A program made the position numbers and the translations under genes. Below the pieces are notes generated by a model. The model worked only from the letters and a program-made list of their open reading frames with translations. It was not told the DNA's origin and did no database searches. From assembly GCA_003994795.1 (NCBI GenBank), contig AP018269.1, positions 6,041,687 through 6,105,686 of the forward strand: DNA of 64,000 nt. The letters run 5' to 3'. Source of the DNA: Cylindrospermum sp. NIES-4074. GTDB taxonomy: Bacteria > Cyanobacteriota > Cyanobacteriia > Cyanobacteriales > Nostocaceae. Of the stretch, positions 1-64,000 are shown piece by piece. Numbering within the stretch: position 1 is the stretch's first letter; each line of letters begins with the position of its first letter.

Positions 1-78
1 ACAGTAATATCCAGCAATTTTTTTGGCGATCGCATCCGGGAGATGTTTTCCAAATTGGTAAGTAAAATCACTGTAATT

Positions 79-1911
79 TCAACGGCTCTTTCCTGATTTC
101 TCAGGTGCTGATTTCTGATACTTACCGGGATACTTCCGCGAAAAATATTCCTCCATAATTTCTAAAATCATCGGTGCAGCCACACTACCACCACCACCAC
201 CAGAATGTTCAGCAAATGCTACAATCAGAACCTCTGGTTTATCCGCAGGAGCATAAGCACCAAACCAAGCATGATTTTGTTTCACACCACGCTTCCAAGC
301 TTCAGCTGTACCACTCTTACCAGATGTGGGGGGAATTGTGGGTTTATTCAAAGCTTTACCTGTACCTTCACTTACCACCTTCCGTAAACCGTCGCGCAGA
401 ACTTTGACAGTTTCCTGCTTCATATTTAACGATTCTCGCCAGCTTTTTGCCTCTTCATTGTCTTTAAGCAAATGTGGCTTGACTCGATATCCACCATTAG
501 CAGGTACAGCAAACATCACCGCAACTTGTAGAGGAGTTGTTTGTAAAGCACCTTGACCAATTGACATATTAATGCTATCGCCTACAGTCCAAGGCATCTT
601 CCAAACTTTCTGTTTCCAAGTTTCATCAGGAACTAGACCTTTGGTTTCTTCTGAAGCGAACTCAAAACCGGTTTTCTGGCCAAATCCATACTTGCGTGTC
701 CATTCAATCAAAGTTGGTCCACCGACACCCCTACCAATTTGATAGAAGAAAGTATCACTACTCCACTGTAGCGCCCCCACAAAACCCAAAGGGCCGAAGC
801 CGGCATGATTCCATTCACCAAACCGCGTACCGCCGATATTTAAGGAACCGTAGGTTTGGAGCACTGTGTTAGGGGAAAATTTACCCGATTCCAGCCCCGC
901 TGTTGTGGTCACAATTTTGAAGGTACTAGCGGGGGGAAAGGCACTGAGGGCACGATTAACCAAAGGATGCTCCGCACCTTGGACAGATTCCCAGTCTTTT
1001 TGGGAGAGTTTTTGCTTGGAGAAAATATTGGGGTCATAAGTGGGATGAGACACCATTGCTAAGACGGCACCATTTTTGGGGTTAAGGGCTACAATCGCCC
1101 CGTTGCGTGAGCCTAAAGCTTTCTGGGCGGTCTTTTGCATCTCCAAATCTATGGTCAAGTGCAAGTCTTTACCAGCTTTTGCCTGCTTCTCTCCCAAAAC
1201 TCGCAGTGGACGACCTGCACCATCCACTTCCACCTGCTGACCGCCCCATTCACCCCGCAAAGTTTGCTCATAGGCTTTTTCTACCCCCATTTGACCAATC
1301 ACATCTCCCAGTCGGTAGCCTTCCGGCTTCTTTTCTTGCAACTGTTCAGGGGTCAATTCACGGGTATAGCCCAGTACATGAGCCAATTCTTCACCTTGGG
1401 GATAATAACGAACTGCTTCTGTATTGATCTCCACATCTGGGAGTTCATTTTCATACTCTTTCAATGCGGTGATTTCTGCCTCACCTACGTTGCGAGCAAT
1501 GCGGATGAGTGTAGAAGAGTTAGTACCAGCCTGTTCTAGTTTCTTTTCCATCTCCTCTTGGGGGATTTCCAGAATTTGCGACAGACGCGGGCCGACAACC
1601 GACCATGATGGCTTGGTGTGTGCCATTGGCCATAAATATACAGACCGAGGATAGCGAGTACTAGCTAAAAGTTTGCCATTACGGTCGAAAATGTTTCCCC
1701 GTTCCGGTTGTTTGGCAAGGGTTCGCACTCGGTTCGCTTCTGCGCGTTTTCGGTGGTGAGATCCTTCTACAATTTGCAAATATGCCAAACGAGCGCTGAT
1801 GCCAGAAGTCATCAATAAGGTAAATATGATTAAAAATATGGGCTGGAAATTCCGGCCGACTGTACGGGTATTTTTTTGTCCGCCTAGTTGAGGTGGTTGT
1901 AATAAGGTCAT
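79..1911 (-). CDS. mrdA: Penicillin-binding protein 2 (class B transpeptidase), copy A
   Basis: This gene encodes a 610-residue peptidoglycan D,D-transpeptidase of the PBP2/MrdA type, which cross-links stem peptides in the periplasm during lateral wall growth. One N-terminal membrane anchor (about residues 25-48) is followed by the PBP dimerisation region and a transpeptidase domain. The active-site triads are visible: STFK with the serine near residue 329, SSD (about residue 384) in place of the usual SxN, and KSGT near residue 533. It lies downstream of, and in the same direction as, a close paralogue at 2514-4367, separated by about 600 bases. The family call is strong. The assignment to PBP2 rather than FtsI rests on overall resemblance to MrdA-type proteins and the lack of a PASTA tail. 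Confidence 0.93.
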   Translation of the reverse strand: MTLLQPPQLGGQKNTRTVGRNFQPIFLIIFTLLMTSGISARLAYLQIVEGSHHRKRAEANRVRTLAKQPERGNIFDRNGKLLASTRYPRSVYLWPMAHTKPSWSVVGPRLSQILEIPQEEMEKKLEQAGTNSSTLIRIARNVGEAEITALKEYENELPDVEINTEAVRYYPQGEELAHVLGYTRELTPEQLQEKKPEGYRLGDVIGQMGVEKAYEQTLRGEWGGQQVEVDGAGRPLRVLGEKQAKAGKDLHLTIDLEMQKTAQKALGSRNGAIVALNPKNGAVLAMVSHPTYDPNIFSKQKLSQKDWESVQGAEHPLVNRALSAFPPASTFKIVTTTAGLESGKFSPNTVLQTYGSLNIGGTRFGEWNHAGFGPLGFVGALQWSSDTFFYQIGRGVGGPTLIEWTRKYGFGQKTGFEFASEETKGLVPDETWKQKVWKMPWTVGDSINMSIGQGALQTTPLQVAVMFAVPANGGYRVKPHLLKDNEEAKSWRESLNMKQETVKVLRDGLRKVVSEGTGKALNKPTIPPTSGKSGTAEAWKRGVKQNHAWFGAYAPADKPEVLIVAFAEHSGGGGGSVAAPMILEIMEEYFSRKYPGKYQKSAPEKSGKSR

Positions 1912-2513
1912 AAGATTAAAAAGAGTTTCACAATTAGTATTATTTTCATAATTTTCCTACAGTCTTAGCAAAATCTAGCGGTTAATTAATTGAGAAATTG
2001 CAATTATGGCAATTTTTTCTAATAGCTAGAATAAAGCCAAGCCTAATATTTAGGTTGCTAAATATATATTTTTAGTTACTATATATTACCTCTAAATAGG
2101 GAATTTGATAGTGAATTCTAGATTTTGCTAGGAGAAAGCGTGAAAGATGAAACATGATACTTCATCCTTCAACTTTGATTCCTCACTGAAATAGCACTTC
2201 AGCCGCAGCATCGAGGTAAGCATTCAGCACTTCAGCGGTCAGCAGTCAGCGTTCGACGCTCGCTCACGCCGTCAGCGCAAAGCGCAGGCTTGTCTGCGAC
2301 ACGCTCCGCGAACCGCCAACGCGTAGCGTTCCGCAGGAAAGTCTAAAACCGTTTTTTAGACTGAAGTTTAAGGGTTTTGAGTTGGAGAGAGGAGACTTAC
2401 ACTAAAAGCGATTAGTAATCCATCTGTCAGAATGCTCATAAATTCCTGAAGATAGCTGATAGCTTGAGGCTACAGGCTGAATGCTTACGCATCGAGTAAT
2501 CAGCACTACTGAA
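1912..2513. other. Intergenic region between the two PBP2 genes, with repeat and hairpin
   Basis: No gene is supported here. The half next to copy A is A+T-rich and probably holds its promoter. Bases about 2218-2338 form a G+C-rich, partly palindromic patch of the kind scattered through Nostoc genomes (repeated CAGCG, CGCAAAGCG and GCGTAGCG words). Bases 2340-2362 form a perfect hairpin (AGTCTAAAA / TTTTAGACT) that could end transcription of the upstream PBP gene. The minus-strand ORF across 2402-2827 is a shadow of PBP2 copy B in another frame. Confidence 0.6.
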
Positions 2514-4367
2514 CTAGTCCCCAGTTCCATGTCCAGAATTATGCGTCTGACTTTCTGATTCTGCGGTATGAGGCTTTTCATACTTGCCTGGATGCTGCTG
2601 CTGAAAATAGGTTTCCAATACTTGCAAGACCATTGGACCACAAATAGTCCCGCCATGATCGCCGGAGTTTTCACCAAAGGCCACAACCACAATTTCCGGC
2701 TGGGTGCTGGGGGCATAGGCACCAAACCAAGTATGATTCGGGCGACCAGTACCAGCTTCAGCTGTACCACTTTTTCCTGATGCTGGGGCGATTGATGGCA
2801 CGTCCAAACTCTTACCTGTGCCTTCACTGACTACCTTCCGCAGCCCATCGCGGAGAACTTTGATGGTTTCCTGCTTCAGATTTAGGGATTCTCGCCAGTT
2901 TTTTGCTTCTTCATGGTCTTTGAGGAAATGGGGTTTTACTCGATACCCACCATTTGCTGGGATAGAAAACATAATCGCCGATTGCAGGGGTGTCACTTGC
3001 AAAGCGCCTTGGCCAATTGACATATTAATAGTGTCGCCCACACTCCAGGGAGTTTTCAAGACTTTTAGTTTCCAGGTTTCATCTGGAACCAAGCCCCTTG
3101 ATTCTTCGTTGGGAAACTCAAGACCAGTTTTTTGACCCAAGCCATATTTGCGACTCCACTCAATCAAAGTCGGGCCACCAACTCTTCTACCGACTTGATA
3201 GAAGAATGTATCACTACTCATGGCGATCGCTCTCGGAAATCCCAAGGGCCCAAATCCGGCGTGATTCCATTCACCAAATGTTACCCCACCAACGGTAAGA
3301 GAACCGAAGGTTTGCAAAACTGTATCTGGAGAAAATTTACCTGATTCCAGTCCCGCTGTTGTGGTGATAATCTTGAAAGTACTGGCGGGGGGAAAAGCAC
3401 TCAGCGCCCGATTGACCAAAGGATGATCTTTACCTTGGACAGATTCCCAGTCTTTCTGGGAGAGTTTTTGCTTAGAAAAAATATTCGGGTCAAAGGTAGG
3501 GTGAGAGGCCATTGCTAAAACAGCACCGTTATTCGGGTCAATAGCCACGATCGCACCCTGGTATTTTCCTAAAGCTTTGTCTGCTGCCTTTTGCAACTCT
3601 AAATCTATAGTTAAGTGTAAATCGTTACCAGCTTTAGCTTGTTTCTCTCCCAAAACCCGAATGGGGCGACCTGCACCATCCACTTCCACCTGCTGACCGC
3701 CCCATTCCCCCCGCAAAGTTTGCTCATAGGCTTTTTCCACCCCCATCTGACCAATTACATCTCCCAGTCGGTAGCCTTCGGTTTTCCTGTCTTGTAACTG
3801 TTCAGGGGTCAATTCACGGGTGTAGCCGAGTATATGGGCCAATTGCTTACCGTGGGGGTAATAACGAACAGCTTCCGTATTGATTTCCACATCGGCAAGT
3901 TCGTTGGTATACTCTTTGAGTGCGGTGATTTGTGCTTCATTCAAGTCACGAGCAATGCGAATTAAAGAAGAAGAGTTAGCACCAGCCAGTTCTAGTTTCT
4001 TTTCCATCTCCTCTTGGGGGATTTCCAGAATTTGCGCTAAACGCGGCCCGACAATCGACCATGAGGGCTTGGTATGTGCCATCGGCCATAAATATACAGA
4101 CCGAGGATAGCGCGTACTAGCTAAAAGTTTGCCCTTGCGGTCAAAAATATTTCCCCGTTCCGGCTGTTTGAGAATCGTCCGAATCCGGTTAGACTCTGCG
4201 CGTTCCCGGAGTTTTGGCCCTTCCATAATTTGCAAATATGCCAAACGGGCATCAATCCCAGCCATCATTAAGAAGGTAAATACAATTAAAAATATTGATT
4301 GGAAACCACGCCCGACGGTACGTGTATCTTTATTACTACTACGCAGTGATGTTGGTAAAATAGCCAT
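2514..4367 (-). CDS. mrdA: Penicillin-binding protein 2 (class B transpeptidase), copy B
   Basis: This is a second PBP2/MrdA-type transpeptidase of about 617 residues. Most positions match copy A, including whole stretches of the dimerisation and transpeptidase domains. The active-site serine in STFK falls at the same residue number (329) when the ATG at 4367 is used. That start aligns with the start of copy A (both reach a TRTVGR motif within 20 residues), so the upstream in-frame extension to 4442 is probably not translated. SSD and KSGT motifs are present. The C-terminus differs from copy A: it is rich in His, Ser and Thr, whereas copy A ends in Lys and Ser. Two adjacent, apparently intact PBP2 genes suggest a tandem duplication with possible specialisation, for example vegetative cells versus heterocysts or akinetes. 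That role is inference. Confidence 0.92.
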   Translation of the reverse strand: MAILPTSLRSSNKDTRTVGRGFQSIFLIVFTFLMMAGIDARLAYLQIMEGPKLRERAESNRIRTILKQPERGNIFDRKGKLLASTRYPRSVYLWPMAHTKPSWSIVGPRLAQILEIPQEEMEKKLELAGANSSSLIRIARDLNEAQITALKEYTNELADVEINTEAVRYYPHGKQLAHILGYTRELTPEQLQDRKTEGYRLGDVIGQMGVEKAYEQTLRGEWGGQQVEVDGAGRPIRVLGEKQAKAGNDLHLTIDLELQKAADKALGKYQGAIVAIDPNNGAVLAMASHPTFDPNIFSKQKLSQKDWESVQGKDHPLVNRALSAFPPASTFKIITTTAGLESGKFSPDTVLQTFGSLTVGGVTFGEWNHAGFGPLGFPRAIAMSSDTFFYQVGRRVGGPTLIEWSRKYGLGQKTGLEFPNEESRGLVPDETWKLKVLKTPWSVGDTINMSIGQGALQVTPLQSAIMFSIPANGGYRVKPHFLKDHEEAKNWRESLNLKQETIKVLRDGLRKVVSEGTGKSLDVPSIAPASGKSGTAEAGTGRPNHTWFGAYAPSTQPEIVVVAFGENSGDHGGTICGPMVLQVLETYFQQQHPGKYEKPHTAESESQTHNSGHGTGD

Positions 4368-4574
4368 AAGACCAATAGAGATGATGAAATTAGCATTACC
4401 TGAATCCAATTTCCGAAAACAGCTACCAGGTATTGAGTACAAAACAATAGGAGCATATATCCTTATAAGATTGTTTTTGGCGGATACAATAAACCAGAGA
4501 GTTATTTGTGGTCTGCTTAATGGACTACATTAATTGACCAAGCACGCATTAGTCACGGCATTCTACAAAGGATT

Positions 4575-5702
4575 ATGGCTCAAACTGTGATGCAGAATCA
4601 GAGGGGGATAACAAATTTTCAGCCACTTGATGTTGAACTCCGTAATGTGTTCAAGTTTTTTAACCAGGAACCAGCAGTACATGGAGTAGATTTGGATGTG
4701 AGACAAGGAGAATTTTTTAGTATCCTTGGCCCCTCCGGTTGTGGTAAGACTACCACACTACGGTTAATTGCTGGCTTTGAATGGGCTGATGCTGGCAAAT
4801 TGTTGATTCAGGGTCAGACAATGACTAATGTGCCTCCTTACCGCCGACCCGTCAATACTGTATTTCAAAGCTATGCTCTGTTTAACCACTTGAATGTGTG
4901 GGATAACATTGCTTTTGGACTGCGATTAAAAAGATTACGCAAATCAGAAATTGAGGGTAGAGTCACAGAAGCTTTAAAGCTTGTGAAAATGGAAAGTTTG
5001 CGATCGCGCTTTCCCAGTCAGCTTTCTGGTGGTCAACAGCAACGGGTAGCCTTAGCCAGGGCCTTGGTCAACCGTCCCGCAGTTTTGCTGCTAGATGAAC
5101 CCTTGGGGGCTTTAGATCTAAAACTCCGCAAGGAAATGCAGGTCGAATTATCCAACTTACACAAAGAGTTGGGCTTGACCTTTATCATGGTGACACATGA
5201 CCAAGAAGAAGCTTTGTGTTTGAGCGATCGCATTGCGGTGATGAACCAAGGCCAAATTGAGCAAATTGGTACTCCCAGCCAAATTTACGAACGTCCCCAA
5301 ACATCCTTTGTCGCTGATTTTATCGGCGATACAAACTTATTTAGTGGTGAAATCACGGCGGTAGACTCCACTAACGTCAAAATTGTCACCAAAACCGGAC
5401 TCACAATCATTGTCAGCCGTTTGGAAGATACACCAACTGAATCACTACAAGCCGTAGTAGTGAGTGTGCGCCCAGAAAAAATTCAACTCTCGCTCTATCA
5501 ACCCAATTTGCCAACCAACTGCTTTGAAGGAAGGCTTGTCAACGTCATGTACTTGGGTACTCATGTTAACTATGTTGTGGAATTGACAAACGGCATCAGC
5601 ATTAACGTTTTACAACCCAATACATTTGGTATGTTACCAGGTCGCGACACACCCATCTACGCCTGGTGGGCAGAAAGTGACTGTTTAGCTATTAGTCAAT
5701 AG
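4575..5702 (+). CDS. potA: Spermidine/putrescine ABC transporter ATP-binding protein PotA
   Basis: This is a 375-residue ATPase subunit of a polyamine importer. A Walker A motif (GPSGCGKTT, about residues 52-60), the ABC signature LSGGQQQR (about 151-158), Walker B LLLDEP and the switch histidine (VTHDQEEA) are all visible. The C-terminal third is a TOBE-type regulatory domain, as in PotA/CysA/MalK importers. It is followed after a repeat-filled gap by potD and potB in the same direction, which identifies the substrate class as spermidine/putrescine. The ATG at 4575 follows AAAGGA. It is divergent from the PBP2 gene at 2514-4367, so the 4368-4574 gap should hold promoters for both. Confidence 0.93.
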
Positions 5703-5843
5703 TCATAAGTCTAGAGATATTTAGTATAATTCGTCAGCTATGCTGAAGGCAGAAGGGAAGAACGCTTAGAACATAAACTTTTGCCTTACTTCTAACGGCA
5801 TAGTTATTTTGGCCATGCTGCACTACTAAGTCTATTCCCAAAT

Positions 5844-5973
5844 TATAGCAAAGTGCTCGATGCTTCGGCTGAAGTGCTGTTAGCTTTCTTCGGGGCGTTT
5901 AGCCCGTATAAACCCAGTTGCTTCAAGGCTTTGAGGAAGGAACACCGTCCTAACCACCGAGAAAGTTGCTATA
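5844..5973. repeat. MITE-like element with TATAGCA/TGCTATA termini, copy 1
   Basis: This is a 130-base element bounded by TATAGCAAAGTGCT on the left and AGAAAGTTGCTATA on the right. A related copy of about 105 bases in the opposite orientation lies at 23342-23446. The two share the interior words ATGCTTCGGCTGAAGTGCT and AAACCCAGTTGCTTCAAGGC (the second copy carries their complements). No open reading frame is present, so it is a non-autonomous repeat. The rest of the 5703-6054 gap (5703-5843) holds only A+T-rich sequence with a weak hairpin downstream of potA. Confidence 0.7.
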
Positions 5974-5976
5974 ACT

Positions 5977-6060
5977 AATGACCAATGACCAATGACCAAT
6001 GACTAATGACCAATGACCAATGACTAATGACCAATGACCAATGACCAATGACTAATGACT
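5977..6060. repeat. Heptamer tandem repeat (AATGACY)12 running into the potD start
   Basis: Twelve consecutive 7-nt units of AATGACC or AATGACT run without interruption. The last unit (6054-6060) supplies the ATG of potD at 6055. This is the short tandemly repeated repetitive sequence (STRR) class known from heterocystous cyanobacteria. Copy number at such loci often varies between strains. Confidence 0.95.
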
Positions 6061-7140
6061 AACAGACGACAATTTTTCCAAAAGATGGCGGTGCTTTCTA
6101 GTTTGTCTTTAGCTGGTTGTGGCTGGAGGCTAGCTAACATACGCGCTAATTCTCCTAGTGCTGGTCAACGTGACCAACTGTATATCTTTACCTGGTCGCA
6201 ATATACTGATAAAGAATTACTCGAAACTTTTAGCACCCAAACAGGTATGAGAGTGCTAACTGATGTCTATGATTCCAACGATGTCATGCTAGCGAAGCTA
6301 CAAGTCGGGGGAGGCGGCACTTACAGCATCGTCTATCCATCTGATAGTACTGTGCAGAAAATGTTGGATAAAGATTTATTAATAGAAATACATCGCGATC
6401 GCTTAGTCGGGTTAGATAATTTATTCCCTGAATTTCAAAATCCTAGTTATGACCCTAACAACAGATACAGTATTCCCTTTAATTGGGGAACAACAGGATT
6501 AATTTACAATTCAGAAAAACTCGAAACCGCACCAGAAGATTGGGATTATCTTTGGCAAAACAAAGAGAAACTTAATAAGCGGATGACTTTGCTCAATGAT
6601 TTTCGGGAGGTGATAGGTGCAACATTGCGGATGCTGGGTTACTCTTACAATTCGCGAAATGAGACAGAAATTAAACAAGCTTATGAAAAATTGAAAATCC
6701 TCAAACCAGCAATTTCTGCCTTTGACACCGATGCTTGGCCAAACCAAATTCTGGCGGGAGATTTAGTTTTAGCAATGTGTTACTCATCTGATGCTGTGAA
6801 AATCTGCAAAGAGAACCCCAAAATAAAATTTGTAATTCCTCGCAGTGGTTCAACATTATGGACTGACAATCTGGCAATTCCTAAAGATGCACCTAATTTA
6901 GCTGGTGCTTATGCTTGGATTAACTGGATTTTACAACCAGAAGTAGCAGCCAAATTCACTGAACGTTTGAACATTGCGACACCCAATCGTGCTGCATTTG
7001 AGCTATTACCAAAAAATATCCAAGAAGATAAATATTTGTTTCCTCCAAAGTCAAGTTTAGAAAGGTGTGAACGCGTTACTCCTTTAGGAAAATTTGAAGA
7101 AGTTTACCAGCGTTATTGGACTCTAATAACTAGCAGCTAA
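6055..7140 (+). CDS. potD: Spermidine/putrescine-binding lipoprotein PotD
   Basis: This is a 361-residue extracytoplasmic solute-binding protein of the polyamine importer. The N-terminus reads NRRQFFQKM followed by a hydrophobic stretch and LAGC. This fits a twin-arginine signal peptide that ends in a lipobox, so the protein is probably exported folded and lipid-anchored at Cys22. The remainder matches the PotD/PotF-like periplasmic binding fold (for example YIFTWSQYTD near the mature start and NWGTTGLIYN about residues 142-151). The ATG lies inside the last unit of the heptamer repeat, so there is no normal Shine-Dalgarno. The RR motif immediately after supports this start over Met11. potB follows after 24 bases. 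Confidence 0.92.
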   Translation: MTNRRQFFQKMAVLSSLSLAGCGWRLANIRANSPSAGQRDQLYIFTWSQYTDKELLETFSTQTGMRVLTDVYDSNDVMLAKLQVGGGGTYSIVYPSDSTVQKMLDKDLLIEIHRDRLVGLDNLFPEFQNPSYDPNNRYSIPFNWGTTGLIYNSEKLETAPEDWDYLWQNKEKLNKRMTLLNDFREVIGATLRMLGYSYNSRNETEIKQAYEKLKILKPAISAFDTDAWPNQILAGDLVLAMCYSSDAVKICKENPKIKFVIPRSGSTLWTDNLAIPKDAPNLAGAYAWINWILQPEVAAKFTERLNIATPNRAAFELLPKNIQEDKYLFPPKSSLERCERVTPLGKFEEVYQRYWTLITSS

Positions 7141-7164
7141 CTTAACAATATAAAAATCAGGCTT

Positions 7165-8082
7165 GTGTCTACACAAATTCATCATTCTCCCCTAGATTCC
7201 CCCGGCAAACTTGCCAAAATCAAAAAAATCCGCCCACCAGTAGACTGGCTCTCACCATTGGCATTACTCGCACCATCTGGCATCTGGTTATTACTTTTGC
7301 TAGTGCTGCCAACATTGATTATTTTTGAATTGAGTTTAGTACCAGACATTCGACCAGGAGATTTGGTCAACCCTAGTGGATTAGGGAATTACCTGCGGAT
7401 ACTTGACCCCCTTTATTTACAAGTAATATTACAATCAGTTTTTTTGGCAGTCAGTACCACAATAATTTGTTTAATCTTGGGTTTACCTGTAGCTTATTGG
7501 ATTGCTCAAATGGCACCAAAGCGCTGGCGGAATTTGCTGCTGTTAGGCTTTGTTTTACCTTTATGGACTTCCTCATTATTGCGCTCCTATGCTTGGATTA
7601 CAATTTTGCGCCCCACAGGTTTATTAAATAGTATATTAACAAGTTTAGGCTTACCAGCTTTGGAATTACTTAATCGTAATTCAGCGGTATTAATTGGCAT
7701 GAGTTACAGCTTATTGCCATATATGGTTTTGGTTTTATATGCTTCTTTAGAAAGGCTAGATAAGCGTTTATTAGAAGCAGCAGCAGATTTAGGTGCAAAT
7801 CCACTAAAAGCTTTTTGGCTAGTGACTGTACCCCAAATTCTCCCAGGAATGGCTGCTGCTTCCATGCTGGTATTCATCACAGGATTGGGAGATTTTATTG
7901 ACCCGGAATTACTCGGTGGTGCTTCTAGTATGACAGCAGCGCGGTTAGTTTATAACCAGTTTCTCGGAGCTACCCAAAATTGGGGATTTGGTTCCGCTTT
8001 GAGTATGACGATAATTATGCTTGTGAGTATTGCGATCGCACTTTTGATTAAGTTTGGTGGTGAGGAAGTACCCAAACGATAG
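7165..8082 (+). CDS. potB: Polyamine ABC transporter permease PotB
   Basis: This is a 305-residue inner-membrane permease of the BinD/PotB type with about six transmembrane segments. The EAA loop is visible as EAAADLGANPLKAFWLVTVPQ (about residues 210-230). It starts with GTG, 24 bases after potD, so the two are probably co-transcribed. A PotABCD-type importer normally needs a second permease, PotC. No potC follows; the next 650 bases hold a decayed transposase end instead. PotC could be encoded elsewhere, PotB could form a homodimer, or potC could have been lost. Confidence 0.9.
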   Translation: MSTQIHHSPLDSPGKLAKIKKIRPPVDWLSPLALLAPSGIWLLLLLVLPTLIIFELSLVPDIRPGDLVNPSGLGNYLRILDPLYLQVILQSVFLAVSTTIICLILGLPVAYWIAQMAPKRWRNLLLLGFVLPLWTSSLLRSYAWITILRPTGLLNSILTSLGLPALELLNRNSAVLIGMSYSLLPYMVLVLYASLERLDKRLLEAAADLGANPLKAFWLVTVPQILPGMAAASMLVFITGLGDFIDPELLGGASSMTAARLVYNQFLGATQNWGFGSALSMTIIMLVSIAIALLIKFGGEEVPKR

Positions 8083-8353
8083 CTCCCACAGCTAATTTAT
8101 TATAGTTTGCGCGATCGCCATGATCATAAATTGCGATCGCTTATTTTAGATTTTTTATCCCTAATTCCAATACAACCAGATCCCCGAATTCCCTAATAAA
8201 TCGGGGATCTTAGCCAACATGATCGCTTAGAGTGTGGCGATCGGTAATCCCCCGCAGGATACCATTGATAATCATCGAATCTTCAAATTCAAAGACTCCC
8301 ACAGCACACCCTCTCCAGATTATGGTCTGATTCGCACCAGTCGTGCCGTGTAA

Positions 8354-8545
8354 GCCAAATTACCAGAATGGGACGCACAAGGGCTATACGTCTTTTATTT
8401 GGCAAAATATTGTTCCGAGATGAATCCGGTTGAGACGAAGTGCAAACGCCTAAAGGAGGATGAAATTGCTAAACGAATGTTTGAGCATGAATTAGACCCT
8501 GCCTATTCCTATTTTATCACCTTCGGGAAACAGATAGATGAATGA
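8354..8545 (+). pseudogene. IS630-family transposase, C-terminal remnant
   Basis: Translation from 8354 gives 63 residues ending at the TGA at 8543-8545. It contains LYVFYLAKYCSEMNPVE followed by a Lys/Arg-rich stretch with EIAKRMFEHELD. This matches the end of IS630-type DDE transposases, where NP(V/I)E holds the last catalytic Glu. The frame is closed upstream by a stop at 8351 and no start or N-terminal two thirds remain. Flanking sequence (8083-8353 and 8546-8751) shows no intact gene. A short open stretch near 8622-8690 (ending DLRSLPNGDWITK) may be another broken coding piece. Confidence 0.7.
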
Positions 8546-8751
8546 AATCTTAGCAGAATGGAAAAGTGGTATTGATTACTGTTCCAGTAGCAGGCTTTGT
8601 AGTTTTTGAATAGTCGAAAAATCTATGGTGTTAATGCCAAAGACTTCGGAGATTTGCGATCGCTCCCCAACGGAGACTGGATAACAAAGTAGTCGTTAAA
8701 AGAGAAGAGTTCCATTGTGTAAACTTATTTACCAATCTTGAAATAATTCCT

Positions 8752-10695
8752 ATGACATTTGCTGATCAGAATCTAGCTACGCGGCGACCGGATAGTCTAA
8801 AAGACTTTTCTTTGCCTCGACGCAAGGATTACTTTCCCTCCCCTGCGGATTGGAGAAATGAAGTGCTGTATTTTCTCTTACCCGATCGCTTTAGCGATGG
8901 TAAAGAGGATACACGTCCTCTGCTGAATCGACAGCAACTGAATCTGTCCCGCCCTAATCTACCGAATGGGCAGTCTTGGCGATTTGATAAATGGGCAGAG
9001 TCGGGAGGCGATCGCTGGCAGGGTGGGACACTCAAAGGATTGGAATCGAAGCTGGATTATCTGAATGAATTGGGGGTAACGACGATCTGGGTGGGGCCAA
9101 TTTTTCAACAACGGGGTCACTTGGATAGCTATCACGGTTACGGTATTCAAGATTTTCTAGAGGTCGATCCTCGCTTTGGGACTCGCCAAGATTTGGTCAG
9201 TCTGGTCAATAAAGCCCACGAAAAGAGACTACGCATTATCCTGGATATTATTTTTAACCATTCAGGAGCTAACTGGCTCTATGCTCCCAATACTCCTGGG
9301 GGAGCATGGGAACCACCTTATACGTCTGGTTGGTATCAGTTTGGCTCGTGGCTAGGCGATCGTGGACAACCCATTGCGGGAACGCCTCAAACGAGCGCAG
9401 AAGGAGTGTGGCCGGGGGAACTTCAGGAAGCAGATTGCTACACTCGTGCTGGCGAGGGAGATTTGGGGCGGGGAGACTTGGATGATCCCAATGCCGAATT
9501 CCGGCGTTCGGATTTCATTACATTACGAGATTTCCAGTTGGAGTATCCTCATCTGTTAGATAATTTAGCCCGATGTTACAAATACTGGATTGCGCTGACG
9601 GATTGTGATGGCTTTCGGATTGATACACTCAAGCACGTGACCTATGAGCAAGCCCGAAATTTTTGCGGAACGATTAAGGAGTTTGCAGCCAATCTAGGTA
9701 AGAGTGACTTCTTTCTAGTGGGAGAAGTAGCAGGCGGAGACTATAACCAAAACCGCTATCTGGATGTGGTGGGGCAAAATCTAAACGCTGCTCTGGATAT
9801 CGGCGATATGCGGGTATATCTTAGCCAGGTTGCTAAAGGGCTGATAGATCCAAGAGCCTACTTTAACGGGTTTGATCCAGGGAAAGCTGTGATGGGGTCG
9901 CACCGGAATCTCGGACGGCGGCATGTTTCAATTTTGGACGATCACGATCATGTATCTGGTGAAAAAATCCGCTTTTCCAGTGAAGCTGCATCGGATCATC
10001 AGGTGATTGCCGGAGTAGCATTGCAACTGTTTACATTGGGAGTACCCTGCATTTACGCTGGAACTGAGCAGGCATTGGCGGGGCCAGAACCGTCTGAACG
10101 GAGGTGGTTGCCCGACTGGAAGAAATCCGATCGCTATTTACGGGAGGCGATGTTTGGTCCAGAGCATCCCCGACAATCTGGTCTGGCGGGACTGCTAGCC
10201 CTCGATCAAAACTTACCTGGTTTTGGGCCGTTTGGGACAGCAGGTGCTCATTGTTTCGAGCCAAATCACCCTGCCTATGTCCGAATTAAAGCAATGGCGG
10301 AAATTCGTAAGCGGTTCCCAGTGCTGCGATTGGGACGGCAGTATTTGCGACCGATCGCGATCCCGTTCTTGAATTTGCCTTTTGGCGATCACGGACGGAG
10401 TGGAGAAATTATTGGTTGGTCACGGATTCTAGATGATGAAGAGGCTGTTTGTGTGCTCAACAGTCATGGAACGGATAATCGGGGCGCAAGAGTTTTGGTG
10501 GATGCCAATCTGAACGCGATGGGAAGTTCAATGACGGTGATTCTGAATACGGCTGAAGTGGCGAATCCGTCGGGTTACACGGGTCCTCACAGAGTGGGAT
10601 CAACAGTGTCGGTGCAGCAACAAGATGGGACTGCCTATGTTGAGATCCAACCGATTCCAGCATCCGAATGTTTGATTCTGACGAATCATCCCTGA
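8752..10695 (+). CDS. Alpha-amylase family glycosyl hydrolase (GH13), G+C-rich
   Basis: This is a 647-residue TIM-barrel GH13 enzyme that should act on alpha-1,4-glucans or related sugars. Conserved regions are DIIFNH (about residue 165), GFRIDTLKHV (nucleophile Asp about 290), FLVGEVAG (acid/base Glu about 324) and ILDDHDHV (about 398). In the last, the transition-state Asp is kept but the usual NHD is DHD. No signal peptide is seen, so it is probably cytoplasmic. The gene reads visibly richer in G+C than its neighbours and sits between an IS630 remnant and a broken OB-fold-like fragment, which suggests acquisition by transfer. It is not closely similar to the second GH13 gene at 23467-25395. 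Substrate specificity cannot be read from the sequence. Confidence 0.88.
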   Translation: MTFADQNLATRRPDSLKDFSLPRRKDYFPSPADWRNEVLYFLLPDRFSDGKEDTRPLLNRQQLNLSRPNLPNGQSWRFDKWAESGGDRWQGGTLKGLESKLDYLNELGVTTIWVGPIFQQRGHLDSYHGYGIQDFLEVDPRFGTRQDLVSLVNKAHEKRLRIILDIIFNHSGANWLYAPNTPGGAWEPPYTSGWYQFGSWLGDRGQPIAGTPQTSAEGVWPGELQEADCYTRAGEGDLGRGDLDDPNAEFRRSDFITLRDFQLEYPHLLDNLARCYKYWIALTDCDGFRIDTLKHVTYEQARNFCGTIKEFAANLGKSDFFLVGEVAGGDYNQNRYLDVVGQNLNAALDIGDMRVYLSQVAKGLIDPRAYFNGFDPGKAVMGSHRNLGRRHVSILDDHDHVSGEKIRFSSEAASDHQVIAGVALQLFTLGVPCIYAGTEQALAGPEPSERRWLPDWKKSDRYLREAMFGPEHPRQSGLAGLLALDQNLPGFGPFGTAGAHCFEPNHPAYVRIKAMAEIRKRFPVLRLGRQYLRPIAIPFLNLPFGDHGRSGEIIGWSRILDDEEAVCVLNSHGTDNRGARVLVDANLNAMGSSMTVILNTAEVANPSGYTGPHRVGSTVSVQQQDGTAYVEIQPIPASECLILTNHP

Positions 10696-10921
10696 TCTAT
10701 GCCGGGTCAAAATTTCAAAAGTTTAATCTCTGGATTCCAGATAAGCATTCGGCAGTGGCTCAAACCATCTTGCGACTGATTGAAACCCCTATGCTAACTC
10801 TGGTCGAGGCTATGTGTATGTCTCTGGAACCGCCAGTCTTTATCCACCGAATCCAGAGGGTAAGCCGCAAATCGCGATCGCAGATGCCAAACAACTGACT
10901 GATTTCCCACCAGGAGAATAG
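10696..10921 (+). pseudogene. Frameshifted remnant, possible OB-fold nucleic-acid-binding domain
   Basis: Two consecutive reading frames each look coding. The first runs from about 10696 to about 10800 (IYAGSKFQKFNLWIPDKHS onward). It then shifts to a second frame that reads GRGYVYVSGTASLYPPN and GKPQIAIADAKQL and ends at the TAG at 10919-10921. The second part resembles the OB-fold strand pattern G-x-V-x-V-x-G-x-x-x-L-Y ... GKPQI found in small cyanobacterial nucleic-acid-binding proteins and nuclease-associated domains. A single frameshift would restore a continuous 75-residue piece. The domain name is tentative. Confidence 0.45.
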
Positions 10922-10930
10922 GAGGAAACT

Positions 10931-11077
10931 ATGAAGGTGAATAGGAAAAGCAGTTATTCCCTCTCGAACCGATTTAAATATCTAGCAAAATCATTAGGCG
11001 TGTTCATCCTGACTCTCTATTTAAAGATGAAGGGGGTACTTGCCACTATAATAAGTATCCCTTCAGGCGGAAGATGA
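10931..11077 (+). CDS. Short ORF with strong ribosome-binding site, probably a truncated secreted or membrane protein
   Basis: A 48-codon ORF begins 9 bases after the OB-fold remnant and is preceded by AGGAGG at ideal spacing. The product starts with a Lys/Arg-rich segment, then a hydrophobic stretch (LGVFILTLYLKMKGVLATII). This is the look of a signal peptide or single membrane anchor with nothing after it. It may be the surviving 5' end of a longer gene. No family is recognised. Confidence 0.35.
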   Translation: MKVNRKSSYSLSNRFKYLAKSLGVFILTLYLKMKGVLATIISIPSGGR

Positions 11078-11127
11078 AAGAAGTACCACCAACGCTTTAG
11101 ATAAACCCACAACAAAAACATCATCTA

Positions 11128-11349
11128 AGAGGATGTTTGAAAAGTATCAAAATTGATCGAGATCCCCCCTTGCCCACGCCACATGCTTCTCCTTCGGAGA
11201 CGCTGCGCGAACAAGTCGGCGGAGCCGCCCAACGCAGTGGCTCCCCTTAAAAAGGGGGGTAAAACTTCTTAAAGTCCCCCTTTTTAAGGGGGATTTAGGG
11301 GGATCTGCTGGTGCTTAATACATCACCAAAAACTTTTCAAACAACCTCT
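11128..11349. repeat. Inverted-repeat element (MITE-like) abutting the pixL stop codon
   Basis: This is a 220-base element with imperfect terminal inverted repeats: AGAGGATGTTTGAAAAGT on the left and ACTTTTCAAACAACCTCT on the right. An inner pair of inverted CCCCCTTTTTAAGGGGG-like arms encloses a G+C-rich palindromic patch. The right end overlaps the TAG stop codon of pixL (complement of 11348-11350). A truncated copy of the left end lies at 54487-54550. It has no ORF, so it is presumably mobilised in trans. It may also serve as the transcription terminator of the pix operon. Confidence 0.7.
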
Positions 11350-14300
11350 AAGAATTAATGACTAAATTGGGTGAATTATCTATATATTTACTCGTTAACT
11401 CATTGATCATAGAGATAAATTCATGCTCTAAATAAGGTTTAGTCAAGTAAGCTGTTGCTCCCAATTCTTGAGCAAGTTGGCGGTGTTTTTCTGCACTCCG
11501 AGAAGTGAGAACCACTACAGGGATTTTAGCGAAGGTTGGATTTTGCCGGATATTGCTTAACAACTCAAAACCATTCATTCGCGGCATTTCTAAATCAGAA
11601 ATGACAACTTCAATTTCACGATGCAACTGCAACTGTTCTAGAGCTTCTACGCCATTTTGTGCTTGTAATACTTGATAGCCAGATTTTTGCAAGGTGAGAG
11701 AAAGGGTTTGCCGGAGACTGATGGCATCATCTACCACTAAAACCACTTTTGGTGATTTTTGAGTCACTTCTAAATAAGCACTTGGCTGGGTTTTGCTAGT
11801 TTCTGTGGGATTTGATGCAGCAAGTAATGGTGTGGTTGCAGCGGCATCACTCGACATTAACAAAGCTTGTTTCTTTGATGCACTAGGCAATGCTCTCGAA
11901 TCCAGTGTTGCTTGCATTTCGTTAGATTCGAGCAGCAGAGTACCGTCGATTACTAGGATGAGACTGCCATTGGCCAAGCTACTACAACCATAAACATATT
12001 TTGGGGGTGCGATCGCATTTCCCAATGGTCTAATTACCAATTCTTGTTCCCCAATGATTTGGTCAACGATTAAACCCAGCATTCCTTGATTTCGCCGCAG
12101 TAACAACACAGGATTTTTCATCACACCTGTATCGGCGGTAGTTGGTATAGTATCTAGGGCATTACTGCTCACAAGCGAACCACTGTAGTAAATCAACTCC
12201 GAAAAATTCCGGAGACTGATCATCTGTTCATCTTCATCTGTGTTCCAATGCAAAACTTTTTTGCCTTCAAATTCCCTAATTTGCTGGGTAGAGGGAATCA
12301 AGATTTTTTCGATGCTATCTAACAGCATCGCATAAACAACACCCCCCGCTTGCACTAGCATTAATTTATCTGTAGTCATAGAAAAAGGAATTTTGAGTAA
12401 GAATGTTGTTCCTTGGTTAGGCAATGATTGCACAGAGATTGAGCCGTTGAGTGCTTGCAACTGAGTACGCACAATATCTAACCCCATCCCGCGTCCAGAA
12501 ATTTCGCTTACCTTGCCAGCAGTGGAAAATCCAGGTGAAAACATTAGCTCTAACAGTTCGGCTTCAGTCGGGTGATGATTATAGCTAGCTTCATCATCAG
12601 GTGGTAGAAGATGAAGTTCAATGGCTCTCTTGCGGACACTCTCTAAATTTAATCCCTGACCATCATCCCGAACTTCAATCACGGTTTGACTGCCTTGATG
12701 ATAAGCGCTGATTTCAATTAAACCTTGTTCTGGTTTGCCATGCTCACGGCGAATTTGTGGTGATTCAATCCCGTGGTCAAAGGCATTCCGCACTAGATGC
12801 AATAAAGGATCATACAACTTTTCTGCGATCGCCTTATCAACTAGTACCTGAGTACCAGTAAGCTTCAGTTCTACAAGTTTTCCATAAACATTTCCCAGCT
12901 TATGTACCATCTGGGAGAAGCGGTTGAGGATATTACCTAAAGGCAACATCCGCGCCTCTACTAAGTTATCTATAATATTCAGAGTTAAATTATGTGTTTT
13001 GTCACTAATTTGAAAAGCCTGTGTCAACAGCAAATCAAGGGATTCTGTGGTTTCTTGTAGTTGCAATGTCTCTTCAATTGCTTCATGTAATGTGAGATGA
13101 AATTCTGTATAAACATCCATTTCTAAAGAGTCAAAGTGTACAGCAGCAACATTATGGTTATTTTCCACCGCTACATTTTGCTTTTGTAATGGCAAGTCTC
13201 GCAATTGATTCAAAATTGTTTGCTGTCGGGTAAGTTGCTGACTTAATCGTTCAGCTAGTTCTTGGATTTGTTCATTCTGTAAAGACCGCCGTTTTTGGTA
13301 AATCAGCAATTCCCCCGTCAAGTAGTTGAGGCGTTGTAGTCCCTCTACATCAACTCGCACAAATGAAGGTTGCCGCGAATTTTTATTGGGGGAAGTTTGT
13401 GATTTCTCTTCTGTTTGTTGATGTAGTTGTATGGACTGATCAGCAATAAGTTCTATTCCTGTTTCCGGAATACTAGTAGCTATCTGTTCACTGATAGCTG
13501 ATGATGTAACACTTTCCAAATAATCATCATATTTGACATTCTCTGCTGTCTGGGGCGTGACAACTTCATCAGTAATGTTTAAACTAGATTCATCTCCCCA
13601 AATGGACTCTAACAAATTCTCGTTAGTGATAAATCCAGGGTTAGATATTTCTTTAATAACTAACAATTGTTGTAATTTAGGACTATCAAGCCAATTTTTT
13701 TCTTGAGGAGTTACAGGAGGGTAATTTTTATATTCTTTTGCTGATTGGCGAATTTGATTTCGCAGTGTTTTGATGACTGGGATAATGCTGTCACTTCCAT
13801 CAATTGAGTAATGAAATTTAGCAATAGCCAGCAGAATTATTAAAATGACCCCTTGGCGATATAGGTAAAGGCTTTGGCTATCTTCTTGATTATGAATAAA
13901 TTCCAGAAAATCTTCTAACCAACTTTCTACATAATTTACTGAATTATCTAGCTTGGCTTTAGGAATCAATAAATCCAAGCTTAGTTCTGATTCGGGAATT
14001 TCTCTGTAATGATTGAACCAGCCGAAAATGTAGCGAATCACTTTTAAATAAAACTTAGCATTAGCTGGTTTAACTGGTTCAGTTTTATTATTTTCACTTG
14101 TGGTTAAAAATTGATAAAATTCTGCCACATTGCTCATAAATGTGGTGACAGAAGAATTTGCACTAGGTAAGATAGATACCTCTGCTGGTGTCACTTTTGT
14201 CAGTTTTTGCAACTCAGGAGAAGGTGAGCCACCAGAACTGCGATCGCCAGCTAAAACAGCCTTGTGAGCTTGCTGTAAATCAGCTAGGGCAATTTTGCCA

Positions 14301-14977
14301 ATTTGGTATACTTGAGCAGGGTTTGCTGCCAGCGCCGCTATAATTGCTTGGGAAAGTTCTCCCAATCCAGGCAAACCTAAAGATTGTGCCAAGCCGAAAA
14401 ATACTTCACCCTGAGATTGTAAAAAATCAATTAGTTCGGCGTTATTTGTTGTATTATTAATAGCATCGTTAATACTTTCTATACGTTGTTTTACACCCAC
14501 TTCAAAGATAGATTGAACAATATCAAATCCTAATTCTTCCGAAGTGGGAATATGAGCATCTGCACCAAAAGCATCACCTAATTTTTCTTGCAATTGGGCA
14601 AATACTGTGGTAGAACGTTGAAGCAGTTCTTCACTATTAATAGTATTTGCTGTTAGTTCTGCGGTTAGCGCTAGACTAAGACATTCATAAGCTTGTAACA
14701 AGAGTGTTTGTAATTCGGCATCTACTACCACATCTGGGCTATATAGAGCTTTAAACACATCTTCTAGAGAATGGGCAATCATTTTAATTACGTCTAGCCC
14801 AACATTAGCGGCTCCTCCTTTAATTGTATGAGTTGCCCGCATTAAGTTGTGTACTTTAGCGGTACTATAGCCTTCTGATAAACTAAATAGTTCTTGTTCG
14901 ATAGTTTGTAATAATTCTGGTGCTTCAGCTAGGAAGTAGGCGTAGCCTTGCTCACGAATGGAAATATCTGTAATCAT
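11348..14977 (-). CDS. pixL: CheA-type hybrid histidine kinase (PixL)
   Basis: This is a 1209-residue chemotaxis-type kinase, last gene of a five-gene phototaxis-like operon. The domains in order are as follows. An Hpt domain has its phospho-acceptor in ATHTIKGGAANVG (His50). A long poorly conserved linker (about 130-535) stands where a CheY-binding P2 domain would be. Then come the dimerisation helices (about 540-640), an HATPase domain (HLVRNAFDHG, DDGQGLN, GRGMGLDIV), a CheW-like domain (about 890-1030) and a C-terminal receiver domain (VVDDAISLRQ, ISDLEMPRMNG with the phospho-Asp, TKPY). It would phosphorylate PixH/PixG in response to the PixJ photoreceptor. The stop codon lies in the end of a MITE-like repeat. 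Confidence 0.9.
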   Translation of the reverse strand: MITDISIREQGYAYFLAEAPELLQTIEQELFSLSEGYSTAKVHNLMRATHTIKGGAANVGLDVIKMIAHSLEDVFKALYSPDVVVDAELQTLLLQAYECLSLALTAELTANTINSEELLQRSTTVFAQLQEKLGDAFGADAHIPTSEELGFDIVQSIFEVGVKQRIESINDAINNTTNNAELIDFLQSQGEVFFGLAQSLGLPGLGELSQAIIAALAANPAQVYQIGKIALADLQQAHKAVLAGDRSSGGSPSPELQKLTKVTPAEVSILPSANSSVTTFMSNVAEFYQFLTTSENNKTEPVKPANAKFYLKVIRYIFGWFNHYREIPESELSLDLLIPKAKLDNSVNYVESWLEDFLEFIHNQEDSQSLYLYRQGVILIILLAIAKFHYSIDGSDSIIPVIKTLRNQIRQSAKEYKNYPPVTPQEKNWLDSPKLQQLLVIKEISNPGFITNENLLESIWGDESSLNITDEVVTPQTAENVKYDDYLESVTSSAISEQIATSIPETGIELIADQSIQLHQQTEEKSQTSPNKNSRQPSFVRVDVEGLQRLNYLTGELLIYQKRRSLQNEQIQELAERLSQQLTRQQTILNQLRDLPLQKQNVAVENNHNVAAVHFDSLEMDVYTEFHLTLHEAIEETLQLQETTESLDLLLTQAFQISDKTHNLTLNIIDNLVEARMLPLGNILNRFSQMVHKLGNVYGKLVELKLTGTQVLVDKAIAEKLYDPLLHLVRNAFDHGIESPQIRREHGKPEQGLIEISAYHQGSQTVIEVRDDGQGLNLESVRKRAIELHLLPPDDEASYNHHPTEAELLELMFSPGFSTAGKVSEISGRGMGLDIVRTQLQALNGSISVQSLPNQGTTFLLKIPFSMTTDKLMLVQAGGVVYAMLLDSIEKILIPSTQQIREFEGKKVLHWNTDEDEQMISLRNFSELIYYSGSLVSSNALDTIPTTADTGVMKNPVLLLRRNQGMLGLIVDQIIGEQELVIRPLGNAIAPPKYVYGCSSLANGSLILVIDGTLLLESNEMQATLDSRALPSASKKQALLMSSDAAATTPLLAASNPTETSKTQPSAYLEVTQKSPKVVLVVDDAISLRQTLSLTLQKSGYQVLQAQNGVEALEQLQLHREIEVVISDLEMPRMNGFELLSNIRQNPTFAKIPVVVLTSRSAEKHRQLAQELGATAYLTKPYLEHEFISMINELTSKYIDNSPNLVINS

Positions 14978-15356
14978 ATTTTTGAATTAGGTAATTATTT
15001 GATTGGGGTATATAAAAATTTTATTTATTTTGGGAAAATATTTTTTTACAAACCGCAAAGACGCGAAGGACGCGAAGAGAAGAAAAAGAAGGTTTTATTA
15101 ATGGTATAAAATGGAATTTTTGTTGTTGGGAAATACCTTGATTTCAATATTTACATTCAAGAAATTTTTGCAAAAATTATAATTTTTCCTGATGAATACT
15201 AAATTAATTATCTGTGTTCATCTGTGGTTTATTTTTCTTAAACTTGGTTTTTCCTAAAGAATAAATTCATATAGCAATCCTATCTGATTTTAACAACCTA
15301 CCAAAATAGGATTTGATAAATCATTTAGGATTGCTATAGCATTTGACGCAATCTAA
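14978..15356. other. pixJ-pixL intergenic region
   Basis: No gene is seen. The region holds a dispersed word of the form AACCGCAAAGACGCGAAG (about 15053-15081) common between genes in Nostocales. It also holds a separate hairpin repeat at 15270-15338. At 380 bases, the gap is long for an operon, so pixL may have its own promoter. Confidence 0.5.
15270..15338. repeat. Hairpin element with perfect 13-bp terminal inverted repeats
   Basis: The 69-base element starts TATAGCAATCCTA and ends TAGGATTGCTATA, a perfect inverted repeat. An inner pair (CCTATCTGATTTTA and related words against AAATAGGATTTGATAAAT) extends the stem. It shares its terminal TATAGCA / TGCTATA signature with the elements at 5844-5973, 21417-21524 and 23342-23446. 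Confidence 0.75.
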
Positions 15357-18300
15357 TTAGTTGACTTTGAATTTACTGGCTGTTGCCAATAACTCTTGCG
15401 CCATCCCAGATAAATCTTGGAACACAACCGCAATTTCGTGAGATTCAGCGAAGGTTTTGTTAGCAATTTCCGCCACATCTTTCATTGATGTAGTGACTGT
15501 GACAGATTGCACCATTTGTTTTTGGGTGGCTTCAGTAATTCGCTCAATTAGCTGACTAATTTCTGCTGTTGCTGAAACGATGGCGTTCAAGTTGTGGCGG
15601 GTTTCGCTAACAAGATTAGTACCTTCTACTACTTGCTGAATCCCCGTTTCCATTGCTACTGCCACTTCCCCTGTTTCTGCTTGAATCTCCTGAACTAATT
15701 TTTCAATTTCGATTGTTGCTGCTGCTGACTGGCGAGACAGAGAACGAACTTCATCAGCAACAACGGCAAAGCCTTTGCCATATTCACCAGCACGAGTGGC
15801 TTCAATGGCTGCATTCAGCGCTAGTACGTTGGTTTGTGTGGCAAAATTGCTGATTAAGTTCACCACTTTGGAGATTTTTTGTGAGGATTCACTGAGGCGT
15901 TTAATCTTTTTACTGGTTTGGGCAACTGTTTCGCGAATCGCTTGGATGGATTTTACAGTTAAGTTCATGGCGGTATCGCCAGACTCTACAGTTTGGTTGG
16001 CTTGTTGCACCGCTAGTTGTACCAATTGGGCGTTAGCTACCACAGCTTGGGTGGAGTCTACCATCTGTTGAATGTCGGCTAAGGCGTTGGTAATTTCTGC
16101 GGACTGTTGTTCTGCTAAGTTAGTTAGTCCCGCTAGTGAAGTATTACTGCTGCTAGAGTTTTGGGCAACTTGTTGGGCTGCGCCTTGTACTTGAAGTACG
16201 ATTTGCCGCATTGCTTGCACAGTGCTATTGTAGGCATCGGCGATCGTGCCTAGCTCGTCTTCTGTAATTGGCGCACGTACTGTCAAGTCACCTTTGAGGG
16301 CAGGTCTGAGGGCTGTTAGGAGTTGAATAGATCGTTGTTGCAGTAATTCTTTGGCTGCTTTTTCCCTGTCGGCAGCTTCTGCTAGTTTTGCTGACTGTGC
16401 TTGTAGTTGTAGCAAATATTCTGTCTGTTGCAGTGCTAACCCCAATTGGTCGCCAATGCGTGCTAATAAGGTGACTTGGGTTTCATCCCAATGGCGCGTG
16501 CCAGAATTTTGATAAGCGCCTAATAAGCCCCACAATTTTTCCCCAGAGAATATGGGAACGATGACATAAGCTTTGATTTCAAATTGCTCTAAAATATCAA
16601 TGTGGCATTGAGCATGACCAGCTTCGTAGATGTCATTAACGGCAAAGCTTTCGCCTTTGGCATATCTACCGCCCTGAGTTTCTTGCAAGTGGGTGTCTTC
16701 CCAAACGGTTTTGATATCTGGGCCTACCAGTTTTACCCACAGATGACCCACGGACTCAGCGACAAATTCGCCACTCCAGTCAGGGTTGAAGCGAAAGACG
16801 CCGACGCGATCGCATCTTAATAATTGTCGCACCTCTTGAGTAGCTGTTTTGAAGATGTCATCTACATCTAATGATTGACGAATGCGGTTAACTATCTTGG
16901 TGACAGCTTTCTCTTGTTCTGCTATCTGTGTGAGTTTCTCTGTTTTTAACCGTACTTGCTCTAAATAGTCAATCTGGGATTTAGCTAGGGTAAATTGCAA
17001 GCCAATCTGAGCTAAAAAGTTGACTTCCCAGGTTTGCCATTCCCGAGTCCCGGAATTTTGATAAGCTGCCAGTAAACCCCACAGTTTGTCTCCAAAGAAT
17101 ATCGGCACAATGACATAAGCTTTGACTTCAAACTGCTCTAATATCTCAATGTGGCAGGGAGCATGACCTACTTTATAGATATCATTGACGGCAAAGTTTT
17201 CCCCTTTGGCATAACGTCCACCTTGAGTTTCTTGCAAGTTGGTATCGTCTATGACCGTTCTGATGTCTGGGCCGACGAGTTTTGTCCAACCATTACCCAC
17301 TGACTCAGCGACAAATTCGCCACCCCAGTCAGGACTGAAGCGATAGACAGCTACGCGATCGCATCTTAGTGCTTGGCGGACTTCTTGAGTTGTTGTTTTG
17401 AAAACGCTGTCTACGTCTAAGGCTTGACGAATGCGATTAACTATCTTGGTTAAAGCTTTTTCTTGTTCAACTATCTGAGTTAATTGCTCAGATTGCACCC
17501 GCACTTGTTCTAGATATTCTGCTTGTGAGATAGCGACACCAAATTGCAAGCCAATTTGCGACAAAAAGTTTTCTTCCCAAGCTTGCCAAGCACGAGTTCC
17601 TGAATTCTGATAAGCTGCCAGCAATCCCCATAATTGTTCCCCTGAAAAGATGGGCACAATCATATAAGCTTTAACTTCAAATTGCTCTAAAATTTCAATG
17701 TGACATTGAAAATGGCCAGCTTTATAAATATCATTGACAATAAAGTTTTCACCCTTGGCATAACGTCCTCCTTGGGTTTCTTGCAAGTGGGTATCTTCCC
17801 AGACCATTTTATAGTCAGGAGTAACTATTTTCACCCAACCATTACCCACCGACTCAGCCACAAACTCACCACTCCAGTCTGGTTTGAAGCGATAAACTCC
17901 CACGCGATCGCATCGCAGTAATTGGCGGACTTCTTGAGTCGTTGTCTGAAATATCTTATCGACATCTGGTAGCTGCAAAATTTTGCTGATAACTTTACCT
18001 ACAGATTTCTTTGCCAGATTCCGCTGTTCCAGTTCTTTGGCAAATTCAAAGCTTTGCAATCTGTAGATTAGTTCAGTGGCGATTTGAGATATGAGGGTAA
18101 TTTCTACTTCTTGCCATTTACGTGCTGAGGCGCAACTGTTGACTACCAACAAACCCCACACTTTACCCTCAATCACAATTGGTAAACTCAAACTGGCTTT
18201 GACTTGAAATTTCTCCAGTAGTTGCTTTTGATAAGGGGTGAGTTGAATCTGATTGATATCGTCAATCGCTACAGGTTCTATATAGTCTTGACTAGTATAT

Positions 18301-18674
18301 AAACCAAAAAGAATACCTGGCAGATTTTCATTGATTGCAGGTGTCCAACCTAGAGTTCTAGACTCTGCTAAAACAGTACCAGACTCGGCGGAAGTAAAGT
18401 GATAGATTAATGCGCGATCGCAGGCGATTTTATCCCTGACTTGTGCTACAGTCATTTTCAGCAGTGTATCTCTGTCAGAAGCTTGGCGCATCTGAATGGC
18501 AATACTTTGAAACTGCTGACGCCAAATTTTAAACTCTTGAGCAATGGCATTAAAAGTAGATATTTCATTACTACCAATACTTGCTTTACTGGCGCTGCTA
18601 TTTTGACTTACTGGTCGTTCTGTGTCAACAATTAAATTTTCTGACTCTTGGTTGTTGTTGTACAAAATTGCCAT
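15357..18674 (-). CDS. pixJ: Methyl-accepting phototaxis receptor with three cyanobacteriochrome GAF domains (PixJ)
   Basis: This is a receptor of about 1105 residues from the ATG at 18674; an upstream TTG in frame is less likely. The order is an N-terminal GAF without chromophore cysteine (about 55-205), three closely similar GAF domains, a HAMP segment (about 780-840) and an MCP signalling domain with the conserved AIEATRAGE(Y)GKGFAVVADEVR hairpin. Each of the three GAFs carries a Cys-His pair typical of bilin attachment (Cys324, Cys507, Cys690). Each also carries a QETQGGRY segment and lacks the DxCF motif, which places them with red/green-type cyanobacteriochromes. The Trp seen in WEDTHLQET of GAF2 and GAF4 is Ile in GAF3. 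No transmembrane segment is evident, so the receptor may be soluble or membrane-associated through partners. It lies between pixI and pixL. Confidence 0.9.
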   Translation of the reverse strand: MAILYNNNQESENLIVDTERPVSQNSSASKASIGSNEISTFNAIAQEFKIWRQQFQSIAIQMRQASDRDTLLKMTVAQVRDKIACDRALIYHFTSAESGTVLAESRTLGWTPAINENLPGILFGLYTSQDYIEPVAIDDINQIQLTPYQKQLLEKFQVKASLSLPIVIEGKVWGLLVVNSCASARKWQEVEITLISQIATELIYRLQSFEFAKELEQRNLAKKSVGKVISKILQLPDVDKIFQTTTQEVRQLLRCDRVGVYRFKPDWSGEFVAESVGNGWVKIVTPDYKMVWEDTHLQETQGGRYAKGENFIVNDIYKAGHFQCHIEILEQFEVKAYMIVPIFSGEQLWGLLAAYQNSGTRAWQAWEENFLSQIGLQFGVAISQAEYLEQVRVQSEQLTQIVEQEKALTKIVNRIRQALDVDSVFKTTTQEVRQALRCDRVAVYRFSPDWGGEFVAESVGNGWTKLVGPDIRTVIDDTNLQETQGGRYAKGENFAVNDIYKVGHAPCHIEILEQFEVKAYVIVPIFFGDKLWGLLAAYQNSGTREWQTWEVNFLAQIGLQFTLAKSQIDYLEQVRLKTEKLTQIAEQEKAVTKIVNRIRQSLDVDDIFKTATQEVRQLLRCDRVGVFRFNPDWSGEFVAESVGHLWVKLVGPDIKTVWEDTHLQETQGGRYAKGESFAVNDIYEAGHAQCHIDILEQFEIKAYVIVPIFSGEKLWGLLGAYQNSGTRHWDETQVTLLARIGDQLGLALQQTEYLLQLQAQSAKLAEAADREKAAKELLQQRSIQLLTALRPALKGDLTVRAPITEDELGTIADAYNSTVQAMRQIVLQVQGAAQQVAQNSSSSNTSLAGLTNLAEQQSAEITNALADIQQMVDSTQAVVANAQLVQLAVQQANQTVESGDTAMNLTVKSIQAIRETVAQTSKKIKRLSESSQKISKVVNLISNFATQTNVLALNAAIEATRAGEYGKGFAVVADEVRSLSRQSAAATIEIEKLVQEIQAETGEVAVAMETGIQQVVEGTNLVSETRHNLNAIVSATAEISQLIERITEATQKQMVQSVTVTTSMKDVAEIANKTFAESHEIAVVFQDLSGMAQELLATASKFKVN

Positions 18675-18779
18675 TTTTACCAACCTCTAAGATTTTATTT
18701 AGTAATAATTTGATACTTTTGATCTAAAAATTGCATGATCCTTAGAAAACACCATGCATCATGTTCCATTCCCCAATTC

Positions 18780-19253
18780 TCAATTATGATTTCCCCAAAT
18801 GGGCGCTTGAATAATTGCTAAGGCATCCAAACTAAAAATCATCTGCTCAGAAATATTAATAAAATAACCCTGCAAAAAAGGTGTCATTGCTGGGTAGAAT
18901 AATTCAGCAGATGGGAGTTTTATTTGCTCGGTGTCTAGCCACTCAATATCTATCAGTTGTCGTACTAACAGTCCTAAATATTTACCCTCGCTTTCTAGCA
19001 CAATTGCCATCATTCTTGAGAGGAAATTTGACCCTTGTAAAAGTGGTGGATAACCTAGCATCTCCTCTAAATCAACCAACCACAGCATTTCGCCACGCCA
19101 ACTATAGATACCCAATACACAATTAGGCATCTGCGGAACACCACATATTTCTCCCAATGATACTTGCAAAACTTCTGTGATGTGCTGTAACGAAATTACT
19201 GCTGTATCTCTTGTACCCAAATTAAAGCTCAAAAATTTTTGCTTGGTGTCCAA
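18780..19253 (-). CDS. pixI: CheW-like coupling protein (PixI)
   Basis: This is a 157-residue single-domain CheW protein that would couple the PixJ receptor to the PixL kinase. The CheW fold pattern is visible, with ISLQHITEVLQV (about residues 20-31), VLGIYSWRGEMLWLVDLEEMLG (split across about 46-67) and LGLLVRQLIDIEWL in the second half. The likely start is TTG; no ATG is close upstream. It lies 105 bases upstream of pixJ and 127 bases downstream of pixH on the same strand. Confidence 0.87.
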   Translation of the reverse strand: MDTKQKFLSFNLGTRDTAVISLQHITEVLQVSLGEICGVPQMPNCVLGIYSWRGEMLWLVDLEEMLGYPPLLQGSNFLSRMMAIVLESEGKYLGLLVRQLIDIEWLDTEQIKLPSAELFYPAMTPFLQGYFINISEQMIFSLDALAIIQAPIWGNHN

Positions 19254-19380
19254 AGTTATTTACCCTTTCTTTACCCTGATTTTTTCATTTTTAGTCACTA
19301 TTTGCAGCTACCATATAACAACTAATAGTTAATTATAAATAGTGACTATTTTGGCACATCCAAATTCATTAGCTATTTAT

Positions 19381-19743
19381 CTAATTGAGTAATCGCCTCA
19401 ATGTAACTTCTAATTCTTCTTGATCAATTGGTTTTGATAAATAAGCTTCAGCGCCCAACATATTGCCCCAAATTTTATCTACTTCGCTATTTTTTGTAGA
19501 GCAGAAAACTACAGGTATGTTGCTAGTGTTGGGGTTATTTTTTAGTTCTCGGCAAATTTCAAAGCCGCTTTTACCAGGTAAAAGTACGTCGAGAAAGATC
19601 ACATCGGGCTTGGCTATGTCTATTTTATCCTGCGCCTCTTCACTACTAGTAGCACCGATCACAGCATAACCTGCCTGTTGCAAATAACGTCTAAGTATTT
19701 CCATATCAGTCAAGCCATCTTCAACAACTAAAACCGTACTCAT
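19381..19743 (-). CDS. pixH: CheY-like response regulator (PixH)
   Basis: This is a 120-residue stand-alone receiver domain. The acidic pair (VVEDGLTD), the phospho-acceptor Asp in VIFLDVLLPGKSG (about residue 52) and the conserved Lys in YLSKPID are present. No output domain exists, as in CheY. In this operon it would receive phosphate from PixL and act on the type IV pilus machinery; that target is inferred from the Synechocystis Pix system. Confidence 0.9.
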   Translation of the reverse strand: MSTVLVVEDGLTDMEILRRYLQQAGYAVIGATSSEEAQDKIDIAKPDVIFLDVLLPGKSGFEICRELKNNPNTSNIPVVFCSTKNSEVDKIWGNMLGAEAYLSKPIDQEELEVTLRRLLN

Positions 19744-20036
19744 GGCAATTACCTGTAAAATTTCTGTCAGCAGGAAAACAAAAACTGAAACTTAAAATCA
19801 TAATCAGATAAATGCTAGTCTTTGTTTTATCTAACTATGATACATTATTTATTAATTTACCTCAGAAATACTACTTAATCAACATAAGTTCACATACGTT
19901 ACTCAGGTTACAAAAGCAAAGTTTGCTAAAGACATTTTCTGTTATCAGTATGTCTCAGCAACAGCTTAATATTAAGGGATGAAATATTGGGCGTTTATTT
20001 AACTAACTCGTAACTAATTACTCAGAACAAATTTTC

Positions 20037-21290
20037 CTATTGACAAACCTCCAAATTACCTATGCTTTTAACTGTTGAGGGAGGCTTTTCTATATTAGTT
20101 ACGCGCCTAACTGTTTGAGTAGCTTGTGTTGGTAAATATTTACGCACTACTGCCATGACCCGTTCGGCCACTACCGGTTTGGTGAGAAAATCTGTAGAAC
20201 CCACTACCTTGGCGCGGACTCTATCTAAAAGACCATCACTACCCGTTAAGATAATCACAGGCGTGTTAGCAAAAGCAGAAATCCGTCGCAACTGAGTACA
20301 AATTTCGTAACCGCTGGCGACAGGCATAATCAAATCTAAGAAAATTAAGTCTGGTTTATCTTGAATCAGAGTTGGTAGAGCTTGCACTGCATCTTGAATC
20401 TTCATAAACCTCAGTCCATTGGCAGTGATAATCTCCTCTAACATTTTACAAACTAAAGGACTATCATCCACACAGGCTACTAGTGGAGCATTCAGCTTAT
20501 TTGGTTGTGTGGTGGTAGTGTTACTTTCAGCTTCAGCAACTGCTAATGGCAAGTCTGGTACTTCCACCAGTTCAATAATGCCTTTAAGAATATAAGGAAG
20601 TAATGAACGAGCAACTGGCAATACATTTTGCTTCATTTTGACTGCTAAATCTCGCAGCGTGTATTTGCCATCGATGAGGTTTACAAAGTTTTTATATACG
20701 GACGGACTCACCATTTGCTGGAGTTGTTCTGGTCTCCGTAGCACTGGTGCTAAGTCAGGAGAGAAACTAGCTAAACCCACTTCTGACCAAATTTTCCACG
20801 AGTCCAGCATATACTTCATAGATGCATCTGAACTCGTGAAACTCATTGGTGTTTCTAGAAGAACTACTGGGTGACGCTGGCAACTGATTGAGGCAAAATT
20901 TGCCTGTTGAGCTAAGTCAAATAATAGTTCTGCTATTGTTTGTTCCACAATAACGTTAATTTGTTCCCGGTTAATCTTCTGTCTTTTATACAGAATTTCT
21001 AAAATATGGTAATCCCAATAATTTATTGATAAATCTTCCATGCGAAACCGCATTTTATCTAAATCAATTTGGGGACAATTTAGCGCCATCTGTCTACGCC
21101 AACGCCGGAAGGGGTGAGTTCCTCCAGTCGCCCAAACTATGCGTCCGAGCCGATAGTAGAAAGTCCATTGGTGTCCCTTAGAACTCTGAATATTTAAATT
21201 GCCATTGTATTGGAGTTGAGTACAGGTTTTAAACTCATTAAGTAAATTATTAGATTCTATCAGTTCTGGATGGGTCATATTTTGTACCAT
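20037..21290 (-). CDS. pixG: PatA-like response regulator (PATAN domain plus receiver, PixG)
   Basis: This is a 417-residue protein with an N-terminal PATAN/DUF4388-type region (GHQWTFYYRLGRIVWATGG, about residues 40-58). A helical middle follows, then a C-terminal CheY-like receiver (VACVDDSPLVCKML, LIFLDLIMPVASGYE with the phospho-Asp, and TKPV). This arrangement is that of PatA, HmpA, PixG and related regulators of heterocyst patterning, hormogonia and phototaxis in cyanobacteria. It is the first gene of the pix operon, in the same order as pixGHIJL of Synechocystis. An ATG at 21290 is the start. Confidence 0.88.
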   Translation of the reverse strand: MVQNMTHPELIESNNLLNEFKTCTQLQYNGNLNIQSSKGHQWTFYYRLGRIVWATGGTHPFRRWRRQMALNCPQIDLDKMRFRMEDLSINYWDYHILEILYKRQKINREQINVIVEQTIAELLFDLAQQANFASISCQRHPVVLLETPMSFTSSDASMKYMLDSWKIWSEVGLASFSPDLAPVLRRPEQLQQMVSPSVYKNFVNLIDGKYTLRDLAVKMKQNVLPVARSLLPYILKGIIELVEVPDLPLAVAEAESNTTTTQPNKLNAPLVACVDDSPLVCKMLEEIITANGLRFMKIQDAVQALPTLIQDKPDLIFLDLIMPVASGYEICTQLRRISAFANTPVIILTGSDGLLDRVRAKVVGSTDFLTKPVVAERVMAVVRKYLPTQATQTVRRVTNIEKPPSTVKSIGNLEVCQ

Positions 21291-21416
21291 TAATTAACGA
21301 GTCATTCCTGAGAATACTCACGCTAGCCATACATTAGTTAGCAATTATTCCAATTAGTAGAAGTACACTTCACCAACTAATTTGGATACGTGCTATTTAT
21401 TTTGTATGAATCGCTA

Positions 21417-21524
21417 TATAGCACTCTTCTGGCTTGACCAATCAGAGCGGGGGATATAGGTAGAGCATGAATCTGGAAATCTACACCCCTGCCAATATTT
21501 TTTTGCCTATTTAGGATTGCTATA
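21417..21524. repeat. TATAGCA/TGCTATA-bounded repeat element upstream of pixG
   Basis: The 108-base segment begins TATAGCACTCTTCT and ends TTTAGGATTGCTATA. It shares termini with the other TATAGCA elements in the window. It lies 127 bases upstream of the pixG start and carries no ORF. It could contain or separate the operon promoter. Confidence 0.5.
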
Positions 21525-21780
21525 TTGCAAAATCAAGATGCATTTATTAAACTATAGATTATTTTAAGCTTTTTTTGACTCAAATATAACCGTGTAATTC
21601 CTGATATTGACTATAGACAAAATTTATTATTTCCCAGAATTTTTACTTGAACAATCAAGACTGGCAAAAAATGTTATTTATCGATATAAAGCTTTACATA
21701 TCTTTATGAAGATCAGTTATATTAGATTTCTTTCTAGTGAATTATACCCTTTTATGCAATGCCAATTGAGGATAAAAAAC

Positions 21781-21960
21781 AGGGTGTAGGGGGTAGGGTG
21801 TAGGGTGTAGGGAGCAATTGGATGGGGTTTTATACCCCAACCAATTGAAGACACCGTAAAAGACGGTGGGGTTTTAAACCCCATTGCTCCTGGGGTGGGG
21901 TGTACAAAGCATGAATCTTTCACCACACCCCACACCCCACACCCCACACCCCACACCCTT
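21781..21960. repeat. Composite palindromic element A: heptamer repeats flanking a two-hairpin core
   Basis: The left arm (21781-21812) is made of GGGTGTA-type heptamers. The right arm (about 21921-21958) is CCACACC-type heptamers, that is, the complement of the left arm. The core has a hairpin at 21815-21847 (CAATTGG...CCAATTG), the linker GAAGAC, and a second hairpin (ACCGT/ACGGT at 21853-21867). A GGGGTTT/AAACCCC arm follows to 21882. An outer pair, GGAGCAAT (21811-21818) with ATTGCTCC (21883-21890), closes the core. Element B at 25845-26020 has the same layout with different stem sequences. Confidence 0.75.
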
Positions 21961-22148
21961 TGAGCAAAGCGAGATAAAAATGGCGTTGGCGCAGCCTACC
22001 GTAGGTAATCGCGCAGCCAACGCCATCTTGCAGATTTACAATAGGAGTTATCCGGCAAAAATCAAGCAGCGATGCTCGCAGACTTAGAAGTTATGGCAGT
22101 TGCCCATTCTTGGGTACAAAAGTACTATACTAGAATGGAGGCTAACAA

Positions 22149-22351
22149 ATGCGTGTTGCCCAATTATGGGATGAAGTATAGCAGAAACGCTCATTTGGAT
22201 AGTTAAAGGCTATGGGGCTGATTTAAAGATTTCCGATGCCTGGACTGTGCTTCAATACCTCCATTGGGAAGTATTACCTGCTCCCATTGTCTCCGAAATC
22301 TCAGCACTTCATCTCGATTCATTACCAAAAAGCGATAATCGAGGTAGGTAG
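22149..22351 (+). pseudogene. Probable frameshifted short gene upstream of the PatX-like peptide
   Basis: From the ATG at 22149 one frame reads MRVAQLWDEV and then stops. A second frame takes over from about 22180 and reads AETLIWIVKGYGADLKISDA and then AWTVLQYLHWEVLPAP to the TAG at 22349-22351. The second frame has protein-like composition and no internal stop. One frameshift near 22178 would give a single 67-residue product. No family is recognised, so the call rests only on coding appearance. Confidence 0.35.
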
Positions 22352-22422
22352 AGAAGCGATCGCAGTTCCGTCGAAAGAAATAGGCGATCGCCCCTAATTA
22401 ACCCCTAGCCAAGGAATCAATT

Positions 22423-22587
22423 ATGAAAATCTTAGCGTTAGTAGTGCTACTAGGGATTGCGGTGGCTGCCCCCTCATGTGCTCAAAAACTTGATCATTCA
22501 GGCAAAATCAAAATAGGAAGACCAGATCAACCACGTCAACCTTACCGGGGTGGGGGAAGACGAGAACTTTACCGTATCCCTTATTAG
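22423..22587 (+). CDS. patX: PatX-like secreted peptide with RGGGR motif (candidate heterocyst pattern signal)
   Basis: A 54-residue ORF has AAGGA seven bases before its ATG. The first 20 residues form a signal peptide (hydrophobic LALVVLLGIAVAA, then PSCAQ). The short mature part is basic and Gln/Pro-rich and ends with PYRGGGRRELYRIPY. PatX proteins of heterocystous cyanobacteria are small exported peptides with a C-terminal RG(S/T)GR motif, often followed by REL, that inhibit the master regulator HetR, as do PatS and HetN. This ORF matches in length, signal peptide, motif position and the following REL. The third motif residue is Gly instead of Ser/Thr. It could be a functional variant, a weakened signal, or a coincidental small secreted protein. 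The layout makes coincidence less likely. Confidence 0.65.
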   Translation: MKILALVVLLGIAVAAPSCAQKLDHSGKIKIGRPDQPRQPYRGGGRRELYRIPY

Positions 22588-22734
22588 CCAGATGATTTGG
22601 TGCTGTTTCTCCCACAGTGCCGACAGCTAAGTGGTGCGATTTTGAGTTGTCCTATTAACAGCAGCGCTATAGTCAAAAAAATTCCCACTAATTCGGGATA
22701 ATGGCTGTATGAGAATACCGGGATGCAATAAACA

Positions 22735-23139
22735 ATGGCGCAACTAGAACGACTGCTGAAAATGGCAGAAGATGAACTAACTGAATACAGCACAGATGCC
22801 CGCAAAATTGAAAAACTGCGTCGGAAAATAGGTTTATCGGTATCGGCAGCAGAACAACGGCAAGTGAAAGCAGCATTATTAGCGACTATGAAATCTGGTG
22901 GAATTGCCCAAATTGTGGAAGAACAAAGGCAAGCAGCAGCCTTACCATTTTGGGGAATTGCCGGATTGGGTTTGTTATTTGGAGTTTCTCTAAATCAACC
23001 GATATGCTTGTTAGCAGCTATTGTGGGGACTGTAGCAGCTTACAGAATTCAAAAATGGGGTTGGCAATTACAGGCAAGACGTTTATTGTTACAAACATTA
23101 GAAGACATTGAAACACGCATCGCCCAACCTAATAAATAA
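22735..23139 (+). CDS. Conserved-type small membrane protein of unknown function
   Basis: This is a 134-residue protein with a charged helical N-terminal half (residues 1-68; regular Leu/Glu/Lys spacing suggests a short coiled coil). Two adjacent hydrophobic segments (about 70-85 and 89-105) form a membrane hairpin, and an amphipathic C-terminal tail follows. Both ends would face the cytoplasm. It lies 147 bases downstream of the PatX-like ORF on the same strand. No recognised domain; co-transcription with patX is possible but not shown. Confidence 0.7.
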   Translation: MAQLERLLKMAEDELTEYSTDARKIEKLRRKIGLSVSAAEQRQVKAALLATMKSGGIAQIVEEQRQAAALPFWGIAGLGLLFGVSLNQPICLLAAIVGTVAAYRIQKWGWQLQARRLLLQTLEDIETRIAQPNK

Positions 23140-23180
23140 AAAACGGTTGTACATTGAACATTTATGTCTGCATTTAAAGC

Positions 23181-23218
23181 CTCGGCTTCGCTCGGCTTTA
23201 ACATCGAGCGAAGCCGAG
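23181..23218. repeat. Perfect 14-bp hairpin in the 23140-23466 gap
   Basis: CTCGGCTTCGCTCG and its exact complement CGAGCGAAGCCGAG are separated by 10 bases. The hairpin lies 40 bases after the stop of the membrane-protein gene. A T-tract is missing, so it may be a dispersed palindrome more than a classical terminator. Confidence 0.6.
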
Positions 23219-23282
23219 ATGTTAAAAAAGCGATCGCATTTACGCCTAACTTACAGCAGTTTTCATTTATTTAGACCACAGT

Positions 23283-23310
23283 GTAGAGACGTTGCGTGCA
23301 ACGTCTCTAC
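23283..23310. repeat. Dispersed palindrome GTAGAGACGTTGC
   Basis: GTAGAGACGTTGC and GCAACGTCTCTAC form a perfect 13-bp stem with a 2-base centre. From general knowledge, this palindrome is one of the most frequent intergenic repeats in Nostocales genomes. It separates the convergent genes at 22735-23139 and 23467-25395. Confidence 0.75.
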
Positions 23311-23341
23311 AGGTTTTTAATTACCAATAAAGTTGTTCATT

Positions 23342-23446
23342 TATAGCAACCTTCTCGGTGCTTAGGACGGTGTTGATTCCTCAAAGCCTTGAAGCAACTG
23401 GGTTTATACTCAGCACTTCAGCCGAAGCATCAAGCACTTTGCTATA
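23342..23446. repeat. MITE-like element with TATAGCA/TGCTATA termini, copy 2
   Basis: This is a 105-base element in inverted orientation relative to the copy at 5844-5973. It starts TATAGCAACCTTCTCGG and ends AGCACTTTGCTATA. The interiors share CCTCAAAGCCTTGAAGC and CAGCCGAAGCATC (here in reverse sense). Copy 2 lacks about 25 bases present in copy 1. Confidence 0.7.
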
Positions 23447-23466
23447 CCTGAAAATAGCTGTAAACT

Positions 23467-25395
23467 TTAAGATTCCCGACCCGAAGCCCAAGTATCACGC
23501 CATTTCACAGTACCTTCCTTGGCAATTACCCAGCGACGATTTACCAGATTTTCCCGTAAAGGCGATCGCCCTTCGCGCCACATGGCATATTTATAACTAA
23601 TCAAATTACCCGCACTTTCATCAAAGGGAATCTCTGCAAACCAGGTATTAGAGTTGATGTACTCCAAAGGATAAGCCTTGGCGATATCCCAGTTACCCAA
23701 TTCTGGACAGTCCCCAGTCACAACAATAGTTTCCCCCGGTTGGGTATGTACGCCATTGAGTTGCACACGCACAATGGTTTGTCCTTTAATGCGTTCCCCA
23801 ACATGGCTAAATACAATCACTCCCCGTTCTTCTAGTTGCAGATCATAAATTTTGCCGTCTTTGACTTCATACTTATTGCGAGTTACCGCACAGGTATGTT
23901 CACCGTCGGGTAATTCAGTTTCCACTTCTGGTAAAGTCACCTCTCCCCCCCGGTTAAGTGCCACAAAGCAGAGAGAGTCACGATAGCGGCGCACATAGCA
24001 GTAAACATCAGGCGTGAGGTATTTTGCCCATTGACTACCCATTGACACAGCGGGATTTAGTCGCCGCAACCCAGACAGCAAGCGGATATAACGATAAATT
24101 TCTGTATCGCTATCCCATTTATCCATCATCGGGCGGTTATAGGGATCATTGCCGCCGTCGGTATCGTCGTGCAGATATTGTTCTGTGCCGTAATAGATGC
24201 AGGGAATGCCGCGAGAAGTCATAATTAAAGCGATCGCCACTTTCAACATCGCTGGATCGGGGTTCAGAGATTGAAAGCGGGGCATATCATGGTTATCAAT
24301 GAAGGTAACTAACTCAGTTGCCCCTTGGTAGCGATAGTCTTGATCAAAGATATATTGAATTGTTTGGAATCCATTTTCTGAGCCTTGCGCTAGTGCAGCC
24401 CGAATCGCCACACACAGCCCAAAGTCTAAGATTGTCATCCCTGAGTTGTTGGCAAATTCCACTGAGCGATCGTCACCAGGATGACTATAAATCCATTCTC
24501 CAAAAATAAACACATCTGGCTTGTGATTGCTCATATCGCCGGTAAATTCTTGCCAAAACCAGATAGGCATATGCTTGACAGTATCTACCCGCAGTGCATC
24601 CACACCCCGATCTAGCCATTGTTTAATGGCTGACTTGATGTATTCACGATATTTACTATTGTTTTCATTAAAAGTTGCTAAACCGGCTAATTCACAGTTT
24701 TGCACTTGCCAATCATCTTCCCAGTCTTGCACTTCTCCATAGTGGTGATACCAGTGATCAACATCATTATTGAAGTCTGCAATATTCACACCATCATCAT
24801 ATAATTCACCCTTGCTGCCGTTAGTGTCAGGAGTGCTATGGTTGCAGACAATATCCAGCACCAACTTCATTTTGCGATCGTGCAGTTCGGCAATTAAGCG
24901 GTCAAATACGGTATTTTTGGCTTCTTGAGTATTGTTTAACGAAGGGTCTTCATCTTGACCAATGTAGCGGGGATTGATGCGCTTAAAGTCTTTTGTCCAA
25001 TAACCATGCATCGCCGCGTTGCTAATCAACAAATCTTCCACCTGTTCAAACAGCGGAGTCAACCAAACGGCGGTTACTCCCATTTTTTGCAGATAGTCCA
25101 GTTTATCGATAACGCCTTGCAAATCGCCGCCCCAGTACTTACCCCACTCTTGTCTTGTGCGATCGTACAGTTCTGAATTCTTACCTTCACTATTATCTGG
25201 ATCACCGTCATAAAAGCGATCGACCACCAGAAAATAAATAGTCTCCTGACGAAATTCAATATCTCTAGTGTAAAGAAACTCTAGGTCAATTTCCGCTTCA
25301 GATGGCGGTGTTTGTATCAGAGCTTCTACCTTTTCTTTTTCAGAATCAACTTGGTATTGCTCTGGTGAAAACTGGGATGGAGGAGTTTGTACCAT
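23467..25395 (-). CDS. Alpha-amylase (GH13) with C-terminal starch-binding domain (CBM20)
   Basis: This protein of about 642 residues has a GH13 catalytic barrel and a carbohydrate-binding module. Catalytic regions visible are VLDIVCNHS, ALRVDTVKHMP (nucleophile Asp), FIFGEWIYS (acid/base Glu) and TFIDNHDMPRF (transition-state Asp). The last 110 residues show the CBM20 pattern (VTGDCPELGNWD, then the WFAEIPF region and a Trp-containing end), which binds raw starch or glycogen. No signal peptide is evident, so it probably acts on internal glycogen. The start chosen is the ATG at 25395; an in-frame ATG at 25407 adds four residues. Neighbouring genes give no further hint. Confidence 0.93.
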   Translation of the reverse strand: MVQTPPSQFSPEQYQVDSEKEKVEALIQTPPSEAEIDLEFLYTRDIEFRQETIYFLVVDRFYDGDPDNSEGKNSELYDRTRQEWGKYWGGDLQGVIDKLDYLQKMGVTAVWLTPLFEQVEDLLISNAAMHGYWTKDFKRINPRYIGQDEDPSLNNTQEAKNTVFDRLIAELHDRKMKLVLDIVCNHSTPDTNGSKGELYDDGVNIADFNNDVDHWYHHYGEVQDWEDDWQVQNCELAGLATFNENNSKYREYIKSAIKQWLDRGVDALRVDTVKHMPIWFWQEFTGDMSNHKPDVFIFGEWIYSHPGDDRSVEFANNSGMTILDFGLCVAIRAALAQGSENGFQTIQYIFDQDYRYQGATELVTFIDNHDMPRFQSLNPDPAMLKVAIALIMTSRGIPCIYYGTEQYLHDDTDGGNDPYNRPMMDKWDSDTEIYRYIRLLSGLRRLNPAVSMGSQWAKYLTPDVYCYVRRYRDSLCFVALNRGGEVTLPEVETELPDGEHTCAVTRNKYEVKDGKIYDLQLEERGVIVFSHVGERIKGQTIVRVQLNGVHTQPGETIVVTGDCPELGNWDIAKAYPLEYINSNTWFAEIPFDESAGNLISYKYAMWREGRSPLRENLVNRRWVIAKEGTVKWRDTWASGRES

Positions 25396-25844
25396 AAATA
25401 AATTCAAAAGCTCCGAGTATTAAAGTTTGCAAGGTGAAGGTATACAGTATATGCCTAAATTAGGTGTAACCGCACACCACGGTATTATTCCATCCTTCTT
25501 AGGGTATAACTATCTATCTGTAGTTAGTTTTTTTTCTGTCGGTAGATATAAATCATTTGCTGGATGGTAAAAATATGCAGTTATAGCAGCTAGGTGAAGT
25601 AAATTTTTAACTAAAAATTAAATTTATCTTAGAAAACTTACTTGTTTACGTCTAGAATAATATGCTTTTATTAATATGACTAATACACAATTCAACCAAG
25701 TATTACTATCAACTGAGCAGAGTGACAATTTACAAAACTAAACCACAGAACAATAAGATTTTTAAGTTATGAAAAATAGCAATTTATCTTCTGAATGATA
25801 AAACTAAAAGCTTGCCTTTTTTCTATAACAGGCTTTGTTGAAGA

Positions 25845-26020
25845 AGGCAGGAGGCAGGAGGCAGGAGGCAGAAGACCAATTAGAGGGGGTCTGAATCCCC
25901 CTCTAATTGAAGACCACTAAATCTAAGATTTAGTGGGGGTCTTAAACCCAGTTTGGGCAAGGCAAAAAGGCTTACCTTAAAACTTTTTTTTCCCTTCTGC
26001 CCTCTGCCTTCTGCCTTGCC
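25845..26020. repeat. Composite palindromic element B: GGCAGGA repeats flanking a two-hairpin core
   Basis: The left arm (25845-25873) is GGCAGGA heptamers. The right arm (about 25992-26020) is TCTGCCT-type heptamers in inverted sense. The core holds a 33-base hairpin at 25877-25909 (CAATTAGAGGGGG/CCCCCTCTAATTG), a GAAGAC linker and a second hairpin at 25916-25934 (ACTAAATC/GATTTAGT). GGGGGTCTT follows and can pair with AAGACC at the left edge. It occupies most of the right half of the 25396-26086 gap. The left half (25396-25840) is A+T-rich and shows no gene. Confidence 0.75.
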
Positions 26021-26086
26021 CGAAGGGCAGATAAATCAGATTAACTCTATCAATACCAAGTATTTACCATCAGAGCAGTAATCATC

Positions 26087-27325
26087 ATGACTAATCAAAA
26101 TAAAAGCGTGAAATTTCCCAAAGGACGCACAGCATTTTTGCTCATCCACGGCATCGGTGAACAAAATCCTTATGAGACTATAAACGATTTCGCTAAAAAC
26201 TGGCTTACATACTTTGAAAGCCAGAATTTACAAATCAAGCTAGAACACAAAATTGCTAAACGCAGACTTTCAACAGGCGCTATTTGGACAGAAAGCTTTG
26301 TCAGATTAAGTCCATCTGACACTCAACAAGATTGGCTAATTGATATTCACGAATACTATTGGGCGGCTGATACACAAAAGAAAATTAGTGTACCGGAAAT
26401 ATTGCAGTGGGCAGAGCGGACACTTGATGGCACAATTGATTTTTATAACCGTCAAGAGAATAAAAGCCAATTAAATAAACTCCTGGGAAAAAATCAACGG
26501 CACGGCTTTTTTACATTCCGTTTGCGATCGCTCACTATATTTCTCCGCCTTTTTAACTTTTTATATCCTTGGTTGCGAATAGCAGTTTGGTTAATTTTGT
26601 TTTTAGCAGGGCCGTTTCTCAGAGGTAGTTTTTTGCAATCAGCGTGGAAGCTCAGTAAAAAACTTGTCACTCCGCCTTTAGTAAATTTCGTGGGAGATAT
26701 CGCTATCTACAGCGTCACTGATGTAAAATCATCGTACCAAAAGATCCGCCAGCAAATCATTAGAGAATGCTTAACATTGGTGAAAGCAATTCTCAAGGAT
26801 AAACAAGTAAATTACGACCAAGTAATATTGGCTGGACATTCCCTTGGTAGCTGTATTGCCTACGACACTTTGAATCTATTATGTATTGAAGCAAGTCTCT
26901 CTCCAGATCAGGGTAAAAATCTCTTGATTGAGAAAATTCAAGGGCTAATTACCTTTGGTTCACCACTTGACAAAATGGCCTTTTTCTTTCGAGAAGTGGC
27001 GCAGGAGGGACAACATATCCGCCAACGCATTTTAGAACACCTCCACTCCTTCCGCGTCAAATCAGAAGTTGCTCAACAAAGTCCATATTTGACCATCAAC
27101 CCGGTGGTAAACCAGCTTGAGCAAATTCGCTGGGTAAATTATTACCACCTAAAAGACCCAATCAGCGGTAATCTAGATTACTACAAGAACCTAGATAATT
27201 TTGAAATGAAATATAAAGCATCCTGGGGTAATGAAGGGCATCAAGGTTACTGGACTGATTTGCAGTTCTATGAAAATATCGCCGATCGCTTCCTCTATGT
27301 CTCAAAAGAGCAGCAGATCAATTAG
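26087..27325 (+). CDS. Alpha/beta-hydrolase-like (lipase-like) protein of unknown substrate
   Basis: This is a 412-residue protein with two hydrolase-type motifs. LLIHGIGEQNPYE (about residues 19-31) resembles the oxyanion-loop strand, and AGHSLGSCIAYD (about 248-259) is a GxSxG nucleophile elbow with Ser about 251. A later LITFGSPLDK matches the usual strand after the elbow. One hydrophobic stretch (about 152-177) could be a membrane anchor or lid. The overall look is that of uncharacterised bacterial lipase-like or esterase-like proteins. Neighbours do not indicate a pathway, and no signal peptide is seen. Confidence 0.7.
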   Translation: MTNQNKSVKFPKGRTAFLLIHGIGEQNPYETINDFAKNWLTYFESQNLQIKLEHKIAKRRLSTGAIWTESFVRLSPSDTQQDWLIDIHEYYWAADTQKKISVPEILQWAERTLDGTIDFYNRQENKSQLNKLLGKNQRHGFFTFRLRSLTIFLRLFNFLYPWLRIAVWLILFLAGPFLRGSFLQSAWKLSKKLVTPPLVNFVGDIAIYSVTDVKSSYQKIRQQIIRECLTLVKAILKDKQVNYDQVILAGHSLGSCIAYDTLNLLCIEASLSPDQGKNLLIEKIQGLITFGSPLDKMAFFFREVAQEGQHIRQRILEHLHSFRVKSEVAQQSPYLTINPVVNQLEQIRWVNYYHLKDPISGNLDYYKNLDNFEMKYKASWGNEGHQGYWTDLQFYENIADRFLYVSKEQQIN

Positions 27326-27462
27326 GACTTGGCGATGAAAACGCTTTAGCAACATGGGTTTACTGCACCTGAGTAGACAAGGTTCACTGTGTTGCTAAAC
27401 TAACCCTTATCACTGGCGATCAATCCGTTATTACTAAAAAGCAATTCACTGGGGTAGCAATT

Positions 27463-28515
27463 ATGACAAAGTACGATAAGATATTTAACTCAAAAGACAC
27501 CTCAGAAGAATCACTCAGTCCAGAAGAAGCCGTAGCGGCGATCGCCGTTATCACTGTACTAGCTGATTCTGCCATTGATGAAGTGGAAGCCGAACGTTTA
27601 GTGATTAACCTGTGGGAATTTGAGGTTTTTGATGAATATTCAGAAGATGAAATTGCAGAAATAGTTGATAGACTCATAGGCATTGCCGAAGATGAGGGAA
27701 TTGGCGCCCTATTCAATACCGCCAGTGCTAGCCTTGCTGACGACATAGTGCTAGACGGTTTTGCCGCTGGGGTGATCATGGTTTTAGACGAAGAAAAACT
27801 GATTATCCCCAAACAGAAACAGTCTTACCTCAAAAAACTACAAGAAGCCTTGGAACTGGAGGATGAAGAAGCAGAAGAAATTATTCAGGAGGTAATTGCC
27901 GCTTTTCAAGAAGCACAAAATGAAGAATATGCAGAAAATGAAGATGAGACAATAATACTGGATAACTTGAGCCAACAAGTATATGAGTCACCCTTGGGGA
28001 ATTTTATAGTAGGAATTCCGGTTGATGCTAAACTTGGGGGTAGGATTCAAAGTCAAGAGGGAGTAGTTGGTTTTTCTGATGACTTAGGCACTTTGTTGAG
28101 AATCGATTATTATCCTCTGCCTCCAGAACAGTTAGAAGAAATTGAATCTATTGGACAGGAAAAATATCTCCAATCAATTCTTATAGATAAGTATGCACCC
28201 CAGGCAATTTTTGCCAATGTCCCAGGTGCTGAAGTGAAATATAGCGAATATTTAGCAGATACATTGGCAGGGTCTTACTACGTGTTAATTGATATGCCTA
28301 AAGGTTCGACAATCTCCAAGCAAGAAAATAACGGCAATGCCATCAGATTAGATGCTTATCGGGGGTTAATTGCTTTTATCAATGATGATTTTTTGTATAT
28401 AGTTAGCAGCCAGCGGAGCTTTTTTAATGGCGATACTCCTGGTTCTGTTGAAGAGGAAGCTAATGACATCAAGAGGGTTATTTTAGAGTTTGTGGAAAGT
28501 ATAGAGTTTAGTTAG
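27463..28515 (+). CDS. TerB-like acidic protein with conserved C-terminal domain, function unknown
   Basis: This is a 350-residue acidic protein. The first 145 residues form an all-helical region (SPEEAVAAIAVITVLADSAI onward, with EVEAERLV and DDIVLDGFAAGVIMV) typical of TerB-like folds that bind metals or stress partners. A Glu-rich linker (about 125-165) leads to a second domain of about 185 residues (SPLGNFIVGIPVDAKLGG, then LRIDYYPLPPEQ, then a C-terminal helix) that I do not recognise. It lies 137 bases after the lipase-like gene on the same strand, so the two may be linked. The TerB assignment is by pattern only. Confidence 0.6.
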   Translation: MTKYDKIFNSKDTSEESLSPEEAVAAIAVITVLADSAIDEVEAERLVINLWEFEVFDEYSEDEIAEIVDRLIGIAEDEGIGALFNTASASLADDIVLDGFAAGVIMVLDEEKLIIPKQKQSYLKKLQEALELEDEEAEEIIQEVIAAFQEAQNEEYAENEDETIILDNLSQQVYESPLGNFIVGIPVDAKLGGRIQSQEGVVGFSDDLGTLLRIDYYPLPPEQLEEIESIGQEKYLQSILIDKYAPQAIFANVPGAEVKYSEYLADTLAGSYYVLIDMPKGSTISKQENNGNAIRLDAYRGLIAFINDDFLYIVSSQRSFFNGDTPGSVEEEANDIKRVILEFVESIEFS

Positions 28516-28680
28516 TTTGAGATTTTTCCGCCACCAATTCAGATTACTAAATACAGTGGGGGCAATTCATTTACTGCCCCTGCTTACTATTTTCAAGTTT
28601 ACAGTTTTTCTAAACCGAGTCAGGTAAGGAACAGTGCTAGCGTCACAGTTGTCCTATCCTGAAGATGAGTAGTTATTGTT

Positions 28681-29634
28681 ATGGGTGAAACTGTGTTTTT
28701 CAGTGTTGTAATACCAACTTACGATCGCCAGCCGATTTTAGAAAAGTGCCTCCGTGCCTTGGAGACGCAGGATTTGAGCGCATCAAGTGCAGTCATCGAT
28801 TACGAGATTGTTTTGGTAGATGATGGTTCGACTGATGGCACATTGGATTGGTTAGCGGCACATCAAGATGAGTTTCCCCATGTGCGCTGGTTTCAGCAGG
28901 ATCATGCTGGCCCAGCTGCGGCACGAAATTTAGGGGTAGAAAAGGCACTGGGTGACACAATTATTTTTATTGATAGCGATTTAGTGGTGCTGAAAGGCTT
29001 CCTGCAAGCGCATTCTGAGGCTTTGGTGCAGGGAAAAGAGAAATTGGGAGGCGATCGCTTTTTTACCTACGGTGCAGTTATTAACACCTGCAATTTCGAC
29101 AACCCCACCGCCGAACCTTATAAAATCACAGATTTTTCTGCCGCTTTTTTTGCAACAGGTAATGTCGCTATTCCCAAACATTGGTTAGAGAAAGCGGGAT
29201 TGTTTGATACTGGCTTTCAACTTTATGGCTGGGAAGATTTAGAGTTAGGTGTCAGGTTGAAAAACCTGGGTTTAAAACTAATTAAATGTCCTGAAGCTGT
29301 AGGCTATCACTGGCATCCACCATTTAATTTAGCACAAATTCCCCGTTTGATTGATCAAGAAATTCAACGCGGACGCATGGGAGTTTTGTTTTATCAAAAG
29401 CATCCCACTTGGGACGTAAAGATGATGATTCAAATGACTTGGTTTCATCGCTTGCTGTGGGGTATTCTTTCGCTTAATGGCGCATTAAATGAAAGGACGA
29501 TGGCTCCTTTTTTACAATGGTTGATTAATTTGGGTAAACCCCAGTTGGCTTTAGAAATTGCCCGGATTTTTCTGAATTGGTATAACGTCAAGGGTGTTTA
29601 TGCGGCTTATAAGGAGATTGGGAAAGCAGAATAA
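28681..29634 (+). CDS. Family 2 glycosyltransferase
   Basis: This is a 317-residue GT-A fold glycosyltransferase. VVIPTYDRQPILEKCL (about residues 9-24), VLVDDGSTDGTLDWL, FIDSDLVVL (DxD-type metal site, about 97-105) and GWEDLELGVRLKNLG (catalytic-base region, about 184-198) are all visible. It transfers a sugar from a nucleotide donor to an unknown acceptor, probably for envelope or exopolysaccharide synthesis. No membrane segment is clear. A decayed copy of its last 20 codons lies at 30233-30300, beyond the DUF29 gene. Confidence 0.9.
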   Translation: MGETVFFSVVIPTYDRQPILEKCLRALETQDLSASSAVIDYEIVLVDDGSTDGTLDWLAAHQDEFPHVRWFQQDHAGPAAARNLGVEKALGDTIIFIDSDLVVLKGFLQAHSEALVQGKEKLGGDRFFTYGAVINTCNFDNPTAEPYKITDFSAAFFATGNVAIPKHWLEKAGLFDTGFQLYGWEDLELGVRLKNLGLKLIKCPEAVGYHWHPPFNLAQIPRLIDQEIQRGRMGVLFYQKHPTWDVKMMIQMTWFHRLLWGILSLNGALNERTMAPFLQWLINLGKPQLALEIARIFLNWYNVKGVYAAYKEIGKAE

Positions 29635-29722
29635 GGAATGATCTCACGCTCCAGATGCAGAGGCGCAGAGGGAGAAATACGAGAGGATATAATGAGATAA
29701 TAGAAATTAGCAGGGTTTGAGT

Positions 29723-30214
29723 ATGCAAACACCTCAAATTAAACAAGCGCACCAAAGTGAAAATCTTTATGAAAGTGATTTTTACGCTTGGACTCAGCAA
29801 CAGGTTAATCTCCTGCGTCATCAACAATGGAGTCTGCTTGATGTTGTGAATTTAGTTGACGAGATTTCGTCTTTGGGGAGAAGGGAACGTCAGGAATTAA
29901 GAAATCGGCTGGGTGTTTTAATTGGTCATTTATTGAAGTGGGAATATCAACCAGATAAACGCAGTCGCAGTTGGTTAGCAACTATTCGCATACAAAGACG
30001 GGAAATTATAAAATTGCTGGGTGAAAATCCGAGTTTGCAATCTTATCTAGCAGAAGCACTCACTGAAGCTTATCAAAACGGTAGAGATTTAGCCTCAGCA
30101 GAAACGAATCTACCTTTTTCAACTTTCCCTGATAACTGCTTATATTTATGGGAAGAAGTTATCAGTGATAGTTTTTATCCTGGTACATCTGCAAGTGATG
30201 ATTTGATGGACTAA
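29723..30214 (+). CDS. DUF29 family protein
   Basis: This is a 163-residue protein of the DUF29 family, which is expanded in cyanobacteria. Typical words are YESDFYAWTQQQVNLLR, LVDEISSLGRRERQELRNRL and LLKWEYQPDKRSRSW. It is helical and lacks a known enzyme motif. The ATG at 29723 is preferred over a TTG six bases upstream. It sits between the glycosyltransferase gene and a duplicated fragment of that gene's 3' end, which suggests it came in with a local duplication. Confidence 0.85.
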   Translation: MQTPQIKQAHQSENLYESDFYAWTQQQVNLLRHQQWSLLDVVNLVDEISSLGRRERQELRNRLGVLIGHLLKWEYQPDKRSRSWLATIRIQRREIIKLLGENPSLQSYLAEALTEAYQNGRDLASAETNLPFSTFPDNCLYLWEEVISDSFYPGTSASDDLMD

Positions 30215-30232
30215 GAGCAATGGTGCAGATAG

Positions 30233-30300
30233 TTAGCTTTGGAAATTGCGCGTAGTTTTTTAAATCGGTATAATTTCAAGGTTTGTAATGCAATATTTCC
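30233..30300 (+). pseudogene. Duplicated 3' fragment of the glycosyltransferase gene
   Basis: Translation from 30233 gives LALEIARSFLNRYNFK. This corresponds to LALEIARIFLNWYNVK, residues about 290-305 of the glycosyltransferase ending at 29634. No start codon or longer frame is present. The fragment marks a partial duplication with the DUF29 gene between the two copies. The rest of the gap to 30401 is A+T-rich and shows no gene. Confidence 0.6.
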
Positions 30301-30401
30301 AGGGTATTAGAGAGTCACTAATTTCAGTAAAATTACCCTAATATTCATCATTGTTGGTATCGTAATCTAGTCTAGGCTGGAAAAAATAGGAAGTTTAATC
30401 A

Positions 30402-31148
30402 ATGGGACGTAGAAAAATAGGAAAAGCTAAATGTTACTGTTGTAATGAAATTTCAACCAGTAAAGAACATATACCACCTGAATGTTTTTTTCCTGGAAAA
30501 GAATATTTGCCTGATGGAAGCCCTGATTACAAGAAAAATCTTCTAACTGTACCATCATGTACCAAACATAATACTGCACGAGCAAAAGATGATGAGTATA
30601 CAGCCATATTTTTAATATTAAATGCAGACAGCGAGATTGCATTTACAATCTTTAAATCTAAATGGGTTAAAACTTTAGAGAAAAATAATCTAAGTATAGC
30701 TAAAACAGTTTTTTCTAGATCAAGACGTGTACAAGTTCAAAAAAAAGTAGGAAGTCTGATTATTCCTTATGAAACAGCGCAGGTAAGTTATGACAGAGAT
30801 AGAATTGATAATGTAATACAATCTATTGCTCGTGGGCTTTACCACTACGAGTCAAAATATCAAGATAAATGGTTAGGAGATTGTATGGTACAAAGTCCTA
30901 ATTTTCTTATGCCAGATTTATCTTTAAGTCCAGATTATGAAGCTCTTATGTTAGAGTCAGAGGCTTTTGAAAATTCTGAATTAGAAAAAAAAGGTGCAAA
31001 TCCAGATATATTTATTTATCAAATATGGAAAAAATTAGATAAAGTTATCATAAAAATGGTTTTTTATCAGACTATGATATTTTTTGTTAGATTTGATACT
31101 AAATCCTATAAACATGGTCAAGCGTTTGTTATCAAGCCAGGAATGTAG
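30402..31148 (+). CDS. HNH-like zinc-site protein of unknown function
   Basis: This is a 248-residue protein from an A+T-rich gene. The N-terminus has Cys-x2-Cys (CYCCNE, residues 12-17), then SKEHIPPECFFPG and SCTKHNTARAKDDEY (about 52-66). This Cys/His spacing, with an EHIPP motif and a HN pair, resembles HNH endonucleases that use a zinc knuckle. The remaining 180 residues show no known domain. It faces the hicAB pair tail to tail, with only 10 bases between stop codons. A nuclease role (mobile DNA or defence) is possible but rests on the motif alone. Confidence 0.6.
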   Translation: MGRRKIGKAKCYCCNEISTSKEHIPPECFFPGKEYLPDGSPDYKKNLLTVPSCTKHNTARAKDDEYTAIFLILNADSEIAFTIFKSKWVKTLEKNNLSIAKTVFSRSRRVQVQKKVGSLIIPYETAQVSYDRDRIDNVIQSIARGLYHYESKYQDKWLGDCMVQSPNFLMPDLSLSPDYEALMLESEAFENSELEKKGANPDIFIYQIWKKLDKVIIKMVFYQTMIFFVRFDTKSYKHGQAFVIKPGM

Positions 31149-31158
31149 GTTTGTTAGA

Positions 31159-31413
31159 TTAAATAGAAATTCGTTTAGAAGGTGAAGGGATTGACTTTTT
31201 TCTACTATAAAAAACAGTTTCTATCCATAACTCTCTTGCTTCATTAATATTCTCCATCGCTTCTTCTAAGGTTTCTCCCTGAGTCATACAACCTGGTAGA
31301 TCAGGAATAATCACTGTATATCCTCCATCATCTTCTGGGTAAACGGACATTGGATATTTTAAAGATAGATAATAATCTAAAGATTCATGTTCAAGCTGAG
31401 AATTAGTTTTCAT
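31159..31413 (-). CDS. hicB: HicB-family antitoxin
   Basis: This is an 84-residue protein with the HicB partial RNase H-like fold. YPEDDGGYTVIIPDLPGCMT (about residues 20-39) and GETLEEAMENINEARELW are the standard signature. It would neutralise the HicA mRNA interferase and repress its own promoter. Its start overlaps the end of hicA by 11 bases, in the order toxin then antitoxin, as is common in this class. The C-terminus is short, with no clear DNA-binding domain. Confidence 0.88.
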   Translation of the reverse strand: MKTNSQLEHESLDYYLSLKYPMSVYPEDDGGYTVIIPDLPGCMTQGETLEEAMENINEARELWIETVFYSRKKSIPSPSKRISI

Positions 31414-31654
31414 CTTTCCAGTTTTCCAAGTCTAGTAATCTAATGGTTTCTTCAATATAAGTTCGTTTAACTTTTTTACCACCTTTTTTGGGGATGATAA
31501 TGACTTCTCCTTGCTCGTTCTCAAAAGCGTGATGACTTCCCCGCACTCTAATTTCCTGATATCCAAATGCTTCTAGGACATAACTAATATCTTCAAATCG
31601 GGTTTCAGGAGGACGAGAAAGAAGATATTTAATTAATTTACTGAGTTTACCCAT
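31403..31654 (-). CDS. hicA: HicA-family toxin (mRNA interferase)
   Basis: This is an 83-residue double-stranded-RNA-binding-fold toxin. The catalytic region VRGSHHAF (His about residue 42) and the basic IIIPKKGGKKVKRTYIEE that follows match HicA. It cleaves mRNA when not bound by HicB. The upstream neighbour is a 27-codon ORF on the same strand. Toxin-antitoxin identity is well supported by the adjacent hicB. Confidence 0.85.
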   Translation of the reverse strand: MGKLSKLIKYLLSRPPETRFEDISYVLEAFGYQEIRVRGSHHAFENEQGEVIIIPKKGGKKVKRTYIEETIRLLDLENWKDEN

Positions 31655-31661
31655 TTATCAA

Positions 31662-31745
31662 TCATAGCATTAATTCTTGATATTCCTTCCATGCAGAAGC
31701 ACTTGGATCTAATAATTCACGAGGAATGTCATCATCATCCATCAT
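31662..31745 (-). CDS. 27-codon acidic ORF upstream of hicA
   Basis: The ORF begins with two ATG codons and reads DDDDIPRELLDPSASAWKEY followed by QELML, and it ends 8 bases before hicA. It looks like the tail of a longer conserved protein or a very small gene translated with hicAB. No matching family is recognised. The remaining gap up to 32065 holds the rpsB leader and promoter region. Confidence 0.3.
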   Translation of the reverse strand: MMDDDDIPRELLDPSASAWKEYQELML

Positions 31746-31998
31746 TTACCAGTTGTTTGAAGTTTTTTAATACCTGCTGTTCAGTTAAACTAATTTTTTG
31801 AATTTCAGTGAATACCTGGTTATAAGTTATCTTTACAATAGCGAGTAAAAATTTTTATTACACCTCTATCACATTTTTAAATTAGCCATTGCGCTGGCTG
31901 TTAATTATGTAAGTGCAATGGAAAAATCTAAAATATCCCTTCACAACCAGCAGAATTGTGCTACCCTAGAAAAGTTCATTAATCTCGCACATCCGGGA

Positions 31999-32055
31999 AT
32001 TCGGGTGTTTCCTCATGGGAAATACGCCTGGGTGGAGGTTTAACCCGAATAGGAG
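31999..32055 (+). promoter_or_regulatory. Structured rpsB leader next to the ribosome-binding site
   Basis: ATTCGGGT (31999-32006) pairs perfectly with ACCCGAAT (32043-32050). It encloses an inner stem (GGTGT/ACGCC extended by TTCC/GGAA with a TCAT loop). The Shine-Dalgarno AGGAG follows at once (32051-32055). A stem placed directly before the ribosome-binding site of rpsB fits feedback control by ribosomal protein S2, which is known in other bacteria. Here it is inferred from pairing only. Confidence 0.5.
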
Positions 32056-32065
32056 TTAAAAAAAT

Positions 32066-32857
32066 ATGCCAGTTGTTTCATTGGCTCAGATGATGGAGTC
32101 AGGGGTTCACTTTGGGCACCAAACCCGACGCTGGAACCCGAAAATGTCTCCCTACATTTACACTTCCCGCAATGGTGTACATATCATCGACTTGGTGCAG
32201 ACTGCCCAGTTGATGGATAATGCCTACAACTACATGCGATCGCAAGCAGAACAAGGTAAGAAGTTCCTGTTCGTTGGTACTAAGCGCCAAGCAGCCGGAA
32301 TCATCGCCCAAGAAGCCAGCCGTTGTGGTTCTCACTACATTAACCAACGTTGGTTGGGTGGAATGCTCACCAACTGGGCAACCATCAAAACCAGGGCTGA
32401 CAGGTTGAAAGATTTGGAACGCCGCGAAGAAACCGGCGCACTGGATTTATTGCCGAAAAAAGAAGCCTCGATGCTGCGGCGGGAAATGGCCAAGCTACAA
32501 AAATACTTGGGCGGCATTAAAACTATGCGGAAAGTCCCCGATGTCGTGGTGATTGTAGACCAACGACGGGAATATAACGCAGTTCAAGAATGCCAAAAAC
32601 TGAACATCCCCATTGTGTCTATGTTGGATACCAACTGTGACCCAGATGTAGTTGATATTCCCATCCCAGCTAATGACGACGCCATCAGATCGATTAAACT
32701 GATTGTCGGCAAATTGGCGGACGCCATTTATGAAGGTCGTCACGGTCAGCTAGAAGCGGAAGAAGATTACGAAGACTACGAAGGCGATGAGTACGACTAC
32801 GAAGAAACTGAGTATACTGACGCGCTGATTCCCGACGGTGACGAGGAAGAAGAATAA
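32066..32857 (+). CDS. rpsB: 30S ribosomal protein S2
   Basis: This is a 263-residue S2 protein. [21 protein letters not shown] is split by the usual start, and [40 protein letters not shown] and [19 protein letters not shown] are standard. A strongly acidic C-terminal tail (last 40 residues, Glu/Asp/Tyr-rich) is typical of cyanobacterial S2. tsf follows after 149 bases, as in most bacteria. Confidence 0.98.
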
Positions 32858-32884
32858 GTAACTCTGGTCGGATGTAATGTGATG

Positions 32885-32919
32885 AAGGATGAAGTAAAAA
32901 TCAAAGTAACTTCATCCTT
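32885..32919 (+). terminator. Hairpin between rpsB and tsf
   Basis: AAGGATGAAGT (32885-32895) pairs with ACTTCATCCTT (32909-32919), followed by TATACTTTT. It may attenuate transcription from rpsB into tsf. The T-tract is imperfect, so partial termination or mRNA processing is more likely than a complete stop. Confidence 0.5.
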
Positions 32920-33006
32920 TATACTTTTCATCCTCCTGAGTAAGATAGAAATACTCAACACCCGTGAGCGATTAAAACTCGAGGTCAAGTTAGGAATTGA
33001 GGCAAC

Positions 33007-33951
33007 ATGGCGGAAATATCTGCAAAACTCGTCCAAGAGCTACGCCAGAAAACCGGTGTCGGCATGATGGACTGCAAAAAGGCGCTGAAAGAAACTGATG
33101 GCAACATCGATGAAGCCGTAGACTGGCTACGGAAAAAGGGCATCGCTTCAGCGGGTAAAAAAAGCGATCGCATTGCGGCGGAAGGTCTAGTAGACACCTA
33201 CATTCAGCCTGGTGGCCAAGTGGGTGTACTCATAGAAGTCAACTGCCAAACTGATTTCGTTGCCCGTAACGATGCTTTTAAGGCTTTAGTTAAGAACCTG
33301 GCCCAGCAAGCTGCAACTGCTGATAGTGTTGAATCTTTACTGGCTCAACCCTATATTGAAAATGCCGACGTTACTGTAGATGAAGCCATCAAGCAAGTAA
33401 TTGCTACCTTGGGTGAAAACATCCGAGTCCGTCGCTTTGTCAACTTTTCTCCAGCACAAGGCACTCCTGGTATAGTAGACAGTTACATCCACACTGGCGG
33501 TCGAGTTGGTGTTTTGGTGGAGCTACAGGCCCAAACCGATGCAGCTACTACTAATGAAGAGTTCCAAAACTTGGCAAGAAACGCCGCGATGCAAGTCGCA
33601 GCTTGTCCTAATGTCGAGTATGTGAGCGTAGACAAAATCCCTGCGGAAATTACCCAAAAAGAAAAAGACATTGAAATGGGTAAAGATGACTTGGCCAATA
33701 AGCCAGAGAACATCAGAGAAAAAATTGTTCAGGGACGGATTGAAAAACGCCTGAAAGAATTGGCTTTGCTAGATCAGCCTTACATCCGCGACCAAAGTAT
33801 TTCGGTAGAAGATTTGGTCAAGCAAGTGAAGGCGAAAGTAGGCGAAGACATCCAAGTGCTGCGGTTTACACGTTATGTGCTAGGCGAAGGCATTGAAAAG
33901 CAAGAAATGAGCTTTGCTGACGAAGTTGCTGCACAAATAGGTGCTAAGTAA
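33007..33951 (+). CDS. tsf: Elongation factor Ts
   Basis: This is a 314-residue guanine-nucleotide exchange factor for EF-Tu. The N-terminal UBA-like domain is clear ([20 protein letters not shown]), followed by the EF-Ts signature near [12 protein letters not shown]. Two related core subdomains are visible ([13 protein letters not shown] and [13 protein letters not shown]). The length is usual for cyanobacteria. It is downstream of rpsB. Confidence 0.98.
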
Positions 33952-33953
33952 AT

Positions 33954-34020
33954 TAGTCATTGGTCATTGGCTTTGCCGTGAGCGTAGCCGAACGGTCATT
34001 GGTCATTAGTCATTAGTGAA
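33954..34020. repeat. Heptamer repeats (TCATTGG/TCATTAG) downstream of tsf
   Basis: Two blocks of the heptamer in complementary sense (RGTCATT) are split by a 24-base G+C-rich insert (CTTTGCCGTGAGCGTAGCCG and 4 more). The same insert, inverted, splits the heptamer array upstream of recG at 35231-35253. The 33952-34325 gap holds no gene; it also contains the terminator at 34077-34104. Confidence 0.85.
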
Positions 34021-34076
34021 AAATCAATAAATATTATGGTTTTGACTATGGACTCTTGACTAATGACTGATTTTAG

Positions 34077-34104
34077 ACAGGTCAAGCAAATTGTGCTGGC
34101 CTGT
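34077..34104 (+). terminator. Probable rpsB-tsf operon terminator
   Basis: ACAGG(T)CAAGCA pairs with TGCTGGCCTGT around an AATTG loop, and ATTTTATT follows. Position 125 bases after the tsf stop and the T-rich tail fit a Rho-independent terminator. Confidence 0.6.
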
Positions 34105-34325
34105 ATTTTATTGGGGGGTCAGACCAATTTTAGATTTCGGATTTGAGATTTTGGCTTGGGAACATTGAAAACAATGCCACCTAGAGCAACTTGGTGTCAG
34201 TAGACCAGAAGTGATGATTATTCAAAATTCCCCCGCCAAAATCTTCAATCCTCTGGATGATAATTTTCTGAAAAAAACGTACATTTGTACCATAAGAAGG
34301 TGCAAATGGGTAAGAACGGGAAGCT

Positions 34326-35156
34326 ATGGCGAGAGCGATAGAGCGAATTGAGCGGGATATTGCAGTGTTAAAAGTGGCGATACAGGCGATCGCCACAGAA
34401 CTCCAAAGCGCTTATGCTAGTTATTTAACTACCTTGGGGCAAGCCTTGGGGAAACAGTTGATTCTGGCGAGTTACCACCTCTGTACTCAAGGATATGCCG
34501 AAAACTTTCTGAGTTTGTCATTAAATCAGCGGCAAAAATTGCAACAAGGAATCCGTAAGTTAAGCCAAAAAGCAGGTGAGCAGTTACTGGCTTATATCCA
34601 GAGAGAGGAAGAAGAGGAAGAAGAAGAAAACGAGGACGCAGGGGAAACTCAGGAAGGTGAAAGCAATCCCGAATCCCAAATCCCCAATCCCAAATTCTTT
34701 GACTCCTCCAACCCTATAGAACTAGCACAATGGCAGCAGGAATTAGAGGAAGCGACCCAGGAGATTTTAAAAAGAGTCTCCCACAATGCTAATGTTTTAT
34801 TACAAAAAGCTGGGATTTTACCTAAAAAATTACCAGAACCGATTTTAGCAGCGGCGGCCGCTGTATCTGAAGCATCTGCCGAGGTCATACCAGGCCCGCC
34901 TAACCTATTAAACTTAGTAATTGAAATTGAAAATGAGCAGGAGTCAGAAGATTCCAGCCTCACCCAAATTATGGCCATTAACCTGCGGTTGGGAGAAATT
35001 GAATTTGCTGACTCAACACTCTTGTCAGAGCGCAAGCAGATTCGTAATATTTTAGTACAGCTCAACAAGCTAGGACGAGAGTATCAAAAAAAGCAGAGGG
35101 AACTAACAGTTGCTGAAGCTGAAGCCGCATGGCGTGCCAGTTGGTTTGAGGATTAG
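34326..35156 (+). CDS. Conserved-type cyanobacterial protein of unknown function
   Basis: This is a 276-residue mostly helical protein. Residues 1-95 look conserved (RAIERIERDIAVLKVAIQ onward). An acidic low-complexity segment follows (about 96-125, Glu-rich), then an Ala/Glu-rich helical C-terminal half ending in a coiled coil (VAEAEAAWRASWF). No enzyme or membrane motif is seen. It lies between tsf and recG. The middle segment looks fast-evolving. Confidence 0.75.
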   Translation: MARAIERIERDIAVLKVAIQAIATELQSAYASYLTTLGQALGKQLILASYHLCTQGYAENFLSLSLNQRQKLQQGIRKLSQKAGEQLLAYIQREEEEEEEENEDAGETQEGESNPESQIPNPKFFDSSNPIELAQWQQELEEATQEILKRVSHNANVLLQKAGILPKKLPEPILAAAAAVSEASAEVIPGPPNLLNLVIEIENEQESEDSSLTQIMAINLRLGEIEFADSTLLSERKQIRNILVQLNKLGREYQKKQRELTVAEAEAAWRASWFED

Positions 35157-35180
35157 TCATTCGTCCTTTGTTTAAAGTCT

Positions 35181-35275
35181 AATGACTAATGACTAATGAC
35201 TAATGACTAATGACTAATGACCAATGACCGTTCGGCTACGCTCACGGCAAAGCTAATGACCAATGACTAATGACA
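35181..35275. repeat. Heptamer repeat (AATGACY)n running into the recG start
   Basis: About seven units of AATGACT/AATGACC are followed by a G+C-rich insert (35231-35253) and then further AATGACC/AATGACT units that reach the recG ATG at 35263. As with potD, the start codon is the ATG of a repeat unit. Confidence 0.92.
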
Positions 35276-37743
35276 CACCCGATTGGATACGATTGCATAA
35301 AGCCTTGGGAATTGAGGCGGAACATGGCTTTACAGACTTGGTGGGTAAGCAATACCGCTTCAGTGAGTTTCTCAGTCTGACTTTTGGGAAATTCCCCACA
35401 GCCTTACCGCCAACAGAACGCCGCCGCTGGCAAGAACTAGCGGTGCAGTTTGCCAACTATCCAAATTTGGGCGAAGAAGACAGACAACACTTAGTAGCAG
35501 AGGCTCGTAGATATCTCTTCCAACTGCAAAAAGAGTTAGAAGAAAGGGAGAGTGGGAAAGTAGGGGAGAGGGAAAAGACCCAATTTAAAATCCAAACTCC
35601 TAAATCTCCAATTGTGGCAGAGGTGAGTCGGCAACTTGCTCCCAAAATTGACCAAAAACTCAGTGAGTTGCCAGAAATAGGCATTAAAAAAGCTGAAAAT
35701 TTGGCTCGTTTGGGTTTGCATACCGTGCGTGACTTGCTGTTTTATTATCCCCGTGACCATATTGACTATGCGCGTCAGGTGAATATCCAGGAGTTGCAAG
35801 GGGGTGAGACAGTAACAATTATAGCCACGGTAAAGCGGTGTAACTTTTTTACTAGCCCGAAAAATAAGAAGTTATCGATTTTTGAACTGTTGCTGAAAGA
35901 TAACACAGGTCAGATAAAAGTTAGTCGTTTTTACGCAGGGGCGCGTTTTAGTAGTCGTGGTTGGCAAGAAAGTTTAAAACGCCGCTATCCGGTGGGTAGT
36001 GTGGTGGCTGCTTGTGGGTTGGTGAAAGGAAGTAAATACGGCTTGACGTTGGATAACCCAGAATTAGAGGTTTTGGCAAATCCGGGAGATGCAATTGATT
36101 CGCTAACTATTGGTCGAGTAGTGCCTATTTATGCGCTAACAGAGGGAGTTGTGGCAAATATGGTGCGGCAGGCCGTAATTGCAGCTTTGCCAGCTGCGGC
36201 TCATTTGAAAGATCCTCTGCCCAAAGGGTTGCGAGAAAAGTATAATTTGATGGAGTTGAAGGATGCGATCGCCAATATCCATTTCCCCACCGATAGCGAT
36301 ACCCTGAGAATTGCCCGTCACCGCTTGGTTTTTGACGAATTTTTCTATCTGCAACTTGGTTTATTGCAACGACAGCAGCAAGCACGACAAATCCAAACCA
36401 GCGCCATCCTCGCCCCCAAAGGTCAGCTATTAGAAAAATTTAACGAAATCCTGCCTTTTCAACTCACTGGCGCACAGCAACGAGTTATCAATGATATCCT
36501 CAACGATTTGCAAAAATCTACCCCCATGAATCGTTTGGTGCAGGGGGATGTGGGTTCAGGTAAAACCGTCGTCGCTGTGGTAGCTATCCTCGCCGCAATT
36601 CAATCTGGCTACCAAGCGGCACTGATGGCACCAACGGAAGTTTTAGCAGAACAGCATTATCGCAAGTTAGTAAGCTGGTTTAACCTGCTGCATTTGCCTG
36701 TGGAATTACTGACAGGCTCCACAAAAGTTGTAAAAAGACGACAAATCCACGCCCAGTTAGAAACAGGTGAATTACCGTTGTTGGTGGGGACTCATGCCTT
36801 AATTCAAGACCCGGTAAACTTCCAGCAATTGGGGTTAGTGGTGATTGATGAACAGCATCGTTTTGGGGTGCAACAACGGGCGAAGTTGCAGCAAAAAGGT
36901 GAGCAACCCCATGTGTTAACAATGACAGCCACACCCATTCCCCGGACGTTAGCGTTAACGGTGCATGGTGACTTGGATGTGAGTCAAATTGATGAGTTAC
37001 CACCAGGACGACAAAAGATTCAAACAACGGTTTTATCAGGTCAGGAACGCCCGAAAGCTTACGATTTAATCCGTCGGGAAGTTGCTCAAGGTAGGCAAGT
37101 TTATGTAGTTTTGCCTTTGGTGGAGGAATCAGAAAAGCTCGATTTGCGATCGGCTGTGGAGGAGCATCAAAAGTTACAAGAAAGCATTTTCCCTGACTTT
37201 CAAGTGGGGTTGTTGCATGGTCGCATGAGTTCAGCGGAAAAGGATGAAGCGATTACTAAATTCCGCGATAATCAAACGCAACTTCTAGTTTCTACTACTG
37301 TGGTTGAAGTGGGTGTGGATGTACCTAACGCTACGGTGATGCTCATTGAAAATGCTGAAAGGTTCGGCTTATCGCAACTGCACCAATTACGGGGCCGGGT
37401 GGGACGGGGTGCGGCTCAGTCTTATTGTTTGTTGATGAGTAGTTCTAGAAGTCCTGATGCTCAACAACGGCTAAAGGTGTTGGAACAGTCGCAAGATGGC
37501 TTTTTTATCTCGGAAATGGATATGCGTTTTCGCGGCCCTGGGGAAGTGCTGGGAACTCGCCAATCGGGGGTAGCGGATTTTACTTTGGCTAGTTTGGTGG
37601 ATGATGAGGAAGTTTTAATGTTAGCGCGACAAGCTGCGGAGAAAGTGATTGAGACGGATGCAACTTTAGACCGTTGGCGTTTGATGAAGGAAGAGTTGAA
37701 ATATAGGTATGACCGGTTGATGGGTGGCGCGATTTTGACTTAA
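35263..37743 (+). CDS. recG: ATP-dependent DNA helicase RecG
   Basis: This is an 826-residue superfamily 2 helicase that remodels stalled replication forks and Holliday junctions. The wedge/OB domain (about residues 140-330) precedes the helicase core: QGDVGSGKTVVA (Walker A), DEQHRFG (DExH box), TATPIPRT (motif III) and LRGRVGRG (motif VI). An extra N-terminal region of about 120 residues before the wedge is normal in cyanobacterial RecG. The ATG lies in the heptamer repeat and gives MTNDTPDWIRLHKALGIEAE, which agrees with a coding start at that point. Confidence 0.96.
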   Translation: MTNDTPDWIRLHKALGIEAEHGFTDLVGKQYRFSEFLSLTFGKFPTALPPTERRRWQELAVQFANYPNLGEEDRQHLVAEARRYLFQLQKELEERESGKVGEREKTQFKIQTPKSPIVAEVSRQLAPKIDQKLSELPEIGIKKAENLARLGLHTVRDLLFYYPRDHIDYARQVNIQELQGGETVTIIATVKRCNFFTSPKNKKLSIFELLLKDNTGQIKVSRFYAGARFSSRGWQESLKRRYPVGSVVAACGLVKGSKYGLTLDNPELEVLANPGDAIDSLTIGRVVPIYALTEGVVANMVRQAVIAALPAAAHLKDPLPKGLREKYNLMELKDAIANIHFPTDSDTLRIARHRLVFDEFFYLQLGLLQRQQQARQIQTSAILAPKGQLLEKFNEILPFQLTGAQQRVINDILNDLQKSTPMNRLVQGDVGSGKTVVAVVAILAAIQSGYQAALMAPTEVLAEQHYRKLVSWFNLLHLPVELLTGSTKVVKRRQIHAQLETGELPLLVGTHALIQDPVNFQQLGLVVIDEQHRFGVQQRAKLQQKGEQPHVLTMTATPIPRTLALTVHGDLDVSQIDELPPGRQKIQTTVLSGQERPKAYDLIRREVAQGRQVYVVLPLVEESEKLDLRSAVEEHQKLQESIFPDFQVGLLHGRMSSAEKDEAITKFRDNQTQLLVSTTVVEVGVDVPNATVMLIENAERFGLSQLHQLRGRVGRGAAQSYCLLMSSSRSPDAQQRLKVLEQSQDGFFISEMDMRFRGPGEVLGTRQSGVADFTLASLVDDEEVLMLARQAAEKVIETDATLDRWRLMKEELKYRYDRLMGGAILT

Positions 37744-37860
37744 CTGATATCTTGCGCCAGTCCCAATACCGCCTCAGAATGAATTCTGAGTCTAATAGCC
37801 AAAGTCGTCTCAAGACGACTGAGAAATAGTTTCAGTCCACTTTAGTTAAGAAAATCGTAG

Positions 37861-37925
37861 AAAATCGTAGGTTGGGTTGAACGAAGTGAAGCCCAACAAA
37901 TTTATCCATAATGTTGGGTTTCGTA
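37861..37925. repeat. Dispersed GTAGGTTGGGTTGA repeat, copy 1
   Basis: This is a 65-base copy of the same element found complete at 38034-38108, lacking the right inverted arm. Upstream, AGTCGTCT/AGACGACT (37802-37820) forms a hairpin that may terminate recG transcription. Confidence 0.6.
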
Positions 37926-38033
37926 CTTAGGCAAAATCATTAAGAAACGAACCGCAAAGGACGCAAAGGACACGAAGGAAGAAGGGTTTGAGAGAGGTCT
38001 TGCATAAGCCCTGCTAGTGTACGACAGAAAATC

Positions 38034-38108
38034 GTAGGTTGGGTTGAACGAAGTGAAACCCAACAAATTTATCCATAATGTTGGGTTTCGTTCCTCAACC
38101 CAACCTAC
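38034..38108. repeat. Dispersed GTAGGTTGGGTTGA repeat, copy 2, beside the CRISPR array
   Basis: This is a 75-base element with perfect 14-bp terminal inverted repeats: GTAGGTTGGGTTGA on the left and TCAACCCAACCTAC on the right. A second inner pair (AACCCAAC/GTTGGGTT) adds to the stem. It ends only 10 bases before the first CRISPR repeat, at the leader-distal side. Confidence 0.75.
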
Positions 38109-38118
38109 ATCAATATGA

Positions 38119-38527
38119 GTTTCAATCCCCTTGCGGGGAAGTGGTTAGCGGAAAGCCGGTGCTGTTGGGGCGCTGGCATTGCGGTCTGCGTTTCAATCCC
38201 CTTGCGGGGAAGTGGTTAGCGGAAAGTCCCGAATCATTACAGCTTTAGAGACCTATCTGGCAAGAAACGTTTCAATCCCCTTGCGGGGAAGTGGTTAGCG
38301 GAAAGATAAAATAAAAACAACTGTCACAGGTAGTATTGTTTTTTGGTTTCAATCCCCTTGCGGGGAAGTGTTTAGCGGAAAGATAATCCAGAAGAAATTA
38401 TGGCTTGTTGGTCTATCGTTTCAATCCCCTTGCGGGGAAGTGTTTAGCGGAAAGATTAAGTGCCCAATCTGGTGCAGATTCAGTTTTTTCGTTTTAATCC
38501 CCTTGCGGGGAAGTGTTTAGCGGAAAG
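38119..38527 (-). CRISPR. CRISPR array, 6 repeats of 37 nt and 5 spacers, no cas genes in the window
   Basis: Repeats start at 38119, 38190, 38269, 38346, 38418 and 38491. Spacers are 34, 42, 40, 35 and 36 nt. Read on the minus strand, the repeat starts CTTTCCGCTAA, has a CTTCCCC-GCAA-GGGGA stem-loop and ends in ATTGAAAC, the usual 5' handle. Transcription is therefore right to left. The three left repeats share one variant and the three right repeats another (G versus T at base 26 in plus sense). The rightmost repeat also has a handle change (ATTAAAAC). No cas gene lies within 64 kb here, so the array depends on effectors elsewhere or is a relic. Repeat type suggests subtype I-D or III, but that is only inference. 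Confidence 0.95.
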
Positions 38528-38740
38528 ACCGCCGGCTGAAACGTAGTCTAGAAGCAGATCCCTGGCAGGGTTTTGGCAGACCTCAATTGAAACTCGATTT
38601 CAGGCTGACAAAAACTGCCTATTGAAACATGGGGAAATGCTAGAAGTATTCAATTGTCAAGGTTCTGGCGATTTGGCAAACCCCCCAGGGTTTTTGACCC
38701 CGCTTTGGTTGGTCAAACATCAAGCTAATGAGGTAATCAT
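38528..38740 (-). promoter_or_regulatory. Probable CRISPR leader
   Basis: The region flanking the rightmost repeat contains, on the minus strand, ordered words typical of cyanobacterial CRISPR leaders: GGGGTCAAAAACCCTGGGGG, GCCAAATCGCCAGAACC, TTGACA (complement of 38655-38660) and CAATTGAATACTTC. It ends just before the array. The identification rests on memory of such leaders and on the repeat orientation. A promoter cannot be placed precisely. Confidence 0.55.
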
Positions 38741-39148
38741 AATACTAATGCAAATTCTTGTCTAGTGTTGGTGCAGGAAATAACAGAACTTGGACTTTAT
38801 CAGCGAAATATGCGAGAAGCAGAGGTAAGTAGGTGGGTTGAATTAAATATAAAACCACTGTAGGGGAGGCAAAAAGCGGTGTGGATGTTCCTCCCGCTTT
38901 ATTGCCGTTGTGTTACCGCTGAAATCACGGCACTATTTGCAGTTTTCGGTGCGTTAGGTCAGCCGTAACACACCCTACTGGCGTGTCAAGGCTAAAATAG
39001 GGCCTAAAATGAAGCTTCTTGTGGGGTGGGCGTCTCGCCCGCCCAAAACAGGCGTCTCGCCTGTTCTACAAGAAAAACTACACTATCTTCTAATTATTTG
39101 TGCCTACTTACTTAGCGATCGCACCAGGGGAAACTGTACAATCCTGAT
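38741..39148. other. Gene-free region with dispersed palindromes
   Basis: No gene is supported. The region holds copies of common intergenic repeats: AGGCGTCTCGCCTGTTCTAC (about 39049-39068) with a preceding GGGCGTCTCGCCCGCCC, and a GTGTTACCGCTG/CAGCCGTAACAC pair (about 38909-38973). A 32-codon open stretch from about 38768 is too short and isolated to call. Confidence 0.5.
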
Positions 39149-39310
39149 ATGACGACCGAATTTATCAGTTTCGACTACACTCCATTATCGCTGGGAATAG
39201 AAACGAGCGGTGGTGTGATGACAAAATTGATTCCATCTCAATCTTCCCTTTCTTGTCAAAAATCCGTTCGCTGCTCAACCAAGGTGAATGGACAAACTAG
39301 TGTGGAGATT
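39149..39310 (+). pseudogene. dnaK (Hsp70) fragment
   Basis: The reading frame from 39149 gives YTPLSLGIETSGGVMTKLIP, then 20 diverged residues, then NGQTSVEIH. This aligns without gaps to the conserved start of the Hsp70 substrate-binding domain. The middle has lost the usual TTIPTKKSEVFST wording. Only about 50 residues of a 630-residue protein remain, so it is a decayed fragment, not a gene. A full dnaK must exist elsewhere. Confidence 0.7.
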
Positions 39311-39645
39311 CACAAACCAAAAATTATTGGTACTTGCTTAAGTAAAGCCATCCACATATCTGAAGGATCGGAGTAGTAATCAATTTCTTCAACTTGATAT
39401 CGAGCCGGTTCACTACCTTGTCGCAAAATAATGTAATCACCAGGTTTGATACCTTTGCCAAATCCAGTCATACACCCTTGCATGTCCTCTTTTAGCGACT
39501 CAAAAAAGTAGTTGCTTCCCGGCTCCAAGTGGCTGTAATCGTGTGTTTTATACTTCTCGGTTAATTGATTTTTCGGTTGAGTAATTCGGGGGAACCAGTT
39601 TAAGAAACTCAAACTTAAGTTCATACCTGTTCTGATAAAAGTCAT
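39310..39645 (-). CDS. Small protein of unknown function
   Basis: This is a 111-residue protein with a good ribosome-binding site (GGAGAT six bases before the ATG). The N-terminal 20 residues are mildly hydrophobic. The remainder is polar with KPGDYIILRQGSEPARYQVEEIDYY, a beta-rich pattern seen in small uncharacterised cyanobacterial proteins. An internal Met8 is an alternative start. Its 3' end overlaps the edge of the dnaK fragment on the other strand. No domain is recognised. Confidence 0.65.
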   Translation of the reverse strand: MTFIRTGMNLSLSFLNWFPRITQPKNQLTEKYKTHDYSHLEPGSNYFFESLKEDMQGCMTGFGKGIKPGDYIILRQGSEPARYQVEEIDYYSDPSDMWMALLKQVPIIFGL

Positions 39646-40084
39646 ATAAATCTCCTAAATAATATTTGCAAACATCAAAATTTTAGTTTCTAGATAATCT
39701 CCACTGTGAACAAGCACGATTCCAGAAACAACGATGTAAAAAATATAGTCATTAATCAAATTCGTCTTCAGAACACTACTTGGAATTAAAAAAATTACCT
39801 CTACTGGTAAGCAGAACTCTACAAATTTCTTTAATTCCCTGGCAAATGACCTTAACTAGCTATTTTAAACCAATGAAAGGGATAGAGAATTTTCTTTTTA
39901 TGAAGTTTATTATTAATTAATTATTCCTTGGTTTTTCCTAGATTTCACCCGTGAAAATACCAAATTTTTGGATTAACTTAAGGTTAAATATAAGTATTAA
40001 TCCTTGGCTAGAGAATAATTATTAGTTTAGTAAGTGTTATGGGTGTTTTTAGTATCGAACACATATTTTACTAAAACATAAAGA
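39646..40084. other. A+T-rich gene-free region
   Basis: No ORF, repeat or hairpin of note is seen in these 439 bases. The left edge should hold the promoter of the small gene at 39310-39645. Confidence 0.5.
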
Positions 40085-40681
40085 CTAGTTACTATTCCCT
40101 ATTTTTAAGGCTGTATCTATCTGTCCCAGTAGGAATTCTAGTGTGGCAGAGTTATCTAAAACCACATCGGCGCGAGCCGCTTTTTCAGTAATAGATAATT
40201 GGCTGTTGATTCGGGCTGTGGCTTGTTCCTCACTTAAATGATTTCTTTGTATTAATCGTTGCAATTGTTGTGGTGGTGAACAACTTACTACCCATATCTC
40301 TGTGACTAAATTTGTCATTCCAGCTTCAAAAAGCAATGGTATTACTAACACTAATATTTGTGAAGATGATTCGGTAATTGCTTGGAGAAAGCGATCGCCT
40401 ACGTAAGGATGAATCAACCCCTCTAACCAATGGCGTTCTGCTGGCTGAGTAAATATAATTTCGCCCAGTAATTGACGGTTGAGGGTGCCATCTGGTGATA
40501 AAATGGGTTTACCGTAGCGTAGGGCGATCGCACTGTAAATGGGCGAACCGACAGCTACAGCATCTCTAGCATAAATATCTGCATCTAAAATCGGCAGATT
40601 GTAAGCACTCGCTAAATAATTGGCGACAGTAGTTTTACCTGTAGCAATACCGCCAGTTAAGCCGATTAAGCGTTTAGTCAT
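40085..40681 (-). CDS. coaE: Dephospho-CoA kinase
   Basis: This is a 198-residue P-loop kinase that phosphorylates the 3'-OH of dephospho-CoA in the last step of coenzyme A synthesis. GLTGGIATGKTTVA (about residues 7-20) is the Walker A motif. DADIYARDAV, LIHPYV and the LVVIPLLFEAG-like segment (VLVIPLLFEAG) are family signatures. The start codon lies in a heptamer repeat that separates it from the cobA-hemD stop by 17 bases, so the two are probably one operon. Confidence 0.96.
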   Translation of the reverse strand: MTKRLIGLTGGIATGKTTVANYLASAYNLPILDADIYARDAVAVGSPIYSAIALRYGKPILSPDGTLNRQLLGEIIFTQPAERHWLEGLIHPYVGDRFLQAITESSSQILVLVIPLLFEAGMTNLVTEIWVVSCSPPQQLQRLIQRNHLSEEQATARINSQLSITEKAARADVVLDNSATLEFLLGQIDTALKIGNSN

Positions 40682-40710
40682 TGGTCATTAGTCATTAGTC
40701 ATTGGTTATT
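40677..40710. repeat. Heptamer repeat supplying the cobA-hemD stop and the coaE start
   Basis: About five RGTCATT units (AATGACY in the gene's sense) span this gap. In the minus-strand sense, the TGA stop of cobA-hemD (40699-40701) and the ATG of coaE (40679-40681) are both triplets of repeat units. Confidence 0.9.
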
Positions 40711-42273
40711 GGTTGCCCATTTAACCAAGGCTTGAGTTAACCCATCTAAGGTGTATTCTTCAGCTTCTATATCTACGCGCCCGAATAAGGCTTGGCAAGT
40801 TTTAGAAGTTTGGGGGCCGATTGAGGCAATAGAAATTTTGTCTAATAACTTTAATTTACCTGCTGTCAATTGACAGAAAAATTCTACAGTTTTGGAACTA
40901 GCAAAGGTAATTATATCTATTGTGTGATTTTGTAAAGCTAATTCAGCCGCTGGGGGAATACTCTGAGGACAGCAAGATTGATAAGCGGCAACTTCTATTA
41001 CTTGAGCACCTTTGGCGGTTAATTCCTTGACTAAAACTTCACGTCCGCCGCTTTCGACTCTGGGAAATAATATCTTTTTACCTGTTAGTTCTTCGGGGAA
41101 ATTCTCTACTAACGAATCAGCGATAAAGCTGGGGGGAATAAAATCTGGTTGGATATGGCGTTGTTTAAGACCTTGGGCTGTTTTCTCACCAACAACTGCA
41201 ATTTTAACACCAGCTAGGGCGCGGGTATCTCTACCTTGGGCTATAAGTCTTTCAAAAAAGTAGTCTACACCGTTGGTAGAAGTGAGAATTAACCAATTGA
41301 AGTTAGATAAATTAGCGATCGCCTGATCTAACTCGAACCAACTCGAAGGGGGGCCAATTTCTAAGGTAGGCATTTCAATAACTTTTGCACCTACAGCGAC
41401 GAGGCGATCGCTAAATTGACTCGATTGTCCAACCGAACGCGTCACCAGAATAGTTTTACCAGTCAGGGGAAGTTGGGTAGATGGGGGAAGGGTACTATCC
41501 ACAGTTTGCAGATGAGAAATTTTGGAAGAATCAGTTAAATATATATTCTCAGGTTTTAAGTATTGACGTAAACCGACAACTTCACCCACGACAATTACTG
41601 CTGGGGAGAGAGACAAACCAGCGGTTTTGGCAATAATCTGATTAAGTGGCGCTGTCCAGATTTGTTGACTCGGAGTTCCTGCCCAACGGATGATGGCAAT
41701 GGGTGTGGATGGCGATCGCCCATACCGCAGCAGTTGATGGACAATCTCTGCCAGATTTTGCCCCCCCATCAAAATCACTAATGTCTCTAACCTTGATATC
41801 GCTTCCCAGTCTAAAACATCTGGTTCATGGGCTGTAAACACCGCAAAACAGCGACTAAGAACCGGATCTGTCAGGGGAATTCCGGCTAGTAACGGGGCTG
41901 CAAGGGCTGAGGAAATGCCTGGTACAACCTCAAATTCACAGCCAGATGCTTTTAAAGCGTCAATTTCGGCAGTACAACGCCCAAAAATAAACGGATCACC
42001 AGATTTTAGCCTAACGACTTGTTTTCCTTGCTGGCAATGTTCTACCAGTAATTTGTTAATTTCTGTTTGGGGTGTGCTAGGTTTACCACCACGTTTCCCC
42101 ACATCTAGCTTTAAGGAATTTGGCGGTACGCACTCTAATAATTGGGTGTCTACTAGGGCATCGTAGACCAAAACCTGAGCCGTAGCCAAGAGATTGTAAG
42201 CTTTTACCGTCAGGTAAGCCACATCTCCAGGCCCAGCACCAACGAGGTAAACTTTGCCCTTATTTTCAGTCAT
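40699..42273 (-). CDS. cobA-hemD: Fused uroporphyrinogen-III C-methyltransferase / uroporphyrinogen-III synthase
   Basis: This is a 524-residue bifunctional tetrapyrrole enzyme. Residues 1-245 are the SAM-dependent methyltransferase that makes precorrin-2 for sirohaem and B12 (VYLVGAGPGDVAYLTVKA, RLKSGDPFIFGRC, VVPGISSALAAP, and LVILMGGQN). Residues about 265-520 are uroporphyrinogen-III synthase, which cyclises hydroxymethylbilane (TGKTILVTRSVGQSSQF, WLILTSTNGVDYFFERL, TFASSKTVEFF). Such fusions are normal in cyanobacteria. It is followed by coaE after a heptamer repeat that also supplies its stop codon. Confidence 0.95.
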   Translation of the reverse strand: MTENKGKVYLVGAGPGDVAYLTVKAYNLLATAQVLVYDALVDTQLLECVPPNSLKLDVGKRGGKPSTPQTEINKLLVEHCQQGKQVVRLKSGDPFIFGRCTAEIDALKASGCEFEVVPGISSALAAPLLAGIPLTDPVLSRCFAVFTAHEPDVLDWEAISRLETLVILMGGQNLAEIVHQLLRYGRSPSTPIAIIRWAGTPSQQIWTAPLNQIIAKTAGLSLSPAVIVVGEVVGLRQYLKPENIYLTDSSKISHLQTVDSTLPPSTQLPLTGKTILVTRSVGQSSQFSDRLVAVGAKVIEMPTLEIGPPSSWFELDQAIANLSNFNWLILTSTNGVDYFFERLIAQGRDTRALAGVKIAVVGEKTAQGLKQRHIQPDFIPPSFIADSLVENFPEELTGKKILFPRVESGGREVLVKELTAKGAQVIEVAAYQSCCPQSIPPAAELALQNHTIDIITFASSKTVEFFCQLTAGKLKLLDKISIASIGPQTSKTCQALFGRVDIEAEEYTLDGLTQALVKWATNNQ

Positions 42274-42290
42274 GGGTGAAATTTAATTGG

Positions 42291-43520
42291 TTAATTGGTT
42301 CTGATGTTGATTTTTTGTAGCAGCTGTTCAACTTTTCCCAGCATCTCCTTATTCCCTTGCGATTGGAATAAATCTCTAGCTTTTGTGAGACTAGTTTTTG
42401 CCTCTTCTAGCTGTCCTTGCCTTCCCTGAGTAATTCCCAAATTATAGTGAGCTAAGGCATAGTTAGCATCAAGGCTAAGAGCTTTTTTGTATTGTGCGAT
42501 CGCTTCTTTGGCTTGGCCTTGATCGTCGAGAACGTTGCCCAAACTCATATAAGCGCCTTTATTATCTGGTTCCAGACGAATTACTGTTGTATACGCAGTC
42601 TTCGCTTCTGCTAGTTTGTTTTGATCGTAAAAAACGTTCCCTAAGTAAAAGTGAGCATCTACATACTTAGGATCGAGACTAATGGCTTTTTGAAACTGGG
42701 CGATCGCATCTTGCGGCTTACCTTGACGATACAGAGAAATTCCCAAACCATTGTAACTTAAGGGATTTTTCGGTTCTAGGCGAATCGCTGTTGTATATTC
42801 GACTATCGCTTCTGCTTCCTGATCTTGATTAGATAAAGCCTTACCTAAGTAATAATGAGCCGCTGCATAGTTAGGATCAATACTAATGGCTTTTTTGTAT
42901 TGGGCGATCGCTTCCTGTGGTTTATCCTGATCGTAGAGAGCATTGCCCAAACGTGCATAAGCTGGGGCAAACTTGGCATCAAGGCGAATAACTTCTGTAT
43001 ACTCAGCGATAGCTTCAGCTAGCTTATCTTGATTGTACAAAGCATTCCCCAAGTAGTAGCGAGCCTTGACATACTTGGGATCGAGGCTAATGGCTTTTTT
43101 GTATTGTGCGATCGCCTCGTCCAAATTATTCAGCCTTGTTAAAGTCAAACCCCAATTGAAATATGCTCCCGGTTCTTGCGGATCGAGGCTAATGGCTTTT
43201 TTATATTGTGCGATCGCATCTTGAGACTTACCTTGATCATCAAGAGTATTACCCAAAGCAATATAAGCTATTACAAACTTAGGTTCCAGTTCTATTGCTT
43301 GCCGAAAAGCTGCCTCTGCTCCTTTTAAATCCCCTTGATTATATAATTTCAGTCCCTGATCAAATTTAGCAACAGCATTTTTATTTTCAGGTAACGCCGC
43401 TAGAGTAGCTGTTTGAGAAGTTGATAAACCCAAATCCAGCGTTGTACCCAAAGCCGTATTAGCCTTGAACAAACATAAACTAATAATAGCCACAGCCAGC
43501 AGATTCTTAGTTTTTAGCAT
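42291..43520 (-). CDS. Secreted TPR protein
   Basis: This is a 409-residue protein with an N-terminal signal peptide (about residues 1-25, hydrophobic LLAVAIISLCLF) and nine to ten tandem tetratricopeptide repeats from about residue 55 to 390. Two repeat types alternate (AIAQYKKAISLDP and AIAEYTEVIRLD). At the DNA level the repeats are nearly identical (GCGATCGC recurs in each), so recent internal duplication is likely. TPR units form protein-binding scaffolds; the partner is unknown. It lies 18 bases downstream of cobA-hemD's start region, on the same strand. Confidence 0.88.
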   Translation of the reverse strand: MLKTKNLLAVAIISLCLFKANTALGTTLDLGLSTSQTATLAALPENKNAVAKFDQGLKLYNQGDLKGAEAAFRQAIELEPKFVIAYIALGNTLDDQGKSQDAIAQYKKAISLDPQEPGAYFNWGLTLTRLNNLDEAIAQYKKAISLDPKYVKARYYLGNALYNQDKLAEAIAEYTEVIRLDAKFAPAYARLGNALYDQDKPQEAIAQYKKAISIDPNYAAAHYYLGKALSNQDQEAEAIVEYTTAIRLEPKNPLSYNGLGISLYRQGKPQDAIAQFQKAISLDPKYVDAHFYLGNVFYDQNKLAEAKTAYTTVIRLEPDNKGAYMSLGNVLDDQGQAKEAIAQYKKALSLDANYALAHYNLGITQGRQGQLEEAKTSLTKARDLFQSQGNKEMLGKVEQLLQKINIRTN

Positions 43521-43821
43521 TGTTAATAAATACCCAGTTTTTTATCAACCTAGTTTTTCTCAGTTTACTCTCAAAATCACTTTAATTTCTACCATAGTCA
43601 TTAAATAGTTTTATGAAAATTCTACTTTGCTCGTTTTTCTGTTTATTAAAAACCAATTAAATTATCTGTGTTTATCTGTGTTTATCTGTGGTTTAATACT
43701 CATAATTAATATTTATCTTGGCAAAATTCTATTATTTTTAATAAATTTCATGATATATAATCATTAACGCACCAATATAAATGGTGCGTTACCTTAGCAA
43801 AAGAGATAAAGCAATCTACAA
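43521..43821. other. Intergenic region with a 9-nt repeat and a strong hairpin
   Basis: TTATCTGTG-type 9-mers repeat three times at about 43662-43690. TAACGCACCA/TGGTGCGTTA at 43765-43791 is a perfect 10-bp stem that may terminate the gene at 43822-44289. No gene is seen. Confidence 0.6.
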
Positions 43822-44289
43822 TTAACTTGACTTAGCGCTAATTTTAGTTAACAGATTATTTATCTGTTCAGCCCTTTGCGGTTGGCGCTGTTTTAGCAAC
43901 AAATCTTTAGCTTGAATCAAGTTATTTTTAGCTTCTACTTCTTGATTTTGTTGCATCAGAATATTTGCCAAACGCAAGTAAGCATCAGCATTTTTCGGAC
44001 TGCGGCGAATTACTTGGGCAAATAACTCCTTTGCTTCTTCAACTTTGCCCTGCTGGCTTAAAATATCTCCCAACAGCAAGCGCACCACATCATTAGTAGA
44101 GTTGATAGAAATCACTTTGCGAAAAGCTGCTTCAGCACCTTGGTAATCTTTCGCTTCATAAAGATTAACTCCTTTTTGAAAAGAGTTAGAGGTAATCAAA
44201 GTTTTCACAGAGAAATAACCAAGCAGAGAGAGACTGGAAACCACCGCTAAAATAGCAATAATATCAGTTGTTTGCCAATTTTCTAACAT
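43822..44289 (-). CDS. Membrane-anchored TPR protein
   Basis: This is a protein of about 155 residues with one N-terminal membrane segment (IIAILAVVSSLSLLGYFSV) and two to three TPR units (DYQGAEAAFRKVISINS, and VEEAKELFAQVIRRSPKNAD). The ATG at 44289 lies five bases past the stop of the phytyltransferase gene, so the two are translationally close. A TTG in frame further upstream would overlap that gene. It may act with the neighbouring membrane enzyme or be an unrelated scaffold. Confidence 0.82.
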   Translation of the reverse strand: MLENWQTTDIIAILAVVSSLSLLGYFSVKTLITSNSFQKGVNLYEAKDYQGAEAAFRKVISINSTNDVVRLLLGDILSQQGKVEEAKELFAQVIRRSPKNADAYLRLANILMQQNQEVEAKNNLIQAKDLLLKQRQPQRAEQINNLLTKISAKSS

Positions 44290-44293
44290 AATT

Positions 44294-45235
44294 TTAAGCC
44301 AAAAGACAGGCAACAGGAAAAATCAGATATTCAAGGAAAAAGAGTTTCCAAATAAATTGATAAAATCGAGCAATCGCACTTTTATCTTGCAAGTCAACAG
44401 TCCGACTTTGCCACCACATTACAACCAGCAAGACTAGATGACTTATCACCAAAAATATAGAGTTAACTGCATCGATACGCAGCAAACCCACAAAAATCAT
44501 CCCCAAATAGCAGACAGTTAACACCCACAGCGCGAGATTAAACACTGCTTGCTGCCCAAGTTGGATGGTGAAAGTAGTGATATTGTACAGGCGATCGCCT
44601 TCCATGTCGGGGATATCTTTAAAAATGGCGATCGCAAAGGTAAACACCAAAACAAATAACGTCAGCACCCATACCGCAGCCGGAATCAATTGGCTTTGTT
44701 GCAATACCCAGCTAAAATGTAAAAACAGCCCTAAATTTACAATTGTTCCCCGCACAGAAAAAATACACAATGCTGCCCAAAAAGGAAATTGCTTTAAGCG
44801 AATTGGTGGTAAAGAATAAGCCGTGCCAATTGCCAAACTAATAACCACCATTCCCAGTAAAAAAGGGCCAGTTAACCAAGCCAAGACTAATGCTGAAATC
44901 CCGGTAACAATGACAATTAACTGCCCTTGCTCCCTGGAAAATTCTCCAGATGCTAGCGGTAAATTAGGCTTATTAATCTTGTCAATTTCAATATCTTCTA
45001 ATTGATTTAACCCCACAATATAGATATTGCCACATAAACAGGAAATCCACGTTCCCAAAACTTGCCCAAAATGAATATCTGCAAACTTGGTTGAGGATAC
45101 AGCCACCGCCACCAAATATAAACCCAACACACTCAAACTTGTACCAATAATCGTATGTGGACGGGAAAACTTCCACAAAGCATACAGCCAATTTCCCTGA
45201 AAACTAGGAGATTTTTGTCCAGAAAACTGATTCAT
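44294..45235 (-). CDS. hpt: Homogentisate phytyltransferase
   Basis: This is a 313-residue UbiA-family prenyltransferase with eight or nine transmembrane segments. It condenses homogentisate with phytyl diphosphate, the committed step of tocopherol synthesis. The two Asp-rich metal-diphosphate motifs are NQLEDIEIDKINKPNLPLAS (about residues 75-94) and KDIPDMEGDRLYN (about 210-222). The tocopherol methyltransferase is 50 bases upstream on the same strand, which strengthens the assignment over other UbiA members. Confidence 0.88.
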   Translation of the reverse strand: MNQFSGQKSPSFQGNWLYALWKFSRPHTIIGTSLSVLGLYLVAVAVSSTKFADIHFGQVLGTWISCLCGNIYIVGLNQLEDIEIDKINKPNLPLASGEFSREQGQLIVIVTGISALVLAWLTGPFLLGMVVISLAIGTAYSLPPIRLKQFPFWAALCIFSVRGTIVNLGLFLHFSWVLQQSQLIPAAVWVLTLFVLVFTFAIAIFKDIPDMEGDRLYNITTFTIQLGQQAVFNLALWVLTVCYLGMIFVGLLRIDAVNSIFLVISHLVLLVVMWWQSRTVDLQDKSAIARFYQFIWKLFFLEYLIFPVACLLA

Positions 45236-45285
45236 TTTCTACTCTCTACACCTGAAACTATTTCTTCTGCCTTCTACCTTTTGCC

Positions 45286-46128
45286 TCATTTATTTCCACA
45301 CAACAGCCCAAACTGAATCAACCCTCGCTGATAACCGCGACGCATCAACCCTAGTGATAATGCCCCTTGAATCGTACTCCAACCCGAAAGCAGTAACCCA
45401 ATAAATGCTTGGGGAGTGAATGCCGAATCAATCACGACATTCCAAAATGGGGCTACAGCGGTTGACCAATCAGCAGTACGGATATTGTTTAATGGGAGTT
45501 GAAGTGCGATCGCTTGATACTCTGGCAAAGAAATCACATAAGGCAAGCAATACACCCGATAAATGTCCTGCAAGTGCTTTTGTTCATCTGCCGTTAGTGG
45601 TAATTCATCAGTCGGTCGATGACACCAAGTCACCATAATCAAAGTACCACCAGGCTTTAACACCCGATAGCACTCTTGCATAAACTTGGTTTTATCTGGC
45701 ATATGTTCACCGCTTTCTAGCGACCATACCAAGTCAAAAGAATTATCAGCAAAAGGCATTGCTTGAGCATTGGCCACCAGAAACTGACTTCTGGCACTCA
45801 AATTAGCCTCCAAGGCACGTTCTGTGGCTCTGGCGGCTTGTACAGGACTCAGGGTAATCCCTGTAGCCCTGGCATTAAACTTTTCTGCCAAGTAGAGAGA
45901 ACTGCCACCGATGCCACAACCCACATCTAGGATATTATCTGCTACCTGTACCCCCGCCCAATTTAGCAATTCTTCAATTAAATCAATTTGCGCCAAACGG
46001 CGGTCTTTTTTCTGGGTACCGTCTGGGCCATAGTAGCCGTGATGCATATGCTCCCCCCAAATCTGTTCCCATAAACCGGAGGAAGCATCGTAAAATTGCT
46101 GAATTTGCTGGTAAAGTGTTGCACTCAT
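45286..46128 (-). CDS. Tocopherol O-methyltransferase (gamma-TMT type)
   Basis: This is a 280-residue SAM-dependent methyltransferase. NILDVGCGIGGSSLYLAEKF (about residues 63-82) is the SAM-binding motif. HMHHGYYGPDG near the N-terminus and the WSLESGEHMPDK segment are typical of gamma-tocopherol methyltransferases and related sterol-type enzymes. It converts gamma- to alpha-tocopherol, using the product of the pathway begun by the adjacent phytyltransferase. Methylation of another prenylquinone cannot be excluded. Confidence 0.82.
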   Translation of the reverse strand: MSATLYQQIQQFYDASSGLWEQIWGEHMHHGYYGPDGTQKKDRRLAQIDLIEELLNWAGVQVADNILDVGCGIGGSSLYLAEKFNARATGITLSPVQAARATERALEANLSARSQFLVANAQAMPFADNSFDLVWSLESGEHMPDKTKFMQECYRVLKPGGTLIMVTWCHRPTDELPLTADEQKHLQDIYRVYCLPYVISLPEYQAIALQLPLNNIRTADWSTAVAPFWNVVIDSAFTPQAFIGLLLSGWSTIQGALSLGLMRRGYQRGLIQFGLLCGNK

Positions 46129-46381
46129 GAATCAAACAGGATAAAGACTAAGAAGAATTTAAAAAAAACATACAGGTAGGCTACCATGTGTGTTTTTAAT
46201 AATATAAGGCTGTTTTTGTTTCCCAGGCGCGTAGCTCCCAGCTACTCCTCCCCGAAAAAACCAATGATTTTAGCCAAATGTGCTATTTTTCCCTTAATTC
46301 CCATATACTCAGCAGCCAAGTTGCCTACCAATATCACTTTTTCTCCATTTTTAATTATTAATTTTGAATTTTTAATTGTTT

Positions 46382-47716
46382 ATGACTGTTGCTCGCACAA
46401 TTTGCTTGGGATTTCTGGCTGTTATTGTCGTAGGAACTATCCTGTTGATGATGCCTTTCTCAACTACTGATGGTAAATGGAATGACTTAATTGTGGCGCT
46501 TTTTACCTCAACTTCTGCCGTTTGCGTGACAGGTTTATCAGTAGTTGATCCTGGTACTTATTTTTCCTTTTGGGGTCAATTATTTATTGCCTTGTTGGCT
46601 CAGGTGGGGGGGTTGGGCTATATGACAACTACCACTTTTTTAATTTTGCTAATTGGGCGCAAGTTCGATATGCGGCAAAAAATTGCCATTCAACAAGCTT
46701 TAGACCGACCAGGAATGAGTGGCAGCGCTCAAGTTATTCGTTCAATCATTGCCACAACCTTGATTTTTGAAATCACAGGTGTATTTTTATTGCTGCCAGC
46801 TTTTGTACCTGATCATGGATGGTCACAAGGACTATGGTTAGCAATTTTTCACAGCATTAATGCTTGGAATAATGCTGGTTTTAGTTTGTTTAAAGATAAT
46901 TTAATTGGCTATCAGTCATCTTTTTTAGTCGTTTTCACAATTACCAGCTTAATTATCTTTGGGGGTATTGGTTATCAAGTTATTTTGGAAATGTACATTT
47001 GGTTACGCAATCGCTTTCTGAAAAAAACAAATAATGTAGGATTTACTCTTGATTTTAAAGTTGCAACTAGTACAACACTAATATTATTAGTGTTTGGTAC
47101 AATTGCCTTTTTCTGTATAGAGTTAAGAAATCAACAAACATTTGGTTCGCTGAATTTACGTGACCAATTATTAGTAGCTTGGTTTCAATCTGTGACTCCC
47201 AGAACTGCTGGATTTAACACCATTGACATCGGCAAAATGACCACTGCTGGTTTATTTATTATGATTGCCCTCATGTTTATTGGCGCTAGCCCAGGGGGTA
47301 CAGGAGGCGGGATGAAAACCACAACACTAAGAGTGCTGACGAGTTGTACAAAAACAATTCTTCAGGGGAAAGAAGAAGTTTTATTGTATGAGCGAAAAAT
47401 AGCAGTATCCTTAATTTTAAAAGCTGTTGGTGTGTTAGTGGGTTCAATAGTTACTGTAATTTTATCTACAATTTTAATTGCCCTCACAGATCCACAATTA
47501 GATTTTATTCAAATTCTGTTTGAAGTGGTATCAGCTTTTGCTACTGTGGGACTTTCTACAGGTATTACTGCGAGTATTTCCACAGCAGCAAAAATCATCT
47601 TAATTGCCACAATGTATATTGGCAGAGTTGGTGTTTTGCTACTGATGTCAGCTTTATTAGGAGATCCCCGTCCTACCAGAATTCACTATCCTGAAGAGAA
47701 TTTACTCGTGGGATAA
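46382..47716 (+). CDS. ktrB: Potassium uptake protein KtrB (TrkH family)
   Basis: This is a 444-residue membrane channel subunit with four pore-loop repeats. The filter loops read STSAVCVTGLS, SINAWNNAGFSLF, SVTPRTAGFNTI and SAFATVGLSTG; each holds the conserved Gly. The likely ATG is at 46382, six bases inside a TTG-started frame. It transports K+ (with Na+) and is gated by the KtrA protein encoded 41 bases downstream. K+ uptake of this type supports osmotic and salt adaptation. Confidence 0.93.
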   Translation: MTVARTICLGFLAVIVVGTILLMMPFSTTDGKWNDLIVALFTSTSAVCVTGLSVVDPGTYFSFWGQLFIALLAQVGGLGYMTTTTFLILLIGRKFDMRQKIAIQQALDRPGMSGSAQVIRSIIATTLIFEITGVFLLLPAFVPDHGWSQGLWLAIFHSINAWNNAGFSLFKDNLIGYQSSFLVVFTITSLIIFGGIGYQVILEMYIWLRNRFLKKTNNVGFTLDFKVATSTTLILLVFGTIAFFCIELRNQQTFGSLNLRDQLLVAWFQSVTPRTAGFNTIDIGKMTTAGLFIMIALMFIGASPGGTGGGMKTTTLRVLTSCTKTILQGKEEVLLYERKIAVSLILKAVGVLVGSIVTVILSTILIALTDPQLDFIQILFEVVSAFATVGLSTGITASISTAAKIILIATMYIGRVGVLLLMSALLGDPRPTRIHYPEENLLVG

Positions 47717-47757
47717 TTAAACGAAATTGGGAAAACATGATAAATAACTAATAAATT

Positions 47758-48453
47758 ATGCCTCTTTCATCATTAAACTTTCTTCGCACTTTACGTAAAG
47801 ATAATCAGCAATTTGCTGTCATTGGGTTAGGTCGCTTTGGTCGCTCTGTATGTTCAACACTACACAAGTTAGGCTACCAAGTGCTGGCAACAGATATTGA
47901 CGAAAAACGGGTATCAGAAGCATTAACTGAACAAATAGTTGGTCATGCTTTGCTATTAGACTCTACTGAACCAGCTGCACTCAAAGAAGCTGGAATTTTT
48001 GAATTTGATACAGTAATTGTGGCCATAGGCAACTACATTCAAGAAAGTATTATCACCACCCTAAATGTGAAAGAGGGTGGTGTACCTCACGTAATTGCTA
48101 AGGCTTCTAGTGAAGTTCACTTCAAGCTGTTAAAGCGCGTGGGTGCAGATCATGTAGTTTTTCCTGAATATGAGGCAGGTTGTGCCTTAGCACGTACACT
48201 CACTAAACCCTCAATTATCGAGCGATTTGACCTTGACCCAGATAACAGCATTGTAGAGTTGATTGTCCCTGATGAATTTCATGGCAAGACTATCACCGAG
48301 ATCCAACTTCGTAGCCGTTATGGTTTGAATTTGCTGGCTGTTAGTCAGAATGGTAAATTTCTGATTAATCCTGAACCCACTAAGCGTTTAGAACGTGGTA
48401 CGGCAATGGTGGTTATTGGCTGCAACAAAGATATTAATCGCTTGCCAATTTAA
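47758..48453 (+). CDS. ktrA: Potassium uptake regulatory subunit KtrA (TrkA family)
   Basis: This is a 231-residue RCK protein with an N-terminal Rossmann nucleotide-binding domain (FAVIGLGRFGRSVCSTL, about residues 17-33) and a C-terminal TrkA_C domain (SIVELIVPDEFHGKTITE). It forms a ring on KtrB and gates the channel through ATP/ADP or NAD binding. It follows ktrB by 41 bases in the same operon and ends at a strong hairpin. Confidence 0.95.
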   Translation: MPLSSLNFLRTLRKDNQQFAVIGLGRFGRSVCSTLHKLGYQVLATDIDEKRVSEALTEQIVGHALLLDSTEPAALKEAGIFEFDTVIVAIGNYIQESIITTLNVKEGGVPHVIAKASSEVHFKLLKRVGADHVVFPEYEAGCALARTLTKPSIIERFDLDPDNSIVELIVPDEFHGKTITEIQLRSRYGLNLLAVSQNGKFLINPEPTKRLERGTAMVVIGCNKDINRLPI

Positions 48454-48471
48454 GGTTTAGGGTTGGTAGAA

Positions 48472-48502
48472 ACCCCAGGTTCAGGTGAAGCCAACCTGGG
48501 GT
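48472..48502. terminator. Bidirectional terminator between ktrA and a TPR gene
   Basis: ACCCCAGGTT and AACCTGGGGT form a perfect 10-bp stem with an 11-base loop, 18 bases after the ktrA stop. The genes on either side converge, and T-rich sequence follows on the right. Confidence 0.75.
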
Positions 48503-48509
48503 AGTTGAT

Positions 48510-49619
48510 TTATTTGTTTTCTGGCGTTGCGCTAGGAAATGTTGATGGGCTTTGTGGTTGTTCAACAGGGATAATAATTACACTGTCAGGATTGGCTGGT
48601 GTTTGTGCAGGAGTAGCTGTTTGACTGACTTGAGGTTTCTTTGGTGCTAGTTGCTGGGCAATTTGCTGTACTAGCTGGTCAGTTTTCTCAGCTTGTTCAG
48701 TATTGCCTTGTTCACGGTATTCTTTACTAGCACGTTTCAATGCTCGACTGGCTTTCTTGAGTTCGCCCTGATTGTATAAAGTCACGCCTAAGTTATGGTA
48801 GGCTGAGGCGTTTTTGGGATTTTGGAGGATAGCTTGTTGGTAAATGGGAATAGCTTCAGAAGCTTGACCTTGAATAACTATGAGACTGCCCAAGTTGTTG
48901 TAAGCTATGGCGTTGCTAGGATCTAGCCTTAAGGCTTGCCGATAGGAGGCGATCGCTTGTTCTATTTGTCCTTCTCTTTGCTGGGCGATCGCTAAATTAA
49001 AGTAAGCGTTAGCGTTACTACCATCAAAATTAATTGCTTGCTGGTAAGAAGCGATCGCTTCCTGTAGCTGTCCTTGTTGGTGTAGTAGCAACCCTAAGTT
49101 ATAGTGAGCATTTGCCATTGTCGGATTGATCACCAAACTCTGACGGTAAGCTGTAATCGCGGCTTCTTGTTGTCCTTGTCGTTGCAACGCTAGCGCTAAG
49201 TTGTAATAACCATCGCCAGAATTAGGACTCAGCCTGATCGCCTCTCCATATTCTTGCACAGCCACGTCCAGACGATTTTGCTGCATCAGGATATTGCCTA
49301 GATAATTCCGCGCTGCCCCAATATTAGAATCTCGCTGCAACGCCTTGCGAAAGGCAGTTTCTGCACCTTGGAAATCGGTGCGGTTATAGAGTGTCACTCC
49401 CTGCTGGAAAAAGCTAGCTGCTTCCAAATCCTCAGAAACTAAACTCTGCGCCAATACTTTGCTTGCTGGTAAAACAGTAATTATCGGTAAAGCCAACGCC
49501 AAAAACGCAGAAGAAGCAAATAAAAGTCCCAATAGTGGCTTTTGCTGATGAGAACTTCTGCAAAATGCCATTTTCAACAAACCGTGTAACCACTGTGAAG
49601 TTTGATAATTTTTAGACAT
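48510..49619 (-). CDS. Secreted TPR protein with Gln/Pro-rich tail
   Basis: This is a protein of about 369 residues from the ATG at 49619. A hydrophobic N-terminal segment (LLGLLFASSAFLALALPII) acts as signal peptide or anchor. Seven or eight TPR units follow (for example AVQEYGEAIRLSPNSGDGYY and AIASYRQALRLDPSNAIAYN). A low-complexity tail (last 55 residues, Gln/Pro/Thr-rich) ends the protein. It probably serves as a periplasmic scaffold. A TTG three codons upstream is a less likely start. Confidence 0.87.
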   Translation of the reverse strand: MSKNYQTSQWLHGLLKMAFCRSSHQQKPLLGLLFASSAFLALALPIITVLPASKVLAQSLVSEDLEAASFFQQGVTLYNRTDFQGAETAFRKALQRDSNIGAARNYLGNILMQQNRLDVAVQEYGEAIRLSPNSGDGYYNLALALQRQGQQEAAITAYRQSLVINPTMANAHYNLGLLLHQQGQLQEAIASYQQAINFDGSNANAYFNLAIAQQREGQIEQAIASYRQALRLDPSNAIAYNNLGSLIVIQGQASEAIPIYQQAILQNPKNASAYHNLGVTLYNQGELKKASRALKRASKEYREQGNTEQAEKTDQLVQQIAQQLAPKKPQVSQTATPAQTPANPDSVIIIPVEQPQSPSTFPSATPENK

Positions 49620-49708
49620 GAGTGGCAAACCTGTACTTATAGTTAGCTCCTTACTAAGTCAGAGTACCCATTAAATAAATTAAAAATTCAAAATTCAAAA
49701 TTCAAAAT

Positions 49709-51031
49709 TCAAAATTCCTGCCTCAAAGTTGCTTCTGGCAAAATTAGCATGGCATCACCGAAAGAATAAAAACGATATCGTGAGGCGATCGCTTCTTGGT
49801 AAATTTTCAATAACCTTTTTCTACCAATTAAAGCGCTTACCAGCATCAGCAAACTGGAACGCGGCAGGTGAAAATTAGTGATTAAACCATCTACCACGCG
49901 CCATTGATAGCCAGGATAAATAAATAAGTCAGTTTTGCCGACAAATGGTTGCAAATCCCCCAAATGCGCCGCCCCTTCTAAAGCGCGTACTGCCGTTGTC
50001 CCCACAGCAATAATCCGCCCGCCTGCTGCTTTGGTGGCGCGGATTTGCTCAACTGTAGCTGCGGGAACTTCAATCCATTCTTTATGCATTTGGTGAGTGG
50101 TGACATCTTCCACTTCCACAGGGCGAAAAGTGCCTACACCAACGTGTAGCGTGACAAAAGCTTGATTAATTTGGCGATCGCGCAACTTTTGCAATAATTC
50201 TGGAGTAAAGTGCAATCCTGCTGTCGGAGCTGCGATCGCTCCTAGCTGCTTGGCGTAAACTGTCTGATACTGCTCATCATCAGCGGCTGAAGCAGTAATA
50301 TAAGGTGGCAGAGGTACTTCCCCAAATTGGTCTAACAGATGCACCAGAGACGTTCCCGGCGGCAAATCAAATTGCAGCAACCGTCCCCCAGTCGCCGCAT
50401 CCGTTTCCAACACCGTAGCCGTTAATTGAGTGTGGAGTGCTGAGTGCTGAGTGCTGAGTGTGGAGTGCTGAGTGCTGAGTGCTGAGTGTGGAGTGCTGAG
50501 TGCTGAGTGCTGAGTGCTGAGTGCTGAGGAGATAAATTCTTCTTTCCCCCCATTTCCCCCATCTCCCCCATCTCCCCCATCTCCCCCATCTCCCCCATAT
50601 TCCCCAACTCTCTTGGCGTCAAAAACAATCTTCGTCCCTAACTTGAAGCGTTTTCCTGGCTTAACCAAGGCTAACCAACAATTATGTTGCCGCTCCTCCA
50701 ATAGCAAAACTTCTATTTCGGCACCAGTGGATTTATGGCCATATAATCGCGCTGGCATGACTCGCGTATTATTCATCACCAGCAAATCACCAGATTGTAG
50801 CAGATCAGGCAAATCCCGGAAAATGTGATGTAGGGGTAGCGTTTCCTGTCCTGTGCTGGGAGAATTTACCACCAGTAACCGAGAGCTATCTCTGGGAACT
50901 GCTGGGTTTTGGGCAATGAGTTCTGGAGGCAATTCGTAATCATACCCAGCTAATGAACAATCTAGTTGAAAATCTTCAGCCTCTGAGCTAGATATTTCGT
51001 TCAAGTGGGCTTGTCTTAAGCTGTCAGTCAT
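49709..51031 (-). CDS. queA: S-adenosylmethionine:tRNA ribosyltransferase-isomerase with repeat-derived insert
   Basis: This 440-residue enzyme makes epoxyqueuosine in tRNA anticodons. Conserved segments include [45 protein letters not shown] and [16 protein letters not shown]. QueA is normally about 345-360 residues. The excess is a low-complexity insert at about residues 146-202, encoded by tandem repeats at about 50426-50600. It reads GGD repeated, then STQHSAL-type repeats, and returns to the normal sequence ([18 protein letters not shown]). The frame is kept open across the insert, so the enzyme may still work if the insert forms a surface loop. Confidence 0.95.
50426..50600. repeat. In-frame tandem repeats inside queA
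   Basis: Heptamers of AGTGCTG/AGTGTGG type (about 50436-50528) are followed by ATCTCCCCC-type 9-mers (about 50549-50597). In queA's frame the 9-mers encode GGD repeats and the 7-mers, whose triple length is 21 bases, encode a repeating seven-residue pattern. Intergenic STRRs like these occur elsewhere in the window; this one sits within a conserved gene. Confidence 0.93.
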
Positions 51032-51697
51032 CTCAGTAATAACAATTGGCGCAAGTTTTAGCAGATGAGAAAAATTTATCTACCTAACATCTAACATCAG
51101 TCGGCAGCAAGATATCAGTTTTAACGGACTTGGGCTATGAGAGGAAATAAATCATTCCCAGGGGGGTTGCGATATTAATAGAGTAATGATAAAAGTTATC
51201 AGTCTATCTCTATTAGTATGATTTAACTTAGTATGATTTAACTACATTTTTATTCTCTACTTACTACTAGTACAGCGCGGCGTAAATAAACCACCCGTTC
51301 CACATCAATGAAACGCTTACGCTGTATTCATTTTGAATTTTGAATTTTGCGTAAAGTCTGAGCGGAGGTTTCCTCCGTTCGTCGAACGCGAGCAGCGTCT
51401 CGCAGAGAAGACGTTGCCGCAGGCATCAGAACTTTCCAAGACGAATTTTGAATTTTGAATTCCGCCCTGCGGTACTAGTTTCGGTTGAGCAAAGTGGCTT
51501 ACCACCATTCTTGGTAAAAACATTATCGGCCAATTTCATCCAGAGACTTTATGATTGGTAGTATTGGGTAATCAAGAAACATCAAGAAAAATTGGGTAGA
51601 CCTCCCCATATAAAAACGGGGGCTTTTACCCTACCGGGAACAGCGATCTATTAGCGAATATAGAGAAGTAGGATTGGCTTTGATCCCAAGCACCAAC
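51032..51697. other. Gene-free region between queA and a small conserved gene
   Basis: No gene is supported. Repeats of TTTTGAATTTTGAA flank a G+C-rich palindromic patch at about 51350-51430 (with GGAGGTTTCCTCC and CGAACGCGAGCAGCGTCTCG). AT-rich stretches near 51180-51250 may hold the divergent queA promoter. Confidence 0.5.
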
Positions 51698-52087
51698 ATG
51701 GAATATTTATATTACCTGGCAAATGCCAGTCTAACCCTGAGGGTCGTTCAATACCTGCACGGCAGACCCCAAACACCTGTTTCCTTCCTTACCGTAATTC
51801 ATCAAATCGATGGCTGGGTGGTTAGGATCAAACTCAGAAGTCAAATCTCTTCCCAAGAAGATGGCGATTTTCGGGCTTTTCTCAATGAATTAGGAATTAG
51901 CTACGAGCCACCAATGAGAGTGCAAATGGCACTTTGGAGTTTGGAAGCCGGACAGTGCCCCGTAGACGTAATGCGTCGCTATCAAGTGGCGATCGTGTCT
52001 CACGGTAGTCCAGAGAGAGATGAAATTGAGGCGTTCCGTCAACAATTTGTCCGTGGTTTGGGCTATTGTCCAGAAACCCTAGCGTAA
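51698..52087 (+). CDS. Small conserved-type cyanobacterial protein, function unknown
   Basis: This is a protein of about 129 residues from the ATG at 51698 (a TTG in frame 24 bases upstream adds eight residues). MEYLYYLANASLTLRVVQYL opens a helical region. VSFLTVIHQIDGWVVRIKLR and the following beta strands suggest a small alpha/beta fold. Near the end a GSPERDEIEAFRQQF helix is seen. No catalytic motif, signal or membrane segment is evident. It converges with yraN. Confidence 0.75.
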   Translation: MEYLYYLANASLTLRVVQYLHGRPQTPVSFLTVIHQIDGWVVRIKLRSQISSQEDGDFRAFLNELGISYEPPMRVQMALWSLEAGQCPVDVMRRYQVAIVSHGSPERDEIEAFRQQFVRGLGYCPETLA

Positions 52088-52146
52088 TCCCAATTGGCGA
52101 TCGCGCTCTTACAAAAATCATAGGTAATTGTTCATTGCTCCATAAC

Positions 52147-52659
52147 TCATGAACTATTACCGCTATCAATTAAAGAGTCAAAAGCTGCTAAGATATATTC
52201 TTGCAGCTTCAACTTATATCCATCTGTTGATAGACTAGCTAAGGGTTCTGGGCTAACTGTAACTAGACTTTGCTTGTTGGATATTCGCTGACAGTGGACA
52301 ATAGCAACATCAAATCGGCATGGGTAATCAGCCTTTTCCGGGTACTGAGTTAAAAACATCGTCGCTGTGCTACAAATTTTGGCTTGCTTTTGTGGAGTGA
52401 TAGCGCTTCTTCCCCCTGCATCCCAGTTGCCAGAACTGCGGGTTTTAACTTCCACAAATGCCAGCGTAGACTTCTGAGTGTTATTATTTGGCGTTGCTCC
52501 CCCTTCATATTGAGCAATAATATCGATTTCTCCCCAACGGCAAGAAAAACGCCGGTGTAAAATTACCCAACCTGTAGATTGTAACCATTGGGCTACTAGG
52601 TCTTCTCCCAGAAGACCGATTGAAGATTGGGCAGCCTTGTTAGATTTAAATTCTGTCAC
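52147..52659 (-). CDS. yraN: UPF0102/YraN family endonuclease-like protein
   Basis: This is a 170-residue protein of the YraN family. GLLGEDLVAQWLQSTGWVIL, CRWGEIDIIAQ (with the Glu-Ile-Asp of the PD-(D/E)XK site) and LAFVEVKTRSSGNWDAGG (Glu-x-Lys) are the family hallmarks. It has the fold of Holliday-junction resolvases, but its cellular substrate is not known. The start is GTG. It is about 50 residues longer than E. coli YraN, with extra sequence in the middle and at the C-terminus. Confidence 0.9.
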   Translation of the reverse strand: MTEFKSNKAAQSSIGLLGEDLVAQWLQSTGWVILHRRFSCRWGEIDIIAQYEGGATPNNNTQKSTLAFVEVKTRSSGNWDAGGRSAITPQKQAKICSTATMFLTQYPEKADYPCRFDVAIVHCQRISNKQSLVTVSPEPLASLSTDGYKLKLQEYILAAFDSLIDSGNSS

Positions 52660-52713
52660 CTACTAAATTCTACTTGGTTAATTTTTGGATCAGATCAGGT
52701 GATTTTGTTGAGA

Positions 52714-52806
52714 GTAATCCACTTTCATAAATTATCCCGTAAGACACCCCAAACAGGCGAGACACCTGTTCTACAAAATATTTGGGATACTTTTGAAGTT
52801 GGAACA
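52714..52806. repeat. Dispersed repeat GTAATCCACTTTC...GTTGGAACA, copy 1
   Basis: The 93-base element matches 53316-53418 over its whole length, apart from a 10-base addition and substitutions. It contains the AACAGGCGAGAC(A/G)CCTGTT palindrome. The pair flanks the small gene at 53033-53218. Confidence 0.75.
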
Positions 52807-53032
52807 CTGCTATCAAGATTTGTAGATGATTTTTAATAATATTTAATTATGCCTCACATTAGTATCCACTGTACCCCTGCAAATATCAAGCAGAATTGTT
52901 CAGATGCCTGATTTAGCTTTCTAGGGTAGACTCAATGTTAAGAAATATAACTTTCCAGAGTAGACCTAATGAGTTGATTAAACGATATGACGACATAACA
53001 TTCAGTTAATTTTATATATATATTTAACAATC

Positions 53033-53218
53033 ATGCCTAACCCTAAAGGTACACCAGAAAACTTACAGCCTTTTACAACTGATAGAGATGAACCACTTTC
53101 AGAAAAATTAACTGTAAGAATTACCAAATCAATGGACGCTGAAATAAAATCCCAAGATAATCCACCAGAGTTTGTACGCGAGGCAATCCAAAAAGCGCTT
53201 GATGGGCGTGGTAAATAA
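53033..53218 (+). CDS. Small protein, possible ribbon-helix-helix type
   Basis: This is a 61-residue protein. PLSEKLTVRITKSMDAEIK (about residues 20-38) followed by a short helix (PEFVREAIQKAL) has the strand-helix-helix layout of RHH DNA-binding proteins such as CopG-type repressors. No toxin gene is adjacent, so it could be a stand-alone regulator or an orphan antitoxin. The ATG follows A+T-rich sequence with no strong ribosome-binding site. Confidence 0.6.
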   Translation: MPNPKGTPENLQPFTTDRDEPLSEKLTVRITKSMDAEIKSQDNPPEFVREAIQKALDGRGK

Positions 53219-53315
53219 TCCAGCAATCAAAGTAAAATAAGTTCAGTCAGTATCGACCATCTAGAGAATTACTAGACGCGTAAACCTGGTTAATAGTAGT
53301 TTAAATGTACTAAAA

Positions 53316-53418
53316 GTAATCCACTTTCATAAATTATCCCGTGGGGCGAGACGCCTGCCCCCAAACAGGCGAGACGCCTGTTCTACAAAATGTTTGGGAT
53401 ACTTTTGAAGTTGGAACA
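53316..53418. repeat. Dispersed repeat GTAATCCACTTTC...GTTGGAACA, copy 2
   Basis: This is the second copy of the element at 52714-52806. It carries an extra GGGGCGAGACGCCTGCCCC palindrome. Both copies have the same orientation, so recombination between them could delete the RHH-like gene. Confidence 0.75.
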
Positions 53419-53560
53419 GTCTAAAACGGGGTAAATACTAGAAATTTAAGAGAAATACCCAGATAATAATCTCAAAGCATTGATATTGCGTTAAATTCCC
53501 TAACTGACTAATATCAGGATAATGAGATGGATCAGGGTTAGCCATTGAATAAAAATAGAT

Positions 53561-54145
53561 ATGAATAATAAATTTAGCGATCGCACAACAGATTTTACAC
53601 CCAACTCATCCTCAAGAGATGAGTCCACCCAATCTCAAACACTGGCATCAAACTGGCGTCTGGGGGCCAGCATACTCAGTTTATTGCTTTGGGGAATCAT
53701 TTGCACCACGGCGTTTATAGGTTTTGCACCTCCAGCTTTAGCACTGGAATACAACAAAGAAATTTTAATTGAGGCAGATTTCTCAGGACGGGATTTAACA
53801 GACTCCAGCTTTACTAAAGCTAATCTTCGTTATAGTAATTTTAGCAATGCTAACTTGAGCGGTGTCAGTTTCTTTGCAGCAAATCTGGAATCGGCAAATT
53901 TGCAGAATGCTAATCTCACAAATGCCACTTTAGACTCGGCTCGTCTGATTAAAGCAGACTTAACAAATGCAGTTTTAGAAGGTGCTTTTGCAGCCAGCGC
54001 CAAATTTGATGGGGCAATTATTGACGGAGCAGATTTTACTGATGTGCTGCTACGTCGGGACGAGCAAAATAAATTGTGCAAGTTGGCTAAAGGCACTAAT
54101 CCCGTTACAGGAAGAGACACGAGGGATACTTTGTTTTGTCCATAG
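53561..54145 (+). CDS. Exported pentapeptide-repeat protein
   Basis: This is a 194-residue protein with a signal or anchor segment at about residues 32-62 ([20 protein letters not shown] then ALA). About 16 pentapeptide repeats (A(D/N)LXX pattern, as in [18 protein letters not shown]) follow up to about residue 165. A short Cys-containing tail (NKLCKLAKG ... LFCP) ends it. It should form a right-handed beta-helix in the thylakoid lumen or periplasm. The family is abundant in cyanobacteria, and the specific role is unknown. Confidence 0.9.
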
Positions 54146-54165
54146 TCTGAATCTGCACAAGATTT

Positions 54166-54513
54166 ATGAGAATAAATCCTGAAGAAATTGCTCGTCATCT
54201 TCGCCAGTTAAATCAAACCCCGGAACAAAGAGTTTTAGAAGAATTGCATTTGCTAGAGCTAGATGAATTTGAGGTTGAACCTTTAGCCATTCATTGGGAA
54301 GAGTTATGCTCTCTGGGTATTCATTGGGAATCTTATAGGGTTCAAGAGACAATGAATGCTTATTCATCAAATCTAGAAGGTGCAATTTTATATGTAATTG
54401 ACTTTAATTACCGGATTGGGTTTGATGACACAAATCATGCTACGAATACTTTTCTTCTAGCTTTACGGGAGGATTTAAAACCTAAGAAGATGTTTGAAAA
54501 GTATCAAAATTGA
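54166..54513 (+). CDS. Small protein whose end lies in a MITE fragment
   Basis: A 115-residue ORF starts 20 bases after the pentapeptide gene. The first 100 residues look like a real protein (EEIARHLRQLNQTPEQRV, then YSSNLEGAILYVIDFNYRIG). The last ten codons (KKMFEKYQN) fall within the inverted-repeat element shared with 11128-11349. The MITE may have replaced the original C-terminus. No family is recognised, and a minus-strand ORF over the same region is weaker. Confidence 0.5.
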   Translation: MRINPEEIARHLRQLNQTPEQRVLEELHLLELDEFEVEPLAIHWEELCSLGIHWESYRVQETMNAYSSNLEGAILYVIDFNYRIGFDDTNHATNTFLLALREDLKPKKMFEKYQN

Positions 54514-54550
54514 TCGAGATACCTCCCTTAAAAAGGGGGCAAAAACCTTA
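54487..54550. repeat. Truncated copy of the 11128-11349 inverted-repeat element
   Basis: Bases from about 54487 to 54535 match the left end at 11130-11170 (AGATGTTTGAAAAGTATC, AAAATTGATCGAGAT). An AAAAAGGGGG patch follows at about 54529-54538. The right half of the element is missing and the next gene starts here. Confidence 0.65.
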
Positions 54551-54589
54551 ATAAAATATGATGCCGAAATACTTGCATTTTTAAATTCT

Positions 54590-55474
54590 GTGAAAACTGA
54601 TACCATTTTTTACAGTTTATTCCAAAGCTTTCCCAGTTTCTTCTTTGAACTCATTAACCAACCTCCAGAAACTGCCAATACCTATCAATTTGCATCGGTG
54701 GAAGTTAAACAACTTGCTTTCAGAATTGATGGCGTATTTTTGCCTAAAGGTAATGCAGCAGCCCCACCGATTTACTTTTTAGAAGTGCAATTTCAACCGG
54801 ATAGAAAGTTTTACTCTCGCTTTTTTACCGAAATATTTCAGTATTTGGATAAAAGCGAATTGCCTAATAATTGGCGGGGAGTGGTGATTTATCCAAGTCG
54901 GAGTGTGGATACAGGAGAGACAGAACGATATATTGAAATCTTGACCAGCCAACGGGTACAGTTAATCTATCTCAATGAATTAGACTCAACAGAAGTGCAG
55001 TCTATTAGTATTGAGACATTAAGGTTAGTTGTGGCACCAGAGTCAACAGCTGGTGAAAAAGCCAAGGAGTTGATTAATCTTGCTAGACAACAAATAGCTG
55101 ATGAAATCACCCAGCGGGAAATTATACAATTGATAGAGACGATTATTGTTTACAAATTTCCCCAAAAAAGCCGCGAGGAGATAGAGCAAATGTTAGGTTT
55201 AAACGAGTTAAAGCAAACGCGAGTTTATCAGGAAGCCTTGATTGAAGGCAAGATTGAAGGCAAAATTGAAGGCAAGATTGAAGGTAAGATTGAAGGTAAG
55301 ATTGAAGGCAAGATTGAAGGTAAGCTAGAAGCTGTCCCCTTTATGCTAAATTTAGGCGCAACTGTGGAACAAATAGCTGAAGTGTTAGGTTTAGATGTTG
55401 AGCAAGTGAGACAGGTAGCTCAAAAGAGTCAGCTAAACCAAGGTCAAGGTGAAAATACTAACGCAACTAACTAA
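54590..55474 (+). CDS. Rpn/PD-(D/E)XK family protein with IEGK repeats
   Basis: This is a protein of about 294 residues from the GTG at 54590. It opens KTDTIFYSLFQSFPSFFFEL, as in the Rpn-related (DUF2887-type) proteins often called transposases but probably nucleases. FRIDGVFLP (Asp) and IYFLEVQFQ (Glu-x-Gln) are the PD-(D/E)XK-like core. REEIEQMLGLNELKQTRVYQ and seven IEGK units (55241-55324, 12-base repeat) form the hydrophilic tail, then LEAVPFMLNLGATVEQIAEV closes it. The upstream in-frame extension to 54494 lies in the MITE fragment and is probably not translated. A partial copy follows at 55540. Confidence 0.8.
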   Translation: MKTDTIFYSLFQSFPSFFFELINQPPETANTYQFASVEVKQLAFRIDGVFLPKGNAAAPPIYFLEVQFQPDRKFYSRFFTEIFQYLDKSELPNNWRGVVIYPSRSVDTGETERYIEILTSQRVQLIYLNELDSTEVQSISIETLRLVVAPESTAGEKAKELINLARQQIADEITQREIIQLIETIIVYKFPQKSREEIEQMLGLNELKQTRVYQEALIEGKIEGKIEGKIEGKIEGKIEGKIEGKLEAVPFMLNLGATVEQIAEVLGLDVEQVRQVAQKSQLNQGQGENTNATN

Positions 55475-55524
55475 AAGACTTAGAGGCTAAAGCTTGGGGA
55501 TAGTTTCTCTCTTCCCAAAAGTTC

Positions 55525-55815
55525 TTGCCTATTTTCGCCAAATTTCCCCAAAAAAGCCGCGAGGAGATAGAGCAAATGTTAGGTTTAAATGAGTTAAAGC
55601 AAACGCGGGTTTATCAGGAAGCCTTGATTGAAGGCAAGACTGAAGGCAAGATTGAAGGTAAGATTGAAGGTAAGCTAGAAGCTGTCCCCTTTATGTTGAA
55701 TTTAGGCGCAACTGTGGAACAAATAGCTGAAGTGTTAGGCTTAGATGTTGAGCAAGTGAGACAGGTAGCTCAAAAGAGTCAGCTAAACCAAAGTGAAGAA
55801 GCCGACGCTAACTAA
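55525..55815 (+). pseudogene. Partial tandem duplicate of the Rpn-type gene's 3' end
   Basis: From 55540 the DNA repeats 55154 onward almost exactly (FPQKSREEIEQMLGLNELKQ and so on) to the same C-terminus, with four xEGK units in place of seven. Only the last third of the parent gene is present. A TTG at 55525 could start a 96-residue product, but no ribosome-binding site is evident. It ends seven bases before the dnaG stop on the other strand. Confidence 0.75.
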
Positions 55816-57724
55816 ATCTCAGCACTTCTTCTATAGAAAAATTACGTAGTCCGTTTAATTCTAGACAACGGCGTTTTTCAGCGTATAAAGCCTCAGCGTA
55901 GTGTCTAGAGCGCTCAGGCTCAGTATTTTCGTCAGTATTTTCCCATAGCTCTTGAAAGTGATGGTAGCGTTTTTCACGCATCACGAGTTCGACACAAGCG
56001 ATCGCCGCTTGAATGACGTGGGGGGTACGCAATATTTCTTTTTTGCTTTTCTCATTCAAATGAAACAGATGAGAAACTACTCCCAATTCCTCAGCTAATT
56101 CTAAATATCTATCTTGTAAATACGAGATTAACTCAACCTGCTCCCCCGCTGCCTGTAAAATTTGTTGCCACAAAAAGCGGTGATGAGAAAGGCTAAATTC
56201 CAAATTTCGCACCTCTAGTTCATCTATAATCGCTTGACGCTGTTCGGGACAATGGAGATAAATCCGCAGCAATAAACCCTCTGCTTGTTCTAATAAACTG
56301 CGTTCGGTTTGTACTAAAGATAGCTTGGCTGTTGATTGCGGCTTGTTTACCCGGCTTACTGGAAGTTGGGAACCAGAAGGTGCAATCTGGGTTAACAGAT
56401 TTTCTACTCGCAGAGGTATGAGTCTAGTGTCCCCCAAACTGAGAATTTCTGCACAGTAAGAAATGTAATAGTTCAGCGTATCTTTATTAACTATATTTTT
56501 GAGTAATTTTACTAATTGTTGGGTGACTTGCTGAAAATCAGTAGCTTGTCTTAAATCGCGATCGCTAATAATTTGCTGAATTTGCCAATCAATCCACAGG
56601 GGAGCATTGGCTAAAAGTTGCCGATAGTCGTCTGGGGTATGGCTACGCAAGTATTCATCAGCATCTTTACCATCGGGCAAATTGAGAATTTTTAACTGCA
56701 CTTCGCCTTTATATGCTAACTCGGCAATTTCGCCGATCGCTCTTTCGGTGGCATTAGTCCCGGCTTTATCGGCATCAAAGTTAAGCACCAACTGCTTTGA
56801 GTCGGTATAGCGCAATATGAGCCGGACTTGTTCCAAACTCAGGGCTGTACCCAGAGAAGCGACAACGTTAGTAATGCCGGCTGCGTGGGGAGCGATCGCA
56901 TCAAAATATCCCTCAACCACCACCGCTTGGTCAAGTTTGGCAATTCCCCCTTTAGCTTGGTCGAGGGCAAATAAGGTTTTACCTTTACTGAAAAGTTCCG
57001 TTTCTGGTGAATTCAGATATTTAGGCTGTTCATCGCTGAGAGTCCGTCCACCAAAGGCAATTACCTTGCCTTGGACATCGCGGATGGGAATCATGAGGCG
57101 ATCGCGAAATACATCATAATAACCGCCCCCTTCCTTGCGTGGCTTAATCAAACCCGCCTTTTCTACTAGTTGTAGAGGGTAATGTTTATCTTCCACCAGA
57201 TAGCGGTAGAGGGTTTCCCAACCTGCGGGAGCATACCCTAAGCCAAATTGCTGAATAGTTGCTTCTGTGAATTGGCGATCGCTTCGCAAATACTGCATCG
57301 CCCTTTGTCCCTGAGATTGTCTGAGGGCGTGTTGATAAAATTGTGCCGTGGAAGCGAGAACCTCATATAACTGCTCACGCAAGGACAACTGACGCTGTAA
57401 TTCTTGCCGTTGTTCAGGTTCCAGGGTTTGCACAGGCACTTGGTAACGTCGCGCCAAATCTAGCACCACGTCCATAAACTGCCGCTTCCCTAAGTCCATC
57501 AAAAACTTAATCGCATTTCCTCCAGCTTGACAGCCGAAGCAATAATACATTTGCTTGGTTTGGCTAACTGTGAAACTGGGACTTTTTTCATCGTGGAAAG
57601 GACACAAACCGACAAAATCCTTCCCACGCTTACGTAAAACCACGTATTCCGAGACAACATCTACAATGTCAGCCCGGAGTTTAACTTCTTCAATTGTGTC
57701 TGGGTGTAAGCGGGGAATTTGCAT
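55808..57724 (-). CDS. dnaG: DNA primase
   Basis: This is a protein of about 638 residues that makes RNA primers for replication. The N-terminal zinc-binding domain (CPFHDEKSPSF and YYCFGCQAGGN, residues 39-66) is followed by the TOPRIM polymerase core (VVVEGYFDAIAPHAAG) and a C-terminal helicase-binding domain. The ATG at 57724 gives MQIPRLHPDTIEEVKLRADI, the usual DnaG start. The frame remains open for 45 more codons upstream, but that part is repeat-derived. It converges with the Rpn-type fragment. Confidence 0.96.
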   Translation of the reverse strand: MQIPRLHPDTIEEVKLRADIVDVVSEYVVLRKRGKDFVGLCPFHDEKSPSFTVSQTKQMYYCFGCQAGGNAIKFLMDLGKRQFMDVVLDLARRYQVPVQTLEPEQRQELQRQLSLREQLYEVLASTAQFYQHALRQSQGQRAMQYLRSDRQFTEATIQQFGLGYAPAGWETLYRYLVEDKHYPLQLVEKAGLIKPRKEGGGYYDVFRDRLMIPIRDVQGKVIAFGGRTLSDEQPKYLNSPETELFSKGKTLFALDQAKGGIAKLDQAVVVEGYFDAIAPHAAGITNVVASLGTALSLEQVRLILRYTDSKQLVLNFDADKAGTNATERAIGEIAELAYKGEVQLKILNLPDGKDADEYLRSHTPDDYRQLLANAPLWIDWQIQQIISDRDLRQATDFQQVTQQLVKLLKNIVNKDTLNYYISYCAEILSLGDTRLIPLRVENLLTQIAPSGSQLPVSRVNKPQSTAKLSLVQTERSLLEQAEGLLLRIYLHCPEQRQAIIDELEVRNLEFSLSHHRFLWQQILQAAGEQVELISYLQDRYLELAEELGVVSHLFHLNEKSKKEILRTPHVIQAAIACVELVMREKRYHHFQELWENTDENTEPERSRHYAEALYAEKRRCLELNGLRNFSIEEVLRFS

Positions 57725-57834
57725 TCTAATCAGGGTGTGGGGTGTGGGGGAGCCAGCGCGTTGCGGAGGTTCCCTCCGTTGTAGCGACTGGCGTTGTGGG
57801 GGGTGGCGAAAAAAGGTAAAAGTATGATTTATAT

Positions 57835-57925
57835 AGGACTTACGCAAAAACTCTCCCAAACTCTTCTTTCTCCGTGTCCTCTGCGTCCTCTGCGGTTTGT
57901 TTCTTCATGATTTTGCGTAAGTCCT
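57835..57925. repeat. MITE-like element with AGGACTTACGCAAAA inverted ends
   Basis: AGGACTTACGCAAAA (57835-57849) and TTTTGCGTAAGTCCT (57911-57925) are perfect 15-bp inverted repeats. They enclose CTCTGCGTCCTCTGCGGTTTG, a common intergenic word in Nostocales. The rest of the dnaG-amidase gap (57725-58150) holds no gene; a heptamer-like GGGGTGTGG patch lies near 57736. Confidence 0.75.
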
Positions 57926-58150
57926 GTTATATTTACTTTTTTCTTCTTCCTTTTTTCTACAACCTAGTTTTTAGTCAGTAGTGAAAACTGCCGAAACAAT
58001 ACCCACTCATAGCTATTATATTCTTGTTGCCAAACCCAGAATGAGGGATTTAGGGAAGGGAGAAATCTTACTTCTGTTAAGAGATGGGGTACTGAGGAAT
58101 TGGAAGCAAAAAAATAATTAATTACCACTGACTACAGGAAATACTAAAAA

Positions 58151-59503
58151 ATGGGACGTATTTTTATTTCGGCGGCTCATGGAGGCCGGGAAGCGCGAGG
58201 AACCGATCCAGGTGCAATTGCCGGTGGCACAACCGAAGCCAAGGAAATGATCTTGCTGCGAGATTTGATTGTCACAGAACTGAGGGCGCGTAATTTTGAT
58301 ATTTTGGCTGTTCCTGATGATTTGAGTGCGGCTCAAACCATTGCCTGGATCAATTCTCGCGCTCGTGTAACTGATGTGGCCCTAGAAATTCAGGCTGATG
58401 CAGCTAATAGCCCTACAGTGCGCGGGGCTAGCGTCTTCTATATTGCCAATAATAATCAGCGCAAAAACAATGCAGAACTGTTGCTGATGGGACTGTTACG
58501 GCGCGTTACACAATTGCCAAATCGGGGAGTCAAGCCAGATACAGATAGTGGCTTAGGTAGTTTGAGATTTTGTCGCCAAACTGCGATCGCATCTTTATTG
58601 ATGCAAGTGGGTTTTCTCAGCAGTCCCGAAGATCGCGCTTTACTGCAAACTCGTCGCCGTGATTTTGCCTTAGGAATTGCCGAAGGACTAGTTTCTTGGA
58701 GTCGGATAATTGACCCCAATCCGGGAACTCCCCCAGATCCAAATTATGAAGTAATTAATATTAGCATAAATGGGCAAACTTATCCCGAAAAAGGGATATT
58801 AATTAATGGTAATTCTTACATCCCCATTGATTTAGCTGATCGTTTACGCATTGACCTGTCAAAATCACCTGATGTCCGCCGGATTAGTTATCGCAAAGTA
58901 GTATATATCAAAGCCATTGAACTGCGAGATTTTAATGTTGCTGTTACTTGGGATAGTGCAACTCGCACTGTCAACTTACGCTCAATTTTGCTAATTTCAC
59001 CTGGTCAAATTAATCGAATTGTTGCCAATGGTAATACATCAGAAGTTGAGTTACAACTATTTTTGAGAAATAATAACGAAAATGCCCTAGTGCAGTTTCC
59101 CGACTTACCAAAACTCTATCGGGAAGAAGCTTCTATAGAAGGGATAAATTATGATATTGCCTTTTGCCAAATGTGTGTAGAAACTGGATTCTTACGCTTT
59201 GGTGATGATGTTAAACCAGAACAAAATAACTTTGCAGGTTTAGGCACAGTTGGTGGTGGGACAGAGGAAGCATCTTTTGCCAGTGCCAGAATTGGGGTGA
59301 GAGCGCATATTCAACATTTGAAAGCTTACGCCAGTTTAGAACCTCTAGTACAGCCAGAAGTAGATCCGCGATTTCGCTTTGTGACACGGGGTATTGCTCC
59401 ATTAATTGATCAGCTTTCAGGGCGTTGGTCAGCCGATTTAGATTATGGAGCAAAGATTACAGCAATGGTTAAACGTTTATATGAATCTGCCCGTCTGCTA
59501 TAA
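58151..59503 (+). CDS. Cell-wall hydrolase: degenerate amidase_3 domain fused to a glucosaminidase domain
   Basis: This is a 450-residue protein with an N-terminal amidase_3-like domain (residues 1-180: ISAAHGG with the first zinc His, GGTTEAKEM with the zinc Glu). A copper-amine-oxidase-N-like linker follows (about 200-270, SINGQTYPEKGILINGNSYI). The C-terminal domain is of the glucosaminidase/FlgJ type (about 290-450: IAFCQMCVETGFLRFG, NNFAGLGTVGGG). In amidase_3 enzymes a second zinc His (normally in I-H-A-N-A or I-H-A-D-A) and a catalytic Glu (V-E-V-G-F) are essential. Here they read IQADA and MQVGF, that is, Gln at both places. The amidase may be inactive while the glucosaminidase works. 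No signal peptide is seen. Confidence 0.85.
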   Translation: MGRIFISAAHGGREARGTDPGAIAGGTTEAKEMILLRDLIVTELRARNFDILAVPDDLSAAQTIAWINSRARVTDVALEIQADAANSPTVRGASVFYIANNNQRKNNAELLLMGLLRRVTQLPNRGVKPDTDSGLGSLRFCRQTAIASLLMQVGFLSSPEDRALLQTRRRDFALGIAEGLVSWSRIIDPNPGTPPDPNYEVINISINGQTYPEKGILINGNSYIPIDLADRLRIDLSKSPDVRRISYRKVVYIKAIELRDFNVAVTWDSATRTVNLRSILLISPGQINRIVANGNTSEVELQLFLRNNNENALVQFPDLPKLYREEASIEGINYDIAFCQMCVETGFLRFGDDVKPEQNNFAGLGTVGGGTEEASFASARIGVRAHIQHLKAYASLEPLVQPEVDPRFRFVTRGIAPLIDQLSGRWSADLDYGAKITAMVKRLYESARLL

Positions 59504-59510
59504 TTACTAA

Positions 59511-60320
59511 TTAGGCAGATTTAAAGAAGCGGATAATTTCGCGGACATTATCCAGAAATTGCCCATCAGTGGAAAGTTGCGCGATCGCATTTCTGGCTTC
59601 TCTCGATAAACGCTCATGTTCAGCTTGATTTGTCGCCCGTAACTCTTCTAAATTAGCTAAAATCCGCGCTAACTCTCGGCGAGTTTCTTCAGCAAAGCGT
59701 TCTTGAGTTGCGGGAATTGAATAGGGCTTTTCTGCGTCAAGTTGGTCTTCTATCTTTTGAATTTTTCCTTCCAAGTCAGAAAAGCGATTGCGGAGTTCAA
59801 CAATATCTTCACGGGGATATGTAAATTCCTGGCGAATCATTCTTAATCGTGCATATAAATATTCATAAGCACTGATAGCTGGACGCAGAACGGTTAATAA
59901 CAAAGCTGCACCGGAACCGAAATATCCCACCGTACTAATCCCAGTAACCGCCAGAATATAAAGACCGACGGCTGAGAGCACGTGTAAGGAAATGGCAACC
60001 CAGAGCGATCGCTTCGCCAAATACCCCACATATTTTACTTGTTTATCATCTACTGGAATGCCTTTTTCTACAGATTGTGCTGCTTCTGCTAAAACTTCTT
60101 TAGCCTGAAAATGCACATTCCAGGGTACGGTAACAATCACCAGCAACCACCAAAAGCTTGCACCAGCAATTATCCAATCGAGGAAACTACCAGCAGGTAC
60201 GTGGAACCATTGCAGAACGCCAAAAGCCAGCAGCACTGTCACGACAATTCCCGCAATAGAACTGATGAAGAAGTTAAAATACATCTTGCCTATCTCCGGT
60301 AAAACAATTGCCTCGATCAT
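59511..60320 (-). CDS. Membrane protein with C-terminal coiled coil, function unknown
   Basis: This is a 269-residue protein with four hydrophobic segments (about residues 14-38, 46-65, 105-127, 130-150). A long charged helix follows to the C-terminus (VELRNRFSDLEGKIQKIEDQ, then EETRRELARILANLEELRAT). The layout is of a membrane anchor with a cytoplasmic coiled coil, possibly for assembly or scaffolding. The stop lies eight bases from that of the cell-wall hydrolase on the other strand. No domain is recognised. Confidence 0.75.
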   Translation of the reverse strand: MIEAIVLPEIGKMYFNFFISSIAGIVVTVLLAFGVLQWFHVPAGSFLDWIIAGASFWWLLVIVTVPWNVHFQAKEVLAEAAQSVEKGIPVDDKQVKYVGYLAKRSLWVAISLHVLSAVGLYILAVTGISTVGYFGSGAALLLTVLRPAISAYEYLYARLRMIRQEFTYPREDIVELRNRFSDLEGKIQKIEDQLDAEKPYSIPATQERFAEETRRELARILANLEELRATNQAEHERLSREARNAIAQLSTDGQFLDNVREIIRFFKSA

Positions 60321-60455
60321 GGCTGTGAGTTAGCAGTTATACTAACATCTTGTGCTGGTTTTGCTAGCAGCACACCGCAATCACGACATCAGCTAGCTAC
60401 AGCAAGACAGTTATAAGACAATGCTTGTGCTAGTTTTGCTAATAGCACAGGCCAG

Positions 60456-60863
60456 TTAGGGTAGCAAATAGCTACGCCAAATTTGTTGAGTATCTTTACT
60501 TGCCTTTTCAGGAAGCAGCAAGCGCCAGGTTTTACCTTCTTTTTGAAGTTGCAGATAAACTTCAAAGGGTTTTTGCGGTTGTGTCAAGCGTCGTTTTGGT
60601 AATTTGAGAACTGCGTCGTAAGTTCCACGAATGCGGTAAGTTGGTAATTTTTGGATTGTTAAGGGCTGTTCTTGGGTAATGGATAGCCGTTTGATGTCAA
60701 ATCCCTGGAAGTCCAAATCTAGCTTTTGGCTAAGTTCTTGTTGAGTTTGTTCTAGCTGTATTGCGATCGCTTTTTGCACTAATTCCCTAGTAGGTAGCAG
60801 CGAAATTCCACCACAAGCTGTCAATAGTACCAGCAAAATCGCTGTAAAAATTAATCGCACCAT
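60456..60863 (-). CDS. Predicted lipoprotein
   Basis: This is a protein of about 135 residues from the ATG at 60863 (a GTG five codons upstream is an alternative). The signal peptide IFTAILLVLLTACGG ends with a clear lipobox LTAC, so it is lipid-anchored after export. The mature part (LQLQKEGKTWRLLLP near the end) is a small beta-rich domain with no recognised family. It probably sits on the inner or outer membrane. Confidence 0.75.
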   Translation of the reverse strand: MVRLIFTAILLVLLTACGGISLLPTRELVQKAIAIQLEQTQQELSQKLDLDFQGFDIKRLSITQEQPLTIQKLPTYRIRGTYDAVLKLPKRRLTQPQKPFEVYLQLQKEGKTWRLLLPEKASKDTQQIWRSYLLP

Positions 60864-61305
60864 GTTTTTATACACCACTCTTCAGCGATAGTATATCTTT
60901 TTCCAACCATATCAAAACCAACTTTTACTATTAAATAATCAACTTTACTTGGCTACAAAAGCCAGGGATTCACTATAATACGCGCTAAAAAAGTGTCACT
61001 TATTTCGGTAGTAAGATATAGGTTTCACCGCAGAGTAATTATAACTAAAGGTAGAGATTTGATCTTGCTATAGCCAGTTATCTTGATGGTGACTGAGTGA
61101 TGACCGCCCTCTGCAAAAAATCTCAAGTATGGAGCCAAAGCCTAAAAACGTAATTTTTGCTAATCACTCCGGATTTAAGTTTCAGTAATGGAAGTAGTAT
61201 TGGCAGTTACTTAGACTATTTTTACACTTGTTTAGGGCTGTATTTCAAATTTTACTTTTTAATTTGGGTAACTGGGCTTAAATTCAATGATTATCAGGAC
61301 AAAAG
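60864..61305. other. Gene-free divergent promoter region
   Basis: No gene or strong repeat is seen. The region separates the lipoprotein gene from a divergent oxygenase gene and should hold both promoters. Confidence 0.5.
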
Positions 61306-62184
61306 TTGATGAATAAATTTTTGCAAAAAACCCGAAATAAAATCTTAAAACACATAGATACAATCCCATTTGTGCGATATCAGGGCGAGCTTAATTATCA
61401 AAAAGCGGCAGAAAATCATATAATAAATCTGCCTGTTATTTCCAGAAATGACCTTGATTTAGTTGAGAAAATTAAAGCTGAAGGGGTAGTAATTACTTCT
61501 TTAGCAGATTTAGAAATTCCATCTACTCCTCAATTACTTCAGGCTGCGAAAAATCTCATCCCACAAATCCCACAAAGTAATTCTAGTAATGATTTTGTTG
61601 TCCATGCTAGTTCCCAGCAAATAATGGAATATCCAGAAATATTTCTGTGGGGACTGGAACAACGTTTACTCAATATTGTCGAACATTATATTGGTCTGCC
61701 AGTTGCCTATCATGGTGCATATTTTCGTAGAGATTTAGTCAAGCCCTTAGAAATAGGTTCAAGGCTATGGCATATAGATACAGAAGCAAGAAGTATCATC
61801 AAAATTATCATTTATTTAAATGATATTAGTGAGGATAAAGGGCCATTTCAATATTTGCCACCAGATTTGACATTAAAAGCAGTCCACTCTCTAAATTATA
61901 AAGCTGGCTACATCTCAGATAAAACCATGCAGGAGGTTATTTCTCCAGCCGATTATAAATCATGTACAGGCTACGCTGGTACAGTGATTTTTGCTGCCAC
62001 TAGCAGTATCTTCCATCGAGGCAAGATTCCAACAGATACTGATAGATTTGCCATCTTTTATGATTACACTCCTAGACAAAAAAATCTCTCATTTTATGGT
62101 GGGTCTTCTTTACCAAATGCAGATTTAATCTTACTAGAAAAAGGTCTTTCAGAACAGCAAAAGCAGTGTATTTTTTGGCAATAA
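61306..62184 (+). CDS. Phytanoyl-CoA dioxygenase-like (Fe(II)/2-oxoglutarate) protein
   Basis: This is a 292-residue protein with the double-stranded beta-helix signature. LWHIDTEARS gives the His-x-Asp metal pair (about residues 145-147). IFHRGKIPTD gives the distal His (about 238), and the Arg of TDRFAIFYDYTPR binds 2-oxoglutarate. FQYLPPDL and related strands fit the PhyH family. These enzymes hydroxylate small molecules or lipids; the substrate here is unknown. The ATG at 61306 (or 61309) is plausible. No operon partner. Confidence 0.75.
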   Translation: MMNKFLQKTRNKILKHIDTIPFVRYQGELNYQKAAENHIINLPVISRNDLDLVEKIKAEGVVITSLADLEIPSTPQLLQAAKNLIPQIPQSNSSNDFVVHASSQQIMEYPEIFLWGLEQRLLNIVEHYIGLPVAYHGAYFRRDLVKPLEIGSRLWHIDTEARSIIKIIIYLNDISEDKGPFQYLPPDLTLKAVHSLNYKAGYISDKTMQEVISPADYKSCTGYAGTVIFAATSSIFHRGKIPTDTDRFAIFYDYTPRQKNLSFYGGSSLPNADLILLEKGLSEQQKQCIFWQ

Positions 62185-62505
62185 AATTTTTGAATTAGAA
62201 ATTGGGAAAAGGGTATTTATCTGGCTTTTGCGAAAATCAATTTTATGATTATAAAACCACAGATGTAGACGCAAAGCGGTGAACCAGCGCGGTCTTGGGG
62301 GTTTCCCCCATGAGCGACTGGTGTTCGCCGTCAGGCGTGCCGGAGGCATCACCCGTAGGGCTTGCCGAAGGCTACACAGATGAACACAGATAATTTCATC
62401 AGCCAGAGGACAGGAAGCAGCATTCCCTTCTGCCTCCTGCCTCCTGCCCTCTGCCTTTCTTGATAAATTAGATTTTTGCCAGATGTCTATTGGAAAAAAT
62501 CACCA
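62185..62505. other. Intergenic region with dispersed palindromes and CTGCCTC repeats
   Basis: A G+C-rich patch (about 62280-62375) contains GGGGGTTTCCCCC, GGCGTGCCGGAGGC and related words found between genes elsewhere. CTGCCTC-type heptamers follow at about 62430-62456. No gene is seen. Confidence 0.55.
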
Positions 62506-64000
62506 TTACACTAATGTCAACTCAGCACGAACCACTCCGGCGCGTTCATGACGGGCTAATAGCTTGACTGTAATACCCTTGGTAGCACGTATTACCCATT
62601 CGACTTTTGCCCGGTCTTTGGTAGCGTCAGCCTGTCTTCTGGTGGGGGCTACGGGCTTGTAAGCGCGTCCCTCTAATTGACCTAAGTCTTCCCGAGGTTT
62701 ACCTGTTTCTAAGGTGGCATGAGGAGGTAATTCAATTTCACAAATACACCCGCGCACCAGCTTTTTATCTAAGGCTTGTTGGGTGATGTAGGTGGGTAGC
62801 CAGCCTGTGTTATGCACAACTAGCCGCACTAGATAAGTATCATCGCCCAAGTTACGATAGCTGACTTCGTAAATCTCTAAGCGGGGGGAGATTAACAGGT
62901 GCCATACTAGCCATTCAGGGAAACGGGCGATTTCTTTCTCTAGAAACTGTGGAGGTGGATTTGTCCAAGCGGAGATGGTATCCCAACCGCCTAATTCGAT
63001 CTGACCCAGTTGGGGATGATCAAAAGGATACCAGTCTATATAACCCTTTCCCGCTAGTTGTTCATCGTTCCAGCGCAGCAACTTGAGATCATCTTCAAAG
63101 GGATGTTCTTGATACCATTCGGTGTATTTATAGTCAGTGATTCCCGCTTGGCGTTGGGGACTCCAAACTTCTACTGTCCAGGCAAATAAGCCTTGATATT
63201 CATAAGCCCAGTCATCGAAGACACCTGTAATCACGTCTTTGGGGTTGTGGCGGAAATCGTGATAAGCAGAGATGGCTGGGTATCCGGTGAGTTCTGTGCC
63301 TTTTTTGCCGATGTGTTGGTAAGTGCGGAGGTCATCGACAGGGAAGTTTTCATCGCTTTTGTCGCTGTAGGGACGAATGAGAACTCCGCTGAAGGTGTGA
63401 AATGCGATCGCCCCTGTGATATTGCTATGACTGGTGATAAACTCAACTAGCGATCGCACTTCTGTCTCAGATGTAGGATAAGGCCCAGCCCCCGGTTGTT
63501 GTGATTCTTGTCGCCACAAAGCCGGAAAATTGCGGTTTAAGTCTAGTCCTTCTTTGGAACGTGGAATCTCAATCTGAACTCCATCATAATTTTTAATCCT
63601 TCCTTCTGGCACTAAGCGGAAATATTTACCACCTGTTTCTGTGGGTTCCCGACGCACTAGTAAGCGTGGTTCGGTGGGGCAGATTTTCCATGCACCATTG
63701 TCATCGGGAATTCGCATGAGTAAAATCCGGCCATCACCGTCAATGTCTTCCATCACTAACCCTGTGTTCGGTTCTTCATCATAGGGATAGGGACGGGTGC
63801 CAGAACGAATAAATTTTGGTGTGTCAGCTAATGCCCATTCTGCACCATCGGGATTGACACGGGGGCAAATGTAAAAGGTGCGGGTGTCTAAGCAGCGGGT
63901 GATATCTGGATTAATGCCGTAGGTTGTAACTAATGTTTGTAGAAAGTAGAGGCAAGCGATGGATGGTGCTAGTTCGGTGGCGTGGATGTTACCATCAATC
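62506..64000 (-). CDS. Zinc carboxypeptidase, M14 family (5' end beyond the window)
   Basis: The reading frame is open from 62506 to the right edge, giving 497 visible residues; the start lies outside. Catalytic motifs are clear. GNIHATE at the window edge (HxxE zinc site) and CPRVNPDGAEWAL lie upstream. NRNFPALWRQ follows, then AIAFHTFSGVLIRPY (third zinc His) and WTVEVWSPQ (catalytic Glu). It cleaves C-terminal residues from peptides or acts on a cell-wall peptide. After the peptidase domain, about 100 residues form a beta-rich C-terminal domain. A GTG at 63756 in the same frame is internal, not the start. Confidence 0.9.
   Translation of the reverse strand, partial: IDGNIHATELAPSIACLYFLQTLVTTYGINPDITRCLDTRTFYICPRVNPDGAEWALADTPKFIRSGTRPYPYDEEPNTGLVMEDIDGDGRILLMRIPDDNGAWKICPTEPRLLVRREPTETGGKYFRLVPEGRIKNYDGVQIEIPRSKEGLDLNRNFPALWRQESQQPGAGPYPTSETEVRSLVEFITSHSNITGAIAFHTFSGVLIRPYSDKSDENFPVDDLRTYQHIGKKGTELTGYPAISAYHDFRHNPKDVITGVFDDWAYEYQGLFAWTVEVWSPQRQAGITDYKYTEWYQEHPFEDDLKLLRWNDEQLAGKGYIDWYPFDHPQLGQIELGGWDTISAWTNPPPQFLEKEIARFPEWLVWHLLISPRLEIYEVSYRNLGDDTYLVRLVVHNTGWLPTYITQQALDKKLVRGCICEIELPPHATLETGKPREDLGQLEGRAYKPVAPTRRQADATKDRAKVEWVIRATKGITVKLLARHERAGVVRAELTLV

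What the first reader, a model, noticed from the sequence alone, without database searches (positions are those of the whole stretch)
22423..22587. PatX-like heterocyst-pattern peptide with an unusual RGGGR motif
The sequence shows a 54-residue ORF with a ribosome-binding site, a signal peptide, a short basic mature part and RGGGRREL near its C-terminus. PatX, PatS and HetN carry RG(S/T)GR-type pentapeptides that bind HetR; PatX is known as a small exported protein with this layout. Gly in place of Ser/Thr would be a natural variant of a well-studied signal, altering affinity or exportability. Such a short gene is easily missed. A decayed gene and a membrane-protein gene of unknown role flank it.
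Basis: partly seen in the sequence, partly recalled or inferred. Interest (0 to 1): 0.78.

Follow-up and report, generated by a model that had tools for sequence, protein, structure and literature searches.

The report
Second PatX-like peptide in Cylindrospermum
This is a real, tiny, probably exported peptide gene in a nitrogen-fixing cyanobacterium that resembles the cell-pattern signal PatX but has glycine in place of the usual serine, and it exists alongside a normal PatX gene.

Summary
The 54-codon ORF at 22423-22587 is real. Orthologues with intact RGGGRR occur in both other sampled genomes of the genus (one is Cylindrospermum sp. FACHB-282) and in 0 of 189 other sampled family genomes. 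Both ends of the peptide are under purifying selection. It is not the genome's PatX: a canonical patX with HRGSGR lies 39 kb from hetR and has the DIF1 promoter box. The window gene scores 9.8 bits against a PatX cut-off of 30 and has no DIF1 box in three species. Its linker and tail still resemble PatX beyond the motif. Gly at the centre is a natural variant: genome G037 has a DIF1-driven patX with RGGGR, and in another genus one PatX locus carries G, S or E. HetR's peptide-contacting residues are unchanged. Most likely it is a PatX-like paralogue, exported and processed, that binds HetR more weakly and is made outside the heterocyst programme. Binding, export and expression were not tested. 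The main rival is a convergent RGGGRR tail.

The parts
22423..22587 (+). 54-aa PatX-like peptide gene with RGGGR
   Evidence: orthologues in 3 of 3 genus genomes, purifying selection at both ends
22423..22482 (+). codons 1-20, probable Sec signal peptide (cleavage after A20 inferred)
   Evidence: hydrophobic by eye, conserved in 3 species; no predictor run
22546..22560 (+). RGGGR motif
   Evidence: invariant in 3 species
22411..22415 (+). Shine-Dalgarno-like AAGGA
   Evidence: conserved in 3 species
22200..22422 (+). upstream block conserved among the three genomes of the genus; no TCCGGA (DIF1)
22352..22475 (+). copy of a dispersed ~125-nt element overlapping leader and signal-peptide codons

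Best explanation
The gene encodes a genus-restricted, PatX-like paralogue. Shown: a conserved 54-aa ORF with a selected motif, a PatX-like mature part, no heterocyst-type DIF1 box, and unchanged peptide-contact residues in the HetR of the same genomes. Inferred: Sec export, trimming of the tail by a periplasmic peptidase (as PatP does for PatX), and release of a (Y)RGGGR-containing peptide that reaches neighbouring cells. The peptide would bind the HetR hood through the two Arg side chains and main-chain contacts. It would lack the Ser side-chain hydrogen bond to Glu253, and so be a weaker HetR inhibitor than RGSGR. Because it lacks DIF1, it is probably made outside the early heterocyst programme and would act as a background brake rather than as the spacing signal.
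For: Orthologues with RGGGRR in 3 of 3 genus genomes; selection on signal part and tail. Against an HMM of 42 canonical PatX proteins the three score 16.4, 21.1 and 15.6 bits; shuffling linker and tail while keeping residues 1-21 and RGGGRR gives means of 6.1, 8.6 and 7.0, reaching the real score in 2, 1 and 14 of 500 (3 of the 42 had been fetched because the three-sequence model hit them, a small bias). With a model of the three, canonical patX is the second-best place in the own genome (E 0.021). RGGGR occurs in a PatX over the model cut-off with DIF1 at -63 (G037). One PatX-type locus in 10 genomes of another genus has G in 8, S in 1, E in 1. HetR R223, E253, E254, D256, D270 and D278 are identical in 3 HetRs of the genus and 10 of genus g107. 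PMC4649674 (passages): PatS6 binds by four main-chain hydrogen bonds plus Arg contacts to Glu253, Asp270', Asp278', and Ser to Glu253. PMC12756182 (outline, section 14, passages): PatX export and PatP processing.
Against: The PatX model scores it at 9.8 bits (E 1.3) and the two orthologues at 17.4 and 16.6, cut-off 30. No DIF1 in 600 nt upstream in 3 of 3 species, while 40 of 44 canonical patX loci read have it. Other exported-looking peptides with RGGGRR flanked by Cys (G111, G071, G163) are not PatX-like. In G001 a place with an internal stop and no RGxGR outranks canonical patX with the three-sequence model (0.021 v 0.090), so that model's scores for patX are at noise level there. No expression, export or binding data.
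Confidence: 0.5

Rival explanations
1. An exported small basic peptide of another family whose Gly/Arg-rich tail resembles PatX by convergence; it does not act on HetR.
For: Cys-flanked RGGGRR peptides exist in genera g22 (CTYRGGGRREDC) and g27 (CRGGGRRDGC), without DIF1 in the upstream read; the g22 pair starts MKILAV, the window peptide MKILAL. The PatX cut-off is not met.
Against: Similarity to PatX extends into linker and tail. The Cys-type peptides score lower against canonical PatX (11.6, 9.3, 7.1 bits) than the three orthologues (15.6-21.1).
Confidence: 0.33
2. A PatX paralogue that has lost its HetR function, or a decoy on the way to decay.
For: Gly removes the Ser-Glu253 contact (PMC4649674); no DIF1; different neighbours in the window genome and in the other two.
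Against: dN far below dS in the motif part (0.12 v 0.82; 0.03 v 0.52 between the closer pair) and intact frames in 3 of 3.
Confidence: 0.12
3. A spurious ORF lying over a conserved non-coding element.
For: The leader and first ~18 codons are a copy of an element found with broken frames in 8 of 57 non-genus relatives.
Against: The element ends near codon 18, yet codons 19-54 are conserved with protein-type substitutions in the tail and no indels.
Confidence: 0.05

Closest known systems
PatX (NCBIfam NF047413, heterocyst-inhibiting protein PatX)
   Same: Short exported-type layout, PxQPxxP-rich linker, RGxGRR(E/D) a few residues from the C-terminus; RGGGR also found in one DIF1-driven patX (G037).
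   Different: Below the family cut-off (9.8-17.4 of 30 bits), different N-terminus, no DIF1, far from hetR, genus-restricted in the sample, and present in addition to a canonical patX.
PatS and HetN (RGSGR HetR inhibitors; from papers only)
   Same: RGxGR-type motif.
   Different: The motif is C-terminal in PatS and internal in HetN, a putative ketoacyl reductase (PMC7761841, PMC4649674); both are thought to be cleaved in the cytoplasm (PMC12756182). Neither was searched for here.
Second PatX-like peptide of genus g45 (G046, G147)
   Same: Similar N-terminus and length (three-sequence model matches positions 1-48, E 0.0027, best non-genus hit), tail DHRGSGRR(N/D), no DIF1 (L065 in 450 nt; L277 in at most 200 nt).
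   Different: Ser centre; NF047413 20.3 bits. The relation to the window gene is suggestive only, since one such E-value is expected among 388 genomes.

Membership tests
PatX (NF047413) | Score over the curated cut-off of 30 bits | tested here: not met
   9.8 (window), 17.4 (G001), 16.6 (G002) bits
PatX (NF047413) | RG(S/T)GR pentapeptide | tested here: not met
   RGGGR in 3 of 3 orthologues; but a PatX over the cut-off in G037 also has RGGGR
PatX (NF047413) | Linker and tail similarity beyond the motif | tested here: met
   real scores reached by 2, 1 and 14 of 500 shuffles
PatX (NF047413) | DIF1 (TCCGGA) box about 63 nt before the start | tested here: not met
   0 of 3 orthologues within 600 nt v 40 of 44 canonical loci read
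PatX (NF047413) | N-terminal Sec signal, no other membrane segment | tested here: inconclusive
   by eye only; no predictor on hand
PatX (NF047413) | Processing by PatP to a hexapeptide | not testable with these tools
   experimental in PCC 7120 (PMC12756182); patP not searched in this genome
PatX (NF047413) | Inhibits heterocysts and binds HetR | not testable with these tools
   HetR contact residues unchanged make it possible

The most novel reading that the evidence does not exclude
PatX peptides have diversified at the centre of RGxGR (S, G, N, D, E) into a set of signals of graded or separate specificity. In Cylindrospermum the Gly form, made in all cells rather than under DIF1, is a constant weak HetR brake that lets only filament-end cells, which receive inhibitor from one side and leak it, become heterocysts. 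It would then explain the genus's terminal-only heterocysts.
Probability: 0.1. Interest if true: 0.85.

Novelty: new variant of a known kind. Interest (0 to 1): 0.57.

Why it matters
[quoted passage not shown] PMC12756182, section 14, does list genomes with hetR and no patX found). Finding Gly, Asn, Asp and Glu centres in PatX-type genes, some with a DIF1 box, gives natural mutants of a morphogen whose receptor complex is solved. It makes the role of the Ser-Glu253 contact directly testable. A genus-specific extra member in a genus with terminal-only heterocysts offers a candidate for an old patterning question.

Tried and rejected
Own genome's PatX: rejected, since a canonical patX exists elsewhere. 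DIF1 regulation: no box found for the window gene. An NtcA-type GTAN8TAC site (recalled) within 600 nt: none found in the three species. LexA-like box GGTACAAAAGTACT at 22113-22126 (consensus recalled): exact in the window only, not in the other two species; not pursued. Upstream open stretch as a known gene: no family. Rfam for the leader element: three matches in five loci, all far below their gathering scores. Structure of the leader element: 17 consensus pairs, none with changes on both sides; z -0.87 for the window copy, -0.73 for G016, and -2.8 to -5.0 for the other five of seven; not decided. Plasmid spread: no match by DNA or protein. Adjacency to the DUF4388-receiver gene (20037-21290) as functional: not kept, since in G001 and G002 the gene lies beside a transaldolase-like gene (name from recall) instead. 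The strict RGGGR pattern hit 16 of 388 order genomes (6 for the reversed control): 2 of this genus, 3 of g107, and 11 set aside as short frames of about 23-46 codons without a signal (eight f8 genomes, G413, G426, G497). RGDGRR, RGGGRR or other centres in longer proteins or very short frames (G010, G061, G083, G091, G103, G129 and others): set aside. In one search, 18 of 60 genomes matched the upstream DNA; 3 are of the genus, 8 have the long match, and 7 (G004, G013, G026, G029, G033, G195, G205) have only 23-35 nt and were set aside.

Papers: PMC7761841 abstract, introduction and first part of the discussion; PMC12756182 outline, section 14 and passages; PMC4649674, PMC7476756, PMC9410556, PMC3566145 and PMC9523125 passages only; others seen as listings. 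Elhai and Khudyakov 2018 is not held and is known only through citing papers. A search for RGGGR with HetR gave 0 papers; RGDGR, RGNGR and RGEGR occurred 0 times in the 19 papers listed. Absence from print beyond this library was not tested.

Full report
What is there. The ORF at 22423-22587 encodes 54 residues with RGGGRREL near the end, an AAGGA seven bases before the start and a hydrophobic N-terminus. It is the only RG.GR in six frames of the window. A protein search found it in all 3 genomes held for the genus and in 0 of the 189 others among 192 sampled from the family. The genus is named from L064: contig NZ_JACJRJ010000007.1 of Cylindrospermum sp. FACHB-282, 162,899 bases, the same length as G001:C81. 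The three products have the same length and share an invariant YRGGGRR. Substitution rates show constraint on the signal part and the tail and little on the linker. In G001 and G002 the gene lies beside the same transaldolase-like gene (name recalled); in the window it lies between a DUF4388-receiver gene and an unclassified 134-aa ORF, so it, or its neighbours, have moved.

It is not the genome's PatX. The own genome has a PatX at 98.1 bits (G000:C1:4047447-4047644) whose tail is PHRGSGRREL. The hetR match lies 39 kb from it, at 4008476. The window gene is about 2 Mb away. In 60 relatives, 42 have a PatX over the cut-off; all 30 loci fetched there have Ser at the centre. Of 46 canonical loci given, two were duplicates; of the 44 left, 43 have Ser and one (G037) Gly, and 40 have DIF1 (TCCGGA) 30-100 nt before the start. 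The four without are L029, L030, L032 and L169, the last with only 194 nt available. The window gene and its two orthologues have no TCCGGA in 600 nt. By NF047413 they score 9.8, 17.4 and 16.6 of a required 30 bits.

It is PatX-like beyond the motif. An HMM of 42 canonical sequences scores the three at 16.4, 21.1 and 15.6 bits. With residues 1-21 and RGGGRR held fixed and the rest shuffled, 2, 1 and 14 of 500 shuffles reach the real value. Three of the 42 (L169-L171) had come in through the three-sequence model, which leans the test slightly towards likeness. Read side by side, RPNQPEKPVPHRGSGRREL (own PatX) and RPDQPRQPYRGGGRREL (window) are close. A model of the three sequences, run on 388 order genomes, finds the own canonical patX as its second place in the own genome (E 0.021). 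In G001 a place with an internal stop and no RGxGR ranks above patX, and at the loose limit used 303 of 388 genomes have some match, so these E-values alone prove nothing. Its best non-genus hit is a 62-aa peptide in G046 (E 0.0027, positions 1-48) ending DHRGSGRRNNNIVRNY. G147 of the same genus has the same kind of peptide with DHRGSGRRD. An E-value of this size is expected about once among 388 genomes, so this is a lead; NF047413 scores that peptide 20.3 bits.

Gly at the centre is a natural PatX variant. A DNA pattern for RG(N/K/S/R/D/E/G)G(R/S)(R/S)(D/E) matched 111 of 192 family genomes. I read the 30 loci made by that search, 20 further stretches with non-Ser centres and 20 more, nearly all with Ser centres; some listed places with other centres were not fetched. 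G037 of genus g36 has MRTSLSLL...EPESPTPYRGGGRRDLIQSKNARSNG, 67.9 bits against NF047413, with TCCGGA at -63. This is an ordinary patX with RGGGR. Whether G037 has another patX was not tested. In ten genomes of genus g107 (another family of the order), each with one HetR match, one PatX-type locus has RGGGR in 8, RGSGR in 1 (G325) and RGEGR in 1 (G264); it had no DIF1 in 450 nt in the four copies checked. In 6 of those 10 a further small protein with RGDGRR lies beside the HRGSGR one; in G264, G325 and G419 none was seen in the fetched stretch, and in G504 that locus was not found. RGNGR occurs in G212 (DIF1 at -61), G238 and G101 (no DIF1 in 322 and 450 nt), and RGSGR plus RGEGR together in G033 (DIF1 at -63). 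So the centre varies more than RG(S/T)GR.

How it most likely works. The HetR residues that contact PatS6 in the crystal (Glu253, Glu254, Asp256, Asp270, Asp278) and Arg223 are identical in the three HetRs of the genus and the ten of g107 (numbering by the ungapped 299-residue alignment). The PDB chain 4ynl matches the hood domain; its link to PMC4649674 is inferred. PMC4649674 (passages) says that four hydrogen bonds are main-chain, the two Arg bond to Glu253, Asp270' and Asp278', and Ser bonds to Glu253. A Gly centre keeps all but the last, so binding should be weaker, not lost (inference). Asp or Glu would face Glu253, so those forms may not bind in the same way (inference). PMC12756182 (outline, section 14 and passages) reports PatX export and cleavage by PatP in PCC 7120; that the window peptide follows the same path is inference. 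PMC7476756 (passages) reports that HRGTGR blocks the HetR-HetL interaction.

Possible biology. PMC3566145 (passages) states that Cylindrospermum makes heterocysts only at trichome ends. PMC9410556 (passages, abstract among them) proposes that leakage at the ends is enough to explain terminal heterocysts in a patA mutant. A brake made in all cells would favour ends. The link to this gene rests on one genus and is speculative.

An odd leader. The 70 nt before the start have a long match in 8 of 57 non-genus relatives (G034, G017, G027, G012, G003, G016, G032, G021; the last two in part). In most of these the likeness continues to about codon 18, but frames there are broken, and the neighbours differ except that G012 and G027 share theirs; none matches the neighbours in the window, G001 or G002 (seven loci). 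The parts conserved are two GCGATCGC sites and the pair GCCA(C)AGGAATC / GATTGCAGTGGC. No compensatory changes support a fold, and single-sequence folds beat shuffles in five of seven copies but not in the window's or G016's. Either the peptide gene arose over a dispersed element that supplied leader and signal part, or the other genera keep relics of it. I cannot tell.

Limits. No signal-peptide predictor, expression data or binding data were available.

Noticed in passing
window 22352-22475; L227-L232, L235, L237: Dispersed ~125-nt element (two GCGATCGC sites plus an imperfect inverted repeat) overlapping the leader and signal codons; one long match per genome, in mostly different surroundings, in 8 of 57 non-genus relatives.
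   Followed up: partly
L125-L130 (genus g107): A small protein with RGDGRR near its end lies beside the HRGSGR PatX in 6 of 10 genomes; in L134 TCCGGA is at -60.
   Followed up: partly
L190 (G033): One DIF1-bearing PatX carries both RGSGR and RGEGR.
   Followed up: no
L154 (G031), L158 (G024): Longer proteins that look like HEAT-repeat proteins (recall, no search) end in RGSGRRT or HRGDGRR; possible further RGxGR tails on other proteins.
   Followed up: no
L168 (G211): A PatX-like protein (28.2 bits, just under the cut-off) with three RGSGR repeats.
   Followed up: no
L250 (G111), L264 (G071), L255 (G163): Small exported-looking peptides with RGGGRR flanked by cysteines (CTYRGGGRREDC, CRGGGRRDGC).
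   Followed up: partly
window 18780-21290 (-): CheW-like, receiver, and DUF4388-receiver (PatA-like by recall) genes in a row, about 1.1 kb from the peptide gene; not adjacent in the two congeners.
   Followed up: partly
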